Below, in pieces: positions 1 to 64,000 of a DNA stretch of 64,000 nt. The notes under the pieces are model-generated. The model saw only the letters and a list, made by a program, of their open reading frames with translations. It made no database searches and was not told where the DNA came from. Position numbers and translations under genes: made by a program. Within the stretch, counting starts at the first letter, position 1. Every line of letters starts with the position of its first letter. This DNA comes from Oscillospiraceae bacterium. GTDB lineage: Bacteria; Bacillota; Clostridia; Oscillospirales; Acutalibacteraceae. The DNA lies in the NCBI GenBank assembly GCA_015065685.1, contig SVPU01000003.1, positions 62,001 through 126,000 on the forward strand, written 5' to 3'.

Positions 1-1
1 G

Positions 2-115
2 CCGTTCTTATTTGTTTCGGCTGCGGGTTGGTTTGTTGGTGTGTTGCTCAGAGTGCTTAAAAATGTTATGCAGTCGGCAGTGGCAATAAAGCAAGAAAAT
101 GACCTTATGATATAA
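2..115 (+). CDS. C-terminal end of a DUF2975-like membrane protein (partial)
   Basis: An open frame enters from the left edge and ends at the TAA at 113-115, leaving 37 codons. It encodes one hydrophobic segment with an FVSAAGWFVGVLLRVLKN core, then a polar end (IKQENDLMI). A membrane helix followed by a short 'A..IK.ENDLxI' tail just before a 70-residue Cro/CI regulator is the usual arrangement of DUF2975 membrane proteins with their YozG-type partner. The family assignment is therefore an inference from tail sequence and context. The gap to the regulator is 11 bases and that gene has its own AGAGGTGG ribosome site, so they are probably one operon. Function of the family is unknown. Confidence 0.6.
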   Translation, partial: PFLFVSAAGWFVGVLLRVLKNVMQSAVAIKQENDLMI

Positions 116-126
116 GAGGTGGAAAT

Positions 127-339
127 ATGATAGAAGTTAGTTTGGATAGGGTGCTGGCAAAAAAGCACATCACCTCTTTAGAGCTTGCCGAAAAAATAGG
201 TATAACACAAGCAAACCTTTCTATACTTAAAACAGGCAAAGCCAAGGCGGTGCGTTTTTCAACCTTGGAGAGCATTTGCAAGGTTTTGGATTGTCAGCCA
301 GGTGAAATTTTGAAATATATACCAGAAAGCGAGGAATAA
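127..339 (+). CDS. Small Cro/CI-type (XRE, YozG-like) DNA-binding regulator
   Basis: This 70-residue protein is almost entirely one helix-turn-helix domain: LELAEKIGITQANLSILKTG supplies the two central helices, and FSTLESICKVLDCQPGEILKY supplies the fourth and fifth helices typical of the HTH_26/YozG family. It is expected to bind DNA as a dimer. An AGAGGTGG ribosome site precedes the ATG. It lies directly after the DUF2975-like fragment and 2 bases before the DUF4173 gene, so it probably regulates this membrane-protein operon. The target sequence is not evident. Confidence 0.85.
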   Translation: MIEVSLDRVLAKKHITSLELAEKIGITQANLSILKTGKAKAVRFSTLESICKVLDCQPGEILKYIPESEE

Positions 340-341
340 AA

Positions 342-1970
342 ATGGAAGAAAAAATCTTTGTAGAAAATTCAGCAGCAGAAGAAGAAAAATATGTTCCAAA
401 AACCTTTGAGCTTTCAATAAAGGATGGCATTTTTGCTTTGCTTTTTTGCGTTGCGTCGGTGATGTTTTCTTCGTTTGGTCTCTTTGGCGGTTTTTGCGGA
501 GGCTTCACGGTTTCGTTTTTAGTTATTTTCGGTGTTATCACAGCATATCTTTGCACAAAAAATGTTAAGATAAGCGCAATAGGCGTGGTATTGGGAATGC
601 TCAGCTGCGCATTATCGGTGATATTTTCGATAACCTCAAACGGTTCTGTGAGATTTTTCGGATTTATATGCATTGTTTTGAGCACTATTATATGGTTTGA
701 TTCTCTTGTGAGAAAAGATAAGATAAAGAGCGAAGTGAGTCTTTTAGCAAGTATTTTCGCACAGGTTTTCGAAGAAATGCTGCCGAATTTACCCGTAACC
801 TTTACTAGCTTTTTTAACGGCAAAGGAAAATTTGGCAAGAATTTGGGCAGAGTGTTAATAGGTATAGCTCTTGCAATTCCCGTGCTTATTATTGTGGTGC
901 CGCTTTTAATGTCTTCAGATGATGCCTTTAAAGGCTTTGTTGAAATGCTGTTTGATAATGTTGCCCTCACATTACTCGAATTTGCAATTGGAATTGTAAT
1001 TGCAGTTATGGTTATTACATATTGCTTAACCCTTAAAAAAGAAAATTCCAAAACTGTAGAAATAAAGGGCTTTGGCGGTGTGGAAAATGCAATTATAATT
1101 TCCTTTCTTTCGGTTATTTCGATTTGTTATTTAACCTATCTGTTTTCGCAACTTGCGTATTTCTTCAGCGCATTCAAAGGATTTCTACCGAAAGATTATA
1201 AATTCACCTATGCGGAATATGCGCGAAAAGGCTTTTTTGAGATGTGCGCAATAGCGGGGATAAACCTTGTGCTTATTCTTGTTGTGTTTATAATTTCAAA
1301 AAAGAAAAATGGAAAGGTTAACATCGCTTCAAGACTTTTCTGTGTGTTTATAGGTCTTTTCACATTACTTATAATCACAACCGCCATTTCTAAAATGGTA
1401 TTATATATTGATACTTACGGTATGACAGTGTTAAGGCTGACAACAAGCGCGTTTATGATTTTCTTAGCGGTGGTATTTATTGCGGTTATGCTTAAGCTTT
1501 TTATAAAACGGATAAGAATTATTTATACGGCGCTTATCACAGCAAGCATTATTTTGTTAGTGCTCGGAATTGGAAATGTTAACAAGGTGGCGGCCGATTA
1601 TAATTATTATGCTTATAAAAACGGTTTATTAGAAACAGAGGTTGATGTTTATTCGTTTTATGAGTTGGGCGATGAGGGCGTGCCTTATCTTGTGAAGCTT
1701 TGTGATGAGCAGGATTTAACCCTGAGAGAGGATGCAAGAGAGCAGGTTAAGTCGTTAATAACATTCGGGGATTATTATGAAACCGAATATGAGGAAATTA
1801 AAGGAAATCTTTATGGCTTTATAGGCAGATATGAAGTGAAGGGCAAGGTTTATGATAAACCCTCACAGTTTAGCTTCGCAAGAAATGAAGCGTATGAAGC
1901 GCTTGATAAATTCATAGAAGAAAACCCCGAGATTTTATATGTGAAAAACGAAAGTAATTATTCATATTGA
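342..1970 (+). CDS. DUF4173 (DUF4153-superfamily) multi-pass membrane protein
   Basis: A 542-residue integral membrane protein with about 10-12 hydrophobic segments over residues 25-430 and a soluble C-terminal tail of about 110 residues. The segment RLTTSAFMIFLAVVFIAVML and the tail pattern YSFYELGDEGVPYLVKL match the DUF4173/DUF4153 proteins common in clostridia, which usually follow a DUF2975/XRE pair. The biochemical role of the family is not established; a role in the cell envelope is only a guess. The start codon is 2 bases after the upstream regulator stop, so translation is likely coupled. A hairpin follows at 1981-2004. Confidence 0.8.
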   Translation: MEEKIFVENSAAEEEKYVPKTFELSIKDGIFALLFCVASVMFSSFGLFGGFCGGFTVSFLVIFGVITAYLCTKNVKISAIGVVLGMLSCALSVIFSITSNGSVRFFGFICIVLSTIIWFDSLVRKDKIKSEVSLLASIFAQVFEEMLPNLPVTFTSFFNGKGKFGKNLGRVLIGIALAIPVLIIVVPLLMSSDDAFKGFVEMLFDNVALTLLEFAIGIVIAVMVITYCLTLKKENSKTVEIKGFGGVENAIIISFLSVISICYLTYLFSQLAYFFSAFKGFLPKDYKFTYAEYARKGFFEMCAIAGINLVLILVVFIISKKKNGKVNIASRLFCVFIGLFTLLIITTAISKMVLYIDTYGMTVLRLTTSAFMIFLAVVFIAVMLKLFIKRIRIIYTALITASIILLVLGIGNVNKVAADYNYYAYKNGLLETEVDVYSFYELGDEGVPYLVKLCDEQDLTLREDAREQVKSLITFGDYYETEYEEIKGNLYGFIGRYEVKGKVYDKPSQFSFARNEAYEALDKFIEENPEILYVKNESNYSY

Positions 1971-1980
1971 TAAAAAATCA

Positions 1981-2004
1981 GGACTGTCGCATTTGCGACA
2001 GTCC
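1981..2004. terminator. Intrinsic terminator between convergent genes
   Basis: The perfect 10-bp stem GGACTGTCGC/GCGACAGTCC with loop ATTT lies 10 bases after the DUF4173 stop. It is preceded by AAAAAA and followed by an imperfect T-rich stretch. It can serve both the + operon and the convergent deacetylase gene on the - strand. Confidence 0.7.
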
Positions 2005-2128
2005 ATTTATATAAAGGGGTAAAAATCGGTAATTTTAAAGATAGCCTAGTGCCTACCGCCGAAATATTGGGATATCCCGAAATAACCCCTGCTGTATATT
2101 ATGCTTGCAAGGGTATTTTCGTTACATT

Positions 2129-3166
2129 TTACTGAGCAAATTTTGGGTATTCATCAAGTGTTTTAAAGTAATAGCCATCTGCCAAGGCCTTGTCTATAAG
2201 GCGGGAAAGAATAGCATCATTTGTGGCGGATACAGCATGAAGAAGAATCACAGCGCCTGAGTGATAACGCGAGGTTACGGTGTTAAACGCACTTTCAATT
2301 TCGGGCTGCGCAGAGGTGTTCCAATCGGAATAAGCCACCGACCAAAAAACAGAGCTATAACCCACGCTTGTTACAAGGTCAAGAGCGCTGTCTGAATGAG
2401 CGCCCGAAGGGAAACGGAAATATTTTGCGGTATAACTGAAATTGTCCTTAAGATATTTATCAACAAGATAAATTTCGTTGGCCATTTCAGTTCTGTTTAT
2501 GGTTGAAAAATCGGGGTGGGTTGCGCTATGATTTCCAACAATGTGGCCCTCATCAATCATTCGTTTCACAAGCTGAGGGTTATCCTCTAAATAATCTAAT
2601 GTGCAGAAAAAAGCCGCTTTAACGTTTTTGGCCTTTAAGGTATCAAGAATAGATGCGGTAAGATTATTATATTCATAGCCGCAATCAAACGTGAGATACA
2701 TTCGCTTATCGGTTGAAATTGTATCAAGTGCTAATGCGTTTACATTTGAAAGACTGTCAAACTTCAGTTGGTTATTAACAGAAATGCTGTGGGGTTGGCC
2801 GTTTTGTGCAACACCGAAGCCAAAGCCCGAGCGCACCTCTGAAAGACCGCGTGTGTTGTCGGGGTCTAAAACCTCATATCCTAACGAAACCGTGGGCTTA
2901 GGTTGGGTTATAACTGCCGGTTTGGATTGATAACTCGGTGTTTGGCTTTGGGTTGGAGCCGAAGGGGTTATAACCGGTGCTTCGGGTTGTGCGGTTACCT
3001 CTTCAGATGAGGTTGGAGCTTCCTCGGAAGTGGTTTCCACTACGCTGGCGGGGGTGGAAGAGGCTTCGGAAGAAGAAAAGATTTCGGGTGTGCTTCTGCA
3101 GCCGCAAACACTAAATAACATTAAGACTGATAACATTGCGCAAATTATTTTAACTTCTTTTTTCAT
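2129..3166 (-). CDS. Polysaccharide deacetylase lipoprotein (PdaA-like NodB domain)
   Basis: Predicted extracellular, membrane-anchored carbohydrate esterase (CE4) that removes acetyl groups, probably from peptidoglycan N-acetylmuramic acid or N-acetylglucosamine. The chosen ATG gives MKKEVKIICAML..VCGC, a lipoprotein signal with lipobox VCGC. A GAGGG ribosome site sits 8 bases upstream; a TTG 18 bases earlier is less suitable. A Ser/Thr/Glu/Pro-rich linker covers about residues 25-90. The NodB domain follows: TFDCGYE (metal/catalytic Asp motif in its PdaA form), NHSATHPD (His-x3-His zinc ligands), RFPSGAHS and a late LLHAVS motif. TFDxGYE instead of TFDDG and the HxxxH spacing favour the PdaA/delta-lactam branch. 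It is downstream of degV on the same strand, separated by a terminator. Confidence 0.88.
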   Translation of the reverse strand: MKKEVKIICAMLSVLMLFSVCGCRSTPEIFSSSEASSTPASVVETTSEEAPTSSEEVTAQPEAPVITPSAPTQSQTPSYQSKPAVITQPKPTVSLGYEVLDPDNTRGLSEVRSGFGFGVAQNGQPHSISVNNQLKFDSLSNVNALALDTISTDKRMYLTFDCGYEYNNLTASILDTLKAKNVKAAFFCTLDYLEDNPQLVKRMIDEGHIVGNHSATHPDFSTINRTEMANEIYLVDKYLKDNFSYTAKYFRFPSGAHSDSALDLVTSVGYSSVFWSVAYSDWNTSAQPEIESAFNTVTSRYHSGAVILLHAVSATNDAILSRLIDKALADGYYFKTLDEYPKFAQ

Positions 3167-3199
3167 TGAAATTCCCTCGCTCAAAGGTTTTAAAACAAA

Positions 3200-3225
3200 C
3201 CCCTGTTGTATTTTAACAACAGGGG
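3200..3225 (-). terminator. Terminator after degV
   Basis: The hairpin CCCCTGTTGT/ACAACAGGGG lies 10 bases beyond the degV stop. On the - strand it is followed by GTTTGTTTT, consistent with a rho-independent terminator between degV and the deacetylase gene. Confidence 0.7.
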
Positions 3226-3235
3226 AGATTTTTAT

Positions 3236-4096
3236 TTAGTTTATAGGATTTTTTCTTATAAAGAGAACGCCCAGTGTGTCTTTTCCGCAGTGGGAAGAGA
3301 TTGTGCAGCCTGCTCTTGTTAAGAAAACCTCTTTAAAATCTGCAAGGCCTTTAACATCTTCAACAACTTGGTTTACGATGTCCATATCACAGCCTGCGTG
3401 GGTAACAAAAACACGGTCAAGGTCGATATCGCTACCATCACCAATGCGTTCCTTGGCATACATTTTAAGAACATCAGCGAATCTGCCACGATATTTTTTG
3501 CCAACGCCCATGCTGCCGTTTTTAACCTCAATACAAGGCTTGAGCTTGAGCAAGTTAGCGCCCATAACCGCCAAAGCAGAGCAACGGCCTCCCTTGTGAA
3601 GATAATCAAGATTATCGATAATAAATGAAGCATCAACGCAAGGAACTAACTTTCCAATTTCCTCAACAATTTTTTCTGCTTCCATTCCGCTTTGCGCCAT
3701 TTCAGCCGCAGCAACAACCAAAAGGCCGCCGCCGGTGGAAAGGTTTCTTGAATCGATAACATAAACATTATCGAATTCACTTGCCGCAAGGCGTGAGTTA
3801 TTATATGTTGAAGACATTTCTGAGCTGATTGTGAAATGAATTACAGCCTTTCCCTCTTCTGCCAAAGGCTTGAAGAAATCAATACAGTTGCTAACATTTG
3901 CAGCGGTTGTTTTGGGCAGCTCACCTGTTTTGCGGTGATGCTCGTAAATATCATCAGGTGTAACATCAACACCATCTAAAAAGCTTTTATCGCCAAGGGT
4001 TACGCCAAGAGGAATAATTTTAACATTATAGCGTTCAATAAGCTCGGGACTTAAGTCCGAAGTGCTATCAGAAGAAATAATAATTTTTTTATCCAA
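3236..4096 (-). CDS. DegV family fatty-acid-binding protein
   Basis: This 286-residue protein opens with KKIIISSDSTSDLSPELIE and continues with PLGVTLGDKSFLDGVD, the classic DegV N-terminal fold. TTAANVSNCIDFF and HFTISSEMSSTYNNS supply the lipid-head-group binding Ser/Thr loops, and the second half has DNLDYLHKGGRCS and THAGC. DegV proteins bind a single fatty acid. In Firmicutes, FakB members present it to the FakA kinase, but no fakA is nearby, so the exact role is open. The start is TTG (TTGGAT) preceded by GGAGG at 7 bases. A weak TATAAT box lies about 35 bases upstream. It appears monocistronic. Confidence 0.9.
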   Translation of the reverse strand: MDKKIIISSDSTSDLSPELIERYNVKIIPLGVTLGDKSFLDGVDVTPDDIYEHHRKTGELPKTTAANVSNCIDFFKPLAEEGKAVIHFTISSEMSSTYNNSRLAASEFDNVYVIDSRNLSTGGGLLVVAAAEMAQSGMEAEKIVEEIGKLVPCVDASFIIDNLDYLHKGGRCSALAVMGANLLKLKPCIEVKNGSMGVGKKYRGRFADVLKMYAKERIGDGSDIDLDRVFVTHAGCDMDIVNQVVEDVKGLADFKEVFLTRAGCTISSHCGKDTLGVLFIRKNPIN

Positions 4097-4183
4097 GATG
4101 ATACCTCCAAAAAGTTATCTTAAAATTATTATAACATTAACAACGCAAAAAGGCAATATTTTTTGCAAAAAACCGTTGTTAAA

Positions 4184-4215
4184 AAAAGGTAAGATGCAAA
4201 ACACCTTACCTTTTT
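4184..4215 (-). terminator. Terminator after the SSS symporter gene
   Basis: AAAAAGGTAAG and CTTACCTTTTT form an 11-bp stem around a 10-base loop, 17 bases past the symporter stop on the - strand. The stem is followed by a run of T residues on that strand. Confidence 0.85.
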
Positions 4216-4231
4216 AGCATTTAAAATATTT

Positions 4232-5824
4232 TCAACCAAGAGAATCCCTTTTGTTTGTTACAACGGGAGCATCATAGCAGCTAAATTTGCTTTCAATTTC
4301 TGAAGGCAATGTTTTTTGACTCAAAAGGCTAACGATGGGCACTAATATCAGTCCGCCAACCATTGCGAAAACGCCCGAATAAAGTGAGTTTGTGAAAACA
4401 AAGCTTAGCACGGGAATGTTGGAAACATTTAGCCAACCAACGCTGATGGCAAGCTGCACAATTTCAAGCCCCGTTCCGAAAATAAAGCTTGCAACAACTG
4501 CAGCCTTGGTGGTTTTCTTCCAATATAAGCCGTATAAAAACGGTGCTAAGAAGGCACCCGCCAAGGCGCCCCACGATACGCCCATCATCTGAGCGATAAA
4601 TACGGAATTTGCCCATATTGTATCCTTGAGAATTGCAATAACGGCCGAAAGAGCAATAAAGAACACAATGAACAGTCTCATTATTAAAACGCTCTGCTTT
4701 TCGGTTACCTTTCTTTTTTTATTAATCGTGGGCTGTATAACATCAAGAGTTAGTGTTGAAGAAGATGTGAGAACGAGTGAAGAAAGGGTGGACATTGAAG
4801 CCGCAAGAACAAGCACGATAATAAGAGCAACAATAATCGGTGCTAAGTTAGAAAGCATGGTGGGGATTACCTTATCAAACATAACAGCGCCTGTTTCAGA
4901 AATGAAGCCACTTTCTGCCATTTCGTTATAGTAAAGTTTTCCGAAGCCGCCCAAGAAGTAGCATCCACCCGCAACAATAACGGCAAAAACGGTTGATATA
5001 ATAGTCCCTTTTTTGATTGCACCCTCATCCTTAATTGAATAGAACTTGCCAACCATTTGAGGAAGACCCCAGGTGCCAAGTGAGGTTAGCATAACCACAA
5101 AGAAAAGGAAAATGGGGTTAGGTCCAAAGATAGATGTGAATTCAGGACCTGCCTGCGCGCTTATGTTGAGTGCATCGCAAGCGGCTTTAAATCCGCCGTT
5201 TTGGGCGAGAACTGCGGCAATAACCGTAATAATACCAACAAGCATTATAATGCCTTGAATAAAATCGTTAATAGCAGTTGCCATATATCCGCCGAAAATA
5301 ACATAAACGCCCGTAAGCACTGCCATTACAACAACTACAACCCAATAGGGAACAGAGAACACATTGTTAAAAAGGGAGGAAAGGCCGTTATAAAGAGATG
5401 CGGTGTATGGAATAAGAAAAACGAAAACAATGAAGGAAGCAATAACCTTGAGCTTTTTAGAATCATAGCGCTTTTCGAAAAAATCTGGCATTGTTTTAGA
5501 GCCTAAGTGCTGTGTCATAACACGGGTACGTCTGCCAAGCACTGTCCAAGCAAGAAGTGAGCCGATAAAGGCATTTCCAAGGCCTATCCAAGTGGAAGCA
5601 AGTCCGAAATTCCAACCGAATTGACCTGCATAGCCCACAAAAATAACGGCCGAGAAATAAGATGTGCCGAAAGCAAAGGCCGTGAGCCAAGGGCCAACCG
5701 AGCGGCCGCCTAAAACAAAGTTGTCAACACTCATAGAGTGTTTTCGGCAGGCAATTCCAACGCCTATCATAAGACCGAAAAACAGAATAAGCATTGGTAT
5801 GGAAATAATCATTGTTGGAGTCAT
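4232..5824 (-). CDS. Sodium:solute symporter (SSS family)
   Basis: A 530-residue membrane protein with about 13 hydrophobic helices, fitting the SSS/SLC5 family (proline, pantothenate, acetate, sugar or aromatic-acid uptake with Na+). Family signs are FVLGGRSVGPWLTAFAFGTS in helices 1-2, GLASTWIGLGNA, the sodium-site helix AASMSTLSSLVLTSSSTL and YWKKTTKAAVVASFIFG. The ATG has AAGGGAAG upstream. It is divergent from the acyl-CoA ligase/ior operon, and both promoters carry the same CGCTTTAAAGTG operator-like word. I therefore infer that its substrate feeds that operon, perhaps a short carboxylic or aryl acid. Sequence alone does not fix the substrate. Confidence 0.88.
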   Translation of the reverse strand: MTPTMIISIPMLILFFGLMIGVGIACRKHSMSVDNFVLGGRSVGPWLTAFAFGTSYFSAVIFVGYAGQFGWNFGLASTWIGLGNAFIGSLLAWTVLGRRTRVMTQHLGSKTMPDFFEKRYDSKKLKVIASFIVFVFLIPYTASLYNGLSSLFNNVFSVPYWVVVVVMAVLTGVYVIFGGYMATAINDFIQGIIMLVGIITVIAAVLAQNGGFKAACDALNISAQAGPEFTSIFGPNPIFLFFVVMLTSLGTWGLPQMVGKFYSIKDEGAIKKGTIISTVFAVIVAGGCYFLGGFGKLYYNEMAESGFISETGAVMFDKVIPTMLSNLAPIIVALIIVLVLAASMSTLSSLVLTSSSTLTLDVIQPTINKKRKVTEKQSVLIMRLFIVFFIALSAVIAILKDTIWANSVFIAQMMGVSWGALAGAFLAPFLYGLYWKKTTKAAVVASFIFGTGLEIVQLAISVGWLNVSNIPVLSFVFTNSLYSGVFAMVGGLILVPIVSLLSQKTLPSEIESKFSCYDAPVVTNKRDSLG

Positions 5825-5877
5825 AATTCTTTCTTCCCTTCAATTTATTGGTTTAAAGCGTTAAATCGATTATGTAC

Positions 5878-5906
5878 ACTTTAACACTTTAAAGCGTGTT
5901 TGTCAA
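5878..5906 (-). promoter_or_regulatory. Promoter and operator of the SSS symporter
   Basis: Read on the - strand: TTGACA (5901-5906), a 17-base spacer, then TAAAGT (5878-5883). The spacer contains CGCTTTAAAGTG (5885-5896). An inverted repeat CTTTAACACTTTAAAG covers 5879-5894, with 6-bp arms around 4 bases, and overlaps the -10 box. A further TTTAAAGCG half-match is at 5852-5860. The same layout recurs in the opposite promoter. Confidence 0.75.
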
Positions 5907-5966
5907 CCGTTTTTTGAAAAAAATTCAAATTTTTATTAAAAATTAAATTTTTGGTGGTTGCCGGAC

Positions 5967-5995
5967 TTGACATTTTCGCTTTAAAGTGGTAAAGT
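5967..5995 (+). promoter_or_regulatory. Promoter and operator of the acyl-CoA ligase/ior operon
   Basis: TTGACA (5967-5972), a 17-base spacer and TAAAGT (5990-5995). The spacer contains CGCTTTAAAGTG at 5977-5988, identical in sequence and in distance from the -35 box to the site in the divergent symporter promoter. CTTTAAAGTGGTAAAG (5979-5994) overlaps the -10 box. A repressor bound here would block RNA polymerase; the regulator gene is not recognisable in the window. Confidence 0.75.
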
Positions 5996-6029
5996 ATTGT
6001 ATATAAAAATAAGGTAAAGGAAAAGACTT

Positions 6030-7667
6030 ATGACTATTGTGAATTTGCTGGAAAGAAATGCAAAGGATTACGCGCAGGATATAGCTCTTGTTGAAATTAA
6101 TCCCGAGCAGCCTGAAACCAGAAGACTGACCTGGCAGGAATATGAGCTTGTTGAGCCGACACACAAGGTAAGACATTACAGGCGAGAAATCACTTGGGAG
6201 GTTTTTAACGAAAAAGCCAACCGACTTGCCAATATGTTAACACAAAACGGAATAGGCAAGGGCAAAAAGGTTGCTATATTGCTTATGAACTGTATAGACT
6301 GGTTACCTATATATTTCGGAATATTAAAAACGGGCGCCTTGGCTGTGCCCCTTAATTACAGATATTCATCTGATGAAATTGATTATTGTCTTGATTTAGC
6401 AGAGGCTGATGTTCTTATTTTCGGACCTGAATTTATAGGCCGTGTTGAAGCTGTTGCAGAAAAGATAAGCAAAAGATGCACACTTATATATTTAGGTGTT
6501 GGTTGTCCCGCTTTTGCCGATGATTATAATGATTTAATTTCAGAGTGCTCGGGCTCGTTCCCCGAATGCACTATAGGCGAGCAAGAGGATGCCGCAATTT
6601 ATTTTTCTTCCGGAACAACGGGCTTTCCAAAAGCAATTTTACATAATCACGAGAGCTTAATACATTCTTGCAGAGTTGAGCAAGCGCATCACGGTCAAAC
6701 AAGAGATGACTGTTTCTTGTGTATTCCGCCGCTTTATCACACGGGCGCAAAAATGCATTGGTTTGGTAGTCTTTTAGCAGGCTCTAAAGCGGTTATTTTA
6801 AAGGGAACAAGGTCAAAAAGCATTTTAGAGGCGGCAAGCAATGAAAAATGCACAATAGTTTGGTTGCTTGTTCCGTGGGCGCAGGATATTTTAAACGCTA
6901 TAGAACGTGGCGAGATAAACCTTGCGGATTATGATTTATCAAATTGGAGACTTATGCATATAGGGGCGCAACCTGTTCCGCAAAGTCTTATTAAGCGTTG
7001 GCTTGAAATTTTCCCAAATCACCAGTATGACACGAATTACGGTCTTTCAGAGTCTATAGGTCCCGGTGCCGTTCACCTTGGTGTTGAGAATGTTCACAAG
7101 GTGGGCGCTATCGGTGTTCCCGGATACGGCTGGCAGACAAAAATTGTTGACCCCGACGGCAAAGAGGTTAAAAAAGGCGAGGTTGGTGAGCTTTGTCTTA
7201 AGGGTGCAGGTGTTATGACCTGCTACTATCGCGATGAAGCGGCTACCGCTGCCACATTAAAAGACGGCTGGCTTTACACGGGCGATATGGCTATGCAGGA
7301 TGAGGATGATTTTATTTATCTTGTTGACCGTAAGAAAGATGTTATTATCACGGGCGGTGAAAACCTTTATCCCGTTCAAATTGAAAATTTCTTGGCGGCT
7401 AATCCTAAAATTAAGGATGTTGCGGTTATAGGTTTACCCGATGCACGACTCGGTGAAATCGCAACCGCAATTATTGAGGTTAAAAAGGGAATGGAATGCA
7501 CAGAAGAGGAAATTAATGAATTCTGTTTGGATTTACCGAGATATAAAAGACCGCGTAAAATCATTTTTGCGGATGTTCCGCGAAACCCAACAGGTAAAAT
7601 CGAAAAGCCCAAGCTTCGCAAAATTTATGGGGCAGACGGCTTGGTTGATTCACAGAACAAGTCTTAA
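6030..7667 (+). CDS. AMP-forming acyl-CoA ligase (acyl-adenylate superfamily)
   Basis: This 545-residue cytoplasmic enzyme is expected to activate a carboxylic acid with ATP to an acyl-adenylate and then the CoA thioester. Motifs in order: YFSSGTTGFPKA (P-loop, near residue 191), YGLSES (acid/adenylate pocket), GWLYTGD (ribose contact), DRKKDVIITGGENLYP (hinge) and NPTGKIEK with the C-terminal catalytic Lys. The length fits fatty-acyl- or aryl-CoA ligases. The ATG follows AAAGGAAAAG. It is the first gene of the operon with iorAB and a paaK-type ligase. Because a second ligase of a different family lies downstream, this one may take a different acid, perhaps a branched or longer one; the substrate is not determinable here. 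Confidence 0.88.
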   Translation: MTIVNLLERNAKDYAQDIALVEINPEQPETRRLTWQEYELVEPTHKVRHYRREITWEVFNEKANRLANMLTQNGIGKGKKVAILLMNCIDWLPIYFGILKTGALAVPLNYRYSSDEIDYCLDLAEADVLIFGPEFIGRVEAVAEKISKRCTLIYLGVGCPAFADDYNDLISECSGSFPECTIGEQEDAAIYFSSGTTGFPKAILHNHESLIHSCRVEQAHHGQTRDDCFLCIPPLYHTGAKMHWFGSLLAGSKAVILKGTRSKSILEAASNEKCTIVWLLVPWAQDILNAIERGEINLADYDLSNWRLMHIGAQPVPQSLIKRWLEIFPNHQYDTNYGLSESIGPGAVHLGVENVHKVGAIGVPGYGWQTKIVDPDGKEVKKGEVGELCLKGAGVMTCYYRDEAATAATLKDGWLYTGDMAMQDEDDFIYLVDRKKDVIITGGENLYPVQIENFLAANPKIKDVAVIGLPDARLGEIATAIIEVKKGMECTEEEINEFCLDLPRYKRPRKIIFADVPRNPTGKIEKPKLRKIYGADGLVDSQNKS

Positions 7668-7700
7668 TTGGAATTAAAATAACGGAAAGGAAATAATTTT

Positions 7701-9425
7701 ATGAAAAAACTGATGATTGGTAATCAGGCGGTAGCAGCCGGTCTTCACGATGGCGGGTTAGGTGTGGTTTCGAGCTATCCCGGAACACCCTCTACCGAAA
7801 TTACTGAGTTTTTAGCTAAATATGATGATATACACAGTGAATGGGCGCCTAACGAAAAGGTTGCTTGCGAGGTTGCCTTTGGTGCAAGTCTTGCGGGGGC
7901 ACGCTCTGCTTGTGCAATGAAGCACGTGGGACTCAATGTTGCGGCAGACCCGTTATTCACCCTTTCATATACAGGTGTTAACGGCGGTATGGTTATTTGC
8001 GTTGCAGATGACCCCGCAATGCATTCCTCACAAAATGAGCAAGACTCTCGCCACTATGCGATTGCTTCAAAGATTCCTATGCTTGAGCCTGCTGACTCGC
8101 AAGAGGCTTATTCATTTGCGAAAGCAGCATTTGAGCTTTCCGAAAAATATGATACACCCGTGCTTCTTCGTATGTGCACAAGAATTGCACACAGTCAGTC
8201 AATAGTTGAAACCGAAGAGCCCGTTGGTGCTGTGGTTAAGGATTATGAAAAGAACCCACAGAAATACATAATGATGCCCGGTAACGCGATAAAGCGTCAT
8301 CCAATAGTTGAAGCTCGTACTGAGGCCTTGCGCGAATTGGCGGAAGACTGCGCTTATAACACTCTCGAAATGAATTCCGATGAGGTTGGCATTATCACAT
8401 CGGGTTGTTCATACCTTTATGTAAAAGAGGTTTTGGGAGATAGTGCGAGCATACTTAAAATCGGTATGCCTAATCCGTTACCTGTAAAGCTTATTAAAGA
8501 GTTTGCACAGAAGGTTAAAAAGCTTTATGTTATAGAGGAATTAGACCCCGTTATTGAAAATCACGTGAGAGCACTTGGAATTGATGTTGTTGGTAAAGAT
8601 GTATTCTCAATTTTAGGTGAGTTTTCTCAGGCAACCATTGCTAAGGCTTTCAAAATGGGAGAAAAGCAAACAATTTCAGCTGATTCGGTTATTCCCGCGC
8701 GTCCCCCTATGATGTGCGCAGGTTGTCCGCACAGAGGAATGTATTATGTTCTTGCTAAGAATAAGATTACTGTTCTTGGTGATATCGGTTGCTACACTTT
8801 AGGTGCAGTGCCGCCTCTTAATGCGCTCGATTCAACACTTTGTATGGGCGCTTCTGTTTCGGGACTTCACGGCTTTAATGCCGCAAGAGGAGCTGATACT
8901 GAAAAGAAGAGTGTTGCGGTTATAGGCGACTCAACCTTTATGCATTCGGGTATGACAGGCCTTGTTAATGTGGCTTATAATGCAACGAATTCCACAGTTA
9001 TCATTCTTGATAATTCAATCACAGGAATGACAGGTCATCAGCAGAATCCCACAACGGGATATAATATCAAGGGAGACCCCACCGCAAAGGTTGATTTGGA
9101 AGCCCTTTGCAAAGCGCTTGGAATTAACCGTGTTCGTGTGGTTGACCCTTATGATTTAAAGGCTTGTGAGGTTGCGGTTAAGGAAGAATTAGCTGCAGAG
9201 GAGCCCTCGGTTATAATTTCAAGAAGACCTTGCGTGCTACTAAAGAGTGTAAAGCCATTGCCACCGCTTAAGGTTGAAGCAGACAAGTGCAAATCTTGTA
9301 AGCGTTGTATGAGTATGGGTTGTCCCGCCATCAGCTTTAAAGATGGCAAGGCGAAAATTGACAGCACCCTTTGTGTTGGTTGCGGAGTTTGCAAACAGCT
9401 TTGTGCGTTTGATGCGATTGTTTAA
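7701..9425 (+). CDS. iorA: Indolepyruvate:ferredoxin oxidoreductase, alpha subunit
   Basis: This 574-residue subunit of the thiamine-pyrophosphate enzyme interconverts aryl-pyruvates and aryl-acetyl-CoA with ferredoxin as electron carrier. The N-terminal pyrimidine-binding domain begins MIGNQAVAAGLHDGGLGVVS and has SYPGTPSTEI. The TPP/Mg domain has GDIGCYTLG and GDSTFMHSGMTGLVNVAYN (GDS...N motif). The C-terminal ferredoxin-like domain has CKSCKRCMSMGCP and CVGCGVCKQLC, two 4Fe-4S ligand sets as in known IorA. The gene is 33 bases after the ligase and 12 before iorB. Beside CoA ligases it can run in either direction: aryl amino-acid fermentation or reductive carboxylation of aryl-acetates. 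Confidence 0.95.
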   Translation: MKKLMIGNQAVAAGLHDGGLGVVSSYPGTPSTEITEFLAKYDDIHSEWAPNEKVACEVAFGASLAGARSACAMKHVGLNVAADPLFTLSYTGVNGGMVICVADDPAMHSSQNEQDSRHYAIASKIPMLEPADSQEAYSFAKAAFELSEKYDTPVLLRMCTRIAHSQSIVETEEPVGAVVKDYEKNPQKYIMMPGNAIKRHPIVEARTEALRELAEDCAYNTLEMNSDEVGIITSGCSYLYVKEVLGDSASILKIGMPNPLPVKLIKEFAQKVKKLYVIEELDPVIENHVRALGIDVVGKDVFSILGEFSQATIAKAFKMGEKQTISADSVIPARPPMMCAGCPHRGMYYVLAKNKITVLGDIGCYTLGAVPPLNALDSTLCMGASVSGLHGFNAARGADTEKKSVAVIGDSTFMHSGMTGLVNVAYNATNSTVIILDNSITGMTGHQQNPTTGYNIKGDPTAKVDLEALCKALGINRVRVVDPYDLKACEVAVKEELAAEEPSVIISRRPCVLLKSVKPLPPLKVEADKCKSCKRCMSMGCPAISFKDGKAKIDSTLCVGCGVCKQLCAFDAIV

Positions 9426-9437
9426 GGAGGTAGCTTT

Positions 9438-10010
9438 ATGAAAACAACAAGTGTTATGATAGTTGGCGTTGGCGGACAGGGAAGCTTGCTTGCTTCAAAG
9501 CTACTTGGCAGACTGTTGGTTGACGAAGGATATGATGTTAAGGTGAGCGAGGTTCACGGTATGAGCCAGAGAGGTGGCTCGGTTGTAACCTATGTTCGTT
9601 TTGGTGAAAAGGTTTATTCGCCCATAGTTACAGATGGCGAAGCAGATATTATTATTTCTTTTGAAAAATTAGAGGCTGCGCGCTATGCGAAATTTCTTAA
9701 AAAAGGCGGCAGAATTGTTGTTAACACACAGCAAATTGACCCCATGCCTGTTATAATCGGTGCGGCAGAATATCCCGAAAATGTGCTCGGCGAACTAACC
9801 GCCAAAGGAATGGATATTGATGCGCTTGATGCACTTTCTCTTGCAGAACAAGCAGGCTCTTCAAAAGCGGTTAATATTGTGCTTATGGGCAAGGCATCCA
9901 AATATTTTGATATTTCGTATGACAGCTGGATAAAGGCAATTGAAAACACAGTTGCTCCCAAATTTGTTGAAATGAACAAAAAGGCTTTTGAATTGGGCTA
10001 CAATTCCTAA
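9438..10010 (+). CDS. iorB: Indolepyruvate:ferredoxin oxidoreductase, beta subunit
   Basis: The 190-residue gamma/POR-type subunit pairs with IorA. The N-terminus SVMIVGVGGQGSLLASKLLG is the family glycine-rich signature, followed by EVHGMSQRGGSVVTYVRFG, the conserved segment at the subunit interface. The length is normal (about 190-200). It starts at an ATG 12 bases after iorA, with AGGAGG upstream, so the two subunits should be made in equal amounts. The product is cytoplasmic. Confidence 0.95.
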   Translation: MKTTSVMIVGVGGQGSLLASKLLGRLLVDEGYDVKVSEVHGMSQRGGSVVTYVRFGEKVYSPIVTDGEADIIISFEKLEAARYAKFLKKGGRIVVNTQQIDPMPVIIGAAEYPENVLGELTAKGMDIDALDALSLAEQAGSSKAVNIVLMGKASKYFDISYDSWIKAIENTVAPKFVEMNKKAFELGYNS

Positions 10011-10039
10011 TTTTTAATATTAAAAAGAGGCGAAGAAAA

Positions 10040-11350
10040 ATGGAAAAACGCTATTTCCAAAAAGAAATTGAAACCATGCCGGTTGAAGAAATAAAGAAGC
10101 TTCAGTCGGAAAAGCTCGTGAAGCAGGTAAAGCATGTTTATGAAAATGTGCCATATTATCGCGATTTAATGGATAAGAAGGGGGTTAAGCCTGAGGATAT
10201 TAAGGGTATTGAAGATTTACATAAGCTGCCCTTCCTCACAAAAGCAGACCTCAGGGATGCTTATCCCTACGGCCTTCTTGCAAAACCGCTTAAGGATTGT
10301 GTTCGAATTCAGTCTACCTCCGGCACAACGGGCAAGCGTGTAGTTGCTTTTTACACACAGCACGATATTGATTTATGGGAGGACTGCTGTGCCCGCGCGA
10401 TTGTGGCTGTTGGCGGAACAAATGAAGATGTTTGTCAGGTGGCTTACGGCTATGGTTTGTTTACAGGTGGCCCCGGTCTTAACGGCGGCTCACACAAGGT
10501 TGGTTGCCTTACTATTCCAACCTCTTCTGGCTTTACTGAGAGACAGATTATGTTTATGAAGGACCTTGAAGCTACCATTCTTTGCTGCACACCTTCATAT
10601 GCTGCATATATCGGTGAAACCATAAAGGAAATGGGCATTAGCCCCGATGAGCTTCCTTTAAAGGCGGGTATTTTCGGTGCTGAGCCTTGGACTGAGGAAA
10701 TGCGCAGAGGTATTGAAAAATCACTCGGAATTAAGGCCTATGATATATACGGTCTTACAGAGACAAGCGGCCCCGGTGTTTCTTTTGAGTGTGAAGAGCA
10801 AACAGGTATGCATATCAATGAGGACCATTTCTTAGCAGAAATAATCGACCCCGAAACAGGCGAGGTTTTACCCGAGGGCAGCAAGGGTGAGCTTGTGTTC
10901 ACAGCGCTTGATAAAGAGGCGTTTCCGCTTCTTCGTTACCGCACCCGAGATATTTGTGTGCTCTCACGCAAGAAGTGCTCGTGCGGAAGAACATTTATTA
11001 AAATGAGCAAGCCCATGGGCAGAAGCGATGATATGATGATTATCCGCGGAGTTAACGTTTTCCCGAGCCAGATTGAAACTGTGCTTTTAAGTGAGGGCTA
11101 TCAGCCTAATTATCAGATAGTGCTTGACCGTGTTAACAATAACGATACCTTCGAGGTTAATGTTGAGATGAATCCTGAACAGTTCACCGATACAGTAAGC
11201 GGTGTTACTGCAATGGAAAAATCTCTTGCTGAGGCTATGAAAACAGTGCTTGGAATTAACCCCAAGGTTAATCTTGTGGCTCCTAAGAGCATTGTTAGAA
11301 GTGAAGGCAAAGCAGTTCGCATTATAGATAAACGCAAATTACACGATTAA
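10040..11350 (+). CDS. paaK: Phenylacetate-CoA ligase family enzyme
   Basis: A 436-residue AMP-forming ligase of the PaaK branch, which makes phenylacetyl-CoA or related aryl-acetyl-CoA from the free acid, ATP and CoA. Signs are VKHVYENVPYYRDLMDKKGV at the N-terminus, QSTSGTTGKRVVAFYT (P-loop), YGLTETSGPGVSFEC, RTRDICVLSRKKCSCGRT with its Cys pair, and MGRSDDMMIIRGVNVFPSQIE at the domain hinge. Placement directly after iorAB is a widespread arrangement in anaerobes and archaea. It supports a role in aryl-acid activation linked to IOR. It is preceded by AAAAGAGGCG and followed 16 bases later by the ACT gene. Confidence 0.92.
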   Translation: MEKRYFQKEIETMPVEEIKKLQSEKLVKQVKHVYENVPYYRDLMDKKGVKPEDIKGIEDLHKLPFLTKADLRDAYPYGLLAKPLKDCVRIQSTSGTTGKRVVAFYTQHDIDLWEDCCARAIVAVGGTNEDVCQVAYGYGLFTGGPGLNGGSHKVGCLTIPTSSGFTERQIMFMKDLEATILCCTPSYAAYIGETIKEMGISPDELPLKAGIFGAEPWTEEMRRGIEKSLGIKAYDIYGLTETSGPGVSFECEEQTGMHINEDHFLAEIIDPETGEVLPEGSKGELVFTALDKEAFPLLRYRTRDICVLSRKKCSCGRTFIKMSKPMGRSDDMMIIRGVNVFPSQIETVLLSEGYQPNYQIVLDRVNNNDTFEVNVEMNPEQFTDTVSGVTAMEKSLAEAMKTVLGINPKVNLVAPKSIVRSEGKAVRIIDKRKLHD

Positions 11351-11366
11351 TAAAGGAGAGGGTATT

Positions 11367-11798
11367 ATGTCATTAAAACAGCTTACTATCTTCGTGCCTA
11401 ATGAACAGGGTTCGTTGGTATCAATCACTGAAACTCTTGCAAAACACAATGTAAACCTAAGGGCACTTTCAATTGCCGACACAGAAGAGTTCGGCATTTT
11501 AAGACTTATTGTTAATGATACAAAAACAGCATATGAAACTCTCAAAGAGGAAGGCTATTTAATTAAGCTTACAGATGTTGTTGGTGTTAAAATAGGGGAT
11601 GAGCCCGGTAAGCTTTCAAAGGCTTTGGCTGTGCTCGATGAAAAAAATATAAATATGGAATATTTATATGCATTTATGTCAAGAACAGAAAAGCACGCAT
11701 ATGTGGTGCTTCGTGTGGCAGATAATGCTGCTGCCGAAAAGGCGCTTGAGGATGCTAGCTTCCATATGATAACCGATGCGGATGTTTGTAAACTTTAA
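11367..11798 (+). CDS. Tandem ACT-domain protein
   Basis: This 143-residue protein consists of two ACT folds. The first begins KQLTIFVPNEQGSLVSITET and the second begins DVVGVKIGDEPGKLSKALAV, each with the Gly-rich amino-acid binding turn. ACT pairs bind amino acids, often aromatic or branched ones, as sensors. Small ACT proteins commonly sit right after paaK in ior-paaK operons, and that context supports aromatic amino-acid or aryl-acid sensing. There is no DNA-binding or catalytic part. The ribosome site is AAAGGAGAGG. A hairpin follows at 11815. Confidence 0.88.
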   Translation: MSLKQLTIFVPNEQGSLVSITETLAKHNVNLRALSIADTEEFGILRLIVNDTKTAYETLKEEGYLIKLTDVVGVKIGDEPGKLSKALAVLDEKNINMEYLYAFMSRTEKHAYVVLRVADNAAAEKALEDASFHMITDADVCKL

Positions 11799-11814
11799 TT
11801 AAAACAATAAAAAA

Positions 11815-11837
11815 CGATGTTTCGGCATCGGTTTTTA
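11815..11837 (+). terminator. Possible terminator after the ACT gene
   Basis: CGATG and CATCG flank a TTTCGG loop, with A-rich sequence before and GGTTTTTATTT after, 17 bases past the stop. The stem is short, so read-through into the alcohol dehydrogenase gene is likely. Confidence 0.55.
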
Positions 11838-11872
11838 TTTACTTTTTACTATTTTGAATTTGGAGTTTGGGT

Positions 11873-13039
11873 ATGCTTGATTTTATCTATTACGCTCCCA
11901 CAAAGGTTTTTTTCGGCAAAGGAAAAGAAAATTCGGTGGGCGAGATTATAAGTTCATACGGCTTTAAAAAGATAATGCTTCAGTATGGAAAGGGAAGTAT
12001 TAAGGTTGGCGGTCTTTATGACAGAATAATGGCTTCTCTCAAAGCGGCTGATATTGAGGTTGTGGAGTTTGGCGGTGTTGAGCCAAATCCCAAACTCAAT
12101 TTCATAAGAGATGCCGTGAAAACCGCAAAGCAGGAAAAGGTAGAACTCATTTTGGCGGTTGGCGGCGGAAGTGTTATTGATGCTTCAAAACTCACCGCTA
12201 TCGGCGCTAAAAATGACTTCGATGTGTGGGACCTTCCGACAGGCAAAAACAAACCGATTGGCGCGTTGCCTGTGGGGTGCATACTCACTCTTGCGGCGGC
12301 GGGAAGTGAAATGAGCGCATCGGCGGTTATGACCAATACGGAAGAAAATCTCAAGTGTGGTTTCGGAAGTGATTATAACCGACCGCTTTTTACAATTTGC
12401 AATCCCGAACTCACCTATACTGTGAATAAGTATCATACCGCGTGCGGTATAACCGATATTTTAGCGCATACAATGGAACGTTATTTCTTCCCGTGCGACG
12501 ACACACCGCTTACAGACAGTGTTGCCGAAGCGGTTTTAAAATCGGTTATAGATGCGGGCAGAATTCTTATGAAAGACCCCGAAAATTACGAGGCAAGGGC
12601 CACTGCTATGTGGGGTTCTTCGCTGTCTCACAACGGGCTTACAGGATGTGGCCGCAGTAATGCTTTGGCGGTGCATCAACTTGAACACGCACTTTCGGGC
12701 GAGTTTGACCATATAGCGCACGGCGCAGGTCTTGCGGTGTTATTTCCAGCGTGGGCAAGGTTTGTTTATAAGGAAAATATACCCCGTTTTGCACAGTTTG
12801 CAAGAAAAGTTTGGGGAGTTAATGAGGCGGATGATGAGGCTGCCGCAGTGCTTGGAATTGAGGCAATGGAAAAATTTTTCACTGAACTTTCAATGCCTTT
12901 AAAACTTCGTGAGTTCGGTATTGAAAACTGCCCCGAACGGTTGGCAAATCTTGCAACCTTTAATAAAACAAGGGTTATAAACAGTTATGTTCTATTGAAT
13001 TTTGAGAATATAAAGAAGATTTTTGAAAGTTGTTATTAA
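11873..13039 (+). CDS. Iron-containing alcohol dehydrogenase (butanol dehydrogenase type)
   Basis: This 388-residue NAD(P)H-dependent enzyme reduces an aldehyde to the alcohol. The N-terminal Rossmann-like half has DFIYYAPTKVFFGKGKE and VGGGSVIDASKL (cofactor loop). The Fe-binding half has DILAHTMERYF and HQLEHALSGEFDHIAHGAG, whose His residues ligand the metal. It is closest in style to YqhD/BdhA butanol dehydrogenases. ATG 11873 was chosen because GGAG lies 7 bases upstream; a TTG at 11867 overlaps that ribosome site. It follows the ACT gene by 74 bases, partly separated by a weak hairpin. It could dispose of aldehydes or reducing equivalents from the ior branch, but that is inference. Confidence 0.9.
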   Translation: MLDFIYYAPTKVFFGKGKENSVGEIISSYGFKKIMLQYGKGSIKVGGLYDRIMASLKAADIEVVEFGGVEPNPKLNFIRDAVKTAKQEKVELILAVGGGSVIDASKLTAIGAKNDFDVWDLPTGKNKPIGALPVGCILTLAAAGSEMSASAVMTNTEENLKCGFGSDYNRPLFTICNPELTYTVNKYHTACGITDILAHTMERYFFPCDDTPLTDSVAEAVLKSVIDAGRILMKDPENYEARATAMWGSSLSHNGLTGCGRSNALAVHQLEHALSGEFDHIAHGAGLAVLFPAWARFVYKENIPRFAQFARKVWGVNEADDEAAAVLGIEAMEKFFTELSMPLKLREFGIENCPERLANLATFNKTRVINSYVLLNFENIKKIFESCY

Positions 13040-13044
13040 ATATT

Positions 13045-13083
13045 AAAAACCGATGTGAAAAATTTTTTTCACATCGGTTTTTA
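13045..13083. terminator. Bidirectional terminator between convergent genes
   Basis: AAAAACCGATGTGAAA pairs with TTTCACATCGGTTTTT, with A-rich and T-rich flanks on both sides. It lies between the stops of the Fe-ADH (+) and the metallophosphoesterase (-), so it can stop both transcripts. Confidence 0.9.
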
Positions 13084-13086
13084 AGT

Positions 13087-14151
13087 TTATTCAAGTGTCC
13101 ATTTGCCTGAAGAAATGCTTGGCATGTTACCATCTTTTGTGGTAGGAGGAACAATATCATAAGCCCAAGTGGTTTCTTGACCCTCAATTTCAAACTCACC
13201 GTTACCGTTCACAGTTACAATAGCGCTTAACGGGTCTTTAAAGAAATAGGTGTTCTGTCCCATTATTAAAGTGTTATAAGCCTTTTGGGATTTTTCTATC
13301 GGCTCACCGTAGCAGTTATATTCTGTATAAGGATATGTATGCTCATCGGTATAGTGCCCATCAGCTGTCGGCAACCAAACACCGTTATTAACTGTGTTAA
13401 CATCGAAGAAAAGAATGTTATCCTGAATGCCAATATGATTGCAGTGGTAATGTCCGTTAATAGCCATTATTACGGTTTTGGGGCGGATAGCATTAACCTC
13501 TTTGAATATTTCAATAACTTTATTTCGGTCGCAAGAAGGACCGTCCATATACCAGCCCGGTAATTGACAGAAGCCGTGATGACTTGCAACAATGCAGGGA
13601 ATACCTTTATTTGCAGCATCAATTAAAACATTTCTGAGCCATTCAAGCTGAACAGGGTTTAATGCGCCCCACGAGGTGTTACCGCTGCGACAGTCCCAGC
13701 TGCCAGGGCGGTTATGCTCCCATTCATTTGTTTCGGGACAGAAGGAATAAGCGGTTGAGGTACAAACTATTCTGATTCCATTTTTCTCAAAATAGTAATA
13801 GTCTACACTGCCATCGCCGATTTTACCGTCTTCTGTGCCCCAAATAACATTTCTGTCATTTGTGAGTCGAGGTGTTACATACTGCATAAAGCCGTCGCCC
13901 TCAAGCTCATGGTTGCCATATATACCGTAAACGGGGTAGTTATACTTATTTTGCAAAAACGCATTTGTGAATTCGGGGGAGTGAACATAGTAGTTGCAAA
14001 AGTCTCCCAAATGCATAACAAAATCAACATCGTTTTCTTTAGCGCGGTCGAATATTGCGTTTAAATCATCAACTGTTGTACAATACATATCCTTTCTGTA
14101 ATGTGCATCTGCAAATACGCAAAATTTAATTTTACCCAGAGTATCAGCCAT
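13087..14151 (-). CDS. Calcineurin-like metallophosphoesterase
   Basis: A 354-residue cytoplasmic protein (no signal peptide) with the ordered metal-binding motifs of the family: CVFADAHYRKD (DxH), VMHLGDFCNYY (GD), GIYGNHELEG (GNHE), CIVASHHGF (H) and AINGHYHCNHI (GHxH). The substrate may be a phosphodiester or phosphomonoester but cannot be deduced. The ATG follows AGGAGGG at 9 bases. It ends at the shared terminator with the ADH gene and begins 94 bases after the terminator hairpin of the upstream PHP gene, suggesting a single-gene unit. Confidence 0.88.
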   Translation of the reverse strand: MADTLGKIKFCVFADAHYRKDMYCTTVDDLNAIFDRAKENDVDFVMHLGDFCNYYVHSPEFTNAFLQNKYNYPVYGIYGNHELEGDGFMQYVTPRLTNDRNVIWGTEDGKIGDGSVDYYYFEKNGIRIVCTSTAYSFCPETNEWEHNRPGSWDCRSGNTSWGALNPVQLEWLRNVLIDAANKGIPCIVASHHGFCQLPGWYMDGPSCDRNKVIEIFKEVNAIRPKTVIMAINGHYHCNHIGIQDNILFFDVNTVNNGVWLPTADGHYTDEHTYPYTEYNCYGEPIEKSQKAYNTLIMGQNTYFFKDPLSAIVTVNGNGEFEIEGQETTWAYDIVPPTTKDGNMPSISSGKWTLE

Positions 14152-14244
14152 AAAAATACCCTCCTTTAATAATCTAAGTTCATATTATCATTTAAGGCAT
14201 AATATTTCAATAGTTTTTTCGGAAAAAATAAACAAAATAAAGAG

Positions 14245-14272
14245 AAAAGCACCGCAAAATAACGGTGCTTTT
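14245..14272 (-). terminator. Terminator after the PHP-family gene
   Basis: A 10-bp stem AAAAGCACCG/CGGTGCTTTT with an 8-base loop lies 17 bases past the PHP gene stop on the - strand, with T-rich sequence following. Confidence 0.85.
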
Positions 14273-14288
14273 AAACGGTGAAATAAAT

Positions 14289-15089
14289 TTATAAATAATC
14301 CTTAACAAACTCATTATTGTAAAGAATATATGTGTGTTGAAAACCGATATCCTTAAGCAAGGCGCGGGTTTCTTTAAAACGGAAATCTATAGTTTCTTTT
14401 GAGTGGCTATCGGATGAGATTGTAACCCTTCCGCCTTCCTTTTTTAAAATGTGAAGCAGGTTTTCATTGGGGTAAGGCAAAGTTCTATAGCCTCTTGAAA
14501 TAGCGCCAGTATTAACCTCGAAAATGCAGTCGGATTTCATTGCTTCTTTGAAATATTTTTCAGAAAGCGCGAGATAATCTTTGTTTGCTAAGAATAAGGA
14601 TTTATCCATTTCATCAAACTTTGTAATTAAATCAAAATGTCCGATAATATCAGGCTTTCTTTTCAAAATATAATCGCAAAATGCTGAATAATATGTATTA
14701 GTGAGCCTTAAAACATCGAAATCAAAAGCTTCTAAACATTTTTTAAAGCATTCGGGGTTGGAATCGACAGGGTAATATTTATCGCCAATGCGGAAATAAT
14801 GCGAAGAGCCGATTATATAATCGAATTTTTCGCGTTGGAGTGAATAAAAAGCATCTTCTTCAACGCCGATATAAATCTCGATTTTATCTTTATATTTTTC
14901 TCTTAAAACTTTAAGTTCGGCAATATAACCGTCGGTATCTTTCATACAATATGTAAAGTCAAAGGCAGTGTAACCGTGACCTGAAAAGCCAATTGAAACA
15001 AAACCTTTATTTATTGCTTCGAGAACAATTTCTTCGAGTGTGTTTTTACCGTCGCAATAGGTGGAATGGGTGTGAAGATTTGAAAGCAC
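14289..15089 (-). CDS. PHP-domain phosphatase (histidinol-phosphatase HisK-like)
   Basis: This 266-residue metal-dependent hydrolase has the PHP fold. It starts LSNLHTHSTYCDGKNTLEEI (HxH motif) and continues with SIGFSGHG, IYIGVEEDAF, DYIIGSSHYF, IIGHFDLITKFDE, FEVNTGAISRG and TISSDSHSKE. This motif series is that of HisJ/HisK-type histidinol-phosphatases of Firmicutes, last-but-one step of histidine synthesis. No other his gene is nearby, so a related sugar-phosphate substrate remains possible. The start is GTG with AGAGG upstream. It is flanked by terminators on both sides and so appears monocistronic. Confidence 0.85.
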   Translation of the reverse strand: MLSNLHTHSTYCDGKNTLEEIVLEAINKGFVSIGFSGHGYTAFDFTYCMKDTDGYIAELKVLREKYKDKIEIYIGVEEDAFYSLQREKFDYIIGSSHYFRIGDKYYPVDSNPECFKKCLEAFDFDVLRLTNTYYSAFCDYILKRKPDIIGHFDLITKFDEMDKSLFLANKDYLALSEKYFKEAMKSDCIFEVNTGAISRGYRTLPYPNENLLHILKKEGGRVTISSDSHSKETIDFRFKETRALLKDIGFQHTYILYNNEFVKDYL

Positions 15090-15150
15090 TTTAAAACCTC
15101 TTTTGAATTTATATGTTACATTATAGCATATAAAAAATATTATTCAATAG

Positions 15151-15181
15151 AAAAACGCTATCTTTTGCAAGATAGCGTTTT
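15151..15181 (-). terminator. Terminator after giant surface protein 1
   Basis: AAAACGCTATCTT and AAGATAGCGTTTT form a long stem around a 4-base loop just after the stop codon. The stem is followed by T-rich sequence on the - strand. Confidence 0.9.
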
Positions 15182-15184
15182 AAG

Positions 15185-18100
15185 TTATTTAAGTTTGCAA
15201 ATATCGGTTCCATAAACGGATTTATACAGTTCGCATACGGCGTATGCCTTTTTCTTATTAGAAGAATCTGCATTGTTAAGTGCATATGCAAGAAAATCTG
15301 AATATGAAACTTTAATGGTGTTACCGTAAACATTTCCGCTTTGCGAAGCAACGTAAGGCACAAGGGTGTATTGCTTTGTATAATTAGCAAATGCTATGCC
15401 TGTTATATCTATTGAAGTCAAATCGTTCACTCCAAAAGAAATGTTTGCCGCCGCATTGGATATGTTTTCGGGACTAAATGCAGCACCCGATTTATAAACC
15501 AATACTCCAAGGTTTTCGGTTTCTACTCCATAATCGAGGTTGATTCTGAAAATTCCTTTGGGGAAACTTCCCTGAATGGGTTTTGAAGATGCCAGGCAAT
15601 AGTCGGAATTACCCGTTTGCGAATGGGGGATAACCGATTCCCATTCGCCTTGCGGAACATCATTCAGAACGGGTGTTGCTTGGTTTTCGTAAGCGGGTGT
15701 TCCGGTTAATGCATAATAAGTATCAAGAATCTGATTGATTTTCTTAACCGCCGCCGCCTTTGAAGGCTCGGTATTATCCTTATACATCAGCAGCCATTCA
15801 AGATAAGAAGCGGTGAATTCTTCTGCATAGTGAGTATTTCCGTTGGCATCAACAACATAAGGTTTTACACAGAATACATTTTTAATCCCGTATATAGAAA
15901 TATTAGAAACACCAACTACGGTATCTTCCTTATCTAAAACTATATCTGTTGCATTTTCTTCGCCTTTATCACTTCGCCAGATTTTCATACCGACTTCTTT
16001 TGTGCTTTGCGGATAGTAATCAAACGAAACGGGAATATTGAAAGCAAACTTATATGTACCCGTTAAGGTGCCTTTTGATGCCTGGATATCGGTGGCCTCT
16101 AAAACGAAATTATCAAAGTATTTTTTAGCGCCGCTAGGCCAATAATCCGAAGACCTGATTGAAATGCATAAATAATCGTTATCTCCGCTATATAACGTGT
16201 TTTCAACGGTTGTCCACTCGGTTGAATAATTACCTTTTGCATTATCGGGTGAAGAATAGTCGATGTATTTATTGAGCAACAACTTAACATCATCTGCTTT
16301 ACAGAAATCGTAAGAAATACGGGTATAATTACCTGAAGATACGGTACTGATATAATCATAGGAAACGGTATATTCAGTATTTCTTTCAACAGGAACAAAT
16401 TGGAAAGCGTAGGCTTTGGCGCAGTCAATTTCCAATGACCTGTTTTGGTCACTTGAGTTTGAGTTGACAATTGAGCACCAATATTGATTCCAGGAACCAT
16501 TAATTTCGAAACTCGGATTTATAATAACATTCTTTTTGGGGGTATATTCTTCCAATTTGAAGTTATCAAAATATTTTTTAGTGCCTGACCAGGTGCCCGT
16601 GGTTGAACGGATAGTAATGCAAAGATAATCATTATCTTTGCTGTTTAAAACAGAGGTAGAATAGTTTGTCCATTCGGCAGAGTGTTGATTACGCGTTTCG
16701 GCAGGAGTGTATGCATCAATATATGTTCCGTTTAAGAATTTTTCGTTATTCGCTTTGCAAAAATCGAAAGATACCCAAGTGTAGCCTGAACCGTTAAGGT
16801 CGATATAATCATAAGATACTATATAATCAGTATTTTTCTTGATTGGTACATACTGGAATAAATAAGCATTTGCGCAGTCGAATTCGGCAGAGATGTTGCC
16901 ATCGCTTGAATAAGCCGAAGAAGGAGAATTCCAATGTTGAGTCCAACCGTTGTAATTTTCTTCAAAACTGCCGTTAACAAGAACTCCGATTTTGTCTTCG
17001 CTTATAGCAGAAGCCTTTTTAAGAGTGAAGTTATCGTAATACTTTTTAACACCTGATGCCCAAGAAGAAACACTTGAGCGGATAGTAATACACAGATAAT
17101 CGTTTTCGCCGCTGTTTAGGGTGTAAGACATAGTTTTCCACTCTGTAGAATAAGCGCCGTAACCATCTTGCGGGGTGTATGTATCTATAAATTTATTATT
17201 TTTGAAATTCGCATTATCTGCAGTGCAGAAGTCAAGCGAAACCCAAGAATTTGCACCCGAAGTAGCAACACCGTTGCAAATGTAATCGTAAGAAATAACG
17301 TAATCTGTGTTTCTTTCAACGGGGACATATTGGAAAGCATAAGCGTTTGCACAGTCGAGTTCCAAAGATTTTTTACCGTTAGTAAAATATGAATCTACAA
17401 TAGAACACCAATGTTGATTCCAACTGCCTTTGCTTTCAAAACTCGGGTTTGCAATTTCGTTAAGACCGATAACCCCCGCATCACTTGTTTTAAAGAGGCG
17501 GAAATCATCCATATAAGCCTCGCCGCCGCTGTCTTTTACAAATATGCCAACTCGGTTATGGTCTTTAGAATTGAATGTGAATCCAACCGTGTTCCAATCA
17601 CATTGGGAATTAAAGGAATATTCCTTTACGATTGTGGGGTATACCTGATTTTCTGAAATTATATTTCCTTTTGAATCGCGACTTCCCAAAATATCGGCAG
17701 AATTATAACCCGAAACAATGCCGAAACCACCGTTTCCTGATTTTGTAACTTGGTATTTTGCAGAGAATGTATATTCGGTATTTGGCTCGACATCAATCCA
17801 TTTAAAATAATAAATATTGTACGGATATAGAACGTCAGGCTTGTATTTAAACGCTTTGCCTTGTGAACTATTAGTATCTACAATATTTAAAGATTTGCCG
17901 TACATATAGTTTACAAATTTAGAATTATCTGACCAATAGGAATCTATCGCATACTCAAAATCGAAATTTTGAACGAGATTTATTCCACCTTCTTTAATTC
18001 CAAGCAGGGTTGGGTTCTCATTTGTTATTACTATATGGTCATCTACTTGTGAAAGAGGGGAAGAAGTTTCATAAGTTGTAGAGTTTTCAGGAGTCCAAAT

Positions 18101-20605
18101 AGCAAGTTCATCTAAATAAACGGTTGCATGTGTTACGCGGAATTGGAAATAGAAATCGGTTTGGTCGTTTGTTTCAAACGAATATGCATTCCAGTGCCAT
18201 TTATTATCATTTATTCCTAGGAACTGAAAGTAATCTTGATATTGTTTCCAATTGTGACCGCTAGAAAGATTTTGAATGGTTAGGTAATTGCCTGTTTCGC
18301 CATCTGCAATACCATAAGTAAATCTTGTGAATTCGCCGTTTTTAGCATAGTAATAATCCGATTTACCCATAAAACCAAAACAATATTTTTTGTTCGGTTC
18401 GAGTTTTAGCGGAATAGATACTATTTCTGCGTTTGAACCTGCGGTGATTTTAATTGAAGAATCGTAAAAATGGGAAACATCAGGACCGCCGTTAACTATT
18501 TCGGCACATTCTTCACCATCTTTATCGTTATCGGTTGCGTAGAAATAAGTTGCATTGTTAACGGTTTTATCACTAAAGGTTGTAATATCGCTATTTGCAA
18601 GTAACGAAGTGCCTTTTTCGGGTCCGCCAAGGAACATTTCTGCTAAATTTTCATAAACAGGACCAACAACCCAGGCTCTTGTAAAATCACTTGATGCGGT
18701 TACGGCTTCATTTGTCGGAGTGATGGTTATATTATCTACTATTATATCAGAGCCGATGCAGGACTGAATAATAAAATATTTATTGATAGTTGTTTTAGGA
18801 ATTTTGGTTGAGTAATCTATATCTTCGGTTTTAAAAACAAAACTATAATGGGACCAATCGGTTGAAGAATTGATTTTTTGAGCAACAGTCACTTTATGAG
18901 AAGAAAGTGACAAAGTGTCGCTTAACCCCCAAAAAATTTTATTTTCAGGAACAGTTCCTTTATAATCAAATTCGAGTTTATAGTTACTTGCGCGATTAAG
19001 AGTGAGTTTTTGAGAAAACAGTTTGTGGTGACTTGAAGTGACCTTTAAAGCATTGTCGTTATCTTTTCCGATACCTTCTGAAATTTCAAAATATTTATTG
19101 TCATAATCCCAAAACAATTCATCTAATTGAAAACTTCCGTTTAGTAAAACACTATCGGAATTATCCACCTTGAATATTTTAAAATTATCAAAATACCTTG
19201 CGGGTTGTGTACTGCCCGAAGTACCCGAAACCACTAAATAAATACACAAATAATCGTTTTCACCGCTATCTGCAACGCCTTTGATATTAGTCCAGGTGGT
19301 TTGTTCGCGCATAGGTTCTGAAATGGTGTTGGTATCAACGGGGGTGGATTTAATTTCCGAAGCAGGACTGAAAGAAACCCAACCCCAACCTTCAGTTGCG
19401 CTTGTGCTTAAATAATCGAAAGATAAACAATATTTTGAATTTCTTTCAACGGGTATATATTGCCAAACCTTTGTGAGTCCTTTGTTGAACATTAAAGATG
19501 TACTGCCGTCTGTGGATTTTTCGGTTGAAAGAGTTGCTAAATTGTTTCCGGACCAACCTGTAAGACCATCTTCAAAACTTGAATTCACGATATAAGAGTC
19601 ATTATTAACTACTTCTTCTAATTTAAAGTTATCAAAATATCTTGCAGGTGTACTAACGCCTTGCGAACCGCTTGTCACTATATAAACACAAACATATTCA
19701 TTATCACCTGTTTCCACTTCACCTGTGATTTGGGTCCAAGTGGTTTGTTCTCGCATAGGCTCTGAAATGGTGTTGGTATCAACAGGGGTAGATTTAATTT
19801 CCGAAGCAGGACTGAAAGAAACCCAACCCCAACCTTCAGTTGCGCTTGTGCTTAAATAATCAAATGTCAGACGGTAAGTTTTATTCTTTTCAACCTTAAT
19901 ATATTGCCAAACTTTTGTAAGGCATTTATCTATTTTAAGGGAATAACTTCCATTAGTTACTTTTTCTGAAGAAGTATTTGCAGAACTGCCTGAAGCAGAC
20001 CAACCGTTTAAATCATCTTCAAAACTGCCGTTTATTATAAGTGAAGAATCTTCTGCAACTTCTTTTGTTATTTTAAAATTATCAAAATATCTTGCGGGTA
20101 AAGATGCACCTTGTGAACCACTCATTACTATGTAAACACAAACATATTCGTTATCACCTGTTTCCACTTCACCTGTGATTTGGGTCCAAGTGGTTTGTTC
20201 TCGCATAGGCTCTGAAATGGTGTTGGTATCAACGGGGGTAGATTTAATTTCCGAAGCGAGACTGAAAGAAACCCAACCCCAACCTTCAGTTGCGCTTGTG
20301 CTTAAATAATCAAAAGAAAGGGTATATGTAGAATTTTTATCAACTTTTATGTATTGCCAGACCTTTGTAAGTCCTTTATCAAACATAAGCGAGCAATTTC
20401 CATCGGTAACCTTATCGGGAGCACTGCTTATTGTTGCAGAAGCGCCCGAGGTGGACCAGCCGGTAAGACCATCTTCGAAACTTCCGTTAACAAGTGTGGT
20501 GCTTTCGGTTGCGGCAGCGACGGTGAATGATAAGCAACCTAAAATTTGAGTGAAAATTATCGCAAAGACCAATAAAACGGATATTCTTTTTTTCAAAGAA
20601 TTCAT
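15185..20605 (-). CDS. Giant secreted multi-module protein (nine carbohydrate-binding-like domains), paralogue 1
   Basis: This 1806-residue exported protein has a signal peptide (MNSLKKRISVLLVFAIIFTQ, cleavage probably near VAAA). It then has nine beta-sandwich modules of about 150 residues recalling CBM4/9-type domains: each starts with a NGSFEDGLTGW-like motif and ends with a YFDNFKLE-like strand. Modules 1-3 are near copies and 7-9 form a second set; 4-6 differ and match modules in the neighbouring protein. Two related repeats make up the last 300 residues or so, each with a Y..PYV..G..Y core. There is no catalytic domain, LPxTG, dockerin or SLH motif, so anchoring is unknown. The ATG has AGGGAGG upstream. 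I infer an adhesin, glycan binder or surface layer component. Confidence 0.8.
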   Translation of the reverse strand: MNSLKKRISVLLVFAIIFTQILGCLSFTVAAATESTTLVNGSFEDGLTGWSTSGASATISSAPDKVTDGNCSLMFDKGLTKVWQYIKVDKNSTYTLSFDYLSTSATEGWGWVSFSLASEIKSTPVDTNTISEPMREQTTWTQITGEVETGDNEYVCVYIVMSGSQGASLPARYFDNFKITKEVAEDSSLIINGSFEDDLNGWSASGSSANTSSEKVTNGSYSLKIDKCLTKVWQYIKVEKNKTYRLTFDYLSTSATEGWGWVSFSPASEIKSTPVDTNTISEPMREQTTWTQITGEVETGDNEYVCVYIVTSGSQGVSTPARYFDNFKLEEVVNNDSYIVNSSFEDGLTGWSGNNLATLSTEKSTDGSTSLMFNKGLTKVWQYIPVERNSKYCLSFDYLSTSATEGWGWVSFSPASEIKSTPVDTNTISEPMREQTTWTNIKGVADSGENDYLCIYLVVSGTSGSTQPARYFDNFKIFKVDNSDSVLLNGSFQLDELFWDYDNKYFEISEGIGKDNDNALKVTSSHHKLFSQKLTLNRASNYKLEFDYKGTVPENKIFWGLSDTLSLSSHKVTVAQKINSSTDWSHYSFVFKTEDIDYSTKIPKTTINKYFIIQSCIGSDIIVDNITITPTNEAVTASSDFTRAWVVGPVYENLAEMFLGGPEKGTSLLANSDITTFSDKTVNNATYFYATDNDKDGEECAEIVNGGPDVSHFYDSSIKITAGSNAEIVSIPLKLEPNKKYCFGFMGKSDYYYAKNGEFTRFTYGIADGETGNYLTIQNLSSGHNWKQYQDYFQFLGINDNKWHWNAYSFETNDQTDFYFQFRVTHATVYLDELAIWTPENSTTYETSSPLSQVDDHIVITNENPTLLGIKEGGINLVQNFDFEYAIDSYWSDNSKFVNYMYGKSLNIVDTNSSQGKAFKYKPDVLYPYNIYYFKWIDVEPNTEYTFSAKYQVTKSGNGGFGIVSGYNSADILGSRDSKGNIISENQVYPTIVKEYSFNSQCDWNTVGFTFNSKDHNRVGIFVKDSGGEAYMDDFRLFKTSDAGVIGLNEIANPSFESKGSWNQHWCSIVDSYFTNGKKSLELDCANAYAFQYVPVERNTDYVISYDYICNGVATSGANSWVSLDFCTADNANFKNNKFIDTYTPQDGYGAYSTEWKTMSYTLNSGENDYLCITIRSSVSSWASGVKKYYDNFTLKKASAISEDKIGVLVNGSFEENYNGWTQHWNSPSSAYSSDGNISAEFDCANAYLFQYVPIKKNTDYIVSYDYIDLNGSGYTWVSFDFCKANNEKFLNGTYIDAYTPAETRNQHSAEWTNYSTSVLNSKDNDYLCITIRSTTGTWSGTKKYFDNFKLEEYTPKKNVIINPSFEINGSWNQYWCSIVNSNSSDQNRSLEIDCAKAYAFQFVPVERNTEYTVSYDYISTVSSGNYTRISYDFCKADDVKLLLNKYIDYSSPDNAKGNYSTEWTTVENTLYSGDNDYLCISIRSSDYWPSGAKKYFDNFVLEATDIQASKGTLTGTYKFAFNIPVSFDYYPQSTKEVGMKIWRSDKGEENATDIVLDKEDTVVGVSNISIYGIKNVFCVKPYVVDANGNTHYAEEFTASYLEWLLMYKDNTEPSKAAAVKKINQILDTYYALTGTPAYENQATPVLNDVPQGEWESVIPHSQTGNSDYCLASSKPIQGSFPKGIFRINLDYGVETENLGVLVYKSGAAFSPENISNAAANISFGVNDLTSIDITGIAFANYTKQYTLVPYVASQSGNVYGNTIKVSYSDFLAYALNNADSSNKKKAYAVCELYKSVYGTDICKLK
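19291..19417 (-). repeat. DNA repeat, copy A (inside giant protein 1, third module)
   Basis: About 127 bases nearly identical to copies at 19735-19861 and 20185-20311, encoding a shared internal stretch (TSATEGWGWVSFS, SEPMREQTTWT). Conservation at third codon positions indicates recent duplication or gene conversion rather than only protein-level selection. Confidence 0.85.
19682..19863 (-). repeat. DNA repeat, copy B (second module)
   Basis: About 180 bases that differ from copy C by only a handful of bases. The offset to C is exactly 450 bases, i.e. 150 codons, so the reading frame is preserved. Confidence 0.85.
20132..20313 (-). repeat. DNA repeat, copy C (first module)
   Basis: Partner of copy B with a period of 450 bases. 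Together with A it shows that modules 1-3 of the protein are recent tandem duplicates. Confidence 0.85.
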
Positions 20606-20650
20606 AATGAGTCCTCCCTAAGAGATTACAATATATTATTATATAAGTAT

Positions 20651-20679
20651 ATTATATAATACATTTACGTTTCCTGCAA
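20651..20679 (-). promoter_or_regulatory. Promoter of giant protein 1
   Basis: On the - strand, TTGCAG (20674-20679), a 17-base spacer and TATAAT (20651-20656), about 45 bases before the start codon. Confidence 0.65.
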
Positions 20680-20747
20680 TATACTGTATTGACTTTTTAA
20701 ATATCTTGTTATAATTCTATTGACCTTTTTTAAAAGTGTTTCAATAT

Positions 20748-20783
20748 AAAAGACCGCAAGTACAAGAATACTTGCGGTCTTTT
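20748..20783 (-). terminator. Terminator after giant protein 2
   Basis: A perfect 15-bp stem (AAAAGACCGCAAGTA and its complement) around a 6-base loop, 14 bases past the stop. It separates the two giant genes, so each has its own transcript. Confidence 0.93.
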
Positions 20784-20796
20784 GTTGATTTGAAAT

Positions 20797-23700
20797 TTAG
20801 TTTAATTTACAAAGGGCAGTTCCGTTTATTTCCTCATATAATTCACAGAAAGCGTAAGCAATAGACTTATTCTTTGCATTGCCAACATTGAGGGCATATG
20901 CCAGGAAGTCGGCATAGGATACCTTGATGGAATTTCCGTAAATTATTTCGCCGTTTCTGTAAATATAGGGTATGATTGTATATTGCTTAGCAAGGTTGTT
21001 AAAACCAATACCCGAAATGTCGATAGCGTCGAGGTCGCTCGGTCCGAACATTATATTTGCATTAGCGTTTGATGTGTCTGATAAATCGTAATCGTTGCCC
21101 GATTTATAAACTAAAGCGCCTTTGGAAACGGGTGAGATAATGATATTATCAATCTTGGGACGTGAATCCGCATAAACTGTGGAATCGCCATTGTAATTTC
21201 CGCTTTGGTAAACGGTGAGCCATGCGGTTGTATCTTCTGATACAAAGAATGTATAACTTGCAGTGCCCCAGTTATCAGCAGTGCCATATCTTCCGCTTGC
21301 TTTGAAAATGATTTTGTCATTTTCGACACCGTTACCTGATGCTGATGTGTGAACCACAACAGGAAGCGCAGTGCCCGAAACTTCGCAATAGTCGAAGTTA
21401 ATGGTGTAATAGGTGTTTTTCTTGAGTTGAATTTGTTTATACGCATAAGAGGAGTTATAAGCAAACCAGAGGAATGTTTTACTCTTGTCAAGCGGATAAA
21501 CGTTAAGACTCGAAGTGCCGCCCGCATAAGTTCCCGCATTATTTCCAAAGGTCCATTCAGCACTGTCGCTATCATCTTCAAAGGTTGAATTTGTGATAGG
21601 CGAACTGTCGTCACTCATAACCTTTTTGAGACAAATATTGTCGAAATAAGACCAATAACCTGTACTTGATTCATCAATAGATATATAGATGGTTGTATTA
21701 TTGCCGGAATTGAAACGTATCTCTTTGGTTATCCACGTGTTGTTAATGGCATCGTTAATCATATCCCATCTATCTTCGTGTTCCGAAACCTTACCTTTAC
21801 CATCAGGCTGGTTATCAGATTCGATATATACAAGAGTCTTGGTGCCGCTTTCATTCGGTGCCGTTGAACGCGCATCAAATGTGAGAACATAATCGGTATT
21901 TGCTTCAACTGTTATTGCATCCGATACAATCCATCTGTTTAAACTGCCTAACGTTTTAGTAAGGTTAGTTCCGCTTGATGCTGTGTAAATAGTAGCACCA
22001 CTGGTTTTACCTTCTTCGGGATTCCAGCCTGTCATACCGTCCTCAAAGTCACCGTTTACAATAAGGTTTGGATTAACGAAAGTTTCATCAACTAAATCAA
22101 GGTTAACACGGAGTTTTCCGTTAACAAGACTTCCTCTTATTGGTGTGGTGGGTGCAAGACCTATAGCAGAATTTCCTGTTACAGAGTAAGGAACGGTAGC
22201 ACTCCATGTTCCTGTGGGCGCAGTGGGCAAGTTTGCGGTTTGACCGCTATACATTCTCACACCTGTTGCCGCATAATTAAGGTCTAAAATCTCATTGATT
22301 TTTTCAACAATGTATTTTCTGTTTGCCTGCGGGTCATCCTTGTGCGCCAATAACCACTCGGCATAGGAGACTGTGAATGTATCACAATATGTTTTCTCTC
22401 CGCTGCTTCTTATAATATAAGGCGTAACATTGAATTCGTTTTTAATACCGTAAATTGAGATATTGGAAATTCCGACACCAAGGTTATCAAGCGTAAGGTC
22501 AATATGTGTAGCAGCCGCTTCGTCTGTACCATTCTTCCAGATTTTAGCACCGAAACCTTGTGCGTTTTGCGGATATGAATCGAATTTGAAGTTTGCATTA
22601 TAGAAGAATTTATAAGAACCTGTTGTTGTGAGTTTCTGTGAAGTGTGCGTAACTTCTTCTATTTTGATGTTATCAAAATATTTTGATGTTTGTGCACCGT
22701 TTCCGTTCATATAGAAAAGTATGCAGAGACATTCATTGTTGCCGCTATCTAAAATATTAGAAACTGTAGTCCATTCGGTTGCAGTGTTATTTCTTGTGTT
22801 CTCAGGAACATAGGTGTTAATATAACTACTGCCGGGAGTGGCGCAGAAACTGAACGAAGCATAAGTATCAGCAGGGTCAGAAGGCGCAGCGTTCTTTTCA
22901 ATAAGTTTAAAGTTGTCGAAATAAGATGAATGGCCTGTATTTGTTTCATCAACGCCGATATAAATAACTGTGTTATTACCGGAATTGAATTCAACCGTCT
23001 TCGTAACCCAAGTGTTGTTTATAGCATCGTTGATCATATCCCATTTATCTGCGTGGTCTGAAACCTTACCTTTACCGTCGGGTACATTGTCAGATTCAAT
23101 ATAGAGGAATGTTTTGGTACCACTCGCACTCGGTGCAGATGAACGGGCATCAAACGTCAGAACATAATCTGTGTTGGGTTCTACCGCGATGGCATCTGAT
23201 ATAATCCAGGTGTTAAGACTTCTCAAGGTATGGGTTGTGTTACCGCTATTACCTGTATCTGATTGGTAAATACCGTAACCGCTTTTGCCTTCCTCGGGAT
23301 TCCAACCTGTTAAACCGTCTTCAAAATCACCGTTAACGATTAAGTTATCGTTTCCTATTGAACTCTTATAATCATAAGAAATTTTATAAGAAGTGTTTTT
23401 GTTTACGGGAATGTATTGGTAGAAATATGAACCACCGTTTTTAAGCACGGCAGAATATTTACCCGATGCTTTTTGAGCAGTTGCAAGCTGAGCGTTTCCG
23501 AAAGTCCAACCGTTAGCAACGCCGTTTGTGGAGCCTTCTTCAAATCCGCCGTTTGTTACGGTGTTTGGTAAAGCATCGGTGCCTTGTGAGGTTTTGAACA
23601 CTTTAATATCATCAATATAAGCTTCTCCGCCTCCGTCAAGCACATAGAAACCTATTCGGTTACGGTCTTTTGTGTTGAAAGAAATACCAACGCTTTGCCA

Positions 23701-25887
23701 ACTTTCATCTGCCTTGTAATTTTCTTCGGAGAAATAGTATGAAGCAAAAATAGTGGGGAATACAAGGTTTTCAGAAAGCACGCTGCCATCAAAATGATTA
23801 CAAATTCCAAGCGAAGCGGAATTGTAACCCGACATCACACCAAACTTACCGCCGCCCGTTTGCTTGATTAAATATTTAGCTGAGAAAGTATATTCGGTGT
23901 TAGGCTCAACATCTATCCATTTGATATAGAATGTATCAGTCGGGTAAATGCGGTTGTTTTTATAATACAGCGACTTGCCGAAAGAATCATCACTGCTTGC
24001 GATATTTAAAGTATCGCCATAAACACTGCTTACGAATTTCGATTTATCTGACCAATATGAATCTATAGCATCTTCCATATTCCAGTTGCGTACGAGGTTT
24101 TCGCCGCCGGCCACAATATTGAGTTTTGTGGGGGAAGTATTTGTAACCGTTACGTCTGAAAGTGATTTTAATGTTGTTGGAACACCGTTGGGGTCGCCAT
24201 AAGCCTTGTTCCAAAGATGAAGTGTGTCAATATAAACTGTTGCGTGGCAACCGCGGAATAAGATTTCGAAATCGGTCTGGTCTTTGGTGTTGAAACTTAT
24301 TGACTCATAATGCCAACTGTCATCATGAGTAATGGAGTTCTGATTCCAGTCGGTATAATTCTTATGAGCGTGGCTTTGGGCGCCCGTAACATCTTCAAGT
24401 CTTATATACGCGCCTGTTTCGGCATCTGCGATACCGTAGGAGAAGCGGGTAAACTCGCCGCCTTTAGCGTAGTATGACTCTGATTTAATATACATACCGA
24501 TAAAATATTCGGTATTTTTTTCGAGTTTGATTGGAACAGAAACATATTCGGTTTTGGAACCCGCCTCAAATTTTAATGATGAATTTCCGAAATATGAGGC
24601 GTTATCACCACTAACGATAGTTCCTGCAGCGGTACCCTTGTTAGAGGTGGTGAGGAATTTTGTTGCATTATTAACGGTTTCACTGCTTGTGGTGGTGAAA
24701 TCGCTGTTTTTCATAAGGTCATAACCCTTCAGAGGGATTGTGTATGTACGACTCCAATAGTTACCGTATGCCGCACCGATATAAATTGCTCTGTTTGGCA
24801 AGGCGGACACGGTGGTTGCAGTGGAACTTGCAACGGGTGTGATAGAGATATTATCAACATAACAGTCAGACCCTAAAGCAGACTGGAAGGTGAGATAACC
24901 ATTAGTTAAACTTCCGGAATTGAAAACAGCTTTGTAATTTGTCCAACTTGTTTTACTTGAGAGTTTTTCTCTGGCAATTACGGTGTGTGTGGTCATTGAG
25001 TTTTCGGAACCGATTGCCCAGAAAGCCTTATTGCTTGGAATTGTTCCCTTATAATCAAAACTTATCTGATATTTTGTGTTGGCAGTAAGTTTGATTTGTT
25101 GAGAAAGTAAACTGTTATAAGAGGATTTTATTCTTATGCCATAACCCGACTCGCCTGTGCTTTTTTCAAAAGCATCTTCATCATATTCCCAATAACGTTT
25201 GCCAAATTCAAATTCACCGTTGAGAACAACTGAATCGGCGGGACCTAATTTTTGAAGATTGAAATTGTCGAAGTATGCCCAATAGGTTGTGTTGCCTTCG
25301 TAAACAGAGAGATAAGCAACGGTATTGTCGCCCGAATTGAAAACAACCTCTTTTGTAACCCAAGTGTAGTTTAAGGCATCATCAAGATAATCCCATCTGT
25401 TATCAACGGCAACTATAGTACCGTTACCATCAGGGTTTGCATCGGATTCTATATAAAAGTATGCTTTTGTTTTGTCAGCAGAAGTCGCATTTGTGCAAAC
25501 ATCTACAGTTAAAACATAGTAGGTGTTTTTTTCAAGGGCAACACCGTTTGAGACAACCCATCTTCTGCGGGTGCCCAAAACATTGGTTGTGTTGCTGCCT
25601 GAGGTTAATTTAGTGACCTTAGCACTGCCACCCGTATCCGAGAGGTCCCAACCGGTTGAACCGTTTTCGAAGTCACCGTTGGTTATAAGATTGGGCGTAT
25701 TCCCGATTTCAACCGCCGGCATAGTTTCAAATGGCAAATCACTGTCTTCGCTGGCAGCAGAAATCACTTCACTTTCACTTGCTGCCGAGGCGGTCAATGT
25801 GAAACCGATAGCGTCGCCCAAAAATGAGAGGGATGACAAAATGACCGCTGTGGCAAGGAAAGATGCCAATAGTTTTTTGATGGACAT
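20797..25887 (-). CDS. Giant secreted multi-module protein with nested domain insertions, paralogue 2
   Basis: A 1696-residue exported protein. ATG 25887 was chosen because AGGAGGAAG sits 4 bases upstream; the longer frame opens at a TTG. The signal peptide is MSIKKLLASFLATAVILSSL, ending near ASA. Beta-sandwich carbohydrate-binding-like modules follow; those at about residues 220-780 match modules 4-6 of paralogue 1 in order. A module of about 160 residues (about 847-1009) interrupts another module: its first half ends SYDYKSSIGN and its second half resumes at ASFSFCATPG. A second insert of two modules (about 1270-1589) splits the last C-terminal repeat between LRVNLDLVDETF and GALVYKSG. No enzyme, anchor or dockerin motif is seen. 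Probable surface adhesin or glycan binder. Confidence 0.8.
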   Translation of the reverse strand: MSIKKLLASFLATAVILSSLSFLGDAIGFTLTASAASESEVISAASEDSDLPFETMPAVEIGNTPNLITNGDFENGSTGWDLSDTGGSAKVTKLTSGSNTTNVLGTRRRWVVSNGVALEKNTYYVLTVDVCTNATSADKTKAYFYIESDANPDGNGTIVAVDNRWDYLDDALNYTWVTKEVVFNSGDNTVAYLSVYEGNTTYWAYFDNFNLQKLGPADSVVLNGEFEFGKRYWEYDEDAFEKSTGESGYGIRIKSSYNSLLSQQIKLTANTKYQISFDYKGTIPSNKAFWAIGSENSMTTHTVIAREKLSSKTSWTNYKAVFNSGSLTNGYLTFQSALGSDCYVDNISITPVASSTATTVSALPNRAIYIGAAYGNYWSRTYTIPLKGYDLMKNSDFTTTSSETVNNATKFLTTSNKGTAAGTIVSGDNASYFGNSSLKFEAGSKTEYVSVPIKLEKNTEYFIGMYIKSESYYAKGGEFTRFSYGIADAETGAYIRLEDVTGAQSHAHKNYTDWNQNSITHDDSWHYESISFNTKDQTDFEILFRGCHATVYIDTLHLWNKAYGDPNGVPTTLKSLSDVTVTNTSPTKLNIVAGGENLVRNWNMEDAIDSYWSDKSKFVSSVYGDTLNIASSDDSFGKSLYYKNNRIYPTDTFYIKWIDVEPNTEYTFSAKYLIKQTGGGKFGVMSGYNSASLGICNHFDGSVLSENLVFPTIFASYYFSEENYKADESWQSVGISFNTKDRNRIGFYVLDGGGEAYIDDIKVFKTSQGTDALPNTVTNGGFEEGSTNGVANGWTFGNAQLATAQKASGKYSAVLKNGGSYFYQYIPVNKNTSYKISYDYKSSIGNDNLIVNGDFEDGLTGWNPEEGKSGYGIYQSDTGNSGNTTHTLRSLNTWIISDAIAVEPNTDYVLTFDARSSAPSASGTKTFLYIESDNVPDGKGKVSDHADKWDMINDAINNTWVTKTVEFNSGNNTVIYIGVDETNTGHSSYFDNFKLIEKNAAPSDPADTYASFSFCATPGSSYINTYVPENTRNNTATEWTTVSNILDSGNNECLCILFYMNGNGAQTSKYFDNIKIEEVTHTSQKLTTTGSYKFFYNANFKFDSYPQNAQGFGAKIWKNGTDEAAATHIDLTLDNLGVGISNISIYGIKNEFNVTPYIIRSSGEKTYCDTFTVSYAEWLLAHKDDPQANRKYIVEKINEILDLNYAATGVRMYSGQTANLPTAPTGTWSATVPYSVTGNSAIGLAPTTPIRGSLVNGKLRVNLDLVDETFVNPNLIVNGDFEDGMTGWNPEEGKTSGATIYTASSGTNLTKTLGSLNRWIVSDAITVEANTDYVLTFDARSTAPNESGTKTLVYIESDNQPDGKGKVSEHEDRWDMINDAINNTWITKEIRFNSGNNTTIYISIDESSTGYWSYFDNICLKKVMSDDSSPITNSTFEDDSDSAEWTFGNNAGTYAGGTSSLNVYPLDKSKTFLWFAYNSSYAYKQIQLKKNTYYTINFDYCEVSGTALPVVVHTSASGNGVENDKIIFKASGRYGTADNWGTASYTFFVSEDTTAWLTVYQSGNYNGDSTVYADSRPKIDNIIISPVSKGALVYKSGNDYDLSDTSNANANIMFGPSDLDAIDISGIGFNNLAKQYTIIPYIYRNGEIIYGNSIKVSYADFLAYALNVGNAKNKSIAYAFCELYEEINGTALCKLN

Positions 25888-25948
25888 AAAACTTCCTCCT
25901 AAATGTAAAATCGCCAAATAATATATTATAATCTAATAAATCATTCTA

Positions 25949-25977
25949 ATTATATCATATAATTTTAGAAAAAACAA
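25949..25977 (-). promoter_or_regulatory. Probable promoter of giant protein 2
   Basis: On the - strand, TTGTTT (25972-25977), a 17-base spacer and TATAAT (25949-25954), 62 bases before the chosen ATG. The -35 box is imperfect. Confidence 0.55.
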
Positions 25978-26079
25978 CCAAAAATAAAAATTAAAAGACG
26001 ATACGTTAGTTTGTCTTACTTTTTAAAAAATCCCGTTGCAAATATTTAGCGAAAAATGAAGAGAAAAAAGTAAAAGTTG

Positions 26080-26111
26080 AAAATCCCGCCCACTTTCGTG
26101 AACGGGATTTT
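26080..26111 (-). terminator. Terminator after tRNA-Arg(CCU)
   Basis: AAAATCCCG and CGGGATTTT, with an inner CAC-GAAA-GTG stem on the - strand, start directly after the tRNA CCA end. T-rich sequence follows. Confidence 0.8.
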
Positions 26112-26186
26112 TGGCACCGCTTGGGGGAATCGAACCCTCAACTAGCCCTTAGGAGGGGCTTGTTATATCCATTTAACTAAAGCGGC
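26112..26186 (-). tRNA. tRNA-Arg, anticodon CCU
   Basis: Read on the - strand it starts GCCGCTT and ends AAGCGGT-G-CCA, with CCA encoded. The anticodon stem AGCCC/GGGCT holds the loop CTCCTAA, giving anticodon CCU, which reads AGG. The T-arm contains GAGGGTTCGATTCCC. The first acceptor pair is G-U. Length is 75 bases including CCA. Confidence 0.93.
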
Positions 26187-26282
26187 ATTTTAAGTTCAGG
26201 TATATATATTACAACATTTTGTGGTTAAAGTCAATTTTTTAAACAGATTTTGATTAAAAAGTTTCATTTGGGTAAATATAAA

Positions 26283-26311
26283 TTGACAAAATTGTTCATA
26301 ATGATTATAAT
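26283..26311 (+). promoter_or_regulatory. Consensus promoter of murA
   Basis: Perfect TTGACA (26283-26288), a 17-base spacer and perfect TATAAT (26306-26311). Transcription would begin near 26318, leaving an AT-rich leader of about 120 bases before the chosen start. Confidence 0.85.
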
Positions 26312-26438
26312 AATTAAGAATAAGTTAAAAAATTCAAGATAAATTGCGTTATTTTGGTTTTTTAAAACCTATGCGTTTTGTTTTTTATTTGGATATAGTA
26401 TTAAAGGGCGATCAAAAAAATTGATGGGAGTGCCTTGT

Positions 26439-27725
26439 TTGGAAAAGTTTGTTATAAACGGCGGCAAGCCTTTAAAGGGTGAAGTTTTAATAAGCGGCGC
26501 AAAAAATGCGGCAGTGGCAATTTTGCCTGCTGTTATGTTGGCTGAGAGTAGTTGCATTATTGAAAATTTACCCCAAATATCAGATGTTGCGGCTATTCTG
26601 AGGGTTATGAAACATCTCGGCGCCGAGATAAGAATGATAAATAAAACTACGGTTGAAATTGACCCGAGTCATATCAATTCGTTTATTGTTACAAAAGAAA
26701 TGTCAGAATCTATGCGTGCTTCGAGCTATTTTTTAGGCGCTCTTTTGGGCAGACTGAAGCGCGCCCGTGTTGCGCCTCCAGGTGGATGCAACTTTGGTGT
26801 GAGACCGCTTGACCAACACATAAAGGGTTTTGAAATTTTAGGCGCTAAAATGGCCATTGAAAATGGTATGCTTGACGGACGCGCCGCTACGCTCAAGGGC
26901 GCATCTATATATCTTGATGTTGTTTCGGTTGGTGCCACAATTAACATTATGTTAGCCGCTGTTAAGGCTAAGGGACTCACGGTTATTGAAAATGCCGCAA
27001 AAGAGCCACACATTGTTGATTTGGCAAACTTCCTTAATTCAATGGGCGCTAATATTATGGGCGCGGGTACCAGCACTATAAAAATACGCGGAGTGGACAA
27101 ACTCTCAGGCGTTACTTACAGTATTATTCCCGACCAGATAGAAGCGGGTACTTATATGGCTGCTGCAGTTGCCACCAAGGGTGATGTTTTGGTTAACAAT
27201 GTAACACCAAAGCACTTGGAATCAATTATAGCAAAGCTGCGCGAGATGGGTGCTGAAATTCAGGAATTTGATGAGGCTGTTCGCGTTACCATGAGAACAA
27301 GACCTAAAAAATGCAATGTGAAAACAATGCCGCATCCCGGTTTTCCAACCGATATGCAGCCCCAAATTGCAACAGTTCTTACCGTTGCAGATGGCACAAG
27401 CATTGTAACAGAGGGCGTTTGGGACAGCAGATTCCGTTATATTGACCAGCTCACTCTTATGGGTGCCAATGTTCAGGTTGATGGCAGAACTGCCGTTATT
27501 GCAGGAGTTAAAGAGCTCACCCCCGCACCTGTTGAGGCGGTTGATTTGCGCGCGGGTGCCGCTATGATAATTGCAGGTCTTATGTCCAAGGGAATCACAG
27601 AAATTCACAATGTTATATATATCGACCGCGGTTATGAAAATATTGTTGAAAAGTTTTCAAGGCTCGGTGCTGATATTAAGCGAGTAACAGTTTTAGATGA
27701 TAATGTTGTTTATAAACAGGCATAA
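26439..27725 (+). CDS. murA: UDP-N-acetylglucosamine 1-carboxyvinyltransferase
   Basis: This cytoplasmic enzyme transfers enolpyruvate from PEP to UDP-GlcNAc, the first committed step of peptidoglycan synthesis. It begins EKFVINGGKPLKGEVLISGA, the normal MurA N-terminus. Therefore TTG 26439, with GGGAG 8 bases upstream, is preferred over ATG 26424, which would add five residues and lies within that ribosome site. The catalytic Cys is in PPGGCNFGVRPLDQH, and RASSYFLGALLGR and FPTDMQPQ are further family segments. At 428 residues the length is normal. The consensus promoter lies upstream, and a 276-base inverted-repeat element plus a terminator lie downstream. Confidence 0.93.
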   Translation: MEKFVINGGKPLKGEVLISGAKNAAVAILPAVMLAESSCIIENLPQISDVAAILRVMKHLGAEIRMINKTTVEIDPSHINSFIVTKEMSESMRASSYFLGALLGRLKRARVAPPGGCNFGVRPLDQHIKGFEILGAKMAIENGMLDGRAATLKGASIYLDVVSVGATINIMLAAVKAKGLTVIENAAKEPHIVDLANFLNSMGANIMGAGTSTIKIRGVDKLSGVTYSIIPDQIEAGTYMAAAVATKGDVLVNNVTPKHLESIIAKLREMGAEIQEFDEAVRVTMRTRPKKCNVKTMPHPGFPTDMQPQIATVLTVADGTSIVTEGVWDSRFRYIDQLTLMGANVQVDGRTAVIAGVKELTPAPVEAVDLRAGAAMIIAGLMSKGITEIHNVIYIDRGYENIVEKFSRLGADIKRVTVLDDNVVYKQA

Positions 27726-27728
27726 AGT

Positions 27729-28004
27729 TAGCCAAAGCATTTAAACCCGAACCAGCCTTAAAGGGCTGATTTTAGGCGGCTTTCGGCTCATTCGCACACA
27801 TAGGCGCTAGCCTTATGTGTTTGTCTTCACCAAAACCCACACAAAAAACAGCACCTTTAAGGTCGCAGAATTTTGTAAATAAAGGATTTTGTGGTGTGCG
27901 AGACAAAAACGCAGTGAATCCTAACGGATTCACGAGTATTTAGGCAAAGCTACATCGGAAAATACTTGTTTCAAAATCTGATTCAGGTTTAAATGCTTTG
28001 GCTA
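27729..28004. mobile_element. MITE-like element or structured RNA with 19-bp inverted ends
   Basis: TAGCCAAAGCATTTAAACC at 27729-27747 is the exact reverse complement of 27986-28004. Pairing extends to about 27 bases with two mismatches. Without the outer TA, the ends are GCC...GGC, each flanked by TA, as expected for an IS630/mariner-type insertion. Inside are several hairpins: GTGAATCC/GGATTCAC, ACACATA/TATGTGT, ACCTT/AAGGT and CAG-CCTTAAAGGG-CTG. No open frame of useful length is present. It lies between murA and the murA terminator. A large structured RNA with a long closing stem is the alternative. No second copy was seen in this window. Confidence 0.6.
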
Positions 28005-28005
28005 T

Positions 28006-28042
28006 GTGGCGGGCTTAAATTGCCTGCCACTATTTTATTTTT
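28006..28042 (+). terminator. Terminator of the murA transcript
   Basis: GTGGCGGGC and GCCTGCCAC pair (one G-U) around TTAAATT, followed by TATTTTATTTTT. It sits immediately right of the inverted-repeat element. Confidence 0.85.
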
Positions 28043-28055
28043 GGAGGTGTGATAA

Positions 28056-28844
28056 ATGGCGAGAATTTGTCCGCTTTACAGTGGGTCAACGGGTAACAGC
28101 ACATACATAGGAACAGAAAATGGCGGAATAATTGTTGATGCGGGTGCATCCCTCAAGGGAATTGAAATGGCACTCAGTACAGCGGGCGGCAAATTAGAGG
28201 AGATAAAAGCCGTTGCAATCACACACGAGCATATTGACCATGTGAAAGGCTTAAAACCCCTTTTGAATAAGACTAAAGCGCCGCTTATTGCAACCTACAA
28301 AACAATAAATGCCCTCATTTCGCTTGATAAAGTGCCGAGCGGAATTAGAGTTATTTGCATTGAAGATAAACCGATTGATATTGAAGGAATAGAAATACAA
28401 CGTTTTGCCACAATTCACGACTGTGAGGGCTCTAGTGGGTATACATTCACCTTGCCCGATAGTAAAAGGATTGCTGTGTGTACCGATTTGGGTGTGGTTA
28501 CAAACACTGTTCGCGAAGCAATAAAGCAAAGCGATGTTGTGCTTCTTGAATCTAACCACGATATTGATATGCTTAAAAGGGGACCATATCCGCCCGCGCT
28601 TAAAACACGCATTTTATCTGAAAAGGGGCATATTTCAAATGCCGCGTGTGCGGCCGAGCTTTGCGGCTTGCTTGAGAGCGGCACCCAAAGATTTATTTTG
28701 GGACACTTGAGCCAAAAAAACAACACACCACTTATTGCCAAGGTGTGTGCCGAATCGGCTCTTATGGATATAGGTGCAAAGAATGGCAGAGATTATCTCT
28801 TGAAGGTAGCATCTCCCACGGGAAATGGGGTGACCGTATTTTGA
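28056..28844 (+). CDS. walJ: MBL-fold metallohydrolase, WalJ/YycJ-like
   Basis: This 262-residue metallo-beta-lactamase-fold protein begins ICPLYSGSTGNSTYIGT, typical of the YycJ/WalJ group. It has the metal-binding THEHIDHVKG (HxHxDH), a later TDLGVVTNTV with the bridging Asp, and RFILGHLSQKNN with the last His. WalJ proteins are cytoplasmic and in some Firmicutes are linked to the WalRK system and to coordination of cell division with DNA replication. No walRK is present here, so the symbol is by similarity only. GGAGGTGTGATAA gives the ribosome site. The stop overlaps the rlmH start, so the two are translationally coupled. Confidence 0.85.
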   Translation: MARICPLYSGSTGNSTYIGTENGGIIVDAGASLKGIEMALSTAGGKLEEIKAVAITHEHIDHVKGLKPLLNKTKAPLIATYKTINALISLDKVPSGIRVICIEDKPIDIEGIEIQRFATIHDCEGSSGYTFTLPDSKRIAVCTDLGVVTNTVREAIKQSDVVLLESNHDIDMLKRGPYPPALKTRILSEKGHISNAACAAELCGLLESGTQRFILGHLSQKNNTPLIAKVCAESALMDIGAKNGRDYLLKVASPTGNGVTVF

Positions 28845-29320
28845 TTAAGGTTACGGTTATAGCCCTTGGCAAGCTCAAAGAAAAGTACTTAAGAGACGCG
28901 GTTGAGGAATACACAAAGCGCCTTTCAAGGTATTGTAAATTAGAAATTTTTGAAATAGAGCCCGAAAGGCTCTCGGAAAAGCCGAGCGGTTCGGAAATTT
29001 CGGCCGCGTTATCCTGCGAAAAGGAAAAAATATTAAAAAAGATTCCGCAAAACAGCACGGTTGTTTCGCTTTGCATAGAAGGGAAAGAAAAAAGCAGTGA
29101 GGAATTTGCGGCGGTGGTGGAAGAGCAGGTTGATGCGGGGAAAAACCTCACCCTTATAATCGGTAGCTCTTATGGGCTTTCGGATGAGGTGAAAAAGGCA
29201 TCTGATATAAGGCTTTCATTGTCGAAAATGACCTTTCCGCACCAGCTTTTCAGAGTGATGCTGTTAGAACAGCTGTATAGAGCTTTCAAAATTAACGAGG
29301 GCTCACAATATCATAAATAA
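28841..29320 (+). CDS. rlmH: 23S rRNA (pseudouridine-1915 N3) methyltransferase
   Basis: This SPOUT-class methyltransferase of 159 residues methylates pseudouridine 1915 in helix 69 of 23S rRNA. The sequence starts IKVTVIALGKLKEKYLRDAV and ends MTFPHQLFRVMLLEQLYRAF then KINEGSQYHK, which is diagnostic; LTLIIGSSYGLSDEV is the SAM-binding knot loop. The start is TTG 28841, overlapping the walJ stop as TTGA, with GGGGTGA upstream. A longer upstream open frame exists, but the normal RlmH length supports this start. A terminator follows. Confidence 0.93.
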   Translation: MIKVTVIALGKLKEKYLRDAVEEYTKRLSRYCKLEIFEIEPERLSEKPSGSEISAALSCEKEKILKKIPQNSTVVSLCIEGKEKSSEEFAAVVEEQVDAGKNLTLIIGSSYGLSDEVKKASDIRLSLSKMTFPHQLFRVMLLEQLYRAFKINEGSQYHK

Positions 29321-29333
29321 GATTTTTTAAATT

Positions 29334-29367
29334 AACTGTAGACAGTTTTCTGTCTGCAGTTTTTTTA
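29334..29367 (+). terminator. Terminator after rlmH
   Basis: AACTGTAGACAG and CTGTCTGCAGTT pair around TTTT and are followed by a run of seven T. It closes the host operon before the phage-like cassette. Confidence 0.92.
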
Positions 29368-29425
29368 TTTGTCGGTGAATGGCAATTCAATTTGAGCTAT
29401 TTTGTTTTTGCCGGGAGGAATGCTT

Positions 29426-29695
29426 ATGAAAGAGAACGATAAACTGCTTTATAAAACCCTGAAAACCTTACTAAATGAAAAACTGTCCGAAGCAGAGGTA
29501 GAGTCGCTTAAGGCTGAGGGATTTGTGATAAATAATCCCACGAGGAAAACTGCTGTGATGATAGCGCTTTATAAAAAGGCTTCTTCGGGAGACCTTTCGG
29601 CTATAAAGGAGTTGCGTTCGATTGTGAGTGAAAAAAACGATGAAAAGTCTGCGCAGACCAAGGCGGTGATGATTATTGACGACATCGGAAATTAA
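29426..29695 (+). CDS. Small terminase-like protein
   Basis: This 89-residue protein is predicted mostly helical. The segment ALYKKASSGDLSAIKELRSI is reminiscent of the 'A..GD..A.k.L' helix seen in small phage terminase and DNA-recognition subunits. It precedes the large terminase gene by one base, the usual place for TerS, but no clear helix-turn-helix is visible and it is short, so the call rests mainly on position. ATG 29426 is 7 bases from GGGAGGA; an ATG at 29420 is too close. It is the first gene of the virion cassette. Confidence 0.5.
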   Translation: MKENDKLLYKTLKTLLNEKLSEAEVESLKAEGFVINNPTRKTAVMIALYKKASSGDLSAIKELRSIVSEKNDEKSAQTKAVMIIDDIGN

Positions 29696-29696
29696 G

Positions 29697-30980
29697 ATGT
29701 CGAAAATAGTTGGCGAAGGCTATGATGAGTTTTGGAACTGCAAAAAACGATACCGCGTTTTAAAGGGTGGAAAGGGTTCTAAAAAATCCGCCACCACTGC
29801 TTTGAATTTTATTTTCAGGCTTATGAAAGAAAAAGAAAGCAATTTGCTTGTTGTGCGTCAGATTATGAACACCCACAGAGATTCAACCTTTGCTCAGCTT
29901 AAGTGGGCACAGGAAAGGTTGGGGGTTTCGCACCTTTGGAATAATACCGTCTCTCCGCTTGAGATGACCTATAAACCAACGGGGCAGAAAATTCTTTTCA
30001 GAGGATTTGATGATGTGCTTAAAATTGCTTCAACAACCGTGTCAAAAGGTTATCTCAATTATGTTTGGATTGAAGAGGCTTTTGAAATCTCTGCTGAAGC
30101 CGATTTTGATAAATTGGACCTATCGGTACCGAGGGGTAAAATACCACCGCCTCTTTACAAGCAAACCACAGTGACCTTCAACCCCTGGAGCGAGGGGCAT
30201 TGGCTTAAAAAACGCTTTTTTGACAATGCTTCTAGCGATGTTGCCACCTTTTCAACCAATTATTTAATAAATGAATTCTTGGACAAAACCGATAGGCTTG
30301 TTTTCCAACGAATGAAGGAAGTAAACCCCAGAAAATATGAGGTTGCGGGGCTTGGAAATTGGGGGATATCGGAGGGTCTTGTGTTTGAGAATTGGCAAAT
30401 AGGCAAAAAGAACATTAAAACAGAAGAGGAATATAAATGGAAAAGCTTTTTTGGTCTTGATTATGGCTATACCAACGACCCCACGGCATTTATTGCCTTT
30501 AAAGCCAACCCGATAGACCGCGAGATTTATATCTTCAGAGAGTTTTATAAAAAGCGTATGCTTAATTGCGATATTGCCGAAGAGATAAAAAAGCTCGGAT
30601 TCTCAAAGGAAAAAATTCGTGCCGATTCGGCAGAGCCTAAATCTAACGATGATTTGCGGCGAATGGGAATCAGCAGAATTATGCCTTCGGTTAAAGGGCG
30701 GGACAGCATTTTAAACGGAATCGCAAAAATAAGCGAATATAAAATAACGGTTGACCCCGCTTGCGTGAATATGATAAGAGAACTTTCTACCTATATCTAT
30801 GATGAACGCAGCAATGAACGAGGGCAGAGAATGCCGAAGGATTCTGATAACCATTTGTGTGATGCACTACGATATGCATTCGAGGATGTTAAATTTTTTC
30901 ATCCGCAAAGGGCTTCGAACAGGCTCCAAAACGATGGAGAAATAACTACTACAGATTTAAACGGAGGTTGGGATATATGA
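29697..30980 (+). CDS. Phage terminase large subunit (PBSX family)
   Basis: A 427-residue DNA-packaging motor. The ATPase half has RVLKGGKGSKKSATTALNF at the Walker A position (residues about 22-30). The usual Gly before Lys is replaced by Lys (GSKKS instead of GSGKS). LNYVWIEEAFE is the Walker B-like DE/EE region. The nuclease half has FGLDYGYTNDPTAF, RADSAEPKSNDDL and DNHLCDALRYAFED, giving the acidic metal-binding residues of the RNase H-like fold. The length is normal for PBSX-type TerL. The ATG starts one base after the TerS-like stop, with GGA 8 bases upstream; an in-frame TTG at 29676 would overlap. Residues look intact apart from Walker A. Confidence 0.9.
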   Translation: MSKIVGEGYDEFWNCKKRYRVLKGGKGSKKSATTALNFIFRLMKEKESNLLVVRQIMNTHRDSTFAQLKWAQERLGVSHLWNNTVSPLEMTYKPTGQKILFRGFDDVLKIASTTVSKGYLNYVWIEEAFEISAEADFDKLDLSVPRGKIPPPLYKQTTVTFNPWSEGHWLKKRFFDNASSDVATFSTNYLINEFLDKTDRLVFQRMKEVNPRKYEVAGLGNWGISEGLVFENWQIGKKNIKTEEEYKWKSFFGLDYGYTNDPTAFIAFKANPIDREIYIFREFYKKRMLNCDIAEEIKKLGFSKEKIRADSAEPKSNDDLRRMGISRIMPSVKGRDSILNGIAKISEYKITVDPACVNMIRELSTYIYDERSNERGQRMPKDSDNHLCDALRYAFEDVKFFHPQRASNRLQNDGEITTTDLNGGWDI

Positions 30981-31156
30981 TAATTCTTTTAACATTTCTT
31001 ATTGCGTTAGCGGCGTTCTCAGTAGGCTTTCTTTTAGGAAGCTTAAAACCCGCGCTTAAAACCGAAACGCACAACATAAAGCCTGATTTTATTACCGAAG
31101 TAACCACAAAGGAATTTGAAAATTTCCTTAATTATGACGGTAGCGAGCAAGTTTAA
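30977..31156 (+). CDS. Small single-pass membrane protein in the phage cassette
   Basis: This 59-residue protein has one N-terminal membrane helix (IILLTFLIALAAFSVGFLLG) and a polar tail of about 35 residues. The start ATG overlaps the terL stop (ATGA), with GGAGG 9 bases upstream. It could be an accessory holin, spanin-like or regulatory peptide; there is no family match that I recognise. Its position between the terminase and scaffold genes is unusual for a lysis protein. Confidence 0.6.
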   Translation: MIILLTFLIALAAFSVGFLLGSLKPALKTETHNIKPDFITEVTTKEFENFLNYDGSEQV

Positions 31157-31180
31157 AATTATTAAAGGAAAGGAATTTTT

Positions 31181-31831
31181 ATGAAGGAAAAATTAAAAGA
31201 AAAAAGCGCCTTACCACAGGCCGAAGAAGATGCTTTGCTTGAAAAAGAGGAAACCATACCGCAAAATCAATCAAACGATGTTTTAATTCCTGTGAAATTT
31301 AATAAAGAGACCAAAAATTTGAAGTTGGAAGAGGCTTCTTTACTCGCACAAAAAGGAATGAAATTTGATTTAATAGCTGAACAGTATGCAGTTCTCAAAG
31401 ATTTGAGTAAAAGTATTGGGAAAAGTGTGCCGCAGTTTTTAGAAGATTTAAAAACTGAGCAATACCTCAAAAGAAAAGAGGAACTTGTTTTAAAATGCGG
31501 CGGGGATGAAGCACTGGCATCCCACATTATTGACCTTGAAAACCAAAAGGCAAATGTGCAAATTGCGGGTGTAGAGGAATTTTTTGATTTGTTCCCCGAG
31601 ATAAAGAAAATTGAAACTTTACCGCAAGAAGTTTTGTCACGTTGTGAACTGAACGGAACACTTTTGACCGATGAGTATCTTCGCTATTTGTATTTGAAAA
31701 CCAAACAAAAAGTAGAGGCAGAAAAAAGGCAGCATAATGCCGAAAAGTTAAGTATTGGCTCACAACTTAACCACTCGGGTGTTATTAATGCCGAGGCTGT
31801 CGAATTTTTAAAAGGACTATGGAAGTCTTAA
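31181..31831 (+). CDS. Scaffold-like phage head protein
   Basis: A 216-residue, highly charged and mostly helical protein with a Glu/Lys/Gln-rich N-terminus, a central EYLKRKEELVLKCGGDEALA-like region and a coiled-coil-prone C-terminus ending AVEFLKGLWKS. Size, composition and position right before the major capsid gene (22 bases) fit a head scaffolding protein. There is no sequence motif that proves it. AAAGGAAAGG precedes the ATG. Confidence 0.55.
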   Translation: MKEKLKEKSALPQAEEDALLEKEETIPQNQSNDVLIPVKFNKETKNLKLEEASLLAQKGMKFDLIAEQYAVLKDLSKSIGKSVPQFLEDLKTEQYLKRKEELVLKCGGDEALASHIIDLENQKANVQIAGVEEFFDLFPEIKKIETLPQEVLSRCELNGTLLTDEYLRYLYLKTKQKVEAEKRQHNAEKLSIGSQLNHSGVINAEAVEFLKGLWKS

Positions 31832-31853
31832 ATTTAATTGGAGGAAAAAATAA

Positions 31854-33014
31854 ATGTCAATTAATTCAATAGAAAATATCACAAAATATTCAAACGAACT
31901 TGATAAAATGTTCGAACAAAAGAGTGCGGTCGGCTTTTTTGCAGATAATGCACTTGCAACTAAATTTGTTGGCGCTAAAACTGTTATTATTCCCGATATT
32001 GATTTTCAGGGTTTAGCAGATTATGACCGCGATGCAGGTTTCACACGCGGTGCAATAACAGTTTCCAACTCTTCTTACACAATGTCTATGGATAGGGCAC
32101 GTTCTTTGCAGATTGACAGAGAAGATATGTCAGAGACAGGCATTGCAAATCTTGCAGGTAAAATTTTAGGCGAATATGTTCGCACAAAGGTTGTTCCCGA
32201 GTGTGATGCTTATGTGCTTTCAAAACTTGCGGGTTTGGCAATCAGCCGTTCAAATATTGTTGAGGGCGACACTGCAAAGCCTTTTGAAACACTTTGCGAA
32301 CTTATTAATAAAGTTCAGTCAGAGGTTGGTTATGATGAAGAATTGGTTGCTTTTGTGGACAGTTATATGTTTGCAGCTCTTCAGAATTCAACCGAAATTT
32401 CAAAACTTATCACAGTTTCCGATTTCAAACAGGGAGATGTAAACCTCAAGGTTAAGTCAATTAACGGTGTGGCAATTATCCCCGTGGTTTCTGAGAGAAT
32501 GAAAACTGCTTATGATTTTGTAAACACTGCGGCAGGCGGTTTTGCTCCTCAGGGCAACGCAAAGGAAACATATATGCTCGTTTGTCCTAAAAACGGCGCT
32601 CATCTCGTTAAGAAAACCGAGAATATGCGAATCTTTACACCTGAACAGAATATTGATGCAGATGCTTATAAGTTCGATTACAGAATTTATTATGATGTAT
32701 TTGTTAAGAAAAGCGGTCTTGATGCGGTTTGGGCTTGGGTTTCACCCTCTGTTAACGTTACTGCATTAATGCCTGCAGATAACGGCGATGTTACAGAACT
32801 CAGCGTTGATGCCGAGAGCGAAGGCGACCTCACATATCAGTGGTATTCCTGCAAGGATGCAAACAAGAGCGGCGCTGTTAAAATAGCAGGTGCAACCACC
32901 GATACTTACACTATTCCCGAAGACTTAGATAACGGTACATATTACTTCTTTGTAAGAGTTACAGTTGACAATATGGCAACAACCGATTCGGAAGTTTTCA
33001 CAGTAACAATTTAA
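31854..33014 (+). CDS. Phage major capsid protein with C-terminal Ig-like domain
   Basis: In this 386-residue protein, residues 1-300 resemble clostridial HK97-fold capsid proteins. Visible are TKFVGAKTVIIPDIDFQGLA, DYDRDAGFTRGAITVS, SLQIDREDMSE and EYVRTKVVPECDAYVLSKLA at the N-terminal arm and spine helix, with DAYKFDYRIYYDVFV near the end. The last 85 residues, starting ALMPADNGDVTELSV and including YQWYSC and GTYYFFVRVTV, form an Ig-like domain of the kind that decorates phage heads and may bind surface glycans. GGAGG lies upstream. A strong hairpin follows at 33028. Confidence 0.85.
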   Translation: MSINSIENITKYSNELDKMFEQKSAVGFFADNALATKFVGAKTVIIPDIDFQGLADYDRDAGFTRGAITVSNSSYTMSMDRARSLQIDREDMSETGIANLAGKILGEYVRTKVVPECDAYVLSKLAGLAISRSNIVEGDTAKPFETLCELINKVQSEVGYDEELVAFVDSYMFAALQNSTEISKLITVSDFKQGDVNLKVKSINGVAIIPVVSERMKTAYDFVNTAAGGFAPQGNAKETYMLVCPKNGAHLVKKTENMRIFTPEQNIDADAYKFDYRIYYDVFVKKSGLDAVWAWVSPSVNVTALMPADNGDVTELSVDAESEGDLTYQWYSCKDANKSGAVKIAGATTDTYTIPEDLDNGTYYFFVRVTVDNMATTDSEVFTVTI

Positions 33015-33027
33015 AAAGTTACACAAA

Positions 33028-33054
33028 AAGGCTCGGCCCAACGGGTCGGGCCTT
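33028..33054 (+). terminator. Hairpin between capsid and portal genes
   Basis: AAGGCTCGGCC pairs with GGTCGGGCCTT (with G-U pairs) around a short loop. It lacks a following T run (CAAAAT follows). It may be a partial terminator or an mRNA-stabilising 3' hairpin that raises capsid expression relative to the downstream genes. Confidence 0.6.
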
Positions 33055-33077
33055 CAAAATATAAAGGAGGTTAAGTT

Positions 33078-34667
33078 ATGAAACAAACACCGATGGAAAT
33101 TTTCGGCGAGTATCAGGTGGGATGCAATTATAAGAATTCTTTAGGTAACCGGGGCTTATATGAGCAAAGCCGAATTAACGAGCGTTTTTTTATAGGCGAC
33201 CAATGGTATGGCGCAAAATGCGGTAATGAAAGACCACTTGTAAGACATAATGTTATAAAAAGAATAGGCGATTATAAAATGTCGCAGATACTGAGCAATG
33301 CCTTTAATATTACCTATTCGGCTGACGGTATACCGAGTGCTGATTATAACGAAGAAGAATATAAGGATATCAGTCTTTTAAAAGACAGTTCTGCTGATGA
33401 AAAGGAAATCAATTATGTGATGTCGGCATTTGGGAATTATTATAATGTGGCATCTGAAAGGGTTGGTTTATCCACGCTTCACGAGAAGGTTTTAAGAAGA
33501 GCCTTTATAAGCGGAAGTGCCGTGCTTTACACCTATTGGGACAGCACTGTGAAAACAGGTTTTTATGTGGATGATGCCAAGAAAACTGAACTTAAAGGTG
33601 ACATATGCTGTGAGGTACTTGATATTAACGATATTGTTTTTGCTGACCCTTATATTGAGGATGTGCAAAAACAACCGTATATTATAATTTCAAGCCGAAA
33701 AGACAAGGAATCGGTTTTAAGAGAAGCGCGTCTTAATGGTGCGGACATCACAACATTAAGACAAATTGAGGAGGATGCCCAAGACGGCAAACTCACGGTT
33801 TTAACAAAACTTTATAAGGAATATAAAGCGGGGACAGGCTATATAATTAAAAGTGTAAAGGTTACTGAAAATGCGATTGTGCGACGGGAATTTGACACAT
33901 CTCTCAGACTTTATCCGTTGGCGCTTTTCAGTTGGGAACGCAAAAACAACTGCATTTACGGCGAGAGCGAAATTACATATCTCATCCCTAACCAGATTGC
34001 AATCAACAGAATGATAACCGCTAATGTGTGGTCCGCTATGACAACGGGAATGCCCATAATGGTTGTTAACGGCGACACCGTAACCGATAAAATTTCAAAT
34101 GACCCCGGTCAGATAATTAAGGTTTTCGGCAGTAACGAAGATGTTGCGGGAGCGGTTAAATATGTTTCACCGCCGTCATTCACGAAAGATTTCGATAACA
34201 GCATTAACACGCTTATAGAAAACACACTTACCCAAAGCGGTGCTAACGAGGTGGCGCTTGGTGACAGCAAAGCAGAAAATGCCACCGCGCTTATCACAAT
34301 GCGAGATTCGGCTTTAATGCCGCTTCAGATGATAAAGAACCGTTTTTATGTTTTTTGTGAAGATATTGCGAGAATTTGGGCGGATTTTTGGCTCACTCAT
34401 TACGGCAAAAGAATGCTTGAACTAAAGGACAGTAAAGGCAGACGCTATATTCCGTTTGATGCAGAGAGATATGCATCATTGGTTGTGGGAGCGAAGGTCG
34501 ACGTGTCTTCTGCCACAGTTTATAACGAGCGCGAAAAAGCAGAAATGCTTGTAACATTATTCGAAAAAGGCGTTATTAACCGTGCGGAACTTATTGAAAG
34601 ATTGCCTAAAGGGTTACTCAGCAAAAGCGAGGATTTATTAAAGGAAAATGAAAAGGAGAATGAGTAA
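33078..34667 (+). CDS. Phage portal protein
   Basis: A 529-residue protein starting with NERFFIGDQWYGAKCGNERP and PLVRHNVIKRIGDYKMSQIL, a pattern found at the start of podovirus/SPP1-type portals. The middle has GESEITYLIPNQIAINRMIT, typical of the portal stem region, and the end is charged and helical (LLSKSEDLLKENEKENE). It would form the dodecameric channel for DNA packaging. AAAGGAGG lies 9 bases before the ATG. The stop overlaps the next start (TAATG). Placement after, rather than before, the capsid gene is unusual. Confidence 0.85.
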   Translation: MKQTPMEIFGEYQVGCNYKNSLGNRGLYEQSRINERFFIGDQWYGAKCGNERPLVRHNVIKRIGDYKMSQILSNAFNITYSADGIPSADYNEEEYKDISLLKDSSADEKEINYVMSAFGNYYNVASERVGLSTLHEKVLRRAFISGSAVLYTYWDSTVKTGFYVDDAKKTELKGDICCEVLDINDIVFADPYIEDVQKQPYIIISSRKDKESVLREARLNGADITTLRQIEEDAQDGKLTVLTKLYKEYKAGTGYIIKSVKVTENAIVRREFDTSLRLYPLALFSWERKNNCIYGESEITYLIPNQIAINRMITANVWSAMTTGMPIMVVNGDTVTDKISNDPGQIIKVFGSNEDVAGAVKYVSPPSFTKDFDNSINTLIENTLTQSGANEVALGDSKAENATALITMRDSALMPLQMIKNRFYVFCEDIARIWADFWLTHYGKRMLELKDSKGRRYIPFDAERYASLVVGAKVDVSSATVYNEREKAEMLVTLFEKGVINRAELIERLPKGLLSKSEDLLKENEKENE

Positions 34668-35017
34668 TGAACGGATATGATTTATACGAAAAGGTGTTGA
34701 CAAGACTAGGTTATGTTGGCGGCAACACAGTCAATACCGAGCAAAGATTCTTTTCTTCCTTTTTAGAACTTTGTAATCAAATTGCGGCAGACCTTAAATT
34801 AGCAGAAATCAAAGATTATGAGCAACCGCTTGAACTCACACCCCAAGAGGCAGAAGCGCTTTGTTGCGGCACCGCAATGCTTTTGGCTTTTTCTGAGGGC
34901 GACAGTAATAAGAATAAACTTTTTACCGAAATATATAATGCAAAAAGGGCGGCGTTACTTTCCAAAACAGATTATATAATTGATAATCTGCCCGTTACAG
35001 AGAGCGGTGGTAATTGA
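34667..35017 (+). CDS. Head-tail adaptor-like protein
   Basis: A 116-residue protein, mainly helical: GYDLYEKVLTRLGYVGG, then RFFSSFLELCNQIAADLKL and LTPQEAEALCCGTAMLLAFS. Length, helical content and position between portal and nozzle-like genes fit a podovirus head-tail adaptor (the role of P22 gp4 or T7 gp11). The function is inferred from position only. Its start overlaps the portal stop, and its stop overlaps the next start. Confidence 0.55.
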   Translation: MNGYDLYEKVLTRLGYVGGNTVNTEQRFFSSFLELCNQIAADLKLAEIKDYEQPLELTPQEAEALCCGTAMLLAFSEGDSNKNKLFTEIYNAKRAALLSKTDYIIDNLPVTESGGN

Positions 35018-37059
35018 TGAGATATAATTCACTTAATAAAAGTAATGTTAAATTGGCAAAAATACCGCTTCTTGACGGCGGACTCAGTCTGTTCACTCCT
35101 GATGAAATAGGGGACAACCAACTAACAGTGGCGACAAATGTTGAGTTTATGAACGGCAAACTTTTAATGCGAGAGGGCATTAATGCTGACAAAAAGAATG
35201 TTTTGGATAGCAAGATGGTATCGGGCGCCAGGAATTATGATTATGTTCTGACCAATACAAAGGTACATTTCGGCGATGATTTAAAACGTGTGGTTTACGC
35301 AAAGGTAAGTTATGATGAATCAAACGATTTTATTTTCGTGTATTTGCTTTCGGCAGACAGACAAAACACACCCATTGGATATCTGCATTTTCAAAGAATG
35401 GATGACAGCACTTTTTACGCACCCGAAAAAATAGTTTTTTATTCAGGCAAAGCCCAAACGGGTGCAGGAATTTTTGCTTTTGTAACACTAAAAAATAAAT
35501 ATAATGAATTGCAGAAAGAATATGTGATTTATGAAGTTTCAAGTACACTTGACAGTTGGAACAGACTTCACGATTATTATGTGCCAACGGTATATATTAA
35601 CGGGCGGGGAGATATGTATGAAACGGCAAAAACTGCAGGCTCAGCGGTGACTACCGCACCAAAAACGCTTGAATCACCTAATTTACTTAACGGCAGATTT
35701 TATGCATATTACACTTCTGACGGTTACTCCACAAGCTTCCGTTTGCCTTACACACACATTGCAAATGAGGTGGTTACCTGCAGAATTTACTATAATTTAA
35801 CATCCTTCACCGATTGGGTGATTTATCCAAATGAGACTTCGGACAAACAAACCCTTTTCGGTGCGGAAATCACGGCAAATGTTGACCGTGAAAAAGGTAT
35901 TGTTTATTTTACCGCCTCAGAAAGCAATTTTGCAGTGCCTGTGATAAATATATATCGCGAAAATAATATCAGAATCTCAGCCAAAACCAATCAACACGAT
36001 AATTTTGAAAAGGTAGTTTCGGCTAATATTCAAACGGCGGTTGGCTCGGAAATCGTTTTTTCAGGCGGAGAAAACAACAACGAAATATATTATACCACTT
36101 TTGATAACCCGCTTTATTTCCCGAAGGTTACGGAAAATCTTATTGGCTTTAATAAAACGCCCATAACTGCGCTTTCGGCTGTGGGGGAAAAGGTTATATG
36201 TTACAAACCCGATGGTATTTATACGCTTGTGTTAAAAAAGAAAGCACCCATAAACACAACGGCGCTTCTCATTGATAATAATTCGCTTTTTTACAATGCC
36301 TTTGAGGTGGATATTGATTGCCTTAGTGATAAAGTAGGGTGTGATAGCCAAGGGTATGTGTGTAACGGCAAAACCGAATCAGTATTTTTAGGGAGCACTC
36401 AAAAACTTTATAAAATTTCTCTGAAAACTAAACAGTTAGAAGAATTTTCAGATAAAATCCAACAAATCATATCTTCGGTAATGAAAAGCAATGAATTGAA
36501 ATCGGTTTTCGAGACTGACAAATATTATGTGTTGAGTTTCCTACATAACGCTGTTATTATAAATAAGGATAAAGATGAAACGGCATACATTTGGGGATGG
36601 GACCGCAATCTCAATATTATAGATGGTTTCACACAGCAAAACAATACGGTTTTACTTTGTTGCAATGATGCTAAGACTATTTGTTACGCTGCTACCTTTA
36701 TGGGTGACGCAGATAAGTTTTTAGATATAAAAAACGGTGTTTTAAGTGAAATTAAGAACAAAATCCGATGCGATATCAAAACAAAAGAATTCACCCTCGG
36801 GTCATTTGACTGCAAAACCGAAATTTTAACGGTTAGTTTGGAACTGAAGGCTAAGTCAAGGATAAGGCTTACCTTTTTGGACAGGGGAAAAACATTGGCG
36901 AGTTTCTTCATAGAAAAATCTGATTTTGCGGAAGACACAAATTATATAAAGATTCCTTGTTTTTTCCACGGTGTGAGTACATTTCAGATTAAACTCGAGG
37001 CAGAAAAAGAGTTTAGTCTCGGCAAAACAAACATATACTATACTGAAATGTTAAGATAG
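35017..37059 (+). CDS. Podovirus tail nozzle-like protein
   Basis: A 680-residue beta-rich protein. Near the N-terminus, KIPLLDGGLSLFTPDEIGDN followed by VATNVEFMNGKLLMREG reproduces the pattern 'GG.........e...L.N.....G.l..R.G' of podovirus tail nozzle/stabilisation proteins (P22 gp10 and T7 gp12 types). Repeated beta segments such as YYTTFDNPLYFPKV and GWDRNLNIIDGFTQQNNTVL suggest a propeller. The ATG lies inside the previous stop (TGATG), with GGTGG upstream. If right, the particle would have a short non-contractile tail. No receptor-binding fibre follows. Confidence 0.6.
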   Translation: MRYNSLNKSNVKLAKIPLLDGGLSLFTPDEIGDNQLTVATNVEFMNGKLLMREGINADKKNVLDSKMVSGARNYDYVLTNTKVHFGDDLKRVVYAKVSYDESNDFIFVYLLSADRQNTPIGYLHFQRMDDSTFYAPEKIVFYSGKAQTGAGIFAFVTLKNKYNELQKEYVIYEVSSTLDSWNRLHDYYVPTVYINGRGDMYETAKTAGSAVTTAPKTLESPNLLNGRFYAYYTSDGYSTSFRLPYTHIANEVVTCRIYYNLTSFTDWVIYPNETSDKQTLFGAEITANVDREKGIVYFTASESNFAVPVINIYRENNIRISAKTNQHDNFEKVVSANIQTAVGSEIVFSGGENNNEIYYTTFDNPLYFPKVTENLIGFNKTPITALSAVGEKVICYKPDGIYTLVLKKKAPINTTALLIDNNSLFYNAFEVDIDCLSDKVGCDSQGYVCNGKTESVFLGSTQKLYKISLKTKQLEEFSDKIQQIISSVMKSNELKSVFETDKYYVLSFLHNAVIINKDKDETAYIWGWDRNLNIIDGFTQQNNTVLLCCNDAKTICYAATFMGDADKFLDIKNGVLSEIKNKIRCDIKTKEFTLGSFDCKTEILTVSLELKAKSRIRLTFLDRGKTLASFFIEKSDFAEDTNYIKIPCFFHGVSTFQIKLEAEKEFSLGKTNIYYTEMLR

Positions 37060-37069
37060 GAGAAATATT

Positions 37070-38260
37070 ATGAAAAGGGTAGTGGCGGTGTTATTGGCGG
37101 TGGCGGTTTTTCTCACTCTCGGCGGTTGTTTCGTTAAACCTACTCAATATGAAACCGAAGAGGGACAATTTGCAAATTCTGCTTCCACGGGGGTGTGGAT
37201 TTCTTATATGGAAATAAGAAAAATGCTCACCTCTGAGAATGGGTTTAAAGCAGAGGTTAGTAAACTTGTTGAAAACTGTCTTGCTTTAAAGATTGAGAAT
37301 GTTTATGTGCATGTGCGTTCTCATTGCGACTCGCTTTACCCTTCAGAATATTTTCCACTTGTTGAATCTGCAAAGGGTATAGGCTTCGATACTTTCGGCT
37401 ATATTGCGGATGAATTACATAAAAATTCAATCAATGTTCACGCTTGGATAAATCCTTACAGAGTATCATCGAGCACAGATATAAACGCATTACCGCAAGA
37501 CAGTATTGCAAGACAGTGGCTTTTTGACGATGACACCGAAAACGATAAAAACATTGCATTTCATAACGGGATTTATCTGAATCCCGCCGAAGAAGATGTA
37601 CGAAGACTCATTCTTAACGGCATAAGGGAAATAATGGATAATTACCAAGTTGAGTCAATTCATTTTGATGATTATTTCTATCCGACAGGTAACACCGAGT
37701 TCGATAACAAAAGTTACGAAGAATATAAAAACACCACAAAAAAGCCATTGCCGTTGGATGATTGGCGCAGAGCAAATGTGAGCACCCTGATTAGCAGCTG
37801 TTATGCTCTTGTTAAATATAAAGATAGCGACACCTTGTTCGGTGTCAGTCCTTCTGCTTCGATAGAAAAAAATAAAAATGAAATATATGCAGATGTTGGT
37901 AAGTGGATAGAAGACGGAATATTAGATTATGTTGTTCCGCAGCTTTATTTCGGGTTTGAATATCCAATGGAAGAATATAGGTTTGAAAATTTACTGAGCG
38001 AATGGAAAAGCCTTGCAAGCAAGAACGAAAATGTTAAATTGATTATCGGTTTGCCGACATATAAAATCGGAAGCGTTTTGGAGCCCGATAAGGCCGAATG
38101 GCAAACCAAAACAGATATAATTGCAAAACAAGCGGAGCTTTGCTTTAAGGATTCGGCTGTTTCGGGATATGTTTTCTTTTCATATTCTTCGCTGTTTTCA
38201 CAAGAAGATTTAAACACAAAGCAACGGAACGCTTATTTAGAATATATGAAAAATAAATAA
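37070..38260 (+). CDS. GHL10 (DUF187) glycoside hydrolase-like lipoprotein
   Basis: This 396-residue protein has a lipoprotein signal, MKRVVAVLLAVAVFLTLGGC (lipobox LGGC), and then a TIM-barrel of the GHL10/DUF187 family: STGVWISYMEIRKML, NVYVHVRSHCDSLYPSEYF, INVHAWINPYRVSS, SIHFDDYFYPTG and GVSPSASIEKN. The DD of HFDDYFYP and the Glu/Asp around the barrel rim are probable catalytic residues. Related proteins are bacterial cell-surface enzymes, perhaps acting on peptidoglycan or other glycans. Position next to a holin-like gene at the end of a virion cassette suggests a lysis or exit role, but a captured host gene is equally possible. GGAG lies upstream. Confidence 0.8.
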   Translation: MKRVVAVLLAVAVFLTLGGCFVKPTQYETEEGQFANSASTGVWISYMEIRKMLTSENGFKAEVSKLVENCLALKIENVYVHVRSHCDSLYPSEYFPLVESAKGIGFDTFGYIADELHKNSINVHAWINPYRVSSSTDINALPQDSIARQWLFDDDTENDKNIAFHNGIYLNPAEEDVRRLILNGIREIMDNYQVESIHFDDYFYPTGNTEFDNKSYEEYKNTTKKPLPLDDWRRANVSTLISSCYALVKYKDSDTLFGVSPSASIEKNKNEIYADVGKWIEDGILDYVVPQLYFGFEYPMEEYRFENLLSEWKSLASKNENVKLIIGLPTYKIGSVLEPDKAEWQTKTDIIAKQAELCFKDSAVSGYVFFSYSSLFSQEDLNTKQRNAYLEYMKNK

Positions 38261-38275
38261 TTCGGAGGAAAATTT

Positions 38276-38527
38276 GTGGATAGCACGGTAATTGTTGCCG
38301 CAATTTCCTTTGTGGGAACCCTAATAGGCACGGCAGGGGGTATTATAGCATCGGGAAAGCTTACACAATATCGGCTTGAACAGTTAGAGAAAAAGGTGGA
38401 TTTGCAGAGCAAAACCGCCTCGCGAATCCCTGTTATTGAAGAAAAAATAGTCAACATTAACAGAAGAATACACCTGCTTGAAAACGAACAGGTTTCTGAT
38501 TATGGAAATTTTGATGCATGGCAATAA
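38276..38527 (+). CDS. Holin-like (XhlA-type) small membrane protein
   Basis: An 83-residue protein starting at GTG with GGAGG upstream. One N-terminal membrane helix (IVAAISFVGTLIGTAGGIIA) is followed by a coiled coil (YRLEQLEKKVDLQ, IPVIEEKIVNINRRIHLLEN). The topology and size match small phage holins or XhlA-like lysis accessory proteins. As the last gene of the cassette it supports the reading that the cassette includes a lysis function. A strong terminator follows. Confidence 0.65.
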   Translation: MDSTVIVAAISFVGTLIGTAGGIIASGKLTQYRLEQLEKKVDLQSKTASRIPVIEEKIVNINRRIHLLENEQVSDYGNFDAWQ

Positions 38528-38531
38528 AAAC

Positions 38532-38568
38532 AAAAAAGGCGAGCTCTTTTAAAAGAGTTCGCCTTTTT
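38532..38568. terminator. Bidirectional terminator closing the phage cassette
   Basis: AAAAAGGCGAGCTCTTTT pairs with AAAAGAGTTCGCCTTTTT (one mismatch). It lies between the holin-like stop (+) and the PRPP synthetase stop (-), with A/T runs on both sides. Confidence 0.93.
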
Positions 38569-38576
38569 AATATGCT

Positions 38577-39710
38577 TTAATTATTCTCTTGATTGTATTT
38601 TGCAACAACCTTTTTAATTCTGTCAACAGGGTCTAAAAGACCGCTGATTGAATTGTCATAGTTTAAGGTATCAACAAGAAGTGCAATGTATTTCGACATA
38701 TTAACACTGCAATACCATTCTCTTTTTAAAAGCTCTTCAGGTTGATAGATAAGGTTTGTGGTGAAAATTTTATCAATAAGACCGTTTTTATAATATTCAT
38801 CAAACTTATCGTATCCTTCAACAAACAAACCGAAGGTTGAGAAAACAAATATTCTGCCCGCACCCTTTTCTTTTAATTTTGCGGCAATATCGAGCATTGA
38901 TTCACCTGATGAAATCATATCATCAACCAAAATCAAGTCCTTGCCAACAATATCGTTGCCTAAAAACTCGTGAGCTTCAATCGGATTTCTGCCGTTAACA
39001 ATAACGGAATAATTACGGCGCTTATAGAACATACCAAGCTCTAAGCCTAAAACGGAGGAGTAGTAAATACAACGACCCATACCGCCCTCATCGGGAGACA
39101 CAATCATTGTATGGTCGCGGTCAAGCTTAATGTCGGGAACGGTTTTGAGAAGGGCTTTAATCATCTGATATGCAGCCTGAACATTATCAAAGCCGTCAAG
39201 CGGGATGGCGTTGTTAACGCGGGGGTCGTGAGCATCGAAGGTGATAATATTTTTAACACCCATTTGAACCAGCTCTTGAAGAGCCATTGCACAGTCCATA
39301 GATTCGCGTGAAGAACGTCTGTGCTGTCTGCCCTCATAAAGCATCGGCATAATAACTGTGATTCTTCTTGCTTTTCCGCCTAAAGCAGCGATAACACGCT
39401 TTAAGTCTTGGAAATGGTCATCGGGACTCATCGGAACGGTCATTCCGTACATCTTATAGGTAACATTGTAATTAAAACAGTCGCAAATGATGTAAACATC
39501 GAGTCCGCGAGCAGTGTGGTTGAGAACGGCTTTTGCTTCACCTGTGCCGAATCTCGGACAGTTTGCCGAAACCACAAAAGATTCATCTTCAGGGATATTG
39601 CGCCACTGCTTTAAATAATAGTCAACCTTAGAAGAAATGTCCTCGCAACCGCGCATACTGATGAGTGCAAGGTCGCCATAGGGTGAATGCTTAAAATCGA
39701 TACTTGCCAT
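38577..39710 (-). CDS. prs: Ribose-phosphate pyrophosphokinase (PRPP synthetase)
   Basis: This 377-residue cytoplasmic enzyme makes 5-phosphoribosyl-1-pyrophosphate from ribose-5-phosphate and ATP for nucleotide, His and Trp synthesis. Motifs are MPMLYEGRQHRRSSRES (ATP loop), IITFDAHDPRVNNAIP (metal and substrate) and LILVDDMISSGESMLDIAA (PRPP-binding loop). It is longer than the usual 315 residues, as in the variant common in clostridia. ATG 39710 is used because GGAGG precedes it by 7 bases; an earlier in-frame start would add 21 unlikely residues. It is single, with terminators on both sides. Confidence 0.9.
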   Translation of the reverse strand: MASIDFKHSPYGDLALISMRGCEDISSKVDYYLKQWRNIPEDESFVVSANCPRFGTGEAKAVLNHTARGLDVYIICDCFNYNVTYKMYGMTVPMSPDDHFQDLKRVIAALGGKARRITVIMPMLYEGRQHRRSSRESMDCAMALQELVQMGVKNIITFDAHDPRVNNAIPLDGFDNVQAAYQMIKALLKTVPDIKLDRDHTMIVSPDEGGMGRCIYYSSVLGLELGMFYKRRNYSVIVNGRNPIEAHEFLGNDIVGKDLILVDDMISSGESMLDIAAKLKEKGAGRIFVFSTFGLFVEGYDKFDEYYKNGLIDKIFTTNLIYQPEELLKREWYCSVNMSKYIALLVDTLNYDNSISGLLDPVDRIKKVVAKYNQENN

Positions 39711-39824
39711 AATTAACCTCCGCTTTTGAAATCCTTTTAAATTGTTATTAGCATTATAACATAAAAAGGCCACATAAAAAAGGCTTTTTTAAAATATTTT
39801 TAAATTTTTAACCGAAATTAAAAT

Positions 39825-39864
39825 AAAAAATAACCCTTTTCCATATGGAAAAGGGTTATTTTTT
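39825..39864 (-). terminator. Terminator after the PqqD-like gene
   Basis: AAAAAATAACCCTTTTCC is followed by ATAT and its exact complement, overlapping the stop codon of the PqqD-like gene. It is symmetric with A and T runs and ends the OPT/PqqD transcript. Confidence 0.93.
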
Positions 39865-40213
39865 ATTTAGACCATTCTATAAAACCGTAACTATCAAGAA
39901 TCTGAAAGAATTTTGCAAGTCTTTCATAAAGCGGATGAGCTTTTTCACCAAAATGCGCGTCAAGTTCTTTGCCGATAGCGGTGATATCCTTAACGCCGTC
40001 AATTATAGGCCAGACAAAGCTTCCGGTTTCATCAAGGTGAACATAACTGATTTTAGGCTTTTTAAAAAGCTTTTGTGCTATTTTATTAAAAACACCCGTG
40101 TTCTCAATTTCAAGTGTTACAAGACCGTTTTCTTCGGTTTTCCAACCGATAGATTCTTTTCTTGCGGGCACCTTTTCAAGATAGTTTTCTTGTTTCTTGC
40201 TTTTCATAGCCAT
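39863..40213 (-). CDS. PqqD-like (peptide-chaperone fold) protein coupled to OPT transporter
   Basis: This 116-residue protein has the PqqD-like core VTLEIENTGVFNKIAQKLFK, VHLDETGSFVWPIIDG and ITAIGKELDAHF, then a C-terminal helix with FFQILDSYGFIEW. PqqD proteins bind peptide substrates for radical SAM enzymes, but no such enzyme is near. Here the start codon overlaps the stop of the OPT transporter (TAATG), so the protein is made with the transporter. A role in handling or sensing peptides at the membrane is inferred. There is no signal peptide. Confidence 0.75.
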   Translation of the reverse strand: MAMKSKKQENYLEKVPARKESIGWKTEENGLVTLEIENTGVFNKIAQKLFKKPKISYVHLDETGSFVWPIIDGVKDITAIGKELDAHFGEKAHPLYERLAKFFQILDSYGFIEWSK

Positions 40214-42117
40214 TATTTTTCACGCTTCTTCCAAAGAGTGAACTTAAGAAGAGTGAGAATGATAATGCCAAAGAGAACAAGACCGCCGATATTGGAAACG
40301 GTTGCAGGGATAAATTTTGAAAGGTCGAGAAGCTCGCCAACGCCGAAAACTGCGAGAAGAGCAAGCAATATACCAACAAGACCTTCACCGGCAATCATAC
40401 CCGAGCAGAAGAGGATACCGTCGTTAACGATAGCATCTTTAGTTTCTTTTTCTTTCTTAAGTTTATCAAGTGCCAAACGGATAAGACCACCCACCATAAT
40501 GCAAGCATTAAGCTGAACGGGCAGATAAATACCGATTGCGAAAGGCAAAACGGGAATGCCGATAATCTCGGCAACGATTGCAATAAACACGCCTGTGAAC
40601 ACAAGTGCCCAAGGTAGATTTCCGCCCATAACGCCTTCGATAATAAGCTTCATAAGTGTTGCTTGAGGAGCTGCTAATTCATCTGTTCCGAAGCCCCAAG
40701 CCTGATCGAGAAGATAGAGTGTGCCGCCAATTGCAAGAGCCGCTGCAACAACACCCACAATTTCAGCAACCTGTTGTTTTCTAGGTGTTGCACCTAAAAG
40801 GAAACCTGTTTTAAGGTCTTGCGAGGTATCGCCCGCGATAGCAGAAACTATACAAATAATAGAGCCGATAGCAATAGCGCTTGCCATTCCTGCAACACCG
40901 CCGTTGCCTGTGAATTTCAAGATGAGTGTTGCAATTAAAAGTGTTGCAATAGCCATACCTGAAACGGGGTTATTACTGCTTCCAACAAGACCAACCATAC
41001 GGGAAGAAACGGTTGCAAAGAAGAAGCCGAAAACAACTATAATAACAGCGCCAATGGGGTTAACGGGAATTGCCGGAATAATCCAGATAAGAAGAGTGAG
41101 AACAACAATAGCAATTAAAACGATTTTAATGCTCAAATCCTTTGCGGTTCTTTCACTAGAAGCGGCGCCTGCGCTACCCATGCTCTTCATAGCACCTGTA
41201 AAGGTTTTAACGATAAGCGGAAGCGACTTAATAAGGCTTATGATACCGCCCGCAGCAAGTGCGCCCGCACCGATATATCTTATATATGAGCCCCATATAC
41301 CGCCGGCACCCTCGGCAGCAAAAATTTCACCGATGGTTGCGTCAACGCTTGGGTAAAGAACACTATTCTCACCGAAGAGAACGATAAGTGGGATAAGCAC
41401 CAACCAGCTGAGCACGCCGCCTGCGAACATATAAGAAGAAATTCTTGCGCCGCAGATATAACCAACGCTCATAACAGCGGGATAAATCTGAGTGCCGATA
41501 GTTCCCTTAAAGCCTTTAATGGTGTAGGAAACTTCGCCCGCAACTACCTTTAAACCGTCAATAATAAACTTAAAGAGTGCTGCAAAGCCCATACCCGCAA
41601 AAACGGTTGAAGCATTTGCTCCGCCCTTTTCACCCGCAAGAAGCACCTCTGCGCAAGCGGTTCCCTCGGGATAGGGAAGTGTGCCGTGCTCTTTAACTAT
41701 AAGTGCATTTCTGAGCGGCACCATAAAGAACACACCTAAAAGACCGCCGATTAGTGCGATAAGTGTGATTTCAAGAATGCTTGGCTTGTCCATCTTGCCT
41801 TCAGCAGCCCAAAGGAAAAGGGCGGGAAGGGTGAAGATAGCGCCTGCTGCCAAGGATTCACCTGCAGAGCCAACAGTTTGAACAATGTTGCTCTCTAAAA
41901 TTGAGTTTCTGCGCATTATAATGCGGATAACGCCCATCGCAATAACTGCTGCGGGAATAGATGCCGAAACGGTCATACCAACTCTAAGGCCTAAGTATGC
42001 GTTTGCTGCGCCGAATATTACCGACAAAAGAATACCCATAATAATCGATGTTGCTGTGATTTCAGGGGTAATTTTTTCGGCGGGAATATATGGCTTGAAT
42101 TCATTTTTGTTTTCCAT
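40213..42117 (-). CDS. OPT-family oligopeptide transporter
   Basis: This 634-residue membrane protein has about 15-16 hydrophobic helices. Family signs: LRVGMTVSASIPAAVIAMG near the start, GSAGESLAAGAIFTLPALF, the strongly conserved LPYPEGTACAEVL, and SSNNPVSGMAIATL. The family imports di- to tetra-peptides (or metal-chelates in plants) with protons. The pepD dipeptidase gene directly upstream on the same strand (83 bases) supports peptide uptake followed by hydrolysis. TTGGAG precedes the ATG. The downstream PqqD-like gene is translationally coupled. Confidence 0.92.
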   Translation of the reverse strand: MENKNEFKPYIPAEKITPEITATSIIMGILLSVIFGAANAYLGLRVGMTVSASIPAAVIAMGVIRIIMRRNSILESNIVQTVGSAGESLAAGAIFTLPALFLWAAEGKMDKPSILEITLIALIGGLLGVFFMVPLRNALIVKEHGTLPYPEGTACAEVLLAGEKGGANASTVFAGMGFAALFKFIIDGLKVVAGEVSYTIKGFKGTIGTQIYPAVMSVGYICGARISSYMFAGGVLSWLVLIPLIVLFGENSVLYPSVDATIGEIFAAEGAGGIWGSYIRYIGAGALAAGGIISLIKSLPLIVKTFTGAMKSMGSAGAASSERTAKDLSIKIVLIAIVVLTLLIWIIPAIPVNPIGAVIIVVFGFFFATVSSRMVGLVGSSNNPVSGMAIATLLIATLILKFTGNGGVAGMASAIAIGSIICIVSAIAGDTSQDLKTGFLLGATPRKQQVAEIVGVVAAALAIGGTLYLLDQAWGFGTDELAAPQATLMKLIIEGVMGGNLPWALVFTGVFIAIVAEIIGIPVLPFAIGIYLPVQLNACIMVGGLIRLALDKLKKEKETKDAIVNDGILFCSGMIAGEGLVGILLALLAVFGVGELLDLSKFIPATVSNIGGLVLFGIIILTLLKFTLWKKREK

Positions 42118-42200
42118 ATTTTCTCCAATCCGTCAGAATTTTACTGACTGAAAAATTCATATAATTTTACCATAAAAAATAACTTTTTTCAACCTTTAAT

Positions 42201-43640
42201 CTATCGGCATTGTGCCAAAATTTCGAGCAATAATTTATACAATTGTTCAGTAGAAGAAATGCTGAGCCTTTCTTTTGTGGTGTGAATGTCATACATTTCG
42301 GGGCCAACTGATATGCAGTCAAACCCGTCAATAACATCTGCGAAAACTCCGCATTCCAGTCCCGCGTGAACGGCTTCAACCTTAGGAACTGCCCCGAACA
42401 CTTTTTGAAACTGCTCCTTATAAAGCCCGATAAGCTGTGAATCGGGATTAAATTCCCAAGGCGGATAATGCCCGCCGGTTTTAATCTCGCAGTCCATACC
42501 CTCAAAATAAGCAATCATTTTTTCTTCGAGGAATTCGAGTGAGGTTTTTTTATTGCTTCTGAGTGCCGAAGCCATAATAATTTTATTTTGTTCGGTTTTT
42601 AAAATTCCTAAATTGAGCGAGGTTTCAACAAGGCCATCAATTTCGGCGCTCATTTCTATAACCCCGTTTGGAATGCAAAGAATAGTGCTGATAAGCCTGT
42701 CCTTAAGCTTTCCAATCGTATCGAATTTACCGAACTCGCCGATAATAATTTCGGCCTCAAAATCGGGTTCTCGGCACGAAATTTCTGATTTTATAATTTT
42801 TATATATTCCTCTGCAGTGTTTTTAAAAGAGAAGGCATCTTTAGTGCAAACTTCGATTTCACACTTCAGCGGAATGGCGTTGCCCTTATCACCACCGTTT
42901 ATCGAAATAAGTTCAAAATCACAGTGCTTTGAAAGGTGATAAAGGAGCCTTGCGCCCAAAATATCGGCATTAACTCTGCCCTTATCAATCATAACACCCG
43001 AGTGGCCGCCCTTTAGTCCATCGATAATAATTGTTGCCTTAGTGCCTTGGGCTTTGACACTCTCAAAAGGAATTATTGCTGAAAAATCACTGCCACCCGC
43101 ACAAGAAACGGTTATAACATCGGGGCTTTCAGAATCGAGATTTATCATTTTTTTAGCAGAAAGCAAGCCTTTATCCAGCGTGGCAGCACCCAAAAGACCG
43201 ATTTCTTCATCGGTGGTAAAAACCGCTTCAATAGCAGGGTGCAACAAATCGTTATTTTCGAGTATTGCAAGAATCATTGCAACGGCAATTCCGTTATCGG
43301 CGCCGAGTGTTGTGCCGTGAGCCTTTATGAAATCGCCGTCAATATAAGGATTTATAGCATCCTTTAAAAAATCAATATCATAATCACTTTCTTTTTGGCA
43401 CACCATATCTAGATGGCCTTGAAGAATAATGGACGCTGCTTTTTCATAGCCCTTAGATGCAGCCTTATAAATGATGACATTTGAAGAATCATCTTTAATA
43501 TATTTAAGCCCATGCTTTTTTGCAAAATTTACACAATATTTCGAAATTTCTGCCATATTTCCCGAGCCGTGCGGAATAGCACAGATTTCGCTGAAATAGT
43601 GGAAAACTCTGTTTGCTGAAGATTTATCTAAGTTAAGCAT
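42201..43640 (-). CDS. pepD: Aminoacyl-histidine dipeptidase (PepD, M20 family)
   Basis: This 479-residue cytosolic zinc dipeptidase cleaves Xaa-His and many other dipeptides. Motifs: EICAIPHGSGNMAEIS at the start, ILQGHLDMVCQKESDYD (first zinc His/Asp), GTTLGADNGIAVAM, FTTDEEIGLLGA (catalytic Glu pair), DSESPDVITVSCAGG and VHAGLECGVF. The N-terminus and GLKGGHSGVMIDKGR match the PepD branch. GGAGG lies upstream of the ATG. It is the first gene of a likely pepD-OPT-pqqD-like peptide utilisation operon. Confidence 0.93.
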   Translation of the reverse strand: MLNLDKSSANRVFHYFSEICAIPHGSGNMAEISKYCVNFAKKHGLKYIKDDSSNVIIYKAASKGYEKAASIILQGHLDMVCQKESDYDIDFLKDAINPYIDGDFIKAHGTTLGADNGIAVAMILAILENNDLLHPAIEAVFTTDEEIGLLGAATLDKGLLSAKKMINLDSESPDVITVSCAGGSDFSAIIPFESVKAQGTKATIIIDGLKGGHSGVMIDKGRVNADILGARLLYHLSKHCDFELISINGGDKGNAIPLKCEIEVCTKDAFSFKNTAEEYIKIIKSEISCREPDFEAEIIIGEFGKFDTIGKLKDRLISTILCIPNGVIEMSAEIDGLVETSLNLGILKTEQNKIIMASALRSNKKTSLEFLEEKMIAYFEGMDCEIKTGGHYPPWEFNPDSQLIGLYKEQFQKVFGAVPKVEAVHAGLECGVFADVIDGFDCISVGPEMYDIHTTKERLSISSTEQLYKLLLEILAQCR

Positions 43641-43717
43641 TATTTCCTCCGTTAAAGTTTTAAATCACCAAAGTATTATATAATATAATTAACAATTTTT
43701 CAATAAGTATTACAAAT

Positions 43718-43749
43718 AAAGCACAGATACCTACAGCACCTGTGCTTTT
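43718..43749 (-). terminator. Terminator after lctD-like gene
   Basis: AAAGCACAG and CTGTGCTTT flank a 12-base loop immediately after the stop, followed on the - strand by ATTTG. Confidence 0.8.
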
Positions 43750-43751
43750 AA

Positions 43752-45146
43752 TTAGAAACATATTTTATTAGGATTTAAAATATTTTTGGGGTCAAACACT
43801 TTTTTAATACCCTGCATAACTGCAATAGGTGTTTCGCCGTATTGGCGCTTAAGGAAATCTTTTTTGGCATAGCCTATGCCGTGTTCGCCCGAAACAAGAC
43901 CGCCGAGTTCTTCTGCTTTTGCATACATAAGGTCAAAGCATTCTTTAAGTATTCTTTCCCAATTTTCTGTGTTAAGTTCATCGCGGCAGATATAGACGTG
44001 AAGATTACCATCACCCGCGTGGCCGAAACTCGGAATTCTTACGCCGAATTTTTCTGCTAAATAATGGGTAAATTTAATGAATTTATCAACCTTGTTAACA
44101 GGAACAACAACATCACATTCATCCATCTCGGTGGTTGATGCTTTAATTGCTTCCAGGAAAGCTCCTCTTGCCGACCAAACCGATTTTTTGCGTTCATCGG
44201 TATCGACAATATAAGCATCAATTGCTCCAAGTTCCAAGCAGAGTTCCGCTACTGTTTTCATATCTTCATTAACCTGTGCTTCGGTATTTCCGTCAAAAGT
44301 GAGAAGAATATAAGCATCATTTTTAGTGTCGGGGAATTTTTTGCCGAGATAATCTTCGGAAAAGAGAATAGTATCGCGAGACATATATTCAATAGCAGTG
44401 GGAATAACCTTTGAACGAAAGATTTTAGGTACAGACTCAATAGCGCTTTTCATATCTTTAAAAGGAACTAAAAGGCTAACTGAAACCTTAGGCAACGGAA
44501 TAAGTTTAAGAACTGCTTCGCAAATAATACATAGAGTTCCCTCCGAGCCGATTACTAAATCTTTAAGGCTGTAACCCGAACTGTTTTTAGCAACGGTAGC
44601 ACCCAATGTTAATATTTCTCCGTTGGGCATAACAACTGTAAGGGAGCGAACATAATCACGTGTAACGCCGTATTTAACTGCTCTCATACCGCCTGCATTT
44701 GTAGAAATATTACCGCCTATAGTAGCGGATTTTTCGCCCGGGTCGGGTGGATAAAGAAAATCGTTTTCTTCGGCAAAAGCAGCAAGTTCCATAAGTAAAA
44801 CCCCAGGCTGAACGGTTACCGTACAATTGCTTTCATCGAGTGCTAGAATTTTATTCATCTTTGTGGTTTCAAGCAAAATACCGCCCTCAACCGCGACCGC
44901 GGCCCCCACGAGGCCTGTTCCGCTGCCACGGACTGTAACAGGGATATTTCTTGAGTAAGCCAACTTCATAACTGCGGATATTTGCTCAGTCGAAGTAACT
45001 CTCACTAAAGCATCTGGCATTTTCTCAATGCCACCGAGCTCATCGTGAGCATAATCCGGACTAATAAATTCCTGACTTAAAACATCGTTTTCACCAACAA
45101 TACTTTTAAGCAAAGCAATATCTTCAGAGGTGATTTTGTTATACAT
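43752..45146 (-). CDS. lctD: FAD-dependent lactate/glycolate dehydrogenase subunit (LctD-like)
   Basis: This 464-residue FAD flavoprotein oxidises a 2-hydroxy acid such as lactate. The FAD-binding PCMH domain has [19 protein letters not shown] and [20 protein letters not shown]. The C-terminal domain has [19 protein letters not shown] and [17 protein letters not shown], typical of GlcD/LctD. Placed after etfB and etfA in the order B-C-D, it matches the electron-bifurcating lactate dehydrogenase of acetogens, in which NAD+ and reduced ferredoxin take part. Its start overlaps the etfA stop (TAATG). Another 2-hydroxy acid (glycolate, 2-hydroxyglutarate) cannot be excluded. Confidence 0.85.
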
Positions 45147-46330
45147 TATGCATCCCCCTTTATTTTTTTGATGAGTTCAGGTACTATTTCGTTAACATCG
45201 CCTACAACACAGTAATGAGCGACATCAAAAATAGGCGCAGAGGCATCACTGTTTATGGCAACTATTTTGTCGGAAGACTTCATGCCTGCAGCAAACTGAA
45301 CCGCACCTGAGATTCCCAAGCAGAAGATAATTTTAGGTTTAACTGTTCTGCCTGAAAGACCTATCTGATGTTTGGCATCAAATAAATTGCTTTCAACCAA
45401 TGGTCTTGTGCAGGCAACCACACCGCCTAATAAATCAGCAAGCTCCTTCGCACTCTCACATATAGATTCTCCTGAAGCACCTCGTCCAACCGCAACGATG
45501 ATATCAGCTTCTGAAATGTCAACATCTTTGGGTTTATTTTTTGAATCGATAATATCGATAGCGGAAACAAGCATTTCTGGTGTGACTTCCATATTGACAA
45601 TTTCACCGTGAGGAGTTTTGTCACGCTTCGGTTCAGCGAAAACCTTATATCTTGCTGTGCAGAATTGCGGTCTAGTATTGGGGGTTATAATCTGTGCCAT
45701 AATATTTCCGCCGAATGCGGGACGGATTTGCACAAGGTCGGTATTTTCTTTCATTTCAAGCACAGTACAATCGGCTGTGAGACCTGTACGGCGACGAGCA
45801 GCAACTCGGGGCGCTAACTGACGACCGAGATTAGTTGCACCAACGAGAATTGAAGAGGGCTTGATTTTGTCAATAAAATCGCAGAAAGCAGCGGTAAAAG
45901 GTTCAATTCTGAATTCCGAAAAAGCAATATCGTCATAAACAAAAACCTTTTCAACGCCGTAGTGTAATAATTCTTCGGCATTCTTCTTAATATTATGACC
46001 TATCATTATTGCATAAATTGGATGGCCAGTAACCTTTGACAACTCTTTAGCTTTGCCGCAAAGCTCGTATGTAACACGGTGGATTTTGTTACCGACGCAG
46101 TCAGCATAAACGCAAATACCCTTCCAAAGGGATTTATCGATTTCCTTAATGTCATCAATAAACTCAATTAAACCGCCACCCTTACGAACACACATTTTGC
46201 ACATTTTACAAGCGGAGGAAATATCAAGATTTTCGTTTTCATAGGAAATTGCACCGAAAGGACAAAGCTTAATTACTGCTTCGGCTGTTTGGGGATTAAG
46301 CAATTTTTTATTAACAACGAGTTTACCCAT
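45146..46330 (-). CDS. lctC: Electron-transfer flavoprotein alpha subunit with Fe-S domain (LctC-like)
   Basis: In this 394-residue protein, residues 1-65 hold a four-cysteine ferredoxin-like segment (LCPFGAI and CKMCKMC) absent from ordinary EtfA but present in LctC and CarE-type bifurcating proteins. The EtfA body follows, with [20 protein letters not shown] and, near the end, the FAD-binding [20 protein letters not shown] and [26 protein letters not shown] precedes the ATG. It forms a heterodimer with the product of the upstream gene and docks to the flavoprotein encoded downstream. Confidence 0.9.
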
Positions 46331-46342
46331 TTTTATTCCTCC

Positions 46343-47131
46343 TTATATGATTTTTTCACTCTTCAGAAGTTCGAAAAGTTTTTGAGACTGTTCAGCAAAG
46401 TTACCGTCTATATTTTGTTTTTGGGTATTTTTTTCAGGAGGGAAGATGCGTTCAACCTGAGTTGCAGAACCTGTGAGTCCGTAATTATCTGGGTTTTGGT
46501 CATCAAAATCTTCAAAAGTGAGGAACTTAACTGTATTATCGGTTAGTGTTTTCTTTATTTTATAGGAGGGAAGACGCGGTGTGTTGATATCTCCGTCAAC
46601 CGAAATCAAGCAGGGAAGAGAAACACTTAATTCAACTATTTTTTCGTCTAAACTTGCGGTCAAAAAAACTCTATTATCCCTAACCTCATCTATGGATAAC
46701 ACATTTGAAACATTTGGGATATTAAGATACTCTGCAACCTCTGCACCAACTTGGGCGGTATCACCGTCGGTTGTTTGCTTTCCACATATGATGAGTTCAT
46801 AATCTCCGCATTTTTTTATGCCTTGTGAAAGGGTGTAAGCGGTAGCAAGAACGTCGGCACCGGCAAATTTCCTATCGGTCAGAACCGTGCCGTATTTTGC
46901 TCCCATGCATACGGCTTCTTCAATAATTGCTTTGGCCTGGGGCGGTCCCATTGTGATACACTCCACGCTCCCACCGAATTTTTCGCAAAGTGTTAGTGCG
47001 GTTTCGATAGCGTATAAATCGTAAGGATTTATTTTACTTGCAATTCCATTTCTTTTAAGCACACCAGTAACAGGGTCAACCTCGACATTATTTGAACCGG
47101 GAACCTGTTTCACACAAACCAAAATATTCAT
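46343..47131 (-). CDS. lctB: Electron-transfer flavoprotein beta subunit (LctB-like)
   Basis: This 262-residue protein begins MNILVCVKQVPGSNNVEVDP, the standard EtfB start. It contains ECITMGPPQAKAIIEEAVCM, LICGKQTTDGDTAQVGAEVA (nucleotide-binding loop) and LPCLISVDGDINTPRLPS. In bifurcating complexes this subunit carries the FAD that splits electrons between NAD and ferredoxin. ATG 47131 is used because GAGAGG lies 8 bases upstream; the longer frame lacks a ribosome site. It is the first gene of the three-gene operon, behind a promoter with a palindromic operator. Confidence 0.9.
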   Translation of the reverse strand: MNILVCVKQVPGSNNVEVDPVTGVLKRNGIASKINPYDLYAIETALTLCEKFGGSVECITMGPPQAKAIIEEAVCMGAKYGTVLTDRKFAGADVLATAYTLSQGIKKCGDYELIICGKQTTDGDTAQVGAEVAEYLNIPNVSNVLSIDEVRDNRVFLTASLDEKIVELSVSLPCLISVDGDINTPRLPSYKIKKTLTDNTVKFLTFEDFDDQNPDNYGLTGSATQVERIFPPEKNTQKQNIDGNFAEQSQKLFELLKSEKII

Positions 47132-47154
47132 ATTAAAGCCTCTCGTTATTTTAA

Positions 47155-47197
47155 GATATACTAAATTAAGTATATCATAAAAAATTTTATTTTTCAA
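47155..47197 (-). promoter_or_regulatory. Promoter and palindromic operator of the lctBCD-like operon
   Basis: On the - strand, TTGAAA (47192-47197), a 17-base spacer and TATACT (47169-47174). A perfect inverted repeat GATATACT-N6-AGTATATC at 47155-47176 covers the -10 box and start site, as expected for a repressor such as a GntR-family lactate regulator. No regulator gene adjoins. Confidence 0.7.
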
Positions 47198-47224
47198 TAT
47201 AGTAAACTTGGATTGGTCAATATT

Positions 47225-48016
47225 CTAATCAACATTAACACCTTTTTTGAAAAGGAAAATATTTATAATATTAATGATAACCGCTATGATAATGTAAACG
47301 CCTAAAACAATTACAAAAAGGGCTTTAAAACTGTCTGCATTTGTGATTTGGCTTGTCGTGAAAACATCCATTATGTTTTTATCAAAAAGACCGCAAATAA
47401 CCACTGAACCTAAAACAACAATCTGCACGGCAATATAGGTTATAAAGCCGAAAACAAATGATAATCCGCCTTTTGATTTGTTGAATTTATGACCGATAAT
47501 TATTCCACTGAAACCGCAAAGAAGGGAAACGAAAATTTCAATAAATAAAATTGAAATTAAAAATATTATTGTGGCGGTTACTGAAATGTCAAAAGGCATA
47601 GTTATTGCCGTCAGCAACAGTTCAAGTGTTTCGAAAAAGTTATCTGAATAAAACATTATCATTAAAACACCAATGCAAACAACGAAACTCAATAAAAGCA
47701 TTAGGAATGAACATAAAAGTTTTGAAAGATAAAGGGTTTGTTTTTTTATTGGTAGGGTGTGGGTGAGATATGCTTCGTCACTGTAAAAATTACGGCTCAT
47801 TCGCACCCAAGAGCGAGTGAGAGTGTTGATTAATATGCTAAACATCATAGAAATGGCGGTACCTTGACATATCCTACCGATAATTTCCATAACTAAAGAG
47901 TTTTCAAAGCTTAAAAACAATCTGGTCAAACCGCCAAAAAATACCGCTAAAAAGTAGAAAACAAGCAAAAACTTTAAAACGTATTTTAAATCATATTTTA
48001 ATTGTTTTATTAACAT
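47225..48016 (-). CDS. ABC transporter permease (ABC-2 type, YtrC/D-like)
   Basis: A 263-residue protein with six hydrophobic segments, an ABC-2 type membrane subunit. YSDEAYLTHTLPIKKQTLYLSK matches the loop in permeases of GntR-linked exporters (YtrB/YhcG operons). It overlaps the ATPase gene by 7 bases, and AGGAGG precedes its ATG. The pair probably exports a toxic or cell-wall active compound or an antibiotic, as known for Ytr-type systems; the substrate is unknown. Confidence 0.82.
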   Translation of the reverse strand: MLIKQLKYDLKYVLKFLLVFYFLAVFFGGLTRLFLSFENSLVMEIIGRICQGTAISMMFSILINTLTRSWVRMSRNFYSDEAYLTHTLPIKKQTLYLSKLLCSFLMLLLSFVVCIGVLMIMFYSDNFFETLELLLTAITMPFDISVTATIIFLISILFIEIFVSLLCGFSGIIIGHKFNKSKGGLSFVFGFITYIAVQIVVLGSVVICGLFDKNIMDVFTTSQITNADSFKALFVIVLGVYIIIAVIINIINIFLFKKGVNVD

Positions 48017-48705
48017 TTGAACATCCTCCTGAAAATTTCATCAATAGAGCCGTTTTGCTCGGCTCTTAGCTCATCGGTGTCGCGATGGAGCACAATTTCA
48101 CCGTTATTTATAAATATAACCTCATCTAAAATTCTTTCAATATCACTTATTAAATGGGTGGAAATTATAACCGAAGCACCGTCGTCAAAATTAGTGAGAA
48201 TTGTATCAAGTATATAGTCTCTCGTGGCAGGGTCAACACCGCCTAGTGGTTCATCTAGAATATAAAGGTCTGCCTTTCTGCTCATAACCATAACAAGCTG
48301 AACTTTTTCGAGCATTCCCTTGCTCATTTTATTTAGCTTCTGAGCGGTATCAAGGCCTAAATCCTTTAATAATCTGCACGCCTTTTCGCTGTCAAAATCC
48401 TTATAAAAGGTCGCGAAATACTTAATTGTTTCGTTAACCGATAAGGATTTATCAAGATAAGTTCTTTCGGGCAGGTAGGATATAACACTTTTGCTTTCAA
48501 CACCGATTTCTTTGCCGTTTATTAAAACCTTGCCCGAAGACACGGTCAGCAAATCGTTTATACATTTAATAAGAGTGGTTTTTCCCATTCCGTTCTTGCC
48601 TAAAAGACCTATTATTTTTCCGCTTTTAATATCAAGGTTTATATCTTTTAAAATCTCGGTTTTTCCAAAGCGCTTATAAAGATTTTCGCATTTTAATAAT
48701 GTCAT
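48010..48705 (-). CDS. ABC transporter ATP-binding protein (YtrB-like)
   Basis: This 231-residue ATPase has complete motifs: GLLGKNGMGKTTLIKCI (Walker A), KMSKGMLEKVQLVMV (signature, here a degenerate SKGM form), LYILDEPLGGVDPATRD (Walker B and D loop) and IISTHLISDIERI (H loop). Gene order regulator-ATPase-permease and ATGA overlaps on both sides define one operon. The signature SKGMLEK departs from LSGGQ but is common among YtrB/YhcG proteins. Confidence 0.9.
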   Translation of the reverse strand: MTLLKCENLYKRFGKTEILKDINLDIKSGKIIGLLGKNGMGKTTLIKCINDLLTVSSGKVLINGKEIGVESKSVISYLPERTYLDKSLSVNETIKYFATFYKDFDSEKACRLLKDLGLDTAQKLNKMSKGMLEKVQLVMVMSRKADLYILDEPLGGVDPATRDYILDTILTNFDDGASVIISTHLISDIERILDEVIFINNGEIVLHRDTDELRAEQNGSIDEIFRRMFKC

Positions 48706-49064
48706 TTTTCTTCTCCTTTAAGTTCTTTAAGATAATCTAGCACCTGCTTTTTTGTGTAGCCAATCCCAAGCATATTTTCGAAATATTTTTCAGATAACTC
48801 CTTTGCATATTCTGCCTTATATTTCTCTATAAGGCCTTTATCCTTAGTAACAAATTTTCCGTTTGTCCGCTCGGTGAATATAAGTCCCAATTCCTCAAGC
48901 TCAGTCAGTGCTTTTTGCATTGTGTTAGGGTTAACCTGCATTTGAATAGCGAACTCTCTGACCGATGGCAATCGTTCCTCTGCACAAAGAACGCCTGAAA
49001 TTATTTTAACTTTTATTTGTTCTACAATTTGAATATAAATTGGTATGTTATTGTTAAATTCCAT
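48702..49064 (-). CDS. GntR-family repressor (YtrA subfamily)
   Basis: This 120-residue short GntR regulator has the N-terminal winged helix PIYIQIVEQIKVKIISGVL, LPSVREFAIQMQVNPNTMQK and ALTELEELGLIFTERTNGKF. It lacks a large ligand-binding domain and ends with a helical dimerisation tail, the YtrA layout. It is the first gene of its operon, and a perfect palindrome lies in its own leader, so autorepression is likely. The start ATG follows TTGGGAGAAACAA. Confidence 0.9.
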   Translation of the reverse strand: MEFNNNIPIYIQIVEQIKVKIISGVLCAEERLPSVREFAIQMQVNPNTMQKALTELEELGLIFTERTNGKFVTKDKGLIEKYKAEYAKELSEKYFENMLGIGYTKKQVLDYLKELKGEEK

Positions 49065-49077
49065 TTGTTTCTCCCAA

Positions 49078-49127
49078 TTGTATTACTAGACTAATACAAT
49101 GATACAATAAGAAAAGCAATTTGTCAA
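49078..49127 (-). promoter_or_regulatory. Promoter and YtrA-type operator
   Basis: On the - strand, TTGACA (49122-49127), a 17-base spacer and TATCAT (49099-49104). The inverted repeat TTGTATTA-N6-TAATACAA at 49078-49099 lies just downstream over the transcription start, 14 bases before the regulator ATG. Confidence 0.8.
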
Positions 49128-49137
49128 CACAAAAATA

Positions 49138-49163
49138 AGCGGAAGCGTAAAAACGCTTCCGCT
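49138..49163 (-). terminator. Terminator after the TRAP permease gene
   Basis: AGCGGAAGCGT and ACGCTTCCGCT form an 11-bp stem, followed on the - strand by TATTTTTG. Confidence 0.88.
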
Positions 49164-49181
49164 AAACACTTAATTTAAATT

Positions 49182-51134
49182 TTAATTTGCCAATGCTTTC
49201 GCTTTTTTGCGTGTTGCAAGTTCAATTAAAACAACTATTCCCGCTAGTGAAAGACCTATAATATCGGTAACGATACCGGGATATATAAGTAACAAACCGC
49301 CAACGGCACTTAGAATTCTTTCGTACCATCGCATTGAGTGCAATAAATATCCTTCAAGTGCGGCGGATACTGAGAAGATTCCTATAACCGATGTGATACA
49401 AATAATAATTACTTCCAAAGCATTTGTATCAATAAACAACATTGCAGGGTTAAGCGCAAACACATAAGGAACGATAAACGCACCTATAGCCAGCTTTGTT
49501 GCTGTGAATGCGGTCTTCATTGGATTTGCCTGTGCGATAGCAGCGCCTGCATAGGCCGCCAAAGCAACGGGAGGGGTTAGGTCTGCAACGATTCCGAAAT
49601 AGAAAACGAAGAAGTGTGCAGCCAAAGCAGGAACACCCATCTTAATAAGAATAGGTGCGCAGGTTGCGGCCATAATGCAGTAGTTTGCAGTGGTCGGAAC
49701 ACCCATTCCAAGAACAATACAGCAGAGCATTGTGAGGAATAGGGCAATAATAACCTGATTACCCGCGATTGCAACGATACCGTTAATAATTATGTTTGCA
49801 AGACCTGTCATAGTAATAGTTCCTGCAATAATTCCTGCAACACCACAAGCAACGGCAACGGTAATCATTCCTTGACCGCCCGCTGCGAGCGCTTCAAATA
49901 TACGCATTGGTGTGATACGGTTTTCCTTGTTGAAAAGACCAACAACAATAGTTGCAATAATTGCAATAGCTGCGGCATAAGCAATAGAGCGTGAGCCCGA
50001 GCCTACTAAAGCAATCAAAATAATCAACGGTAAAAGCAAATAGGATTTTTTAAGAAGGGGAAGGAATTTTGGCAATTCCTCTTTGGTGAGACCGCGAAGG
50101 CCTTCTTTTTTAGCCTCTAAGTGAACGGCTATAAACACACCCAAGAAATAAAGAGCCGCGGGTAGAATGGCACGAACAACAATATTGCTATAGGGAACGC
50201 CGATATTCTCTGCCATAAGGAAAGCGGCGGCACCCATAATAGGAGGCATTATCTGTCCACCTGTAGAAGCCGAGGCCTCAGCCGCAGCAGCAAATTCGGG
50301 TTTATAGCCCGTTTTCTTCATGAGCGGAATGGTAACCGAGCCCGAGCCTACTGTATTTGCAACAGAAGAGCCCGAAACCATACCCTCCATAGCAGAAGCC
50401 ACAACGGCAACTTTTGCGGGTCCTCCCGAGAAGCCACCAACCACAGAGTTGGAAATTTTAATAAAGAAATCGGCAATTCCTGTGCGTTCAAGGAAAGCAC
50501 CGAAAATAATAAATATTGCAATAAACTTAGCACAGGTATTAATAGGTGTTGATAAAATACCCGATGTGGTAGAATAGAACAACTGACTCACTAGTGTTTC
50601 AATTCTTCTCATAAAATCGGGATTGGGTAGTCCCCATATTATTGCATAGACGATAAATGCGCCTGCAACACAAAGAATGGGAAGACCAACACATCTTCTG
50701 CAAAGCTCGAAGAGACAAAGAATACCAATAGCACCAATGATAATCTGATATGTTTCAAAGTTTCTGCCCTGCTTGATAACTGTCATAGCATCAAAGGTAT
50801 AATAGAAAAATGAGCTTGAGCCCAAGGCCATTAAAGCAACATCATACCAAGGCATAGAATTAACCTTTTGCGCACCTTTTTTAATAGGATAAAGTAAATA
50901 ACCTATAAGAACGATAGAGCCGATAAAGCTTGAAAGAATCTGTTCTTGAGGCCAGGTTGCAAAAAAGGTTACATATACACAAAACAGAGAAAAAAGCGCC
51001 AACACACTGTTAACAACTATTTTGGGGACACCCTCCCAAATTCGTGTGTTTGATTCTCTGTCAAACTTTTTCATTACGGCATCTAAATCCATTGGCTCTT
51101 GGGATTCTGCTGCCATTTTTTTCTTGAATAACAA
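49182..51134 (-). CDS. TRAP transporter fused permease (small and large subunits)
   Basis: This membrane protein of about 650 residues has about 18-19 helices: a short DctQ-like part (to about residue 200) and a DctM-like part with IFIIFGAFLERTGIADFF, GMVSGSSVANTVGSGSVTIP, EASASTGGQIMPPIMGAAAF and LGMGVPTTANYCIMAATCAP. Fused permeases of this kind pair with TAXI-type binding proteins, and one is encoded just upstream. It takes up an organic anion with Na+. The start is uncertain: GGAAGG is placed 8 bases before TTG 51134, while TTG 51143 abuts it and ATG 51116 is far. Confidence 0.88.
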   Translation of the reverse strand: MLFKKKMAAESQEPMDLDAVMKKFDRESNTRIWEGVPKIVVNSVLALFSLFCVYVTFFATWPQEQILSSFIGSIVLIGYLLYPIKKGAQKVNSMPWYDVALMALGSSSFFYYTFDAMTVIKQGRNFETYQIIIGAIGILCLFELCRRCVGLPILCVAGAFIVYAIIWGLPNPDFMRRIETLVSQLFYSTTSGILSTPINTCAKFIAIFIIFGAFLERTGIADFFIKISNSVVGGFSGGPAKVAVVASAMEGMVSGSSVANTVGSGSVTIPLMKKTGYKPEFAAAAEASASTGGQIMPPIMGAAAFLMAENIGVPYSNIVVRAILPAALYFLGVFIAVHLEAKKEGLRGLTKEELPKFLPLLKKSYLLLPLIILIALVGSGSRSIAYAAAIAIIATIVVGLFNKENRITPMRIFEALAAGGQGMITVAVACGVAGIIAGTITMTGLANIIINGIVAIAGNQVIIALFLTMLCCIVLGMGVPTTANYCIMAATCAPILIKMGVPALAAHFFVFYFGIVADLTPPVALAAYAGAAIAQANPMKTAFTATKLAIGAFIVPYVFALNPAMLFIDTNALEVIIICITSVIGIFSVSAALEGYLLHSMRWYERILSAVGGLLLIYPGIVTDIIGLSLAGIVVLIELATRKKAKALAN

Positions 51135-51160
51135 AAAATTCAACCTTCCTTTTAAATATT

Positions 51161-51195
51161 AAAATAGCTGCGATTTTATTCACCGCAGCTATTTT
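51161..51195 (-). terminator. Hairpin between TAXI and TRAP permease genes
   Basis: AAAATAGCTGCG and CGCAGCTATTTT pair around an 11-base loop within the 89-base gap. Such a partial terminator usually keeps the binding protein more abundant than the permease. Confidence 0.8.
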
Positions 51196-51223
51196 CTTTT
51201 AAGATTAACCCACAGTAAAATTA

Positions 51224-52213
51224 TTACTTGGTTGCTACTTCAATATTCTTTTCCTTGAAGTATTTAGCAGCACCTGCATGGAAAGGAACGGTGAGACCTT
51301 CAGTTGCGTTCTCAAGGCTTAATTCTGCGCCCTTAGCATGCTCTTTTGTGATAGCGTCAATATTATCGAAAATTGCTTTTGTAATATTATAAACATCGTT
51401 TTCTGTAGCATTTGCGCTAACGATTAAGGTAGCCTTAACTGTAACCGATGCGATTTCCTTATCCTGATTAGCATAGGTGTTTGCAGGAATCTTATAAACT
51501 GAGTAGAAGGTATTGTCCTTCATAAGCTTATCTGCGATATCGCCATCGATAGGAACAATGCGGGTTTTAGCGTTTGTCATGCAAAGCTCTGTGATAGCGG
51601 GTGTGGGAGCACCTGCAACGATGAAAGCAGCATCAATCTTGCCGTCTTTAAGAGCATCTGCACTCTGGTCAAAGTTCTGATACTGGGGATTGATATCCTT
51701 TTCTGTAAGACCTGCAGCGCCTAAAATATCCATAGCGTTGAAATAAACACCTGAACCGGGAGCGCCGATAGAAACCTTTTTACCCTTAAGGTCTGCAACA
51801 GACTTAACATCGGGGTTTGTGGTTACAAGCTGAACAGCCTCTGCATAAAGACCTGCAATTGTGCGGAAGGTTGTGATTTTACCTTCTGTCTCGAAAGAAC
51901 GAGTACCGTTCCAAGCGTAGTGCATAACGTCAGACTGAACAGTACCTAACTGATAGTCGCCAACGTCGATACCCTGAATGTTGTCCTTAGAACCGCCTGT
52001 TGATACAGCGTTAACATTGATACCTGCGTTGTTCTTGATATACTGACCAAGAATACCGCCGTATGCGTAATATGTACCTGTGGGGCTTCCTGTGCCCATT
52101 GCCATCTGTGTGGCGCCTTGAGGCTCTGCATCACTGCTTGTTCCGGCGGTGCCGCAAGCAGCTAAAGAAAATACTAAAGCCAAGCATAAAATAACTGATA
52201 AAATACGTTTCAT
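51224..52213 (-). CDS. TAXI-family TRAP solute-binding lipoprotein
   Basis: This 329-residue extracellular binding protein has lipoprotein signal MKRILSVILCLALVFSLAAC (lipobox LAAC). TAXI signs are MAMGTGSPTGTYYAYGGIL, VSTGGSKDNIQGIDVGDYQLG, VSIGAPGSGVYFNAMDIL and DAAFIVAGAPTPAITEL. TAXI proteins bind glutamate-like or other small organic acids; the ligand is not known here. ATG 52213 follows AAAGGAAG; an upstream TTG would cover the ribosome site. It is the first gene of the TRAP operon. Confidence 0.92.
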   Translation of the reverse strand: MKRILSVILCLALVFSLAACGTAGTSSDAEPQGATQMAMGTGSPTGTYYAYGGILGQYIKNNAGINVNAVSTGGSKDNIQGIDVGDYQLGTVQSDVMHYAWNGTRSFETEGKITTFRTIAGLYAEAVQLVTTNPDVKSVADLKGKKVSIGAPGSGVYFNAMDILGAAGLTEKDINPQYQNFDQSADALKDGKIDAAFIVAGAPTPAITELCMTNAKTRIVPIDGDIADKLMKDNTFYSVYKIPANTYANQDKEIASVTVKATLIVSANATENDVYNITKAIFDNIDAITKEHAKGAELSLENATEGLTVPFHAGAAKYFKEKNIEVATK

Positions 52214-52249
52214 AATTTTTCTTCCTTTCAAAATATTATAACATTATAT

Positions 52250-52278
52250 ATTATACATAAAAACTTGAATTTTTGCAA
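52250..52278 (-). promoter_or_regulatory. Promoter of the TAXI-TRAP operon
   Basis: On the - strand, TTGCAA (52273-52278), a 17-base spacer and TATAAT (52250-52255), 37 bases before the start codon. Confidence 0.7.
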
Positions 52279-52395
52279 GAAAAAAATGCAATAAATTCTT
52301 GATTTTGGGTAAAAAATGAATAAATACCCATTTTATGTTCAATCTTTTCTGTGTAATAGCTGGGAAAGATATTTAAAATATGGGGTTAATTTGGG

Positions 52396-52424
52396 TTGAA
52401 TTGTGTCGAAAAATGTGATAAAAT
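52396..52424 (+). promoter_or_regulatory. Promoter of the asnB-like gene
   Basis: TTGAAT (52396-52401), a 17-base spacer and TAAAAT (52419-52424), 31 bases before the ATG. A promoter this close argues that the short N-terminus of the protein is native. Confidence 0.65.
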
Positions 52425-52454
52425 GCAGATAATAAAATTTTAGAAGGTTTTTAA

Positions 52455-53993
52455 ATGAAAGAACTTAAAATTTATAGCGGACATATAAGAAATTGGAAAG
52501 AGCTTTGCATCGCTTTGGGTGTGGATAATGAACTTCCGAGAGAAAAGCGTGAGGAAGAAATAATTTTAAAGGCATACGAAAAGTGGGGCGGCGAAATGGG
52601 ACTTCACATTCACGGTATGTTTTCTTTTGCGATTTTTGACAGTGAAGATTCGAGCCTTTTTTGTATGCGCGACCCATTTGGCACAAAGCCCTTTTATTAT
52701 TATGAAACCGAAGATGGCAAAATGCTTGTGGGCACAACGATAAGAGAAATTATGGAGCAAGAAGGTTTCTGTAAGGAACTCAACCAAAAAATGCTTCAAA
52801 TTTATCTCACAATGACCTACACTACGGGTGAAGAAACCTTCTTTAAAGGTGTCAAAAAGCTTTTGCCTGGAAGATTTCTTGTGAAAAGGAACGGAAAAAC
52901 CGAAATAAAGCGTTATTGGAAGCCTGAGTTTCGCCCCGATAACAGCAAGACTTTAGAAGAATGGGCAGATGAATTGCACAGCACCCTCAAAAGTGTTATG
53001 CAAGAGGTTAAGGAAGATGGCGAATATGTTGAAAGCTTTCTTTCGGGCGGTGTTGATTCTTCCTATGTTTTGGCCCTTTCTGATGCTACCGCCTGCAATT
53101 CTTGCGGATATAACGATGAGCGGTTGGATGAATCGCATTTGGCAGAAAAAACCGCAGAAATTCTGGATAGAAAATTTAACCGCTGCTTAATTGAGCCTGA
53201 GGATTATTTCGCAGCAGTGCCTTATGTTATGTATAATATGGAGCAGCCCTTGGGAGATGCTTCGGCAGTGGCTTTTGCACTTGGCTGTATCGCAACCGCA
53301 AAAAACACTAAAATTTGTTATTCGGGCGAGGGCGCCGATGAATTTTTCGGCGGCTATAATATGTACCGTAACGCCGAGCGTTATGGTGATAATTTAAAAA
53401 CCTTTTATGTTGGCAACACCAATATAATGAAAGAGGAAGAAAAGCAGAAAATTCTCAAAAAATATTATGATGGTTTTCTGCCTATTGACCTTGTGGAAAG
53501 TATTTATGCCGAGAACGAGGGCTTAGACCCGCTTTCAAAAATGTCGGATGTGGATATTCAGGTCTGGCTCGAGGGCGATATTTATCTTAATGTTGATAAA
53601 ATGAGCCGTGCCGCAGGGCTCGAAGTGCGGATGCCCCTTACTGACCTTAGAATATTTGATATTGCTTCAAGAATCCCTTCGAAATTCAAGGTAAACGAAG
53701 AGCAAAACAAGGTGGTTTTGCGAACTGCCGCCGCAAAGGTTTTGCCTGAGGAAATTGCCTTTAGAAAGAAACTCGGTTTCGTGGTGCCAATCAGAATGTG
53801 GATGGCAGACAGCCGTTATAACAAGGATGTAATCGCCAAATTTAATAGCGAAAGCGCTGAAAAGTTCTTTAATGTTGATGAAATCAATGCAATTTTCGAG
53901 GAATATATCGGTGGCAATTCGGATAATTGGCGCAAGGTTTGGACAATTTACACCTTCCTTGTTTGGTATGAAGAATATTTTGTGAAAAGATAA
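52455..53993 (+). CDS. Asparagine synthetase B-like protein without glutaminase nucleophile
   Basis: This 512-residue protein has an intact synthetase half: ESFLSGGVDSSYVLALSD (PP-loop), IEPEDYFAAVPYVMYNMEQP, CYSGEGADEFFGGYNMYRN and DIYLNVDKMSRAAGLEVRMP. The N-terminal half aligns to the later part of the class II glutaminase domain: IYSGHIRNWKEL corresponds to the NGEIYNYKEL strand, then HGMFSFAIFDSEDSSLFCMR and RDPFGTKPFYYY. The first 70 or so residues, with the Cys of MCGI and the RLSI region, are absent. Nothing upstream encodes them in any frame. It may use free ammonia or another amine donor. AGAAGG precedes the ATG. Confidence 0.85.
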   Translation: MKELKIYSGHIRNWKELCIALGVDNELPREKREEEIILKAYEKWGGEMGLHIHGMFSFAIFDSEDSSLFCMRDPFGTKPFYYYETEDGKMLVGTTIREIMEQEGFCKELNQKMLQIYLTMTYTTGEETFFKGVKKLLPGRFLVKRNGKTEIKRYWKPEFRPDNSKTLEEWADELHSTLKSVMQEVKEDGEYVESFLSGGVDSSYVLALSDATACNSCGYNDERLDESHLAEKTAEILDRKFNRCLIEPEDYFAAVPYVMYNMEQPLGDASAVAFALGCIATAKNTKICYSGEGADEFFGGYNMYRNAERYGDNLKTFYVGNTNIMKEEEKQKILKKYYDGFLPIDLVESIYAENEGLDPLSKMSDVDIQVWLEGDIYLNVDKMSRAAGLEVRMPLTDLRIFDIASRIPSKFKVNEEQNKVVLRTAAAKVLPEEIAFRKKLGFVVPIRMWMADSRYNKDVIAKFNSESAEKFFNVDEINAIFEEYIGGNSDNWRKVWTIYTFLVWYEEYFVKR

Positions 53994-53996
53994 ATT

Positions 53997-54024
53997 AAAC
54001 CGCGTACTGATTGTACGCGGTTTT
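53997..54024. terminator. Terminator between convergent genes
   Basis: AAACCGCGTAC and GTACGCGGTTT form an 11-bp stem with loop TGATT, flanked by A and T runs. It overlaps the edge of the convergent - strand gene and can serve both. Confidence 0.9.
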
Positions 54025-54027
54025 AGT

Positions 54028-55284
54028 TTATTTTTTTCTCATTGCAAGGCCAAAGCACAACGCCAAAATAGCCACGGTTAAAAATGTTACATTCCACATT
54101 AAATTATTGCCATCTGCTAAAATTTGCACAATCTCCTGAACTGAAGCCATAATTCCGACTATACCAAAAGCGGTAATCAGGTTCATAATTCTTGTGCTTC
54201 TTACATTTTCGATTTCTTGCTGCTGCGCCACAAGAATATCAATTTTTGTGCTGATATCGTTAACTGCTGAATCGGTTTCGGAAACCTCGAGTAAAAATGT
54301 ATAAATTTGCTTAACATTGTTCCAACGGGACAAATTTGCGGGTGTTACAGTGCCGAAGGCTTTAAAATTGAGCATTAATTTTTTGAGATTCACAATAGCT
54401 TTTATGTTCCTTGATTTTAAATTTGCAATAAGCTCGGTAAATCTTAAGCAGGTGTATTTTTCATATAGTGCGAGCAATGTAATAGGCAACCCATCGGCAG
54501 CTTGTGTTTGCATTTCTTCACTTATATTTAAATCTCCGCTCACATCTGCAACGGCATATGCGGTGGTTTGAGATGTTACACAGCAACCCCAACGATAGCC
54601 ATTTAGGGTTGCGTTTTTAACCGCATAGGCATAGCGGATATCCGCTTCGGAGGCATCCTCTGTGGGAAGCTGGGGATTGTGCATTTGATGAAGATTAAAG
54701 GTGGTTTTCTGCAAACTTTCAAGCGAGGGGAACATGGTGTCGGTAAGGGCTAACACATATGTATATGCTTCGAGCAGCATAGAAGATTCACTGTTATAAA
54801 ACCGCTTCAAGCCCCATTTGCCGCATATATTTTGTAACCATTCATCAATTGAAAACTCGGTTGCTTCACCGTTTTTTACCACTGTGAAAAAACGGGCGGG
54901 GTTTACAGCATATCCCGGGTTACATATTTTCCGCAGAGCTTCCATTTCTTCAAAACAAAGTCCCAAACACAAAAAGGCGATTTTTGTGTTAAAAACATAA
55001 AGGTAGGAATCTAAAAAATGAAATTTATGAGCTTCGCCGTTATCTTCGACTGTGAAGTAATCAAGGTCGGGATTCAAATGGGAAATCAAAGATTCCTTTA
55101 AAAGCTTATAGACACAACCCACGGATTGTATTCCGTCACAGTTGAACATATTTTTGATGTTTTCGTTAATGTCCATTGTCTGCAGAGTGTATCTTTGTAA
55201 TTCGTTGCCATTAAGGCATAAATCCTGAATTTCCTTTGAATATTTAAGCGGAATTATCAGGTATGCTCCAAATTTATAATTCAT
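54028..55284 (-). CDS. Unknown protein with two C-terminal membrane helices
   Basis: I do not recognise this 418-residue protein. About 340 soluble residues (GAYLIIPLKYSKEIQDLCLN at the start, two Cys-rich spots such as YRWGCCVTSQT) are followed by a coiled-coil stretch (VNDISTKIDILVAQQQEIEN). Then come two membrane helices, LITAFGIVGIMASVQEIVQI and MWNVTFLTVAILALCFGLAM, ending RKK. The layout, with a large cytoplasmic domain, a long helix and two close terminal helices, recalls CorA-like topology, but the GxN ion-selectivity motif is absent. AGAGG precedes the ATG. It stands alone, with a 20-base gap to the next upstream gene on the same strand. Confidence 0.7.
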   Translation of the reverse strand: MNYKFGAYLIIPLKYSKEIQDLCLNGNELQRYTLQTMDINENIKNMFNCDGIQSVGCVYKLLKESLISHLNPDLDYFTVEDNGEAHKFHFLDSYLYVFNTKIAFLCLGLCFEEMEALRKICNPGYAVNPARFFTVVKNGEATEFSIDEWLQNICGKWGLKRFYNSESSMLLEAYTYVLALTDTMFPSLESLQKTTFNLHQMHNPQLPTEDASEADIRYAYAVKNATLNGYRWGCCVTSQTTAYAVADVSGDLNISEEMQTQAADGLPITLLALYEKYTCLRFTELIANLKSRNIKAIVNLKKLMLNFKAFGTVTPANLSRWNNVKQIYTFLLEVSETDSAVNDISTKIDILVAQQQEIENVRSTRIMNLITAFGIVGIMASVQEIVQILADGNNLMWNVTFLTVAILALCFGLAMRKK

Positions 55285-55304
55285 AAAAACCTCTTTATAA
55301 TTTG

Positions 55305-56210
55305 TTATTCTTCAAAAACATTATAAGCCGTGAGAATGCTTTTGGCAATGGTATAAAGCAATGAAACCGCACCCTTTTTAACCTCTGTCGGTGTGTGTGC
55401 CAAAGGCCCTGTTAATGCGGGATTTCTTAAATATTTGAAGAAATAATCAGATTCAAGTGTGAAATATCCCTTATATCCCGAATCGATAAGTCCTCGCATA
55501 AACGAATCATAATCTGTTGTTCCCAAGAAAGGCGCTGTGTGTTGGTCGTTCCTTCCGTCGTTATCGTGAATGTGAACGGCCTTTAAATTTTCACCCATTT
55601 CCATTATTTCGGCATAGTGGTCGGCAGTGTCCATATTAGCGTGGCCAATATCCCAAGCGGTGCCGAAAAGGGGATGGTTCATATACTCGACCAAATCGTT
55701 TAAGTCCTTTGCGGTTACGGGAAAATAGCCGTAAACACAGTCTTTTTCGGTTGTATTTTCAAATAAAATATTAACATTGTGTTCTTCCATTGCGGGAATA
55801 AGTGCTTTGAAAAAAGGTTCAATGGCTTTGAAATATGCTAATTTATCATCGGGGTATTTGAATTCTCGCAAAAGACCTGAATGAACTACCATATTCTTAA
55901 TTCCAAGCAAACCGCAGGCTTCAATCGAGCGGATTGTGGCTTTAAGGCCGAGTTCGGAACCTTCGCCCACAACTGCGCATTGGGGAGAGTGAGCCTGAAC
56001 AAAGGTAAATCCCAACTCTTCTGCGACCTGTTTTGCTTTCAAAATATCTTCTTGCCAATTATCGCTTAAAAGAGAATGGTTTTGAACTTTAAGAACATCG
56101 TAAAAACTGTAATCCAAATAGCGAAATCCCGTACCTTCGTAAGCGCGGACAGACTCGATTTCAGAATTTGTAAACGGATACATTTCGCCGATAGTAGTTG
56201 CTATTTTCAC
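55305..56210 (-). CDS. Sugar phosphate isomerase/epimerase (AP endonuclease 2-like TIM barrel)
   Basis: This protein of about 301 residues has a xylose-isomerase-like TIM barrel. Signs: FVQAHSPQCAVVGEGSE, NMVVHSGLLREFKY, NILFENTTEKDCVYG (metal Glu), GTAWDIGHANMD (Asp/His metal ligands), LKAVHIHDNDGRNDQHTAPF and GYFTLESDYFFKY. The catalytic Glu and metal-binding residues appear complete. The substrate may be a sugar or inositol derivative. GTG 56210 is chosen because AAGGA lies 10 bases upstream and MKIATTIGEM is a natural start; an in-frame TTG lies 18 bases earlier. It precedes the unknown two-TM gene by 20 bases. Confidence 0.82.
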   Translation of the reverse strand: MKIATTIGEMYPFTNSEIESVRAYEGTGFRYLDYSFYDVLKVQNHSLLSDNWQEDILKAKQVAEELGFTFVQAHSPQCAVVGEGSELGLKATIRSIEACGLLGIKNMVVHSGLLREFKYPDDKLAYFKAIEPFFKALIPAMEEHNVNILFENTTEKDCVYGYFPVTAKDLNDLVEYMNHPLFGTAWDIGHANMDTADHYAEIMEMGENLKAVHIHDNDGRNDQHTAPFLGTTDYDSFMRGLIDSGYKGYFTLESDYFFKYLRNPALTGPLAHTPTEVKKGAVSLLYTIAKSILTAYNVFEE

Positions 56211-56280
56211 GCTAACCACATCCTTCAATTTGTACTGTATTTATATTACAATATCAGTATCAAAAAAGCAATAAAAAACT

Positions 56281-56320
56281 AAACCCCGTTCGCCTACGCT
56301 CTGTAGGAGAATAGGGTTTT
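56281..56320 (-). terminator. Terminator after the SGNH hydrolase gene
   Basis: AAACCC...CCTAC and GTAGG...GGGTTT form an interrupted stem around GCTCT. It lies 8 bases past the stop and is followed by GTTTAGTTTTTT on the - strand. Confidence 0.7.
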
Positions 56321-56327
56321 TAATTTT

Positions 56328-57044
56328 TTAACCCAATCGCAATTCTTTAATTATTAAATCATACATCACATCATATCCGCGGTCGTTTGGGTGAAGTCCA
56401 TCGTCAAGCAGAGAATCAATAGAAATGTTGTTTGTTTTGCAGTATTCGGAGAATAAATCATACATACTAATAAGCGCAAAACCGAGATTTTCTGCCGCTT
56501 TTTTATGGATAGCATTAATATCATCCATATGTAAAACGCGCCAACGTTCTTCATTGTCCGCTTCATCTTCGGCAGAAGCTGGGATATTCGCCATAAAAAT
56601 AACGGTTTTATTGGCAGCCTTTAACATGCCGTAAAGTTTTACCAAATATTCATAGAACAAAGCTCCCATTTCTTCGCGAGAAGGTGGTGTGGTGGCATCT
56701 TTCTTCCAAAAATGGCGATTGTTGGTGCCGATGGCGCAAATAACAAGGTCATCGTCGTCGTCCACCAAGACATCAAAATTTTCTATGATAAACTGAATAT
56801 TAGTGCCGCTGCAAGCGTTATTTACAACCGAGCAATCAAAATTTTCTTCCATAAATTTTTTAAATTTATTTGCCCAGCAATAACCACCTATATTTCTGCC
56901 CCAAGTTTCAATAATAAAAGGGGGTTGGTCCTCAGTAAAACCAGTGCCGCTGTGGCCGTGGGTAATAGAGTCGCCAAGTAACTTTATTTTTACATTTTTC
57001 TTTGAAGCTAATGTTTCGTTTAAAATTTCATATGGCTTTTTCAT
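56328..57044 (-). CDS. SGNH/GDSL-family hydrolase
   Basis: This 238-residue esterase or lipase of the SGNH fold is cytoplasmic (no signal peptide). Block I is IKLLGDSITHGHSGTG (GDSIT with the nucleophile Ser). Block II/III is VVNNACSGTN and VICAIGTNNRHFW (Gly and Asn of the oxyanion hole). Block V is LLDDGLHPNDRGYDVM (Asp-x-x-His of the triad). Likely substrates are acetylated sugars or lipids. AGCGAGG precedes the ATG. Neighbours are an MFS transporter and a sugar isomerase, which may suggest carbohydrate use, though terminators separate them. Confidence 0.88.
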   Translation of the reverse strand: MKKPYEILNETLASKKNVKIKLLGDSITHGHSGTGFTEDQPPFIIETWGRNIGGYCWANKFKKFMEENFDCSVVNNACSGTNIQFIIENFDVLVDDDDDLVICAIGTNNRHFWKKDATTPPSREEMGALFYEYLVKLYGMLKAANKTVIFMANIPASAEDEADNEERWRVLHMDDINAIHKKAAENLGFALISMYDLFSEYCKTNNISIDSLLDDGLHPNDRGYDVMYDLIIKELRLG

Positions 57045-57128
57045 AAATATACCTCGCTTTTATAGGATTGTAACATAAAATTGAAAACTGAGCAATAAAT
57101 CTTTTTGTAAAATGATTCAATTACCAAC

Positions 57129-58340
57129 TTAAAGATTATCTTTTTTATCTGTGATTTGATGTTTTTTCACGCTTCTTAAAACTATTAACCCTATAACCAA
57201 CACTATAGGAAATACCGTTGCAACAAGCAATCCCGCTTTAAGATTGCCGTCCGCCATTTCGGAAAGGCTTCCTACTATAGCAGGACTCACCATAGCGCCT
57301 AAATCACCCGCTAAAGCTAAGAATGCGAACATCGCAGTTCCACCTCTTGGGCAATGTTGTGAAGAAATACTGATAGAACCCGGCCACATAATACCGACAG
57401 CCAAACCGCAGAGCGCACATCCCGCAAGTCCGAGAATCGGCAATGCGGAAAGGGAAGCCAACAAATAACAGAATGCACACAAAATTCCACAACCAAGCAT
57501 AACCTTGGTTAAATTGAGCCTTTCGCTGAATTTTCCGTATAGCATACGGGATAAGCCCATAAACATTGCAAAAAGGCAGGGACCTGCCAAGTCGCCAACC
57601 GCTTTGGAAACTCCAATGGCGGATTCAGTGAACGCCGATGCCCATTGAGCCATCGTGGCCTCTGAAGCACCCGAACACACCATTAGTAATATCATCAACC
57701 AAAATATAGGTGTTTTCAAAAGTCCTCTGATGCCCATACTCTTGCCGTCCTCCACCAGCCGTTCAATCGGACAGTTGATAAAGTTGAAGGTATTATACAG
57801 CGGCACTAATGCCCAGATGAATGTGAGTATCTTCCAATTTTCTACGCCGAATAAAGCGAAGAAAAGGGTGGACCCTAAAATAACACCCATCGCACCCCAA
57901 CAATAGAAGGAGTGCAAAAGACTCATAACCCCATCCTTGTTTTCAAAGGGACAGGCCTCAACAATGGGACTTACCAAAACCTCGATAAGACCGCTGCCAA
58001 TAGCATAAAGCACAACCGCAATTAAAATTCCTATAAACGGCGCGGGGAGTAGCTCCGGCAAGATTGCCATCAAGATAAGTCCCACAGCAGATAACACCTG
58101 AGATGCCGCAACACAGGTGCGATATCCGATTTTATCGGCAAATTTGGTGGCCGCCAGGTCAACAAGCAATTGCGTTAAATAAAACACCAACGGAATCATC
58201 GCAATTTTATCAAATGTGATTCCGTATGTGCCCTTGAATGTTAAAAACAACAAAGGCGCAAAGTTAGCGGTTATAGCTTGTGTAACAAAGCCGAGATAAC
58301 AGGCTATAAGCGTCTTTTTATAATTCTTTTGTTCTGTCAT
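57129..58340 (-). CDS. Major facilitator superfamily transporter
   Basis: This 403-residue protein has 12 predicted helices. The first cytoplasmic loop has the MFS signature in the form VDLAATKFADKIGYRTCVAA, and the matching loop in the second half is SRMLYGKFSERLNLTKVM. GLAVGIMWPGSISISSQHCP and GTAMFAFLALAGDLGAMVSP resemble the FucP/GlcP-like sugar-uptake branch. AAGGGAA precedes the ATG. The substrate is unknown. It appears to be transcribed alone. Confidence 0.85.
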   Translation of the reverse strand: MTEQKNYKKTLIACYLGFVTQAITANFAPLLFLTFKGTYGITFDKIAMIPLVFYLTQLLVDLAATKFADKIGYRTCVAASQVLSAVGLILMAILPELLPAPFIGILIAVVLYAIGSGLIEVLVSPIVEACPFENKDGVMSLLHSFYCWGAMGVILGSTLFFALFGVENWKILTFIWALVPLYNTFNFINCPIERLVEDGKSMGIRGLLKTPIFWLMILLMVCSGASEATMAQWASAFTESAIGVSKAVGDLAGPCLFAMFMGLSRMLYGKFSERLNLTKVMLGCGILCAFCYLLASLSALPILGLAGCALCGLAVGIMWPGSISISSQHCPRGGTAMFAFLALAGDLGAMVSPAIVGSLSEMADGNLKAGLLVATVFPIVLVIGLIVLRSVKKHQITDKKDNL

Positions 58341-58455
58341 AACGATTCCCTTCGAGATTAAGGCAATAAAATCTTAACTCGTATTATATCATAATTGATC
58401 TCATCATTCAAGAAGGTTTGGCACTTCTTATCCCACAAAATATTTTGGGCAAAAC

Positions 58456-58482
58456 AAAAAAGACACCATGAAGGTGTCTTTT
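58456..58482 (-). terminator. Terminator after the 58-residue gene
   Basis: AAAAAGACACC and GGTGTCTTTT flank ATGAA, followed by TTTTTTG on the - strand. It closes the four-helix/SUKH/small-protein unit. Confidence 0.85.
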
Positions 58483-58514
58483 GGTTGGCTGTTATGAATT
58501 ATTATGATGCCAAC

Positions 58515-58691
58515 TCAAAGTTGGTCTTTTGCAAGGTCAATAAACCGTAAAATTTCGTTTTGTTTTTCTCTGAGTTTTGGTATCAACTCTAAACCTCGTT
58601 TGTTCTTTTTAAGGAAATGATAAAGGGCAAAGTATCTGTACCAAAGCCCGTATAAGAATCGCATTTCTTCTTGCGATTCTGCTTTTGTCAT
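58515..58691 (-). CDS. Unknown 58-residue protein
   Basis: A small charged, helical protein (TKAESQEEMRFLYGLWYRYF then LKKNKRGLELIPKLREKQNE). ATG 58691 has AAAGGTGG 8 bases upstream. No family is recognised. It follows the SUKH gene by 65 bases on the same strand and shares its terminator, so it is probably co-transcribed; an accessory role is a guess. Confidence 0.6.
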   Translation of the reverse strand: MTKAESQEEMRFLYGLWYRYFALYHFLKKNKRGLELIPKLREKQNEILRFIDLAKDQL

Positions 58692-58756
58692 ATTACTGCC
58701 ACCTTTCTTTTTTGGTAACAGCAATTATATCCGAAAAATTTTAAAGGTCCAGAGAA

Positions 58757-59353
58757 TTATGTGTTGTTTGCTGATTTATATTTTACATACTCAAAAAAAT
58801 CTTTGAATTCCGGATATAATACCCCAGAATCTGCCTCGGGGCTTCGCCAAACTTGTCCTTTTGAATCTCCTGTGAAAATTAACAGTCTTGAATCATGAAA
58901 ATCAAAGCAACCATTAAAGAAAGCATTATCTTCAGGATCATAAAGAGGATTCTCATCATAACAAGTATCTATACATTCCATATAATGCTTGCATTCCTTA
59001 CAACCGTTTTCCATATTTATTGTATCGTGACAATCCTCATACTGTGGAAATCCATCGTCATATCTTGGGTAAGGTTTCGGTTCAATTTTCAAATAATCAT
59101 TCATACCTTCTTTGAACAAAAATCGATATGAAATCCTTTTAAGATGATGCTTTTGAACAGGTCGTCGTATACCACGGATAGTATTTCCATTAGATAACCT
59201 TATGCCATTTCCGATATACAATAAAAAATTGCGATATTGTTCCGGTATCTTAACATTATTGTTTTCTTCAAAACAAACAATTTCATCTTCTGTTAAACAA
59301 TCATCTAAACATTCAAAAGATAATTCACCGAAAAATGAATTAATGTTTTTCAT
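58757..59353 (-). CDS. SUKH (SMI1/KNR4) family protein with a cysteine cluster
   Basis: In this 198-residue protein, LTEDEIVCFEENNNVKIPEQ followed by YRNFLLYIGNGIRLSNGNTI is the SMI1/KNR4 core (helix, 'P.dY..fl...NG' loop, strand). LLIFTGDSKGQVWRSPE and EFKDFFEYVKYKS form the later strand and helix. A CKECKHYMECIDTC insert (C-x2-C-x4-C-x3-C) could bind zinc. SUKH proteins commonly neutralise polymorphic toxins, but no toxin gene is nearby, so it may be an orphan immunity protein. Its start overlaps the four-helix-bundle gene stop (ATGA). Confidence 0.82.
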   Translation of the reverse strand: MKNINSFFGELSFECLDDCLTEDEIVCFEENNNVKIPEQYRNFLLYIGNGIRLSNGNTIRGIRRPVQKHHLKRISYRFLFKEGMNDYLKIEPKPYPRYDDGFPQYEDCHDTINMENGCKECKHYMECIDTCYDENPLYDPEDNAFFNGCFDFHDSRLLIFTGDSKGQVWRSPEADSGVLYPEFKDFFEYVKYKSANNT

Positions 59354-59697
59354 TTTGAATTCTCCTTTAATGTCTTACAACTTGAAATCAACATTCGTCT
59401 GATTCTGCCACATAGATTTCTGTATTTTCTATATGTACCTTCATCAATTTCGTTTGTATTAAACAGTAGTTGTAGCCAACCCTCTGTTTCGCTACATTCT
59501 TTCAATGCAATTTCAAACTTAGAAAGCATATCAGCCCTACTTTGACCGAAATTTGCTTCACGTATATTTGCATAAACACTGCTTGAACTTCTACGGATTT
59601 GAAAAACGGTATTGGATGGTGCTTTTATATTTTTGCAAAGCAATTCTATATCTGTTGCAAGTTGTTCTGAATATACAAGCAAATAATTCTTAGGCAT
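59350..59697 (-). CDS. Four-helix-bundle protein (23S rRNA intervening-sequence/S23 family)
   Basis: This 115-residue, all-helical protein of the S23/IVS family (related to the Avd accessory proteins of diversity-generating retroelements) has RSSSSVYANIREANFGQSRA followed by DMLSKFEIALKECSETEGWL, the hallmark helices. The end is RIRRMLISSCKTLKE. Members form pentameric bundles with a basic surface; the function of free-standing copies is unknown. AAGGAAG precedes the ATG. It is the first gene of the small accessory operon, behind a promoter covered by a long palindrome and next to the stem-loop array. No reverse transcriptase is present. Confidence 0.88.
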   Translation of the reverse strand: MPKNYLLVYSEQLATDIELLCKNIKAPSNTVFQIRRSSSSVYANIREANFGQSRADMLSKFEIALKECSETEGWLQLLFNTNEIDEGTYRKYRNLCGRIRRMLISSCKTLKENSK

Positions 59698-59710
59698 AAT
59701 CTCACTTCCT

Positions 59711-59745
59711 TTTCAACAAAATTATATATTATAATTTTGTTGAAA
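59711..59745 (-). promoter_or_regulatory. Palindromic promoter region of the four-helix-bundle gene
   Basis: TTTCAACAAAATTATA and its exact reverse complement flank TAT, a 16-bp perfect inverted repeat. On the - strand, a TTGATT -35 box in the adjoining repeat unit and a TATAAT 17 bases on fall in and before it. The palindrome may bind a regulator or form a hairpin in the leader. Confidence 0.65.
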
Positions 59746-59940
59746 TCAATGCGAAGCATTGTATATCATCCATTCCGCAAGGAATTGCATATCATCAACG
59801 GTGTTAACCATTGCATATCATCATTGCGAAAGCATTTTTTGATACACGCTTCGCGTGATGATATACATTCCTGACGGACTGATGAGATACAACGATAGCA
59901 ATGCTATCGTTGATGATATACCATTGCTTTCGCAATGGAT
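59746..59940. repeat. Array of small stem-loops with GATGATATRC spacers
   Basis: There are about seven units. Hairpins include CAATGC-GAA-GCATTG (59748), ATTCC-GCAA-GGAAT (59772), CACGC-TTC-GCGTG (59845), AACGATAGCA-ATGCTATCGTT (59891) and CATTGC-TTT-CGCAATG (59922). They are separated by GATGATATAC or its reverse form GTATATCATC / GCATATCATC. The left part has the spacer in reverse and the right part in forward orientation, so two arrays face each other. No coding frame is seen. Confidence 0.75.
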
Positions 59941-59975
59941 AAAAAAATCGACAAGTCGAAACTTGTCGATTTTTT
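59941..59975 (-). terminator. Terminator-like hairpin 3 of the tRNA-linked repeat
   Basis: AAAAAATCGACAAG and CTTGTCGATTTTTT form a 14-bp stem directly after a duplicated tRNA-Arg 3' end, on the - strand reading. Confidence 0.85.
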
Positions 59976-59992
59976 GGCCCGCTCGAAGGGAT
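59972..59992 (-). repeat. Duplicated 3' end of tRNA-Arg(CCG)
   Basis: These 21 bases, including TGGCCCGCTCGAAGGGAT, are identical to 60150-60170, the 3' end of the intact tRNA with CCA. They form a direct repeat 178 bases apart, as left by integration at a tRNA or by duplication. Confidence 0.85.
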
Positions 59993-60047
59993 ATTGTCTC
60001 GGCGCTCCCGCGCCTATCGCCTCGCTTGCGCTCGTTGCCACGTCGGC

Positions 60048-60072
60048 GAAAACAACCATTTAGGTTGTTTTC
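60048..60072. terminator. Hairpin 2 of the tRNA-linked repeat
   Basis: GAAAACAACC and GGTTGTTTTC pair around ATTTA, inside a GC-rich stretch without a coding frame (59993-60112). It may be a relict terminator or an RNA structure. Confidence 0.7.
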
Positions 60073-60112
60073 TTCCGCTCACGCTCCCTCCTTGTTCGAA
60101 TCCCTCCGAACT

Positions 60113-60153
60113 AAAAGAGAAGCACCAACCACAAGGGTTGATGCCTCTCTTTT
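60113..60153 (-). terminator. Terminator 1 directly after tRNA-Arg(CCG)
   Basis: AAAAGAGAAGCACCAACC and GGTTGATGCCTCTCTTTT form a long stem with one mismatch. It abuts the tRNA CCA end and ends in TTTT on the - strand. Confidence 0.85.
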
Positions 60154-60229
60154 GGCCCGCTCGAAGGGATTCGAACCCCCGTTCTTCAGAATCGGAATCT
60201 GCTGCGTTATCCAACTGCGCCACGAGCGG
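60153..60229 (-). tRNA. tRNA-Arg, anticodon CCG
   Basis: On the - strand the acceptor CCGCTCG pairs with CGAGCGG, then G and encoded CCA. The anticodon stem CAGA/TCTG encloses TTCCGAT, giving CCG, which reads CGG. The T-arm has GGGGGTTCGAATCCC and the D-arm GCGCAGTTGGATAACGC. Length is 77 bases. The 27-43 position is a G-A mismatch. Confidence 0.93.
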
Positions 60230-60359
60230 AAAAATTTGAAGTAAGAAGTAATAGGTAATAGTGAATAAGTTTGGTGTATCGCGCAGCGATACGAATATAT
60301 ATTTTGTTTCGCTTTGCAAAACACCGAATCTTTTCACTTTTCACTCTTCACTTTTACCT

Positions 60360-60397
60360 AAAAAATAATATTGGGCAGAAGCCCAATATTATTTTTC
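60360..60397 (-). terminator. Terminator overlapping the galE stop
   Basis: AAAATAATATTGGGC and GCCCAATATTATTTT form a 15-bp stem around AGAA. The right arm includes the galE stop codon at 60389-60391. Confidence 0.9.
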
Positions 60398-61402
60398 GTA
60401 TCCTTTAGGGTTGCTGCTTTGCCAACGCCAAGTATCTTCACACATCTCTTCAATTCCGTATTTAGCGGTCCAACCAAGAACTGTGTTAGCTTTTTGAGCG
60501 TTTGCATAAACTTCATCAGGGTCACCGGGGCGGCGAGGGTCAATAACATAGGGAACATCGACACCTGTAACCTTAACAAAAGCATCACGAAGTTGCAACA
60601 CACTTGTACCATTTCCTGTTCCAAGGTTAAATGCCTCACAGCCTTTATTTTCGAGTGCCCAGTCAATAGCCTTAACGTGACCATTTGCAAGGTCAACAAC
60701 GTGGATATAGTCTCTGACACCTGTGCCGTCAACCGTGTTATAATCATTGCCGAAAACATGAAGCTTTTCAAGCTTGCCGACAGCCACCTGACTGATATAA
60801 GGCATAAGGTTATTGGGAATACCCTTGGGGTCCTCACCGATTGTACCGCTCTTATGAGCACCGATGGGATTGAAATATCTGAGAAGCGCAATGCACCAGT
60901 CATTATCGGCTATGTAAAGGTCGCGCAACATCTCTTCAATAAAGTATTTTGTTCTGCCATATGGGTTAATTGCACCCAAAGGCATACCTTCAACAAGCGG
61001 CATTTCGGTTGCAACACCATAAACCGTGGCGGAAGAAGAGAACACGATTTTCTTAACATTAAATTCATTCATAACCTCAAGCAAAACAAGGGTGCTTATA
61101 AGGTTGTTATCGTAATACATAATAGGCTCTCTAACCGATTCACCAACAGCCTTAAGTCCTGCAAAATGAATTACAGCCTCGATATCGTTTTCGCTAAAAA
61201 TTTTGCGAAGAGCCTCTTTGTTTCTAACATCTTCCTTATAAAACTTAACGGGTTTTCCCGTGATTTTTTCAACTCTCTTTAAAGATTCATCGCTACTGTT
61301 ATCAAGGTTATCTATAACGATAACATCATATCCTGCGTTTTGCATTTCTATACAGGTATGACTTCCAATATAACCTGCGCCGCCTGTTACTAAAATTGAC
61401 AT
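60389..61402 (-). CDS. galE: UDP-glucose 4-epimerase
   Basis: A 337-residue cytoplasmic short-chain dehydrogenase-type enzyme interconverting UDP-glucose and UDP-galactose with bound NAD. SILVTGGAGYIGSHTCIEM is the Rossmann GxxGxxG loop, VIDNLDNS follows, VIHFAGLKAVGES lies on the core, and YGRTKYFIEEML holds the catalytic Tyr-x3-Lys. ALLRYFNPIGAHKSG and GTGVRDYIHVVDLA are strong family signatures. The length fits GalE. ATG 61402 has AGGAGG 11 bases upstream; a longer frame has no better start. The product feeds galactose use or glycan synthesis; no other gal genes are nearby. Confidence 0.95.
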   Translation of the reverse strand: MSILVTGGAGYIGSHTCIEMQNAGYDVIVIDNLDNSSDESLKRVEKITGKPVKFYKEDVRNKEALRKIFSENDIEAVIHFAGLKAVGESVREPIMYYDNNLISTLVLLEVMNEFNVKKIVFSSSATVYGVATEMPLVEGMPLGAINPYGRTKYFIEEMLRDLYIADNDWCIALLRYFNPIGAHKSGTIGEDPKGIPNNLMPYISQVAVGKLEKLHVFGNDYNTVDGTGVRDYIHVVDLANGHVKAIDWALENKGCEAFNLGTGNGTSVLQLRDAFVKVTGVDVPYVIDPRRPGDPDEVYANAQKANTVLGWTAKYGIEEMCEDTWRWQSSNPKGYEK

Positions 61403-61533
61403 AAAAAGAATTCCTCCTAAACTGTGCGTGAAACATTTTGAACTGTGCACCATCTTACATAATTTTATAACAGTTTATGTTAATTGTCAAGGAAACTTAC
61501 TGCAAAATATGGAAATAATAATTCAATATCCTA

Positions 61534-61562
61534 TTGATATTTGAGAGCAGTTTCAGTATAAT
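61534..61562 (+). promoter_or_regulatory. Promoter of murD
   Basis: TTGATA (61534-61539), a 17-base spacer and perfect TATAAT (61557-61562), 57 bases before the murD start. Confidence 0.75.
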
Positions 61563-61619
61563 AAACATATATAACTTTAATCATTTCAGTAGAACACCTT
61601 TGAACAGGGGGCAACGTAA

Positions 61620-62999
61620 TTGGATTGCAAAAGTTTTTTCGAACAGATAAAGGGCAAAAAGATTGCCATGTGCGGAATAGGTATCAGCAACACACCGCTT
61701 ATTCTTAATTTTTTGAATAAGGGTGCGAAAGTTTATGCCTGCGACCGTAGAACAAGAGAAATGATAGGAGAGACTGCCGATGCGCTCGAAAAAGCAGGCG
61801 CCGAACTTCGCCTTGGCGACGGTTACCTTGATAACTTGGAAGTTGATATTATCTTCAGAACTCCGGGTATGAATTGGAATTTACCCGAGCTTGATTCTGC
61901 ACGCAAAAAAGGTATTGCGGTTACAAGCGAGATGGAGGTTTTCTTTGACCTTTGCCCCGCAACAATTTTTGCGGTTACAGGGTCTGATGGCAAAACCACC
62001 ACTACAACTCTTATTGCCAAAATGCTTGAAAGCGAAGGCAAAAATGTGTTTGTGGGCGGTAATATCGGCAAGCCATTACTCCCTGAAATTGAAAACATAA
62101 AGGCTGAAGATTTTGTTGTGGTTGAGCTTTCATCCTTCCAACTTATCTCTATGCGAAAGAGCCCTGATGTTGCTGTTGTTACAAATGTTGCACCCAACCA
62201 TCTTGATGTTCATAAGGATATGGATGAATATGTTGAAGCTAAGAAAAATGTTATTCTTCACCAGAATGCATTTTCCCGAACGGTTTTAAACCGCGACAAT
62301 GAAATTACTGAATCGTTCAGAAAATATGTCAGAGGTCAGTCTTTGGGCTTTAGTATGGAGCGTCAGCTTCGTAACGGCGCTTGGGTTGACGATGAGGGCT
62401 ATCTCCATATGGCATATCGCGGAATGGATGTTCCGATTATGCACAAAAGTGAAATTGCAATTTTAGGTGAGCATAATGTTGCAAACTATCTCACCGCTAT
62501 TACTGCGGTTTGGGGATATGTTGGTGTTGATTCCATCAGAAAGGTGGCCCGGGAATTTGGCGGTGTTGAGCACAGAATAGAGTTTGTGCGAGAAGTAAAC
62601 GGCGTTAAATACTATAACGATTCAATTGCCTCAAGCCCCACAAGAACTATTGCGGGACTCAAGGCTTTTGACAGAAAAGTTCACCTTATTGCCGGCGGAT
62701 ATGATAAACACATACCCTTTGAGCCGATGGTGCCTTATATTCTAGAAAAGGTAGAAAAGCTTTATCTTTGCGGCCACACTGCAGAGAAAATCAAGGCGGC
62801 TGTTTTGGCGGATGAGAATTATAAGGGAACACCTGAAATTATAATGGTTAAAGACATTAAAGAAGCGGTTGAAAAGGCGAGGGAGACTGCAAAGGCAGGG
62901 GATGTTGTAACCCTCAGTCCTGCGTGTGCCAGCTTTGATGCTTTCCCCAACTTTGCCGCAAGGGGCAATTATTTTAAAGAATTGGTGAACAAATTATAA
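61620..62999 (+). CDS. murD: UDP-N-acetylmuramoyl-L-alanine:D-glutamate ligase
   Basis: This 459-residue cytoplasmic Mur ligase adds D-Glu to UDP-MurNAc-L-Ala. IAMCGIGISNTPLILNFLNK is the N-terminal nucleotide-sugar domain. VTGSDGKTTTTTLIAKMLES is the ATP P-loop, with the Lys, Thr residues and Asp of MurD. VVTNVAPNHLDVHKDMDEYV holds the metal and carbamyl-Lys region, and KYYNDSIASSPTRTIAGLKA holds the domain 3 loop. The start is TTG with AGGGGG upstream; MDCKSFFEQIKGKK is a normal N-terminus. The stop overlaps the next start. The usual dcw neighbours are absent, so murD is outside the division cluster here. Confidence 0.92.
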   Translation: MDCKSFFEQIKGKKIAMCGIGISNTPLILNFLNKGAKVYACDRRTREMIGETADALEKAGAELRLGDGYLDNLEVDIIFRTPGMNWNLPELDSARKKGIAVTSEMEVFFDLCPATIFAVTGSDGKTTTTTLIAKMLESEGKNVFVGGNIGKPLLPEIENIKAEDFVVVELSSFQLISMRKSPDVAVVTNVAPNHLDVHKDMDEYVEAKKNVILHQNAFSRTVLNRDNEITESFRKYVRGQSLGFSMERQLRNGAWVDDEGYLHMAYRGMDVPIMHKSEIAILGEHNVANYLTAITAVWGYVGVDSIRKVAREFGGVEHRIEFVREVNGVKYYNDSIASSPTRTIAGLKAFDRKVHLIAGGYDKHIPFEPMVPYILEKVEKLYLCGHTAEKIKAAVLADENYKGTPEIIMVKDIKEAVEKARETAKAGDVVTLSPACASFDAFPNFAARGNYFKELVNKL

Positions 63000-64000
63000 T
63001 GGATATTAAGCAAAAGCTTTTTGCTCTTAGCGAAAGGGATGCCGTTGGCAATATAGATGAGGCATCATTGTTTGCCCACGATGTGTTAAATGACGTTTGC
63101 AAAACGGAAAGACAAAATAATCTCACAGTAATCGGGTTCTTAAAGGGAGAATCCGATTATACTGTTATGCTTGATGCACATATCGACCAGATTGCGATGG
63201 TTGTAACCGATATTGATGATAACGGTTTTTTAACCGTTTCCAATGCGGGTGGAATAGACATACGCGCTTTGCCTTCCCGCCGTGTAACTGTTCATGGAAA
63301 AGAGAAAATTACTGCGGTGTTTTGCAGTGTGCCGCCGCATCTGGCAAAGGATGAGGTGGAATATTCTGATATTGCGAAGCTCAAGGTTGACACTCTTTTA
63401 GGTAAGAAAGCCAAAGAGATTATAGCGGTTGGTGATTTTGTTACCTTTAATGTTAAGGCACGCGAGCTTGTTGGAAGCCGAGTGGCAGGCAGAAGCTTTG
63501 ATGACAGGGCGGGAGTTGCCTGTGTTTTGGAAATTGCCGAGCGTTTAAGTGAAAGACGGCTTCCCGTGAATGTTGCATTCACTCTCAGCGATGCTGAGGA
63601 ATTGGGTCTTCGCGGCGCGGTTACAGCGTCATTTAAGGTTAATCCCGATGAGGCTATTGCCCTTGATGTGAGCTTTGGCGATGGTATTGATATTAAAAAA
63701 GAAGAATGCGGAGAACTCGGAAAAGGTGCAATGATTGGCTTTGCCCCTGTTCTTGATAGCGAGATTTCCAAAAAATTAGAGGCTATTGCAAAGCAAAAGG
63801 GAATTGCTTACCAAACCGAAGTGATGTCTGCTAAAACGGGCACAAATGCCGATGTTATTTCGGTTTCAAAACAAGGCGTCAGAACAGGCCTTGTTTCCAT
63901 ACCGCTTCGTAATATGCATTCAGCGGTTGAAACGGTTGATATTAAAGACCTTGAAAGCGTTTGCGACCTTATTTGTGAATATATTTTAGCAGGGGGTGTT
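62999..64000 (+). CDS. M42-family aminopeptidase (partial, runs off the window)
   Basis: An open frame of 334 codons starts at ATG 62999, overlapping the murD stop (TAATG), and continues to the window end. It belongs to the M42 family of metallo-aminopeptidases/glucanases that form large tetrahedral complexes and trim peptides. MLDAHIDQIAMVV supplies the first metal His/Asp, GRSFDDRAGVACVLE the bridging Asp, LSDAEELGLRGA the catalytic and metal Glu pair, ALDVSFGDGID the next Asp, and IPLRNMHSAVETVD the last His. All ligands are present, so the enzyme is likely active. Only a few residues at the C-terminus should be missing. Confidence 0.9.
   Translation, partial: MDIKQKLFALSERDAVGNIDEASLFAHDVLNDVCKTERQNNLTVIGFLKGESDYTVMLDAHIDQIAMVVTDIDDNGFLTVSNAGGIDIRALPSRRVTVHGKEKITAVFCSVPPHLAKDEVEYSDIAKLKVDTLLGKKAKEIIAVGDFVTFNVKARELVGSRVAGRSFDDRAGVACVLEIAERLSERRLPVNVAFTLSDAEELGLRGAVTASFKVNPDEAIALDVSFGDGIDIKKEECGELGKGAMIGFAPVLDSEISKKLEAIAKQKGIAYQTEVMSAKTGTNADVISVSKQGVRTGLVSIPLRNMHSAVETVDIKDLESVCDLICEYILAGGV

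Follow-up and report, generated by a model that had tools for sequence, protein, structure and literature searches.

Genes of a probable podovirus-derived gene transfer agent, inherited vertically, in an uncultured clostridial family

The window analysed here is a 64,000-nucleotide stretch of contig SVPU01000003.1 (GenBank GCA_015065685.1) from an Oscillospiraceae bacterium. Between the host genes rlmH and prs, its ORF list holds ten co-directional ORFs on the + strand (29426-38527), with TerS-like, large terminase (TerL), scaffold-like, capsid, portal, adaptor-like, podoviral nozzle, GHL10 hydrolase and holin-like products. The first gene (g1, 29426..29695) encodes 89 aa from an ATG and is called TerS-like from its position and conservation; no helix-turn-helix (HTH) was detected in it, and its model has four helices (pLDDT 83.5). 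TerL (g2, 29697..30980; ATG start, with an alternative in-frame TTG at 29676) matches the Pfam families Terminase_3 (1.2e-49) and Terminase_3C (4.5e-26). It is followed by an ORF for a small membrane-like protein of 62 aa (g3, 30968..31156), whose cluster, c8, recurs in many cassette-type (class A) loci, and by a scaffold-like protein of 216 aa (g4, 31181..31831), named from its position and from the match of its family profile to the gene preceding the capsid gene in Bacillus phage Page (3.8e-16). The major capsid protein (g5, 31854..33014; 386 aa) was recognised by phrog_422 (7.6e-72) and by alignment, and ends in an Ig-like stretch with weak Pfam matches to Ig/PKD domains. The portal (g6, 33078..34667; 529 aa) matches phrog_156 (2.6e-24) and the portal of Bacillus phage Pascal (31%).

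The adaptor-like protein (g7, 34667..35017; 116 aa), which has no convincing match among Pfam and PHROG profiles, sits between portal and nozzle and is kept in both element classes, the cassettes and the related prophages described below. Pfam and PHROG profiles likewise gave no family match for g8 (35014..37059; 681 aa), which is assigned as a podoviral tail nozzle from its predicted structure: the 27 best PDB hits of its AlphaFold model (pLDDT 91.4) in Foldseek are podovirus tail or portal-tail chains, T7 gp12 and P22 gp10 among them, with TM-scores of 0.3-0.6. By sequence, the portal and nozzle profiles matched no solved structure. The next gene (g9, 37070..38260) encodes a GHL10 glycosyl hydrolase (PF02638, 1.2e-46) with a lipoprotein-like N-terminus, and its product is probably a lysin; our literature search found no report of GHL10 in that role. 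It is the sole full-length GHL10 match in the window's genome; a crude test found the lipoprotein signal in this copy and in 12 of 41 copies overall, and sister-genus cassettes carry an SH3/weak NlpC-P60 protein or an Amidase_3 at this end. The last gene (g10, 38276..38527; 83 aa) encodes a holin-like membrane protein matching phrog_1863 (2.7e-8), a family of unknown function; its profile also matches lysin-adjacent genes in sister-genus cassettes.

These family matches and the nozzle fold bear out an earlier note that described a virion-only cassette here, bounded by terminators at both neighbours: a terminator-like hairpin can be read 3' of rlmH, and a repeat scan found a terminator-like palindrome at 38533..38568 (no strand assigned), in the gap before prs. 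The same note saw no integrase, repressor, replication gene or flanking repeat, and indeed no Pfam or PHROG profile of integrase, repressor or replication families matched within the cassette and no direct repeat of at least 14 nt brackets it in 28700-39800; the closest tRNA lies 3.2 kb away. The cassette thus lacks both the repressor, integration and replication genes that accompany structural genes in a prophage and the integrase and att sites of a PICI-like satellite. A promoter overlooked in that note lies ahead of g1 on the + strand (29371..29403), with the motif GTCGGTGAATGGC at 29371-29383, a 14 nt spacer and TATTTT at 29398-29403.

Separate from the cassettes are the class B elements (L103-L110, L119, L120), podovirus-type prophages that belong to the same virus lineage. 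Their genes for TerL, capsid, portal, adaptor and nozzle are homologous to those of the cassettes and similarly ordered, but they also have an S24-type repressor (tested in L107), an amidase (tested in L103) and tail-side proteins of 1065-2691 aa, and their portal and nozzle are longer; related IMG/VR contigs measure 34.5-34.8 kb. The closest named phages by portal (30-31%) are the Bacillus Pagevirus members Page, Pascal and Pony, podoviruses of about 39.8 kb in which the portal lies ahead of the capsid gene; Page is also matched by the cassette nozzle and scaffold profiles. An HTH (PF13022) was found in all five class B TerS proteins tested, of seven in the cluster, and no HTH family matched any of 21 class A TerS members. 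The proposal that TerS lost its HTH on domestication is not upheld as stated, since class A-family TerS also occurs in the prophage-type loci L134, L249 and L268; HTH absence in such loci was checked in L134.

Scored by a nozzle match of 92 bits or more, the cassette is present in 55 of the genus's 70 genomes. The rpoB tree was built from 56 requested genomes, of which G003, G026 and G044 had no match and G002, G012 and G017, with partial matches, were left out; its 50 rows comprise 43 genomes of the genus (32 carriers and 11 non-carriers) and 7 others. For the 32 carriers, 25 of the 29 splits of a concatenated TerL, capsid, portal and nozzle tree are common with the host tree, against a mean of 0.27 and a maximum of 2 in 300 permutations, and 30 of 34 are common once five genomes from other genera are added; the sister genus g40 (L137, L174) has an unrelated TerL and was for that reason excluded from the comparison. 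TerL, capsid, portal, nozzle and GHL10 reached r of 0.54-0.70 (p 0.001) in within-genus Mantel tests; the TerS result is invalid owing to a length cut-off. Absence is clustered, with 5 changes on the rpoB tree vs 10.1 when non-carrier labels are shuffled, and seven of the 11 placed non-carriers form one clade (G045, whose cassette is truncated, was scored as a non-carrier). The prophage TerL tree, of 8 taxa, also agrees largely with the host, sharing 4 of 5 splits; the prophage capsid tree shares 1 of 5.

The dN/dS check proposed in the earlier note gave values far below 1 in each gene tested, pointing to purifying selection. In the four closest pairs, computed where both copies were called, dN/dS was 0.03-0.05 for TerL, 0.006-0.06 for capsid, 0.03-0.08 for portal, 0.08-0.18 for nozzle and 0.09-0.20 for GHL10, with a maximum of 0.31 in the 62-aa g3. 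TerL, capsid, portal, adaptor and nozzle ORFs were all called in 42 of 47 cassettes; of the five others, L069 is decayed, L082 and L094 lie at contig ends, and the adaptor was not called in L091 and L097. The other check, for conserved rlmH-cassette-prs synteny, turned out negative: in most of the relatives retrieved, other host genes flank the cassette, and its chromosomal site and neighbours differ between subclades.

The statement that no tail fibre was seen holds for the cassette and fails for the genome. A search of the window's genome for a class B-type fibre gave only a weak C-terminal match (1.1e-4), which led to an orphan collagen-like tail-fibre gene at a second locus. Of the 55 carriers, 45 have such a gene, as do 2 of the 15 non-carriers (p=1.8e-6); the association drops to p=0.005 among genomes at least 90% complete and rests on few independent losses (4 pairs, a mean of 1.7 concordant and 0 opposite). 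Capsule or EPS genes lie near 13 of 28 fibre loci vs 0 of 47 cassettes. The second locus in the window's genome holds the fibre gene, with no holin or endolysin alongside. In G037, Pfam identifies Amidase_3 and an r1t-type holin after the fibre gene, and genes of the same clusters occur in G001 and G041; in the sister-genus locus L179, capsid, fibre-like, Amidase_3 and holin-like genes form one run, and the C-terminal half of the fibre-like protein resembles the orphan fibres.

Allowing up to two mismatches, the motif GTCGGTGAATGTC, which a 14 nt spacer separates from a -10 box, lies ahead of 41 of 42 cassettes in the genus and of 13 of 28 fibre loci (0.1% and 0.0%, respectively, for randomised sequence), leaving 15 fibre loci without it. 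The form GTCGGTGAATGKC has 81 exact sites in the 70 genomes, against 5 for a reversed control; cassettes account for 32 of them, fibres for 14, lysis genes for 5 and MuF/DUF6883-type genes for 7 (3 by Pfam, the others by resemblance). In the window's genome the cassette site is the only exact one, and the fibre locus lacks the motif (5 mismatches). Among 41 class B-type loci, a variant late-promoter motif was found in two (L107, L108), and matches in L229 and L255 are chance-like. Judged from their common promoter, the scattered loci in relatives appear to form a dispersed regulon. No ArpU-like activator genes were found outside prophage/phage-type loci in 549 sequences (4.9 Mb, covering the lesser part of the window's genome), the ArpU label itself lying below NCBIfam cut-offs.

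Among the three readings offered earlier (chance remnant, helper-dependent satellite and domesticated, GTA-like particle), domestication is the best supported, on account of the host-congruent trees, purifying selection, clustered absence and the promoter shared by scattered loci in relatives. We consider it likely that the cassette, known here from its genes, is locus I of a gene transfer agent (GTA) that derives from a podovirus and is inherited vertically in an uncultured clostridial family. Under the definition that we followed, as given in the available part of its source (Kogay et al., 2022; PMC9662315), GTAs have particle proteins from tailed phages, mostly vertical inheritance with host co-diversification, and an endogenised genome, often at several loci. 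By the same definition, their particles carry chiefly random host DNA, are unable to take up the whole GTA genome, and bring their DNA into other cells. The family matches and nozzle fold, the 25 of 29 common splits and the absence of a detectable integrase or att site correspond to the first three points; for several loci, the evidence is the common motif in relatives and, in the window's genome, the second-locus fibre without it.

In the mechanism that we propose, a trans-acting putative activator would recognise GTCGGTGAATGTC promoters and switch on the genes of the particle, along with fibre and lysis genes at other loci in many relatives; the fibre of the window's genome would presumably be used despite its missing motif. 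TerL, with a TerS lacking a detectable DNA-recognition domain, would package chromosomal DNA into capsids, and portal, adaptor and nozzle would form a short tail. The orphan fibre may bind capsule or another surface glycan on related cells, to which the DNA would be delivered. Producer cells could be lysed by GHL10 and the holin-like protein, or by an amidase or GH25 and a holin encoded elsewhere. More tentatively, a podovirus-type GTA may exist family-wide as a dispersed regulon under one phage-derived late promoter class, kin of a GTCAGTGAATGTCAG site in two sister prophages, which could drive capsid, fibre and lysis genes and, in certain lineages, MuF toxins that are loaded into the particle and accompanied by immunity genes; fibres in capsule loci might then provide donor-coat recognition and direct DNA mainly to kin, and GHL10 might be a new phage-type lysin class.

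The same particle could instead be a domesticated killer of the PBSX type, packaging host DNA but acting against competitors, which it would kill or inhibit, and not as a vehicle for genes. PBSX of Bacillus subtilis is likewise a domesticated phage of a Gram-positive host and differs in acting as a killing particle, a likeness of description, not of sequence, based on the available part of the source (PMC12946183). The lack of a fibre in the cassette would suit such a role, as would genes that relatives carry under the same promoter: in L505 a Phage_Mu_F and ribonuclease protein next to a barstar-like one, and in L503 and L508 DUF6883 proteins. MuF/DUF6883-type genes stand at just 7 of 81 motif sites, however, with no such site in the window's genome, and terminase and portal are under strong purifying selection, so that we regard this as an unlikely alternative. 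Less probable still is a domesticated capsid with another job, such as storage, secretion or biofilm DNA release, suggested by the Ig-like stretch on the capsid, the lipoprotein-like hydrolase and the fibre genes near EPS genes; the retained terminase, portal and nozzle are known for DNA packaging and ejection. A PICI-like satellite, dependent on a helper phage for replication and spread, would find related prophages in the same genus, but terminase, capsid and portal are encoded in the cassette itself, neither an integrase or primase nor an att repeat was found in it, and it follows the host phylogeny, by which this very improbable reading is largely refuted. Chance decay of prophage remnants, equally improbable, is consistent with the truncated copies in G045 (L069) and G523 (L185) and with a gene count below that of the prophages, but is refuted for the clade as a whole by the host-congruent trees, clustered absence, ORFs open in nearly all copies, low dN/dS and conserved promoter.

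Few GTAs have known genes, and these are mostly alphaproteobacterial. RcGTA, to which we liken the present GTA candidate by description and not by sequence, is siphovirus-like and alphaproteobacterial, and therein differs. RcGTA and its relatives (Rhodogtaviriformidae) are inherited vertically with their hosts and occupy several loci (PMC9662315), and the RcGTA tail fibre binds capsular polysaccharide (PMC10218006), according to the available parts of both sources. Closest in plan, by gene content rather than sequence, appears to be FpGTA of Faecalibacterium, the only podovirus-like GTA that we found in print. As far as the accessible part of that paper goes (Borodovich et al., Nat Commun 2026; PMC12946183), FpGTA is a 10.5 kb, ten-ORF podovirus-like set of gut Clostridia that encodes TerL, scaffold, capsid, portal and a TerS in which no DNA-binding domain is obvious; a second locus encodes tail fibre, receptor-binding protein, holin and endolysin. 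The present cassette shares the podovirus-like ten-ORF plan, such a TerS and a gut clostridial host, and differs in its terminal GHL10 gene, in fibre genes that usually stand by themselves or close to capsule genes, and in the promoter motif joining its loci. The main text of the FpGTA paper does not contain the word "promoter", and its accessible part presents no host-tree comparison or promoter analysis. A 16S probe pattern for Faecalibacterium matched 0 of 394 genomes. A second, species-rich gut lineage with a vertically inherited podovirus-like GTA and a diagnostic promoter would make GTA genes findable by motif, offer a route to the activator, and allow tests of the selection that favours GTAs and of any targeting of kin via capsule type.

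Some minor observations concern individual sites and proteins. A low-carbon amino-acid signature is known for RcGTA. In the cassettes it is equivocal: relative to class B, carbon content is lower in TerL and adaptor, lower but not significantly in capsid, higher in portal and scaffold, and equal in nozzle. Membership of dnaA in the regulon is doubtful: six of eight motif sites near it overlap the spoIIP coding sequence and three more lie within that of recF (names read from the proteins), all probably by chance, and the other two, 166-177 bp upstream of dnaA, might be genuine; these eleven are counted within the 81. The genes murA-MBL-rlmH lie a few kb from the cassette, on the opposite side, in G008 (L099) and in the sister-genus genome G566 (L179, read from ORFs), and murA was found again at L064; the murA-rlmH region may therefore be an old or favoured cassette site.

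The interval between rlmH and prs holds ten genes that ORF calling places in one direction (window positions 29426-38527, + strand), encoding, in order, TerS-like, TerL, small membrane-like, scaffold-like, capsid, portal, adaptor-like, nozzle, GHL10 hydrolase and holin-like proteins. TerL, portal, GHL10 and the capsid, which ends in a C-terminal Ig-like stretch, were assigned by family searches; for an AlphaFold model of the nozzle (g8; pLDDT 91.4), the 27 best PDB matches are podovirus tail or portal-tail chains. A repeat search around the cassette found no att-like repeat bracketing it, which bears out the earlier description of a single-strand virion-gene cassette without flanking repeat. 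The genome comprises 1.48 Mb in 24 contigs, and those of its relatives that have named records are listed as uncultured "Oscillospiraceae", "Ruminococcaceae" or "Clostridia" bacteria, many of them, by record title, from ruminant, horse and rabbit samples.

Capsid matches were obtained in 64 of the 99 genomes searched, and the fetched loci sort into two classes. Class A, the type found in the window, combines a TerS of ~90 aa, a capsid of ~390 aa, a portal of ~530, a nozzle of ~680 and then a lysis-type gene, with ordinary host genes on either side. Class B consists of prophages with a repressor cluster (S24 type in locus L107), a portal of ~600-640, a nozzle of ~730-840, a large tail-side protein presumed to be an ejection protein, a fibre and an amidase; related IMG/VR contigs are 34.5-34.8 kb long. 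Class A also occurs in five further genera of the family (g40, g210, g232, g250 and g275). The g40 cassettes (L137, L174) have an unrelated large terminase, of Terminase_6N type as tested in L137, instead of the Terminase_3-type TerL, and, at the place of GHL10, an SH3 protein that matches NlpC/P60 weakly and below threshold; the rest is conserved. In the sister-genus genome G566, the nozzle is followed by a fibre-like gene, Amidase_3-SPOR and holin-like genes. It is mainly because sister-genus cassettes exchange lysis-type genes at this place that we call GHL10 a predicted lysin. A human faecal scaffold of 9.6 kb recorded as "bacteriophage" (L187; MT836592.1) carries relatives of TerL, portal (28% identity) and nozzle in one run, and may be either a fragment or another element of the cassette type.

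The nozzle was matched in 57 of the 70 genomes of the host genus, with at least 92 bits in 55. A four-particle-protein tree of 32 genomes has 25 of 29 splits in common with rpoB (permutation maximum 2, n=300); with five genomes from other genera included, the figure is 30 of 34. Prophage control trees of eight taxa were mixed, recovering 4/5 host-tree splits for TerL and 1/5 for capsid; random eight-taxon subsets of class A averaged 4.7/5. Absence of the cassette is clustered: 11 non-carriers require five changes on the rpoB tree (shuffled mean 10.1), and one clade holds seven of them. The proposed gene-by-gene check of dN/dS gave 0-0.31 across every gene called in the four most closely related pairs, with TerL, capsid and portal below 0.1. 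Given the host-congruent tree, the clustered absence and the low dN/dS, the cassette is an old, inherited element under selection. Conserved rlmH-cassette-prs synteny did not emerge, as chromosomal position drifts and neighbours are common mainly to close relatives. Portal and nozzle are shortened or missing in two truncated cassettes (L069 in G045, L185 in G523), so in some lineages the element decays as well.

TerS is preceded by GTCGGTGAATGTC and, after a spacer of 14 nt, a TATAAT-like box; the window's version is GTCGGTGAATGGC-14-TATTTT (29371-29403, + strand). The motif is found with at most two mismatches in 41/42 cassettes of the genus (randomised sequence, at most 0.1%) and exactly in 3/8 sister-genus cassettes. 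When the -10 box was included at up to three mismatches the control rose too, and the -10-box search was therefore restricted to spacing and single sites. Genome-wide, GTCGGTGAATGKC has 81 exact matches spread over 45 of the 70 genomes, against five for the reversed pattern: 32 at cassettes, 14 at orphan fibre genes, five at holin/lysin genes (one a Pfam-confirmed GH25, the rest assigned by resemblance), seven at MuF-type or DUF6883 genes (three confirmed by Pfam), eight near dnaA, three in recF and 12 others or unclassified. Just two of the 15 non-carriers have exact matches: G045, whose cassette is truncated, and G043, a 57% complete genome with its match inside spoIIP. The window's own genome has a single exact match, at the cassette. 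A variant, GTCAGTGAATGTCAG, is present in two prophages of the non-carrier clade (L107:6622, L108:6984), where a weakly ArpU-like gene ends or just past it, and 5' of TerS, a location which suggests a phage late promoter as the ancestor of the cassette promoter.

The earlier note saw no tail fibre, which holds for the ten cassette genes; elsewhere in the same genome, an orphan fibre gene of 523 aa lies outside the window (contig C12:4570-6141), just 5' of a sugar transferase (PF02397), and has no promoter motif. Across genomes, the open frames span 169-840 aa, some ended by contig ends, and combine a conserved N-terminal domain, collagen-like repeats and phage tail-fibre family matches, many of which run through these repeats. 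By coordinates, 13 of the 14 fibre motif sites are 51-70 nt from the gene start. The fibre is present in 45/55 carriers versus 2/15 non-carriers (p 1.8e-6), and in 26/32 versus 2/8 once only genomes of at least 90% completeness are counted (p 0.005); with only four phylogenetically independent comparisons, this association alone is no proof. In G037, Amidase_3 and an r1t-type holin follow within a few genes 3' of the fibre, and genes of these lysis clusters also lie 3' of it in G001 and G041, a run that resembles the operon II plan of FpGTA, the podovirus-like gene transfer agent (GTA) of Faecalibacterium. Capsule/EPS genes occur within six genes of the fibre in 13/28 fibre loci (27 genomes) versus 0/47 cassette loci, a comparison biased towards fibre loci since the queries, the same for both, were drawn from them, and in which several loci are shortened by contig ends. 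RcGTA fibres are reported to bind capsule (PMC10218006), which makes a capsule link plausible here.

The simplest account of the cassette and scattered loci is a GTA with dispersed parts that, in many relatives, are turned on together. We use "GTA-like" because three of the six features that define a GTA (PMC9662315), namely random host DNA packaging, limited head size and delivery, are predictions here. FpGTA (PMC12946183) is the closest published system, and possibly one of the same lineage; our literature search, whose scope left out bioRxiv preprints, found no other clostridial GTA among the matches listed.

Other genes also lie 3' of cassette-type motifs in relatives. These include a MuF (SPP1 gp7)-ribonuclease protein beside a barstar-like one (L505 in G055), a second such pair by resemblance (L480 in G044), and DUF6883 proteins (L503, L508; by resemblance also L501, L504 and L498) with a conserved small neighbour. 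The motif is intergenic, 166-177 bp 5' of dnaA, in L510 (G105) and L514 (G006), and a copy overlaps the spoIIP coding sequence, ~1.1 kb from dnaA, in six other genomes. Proteins of ~199 aa, that of L509 having no Pfam match, lie directly under the motif in L500 (G045) and L509 (G041) and are possible regulators.
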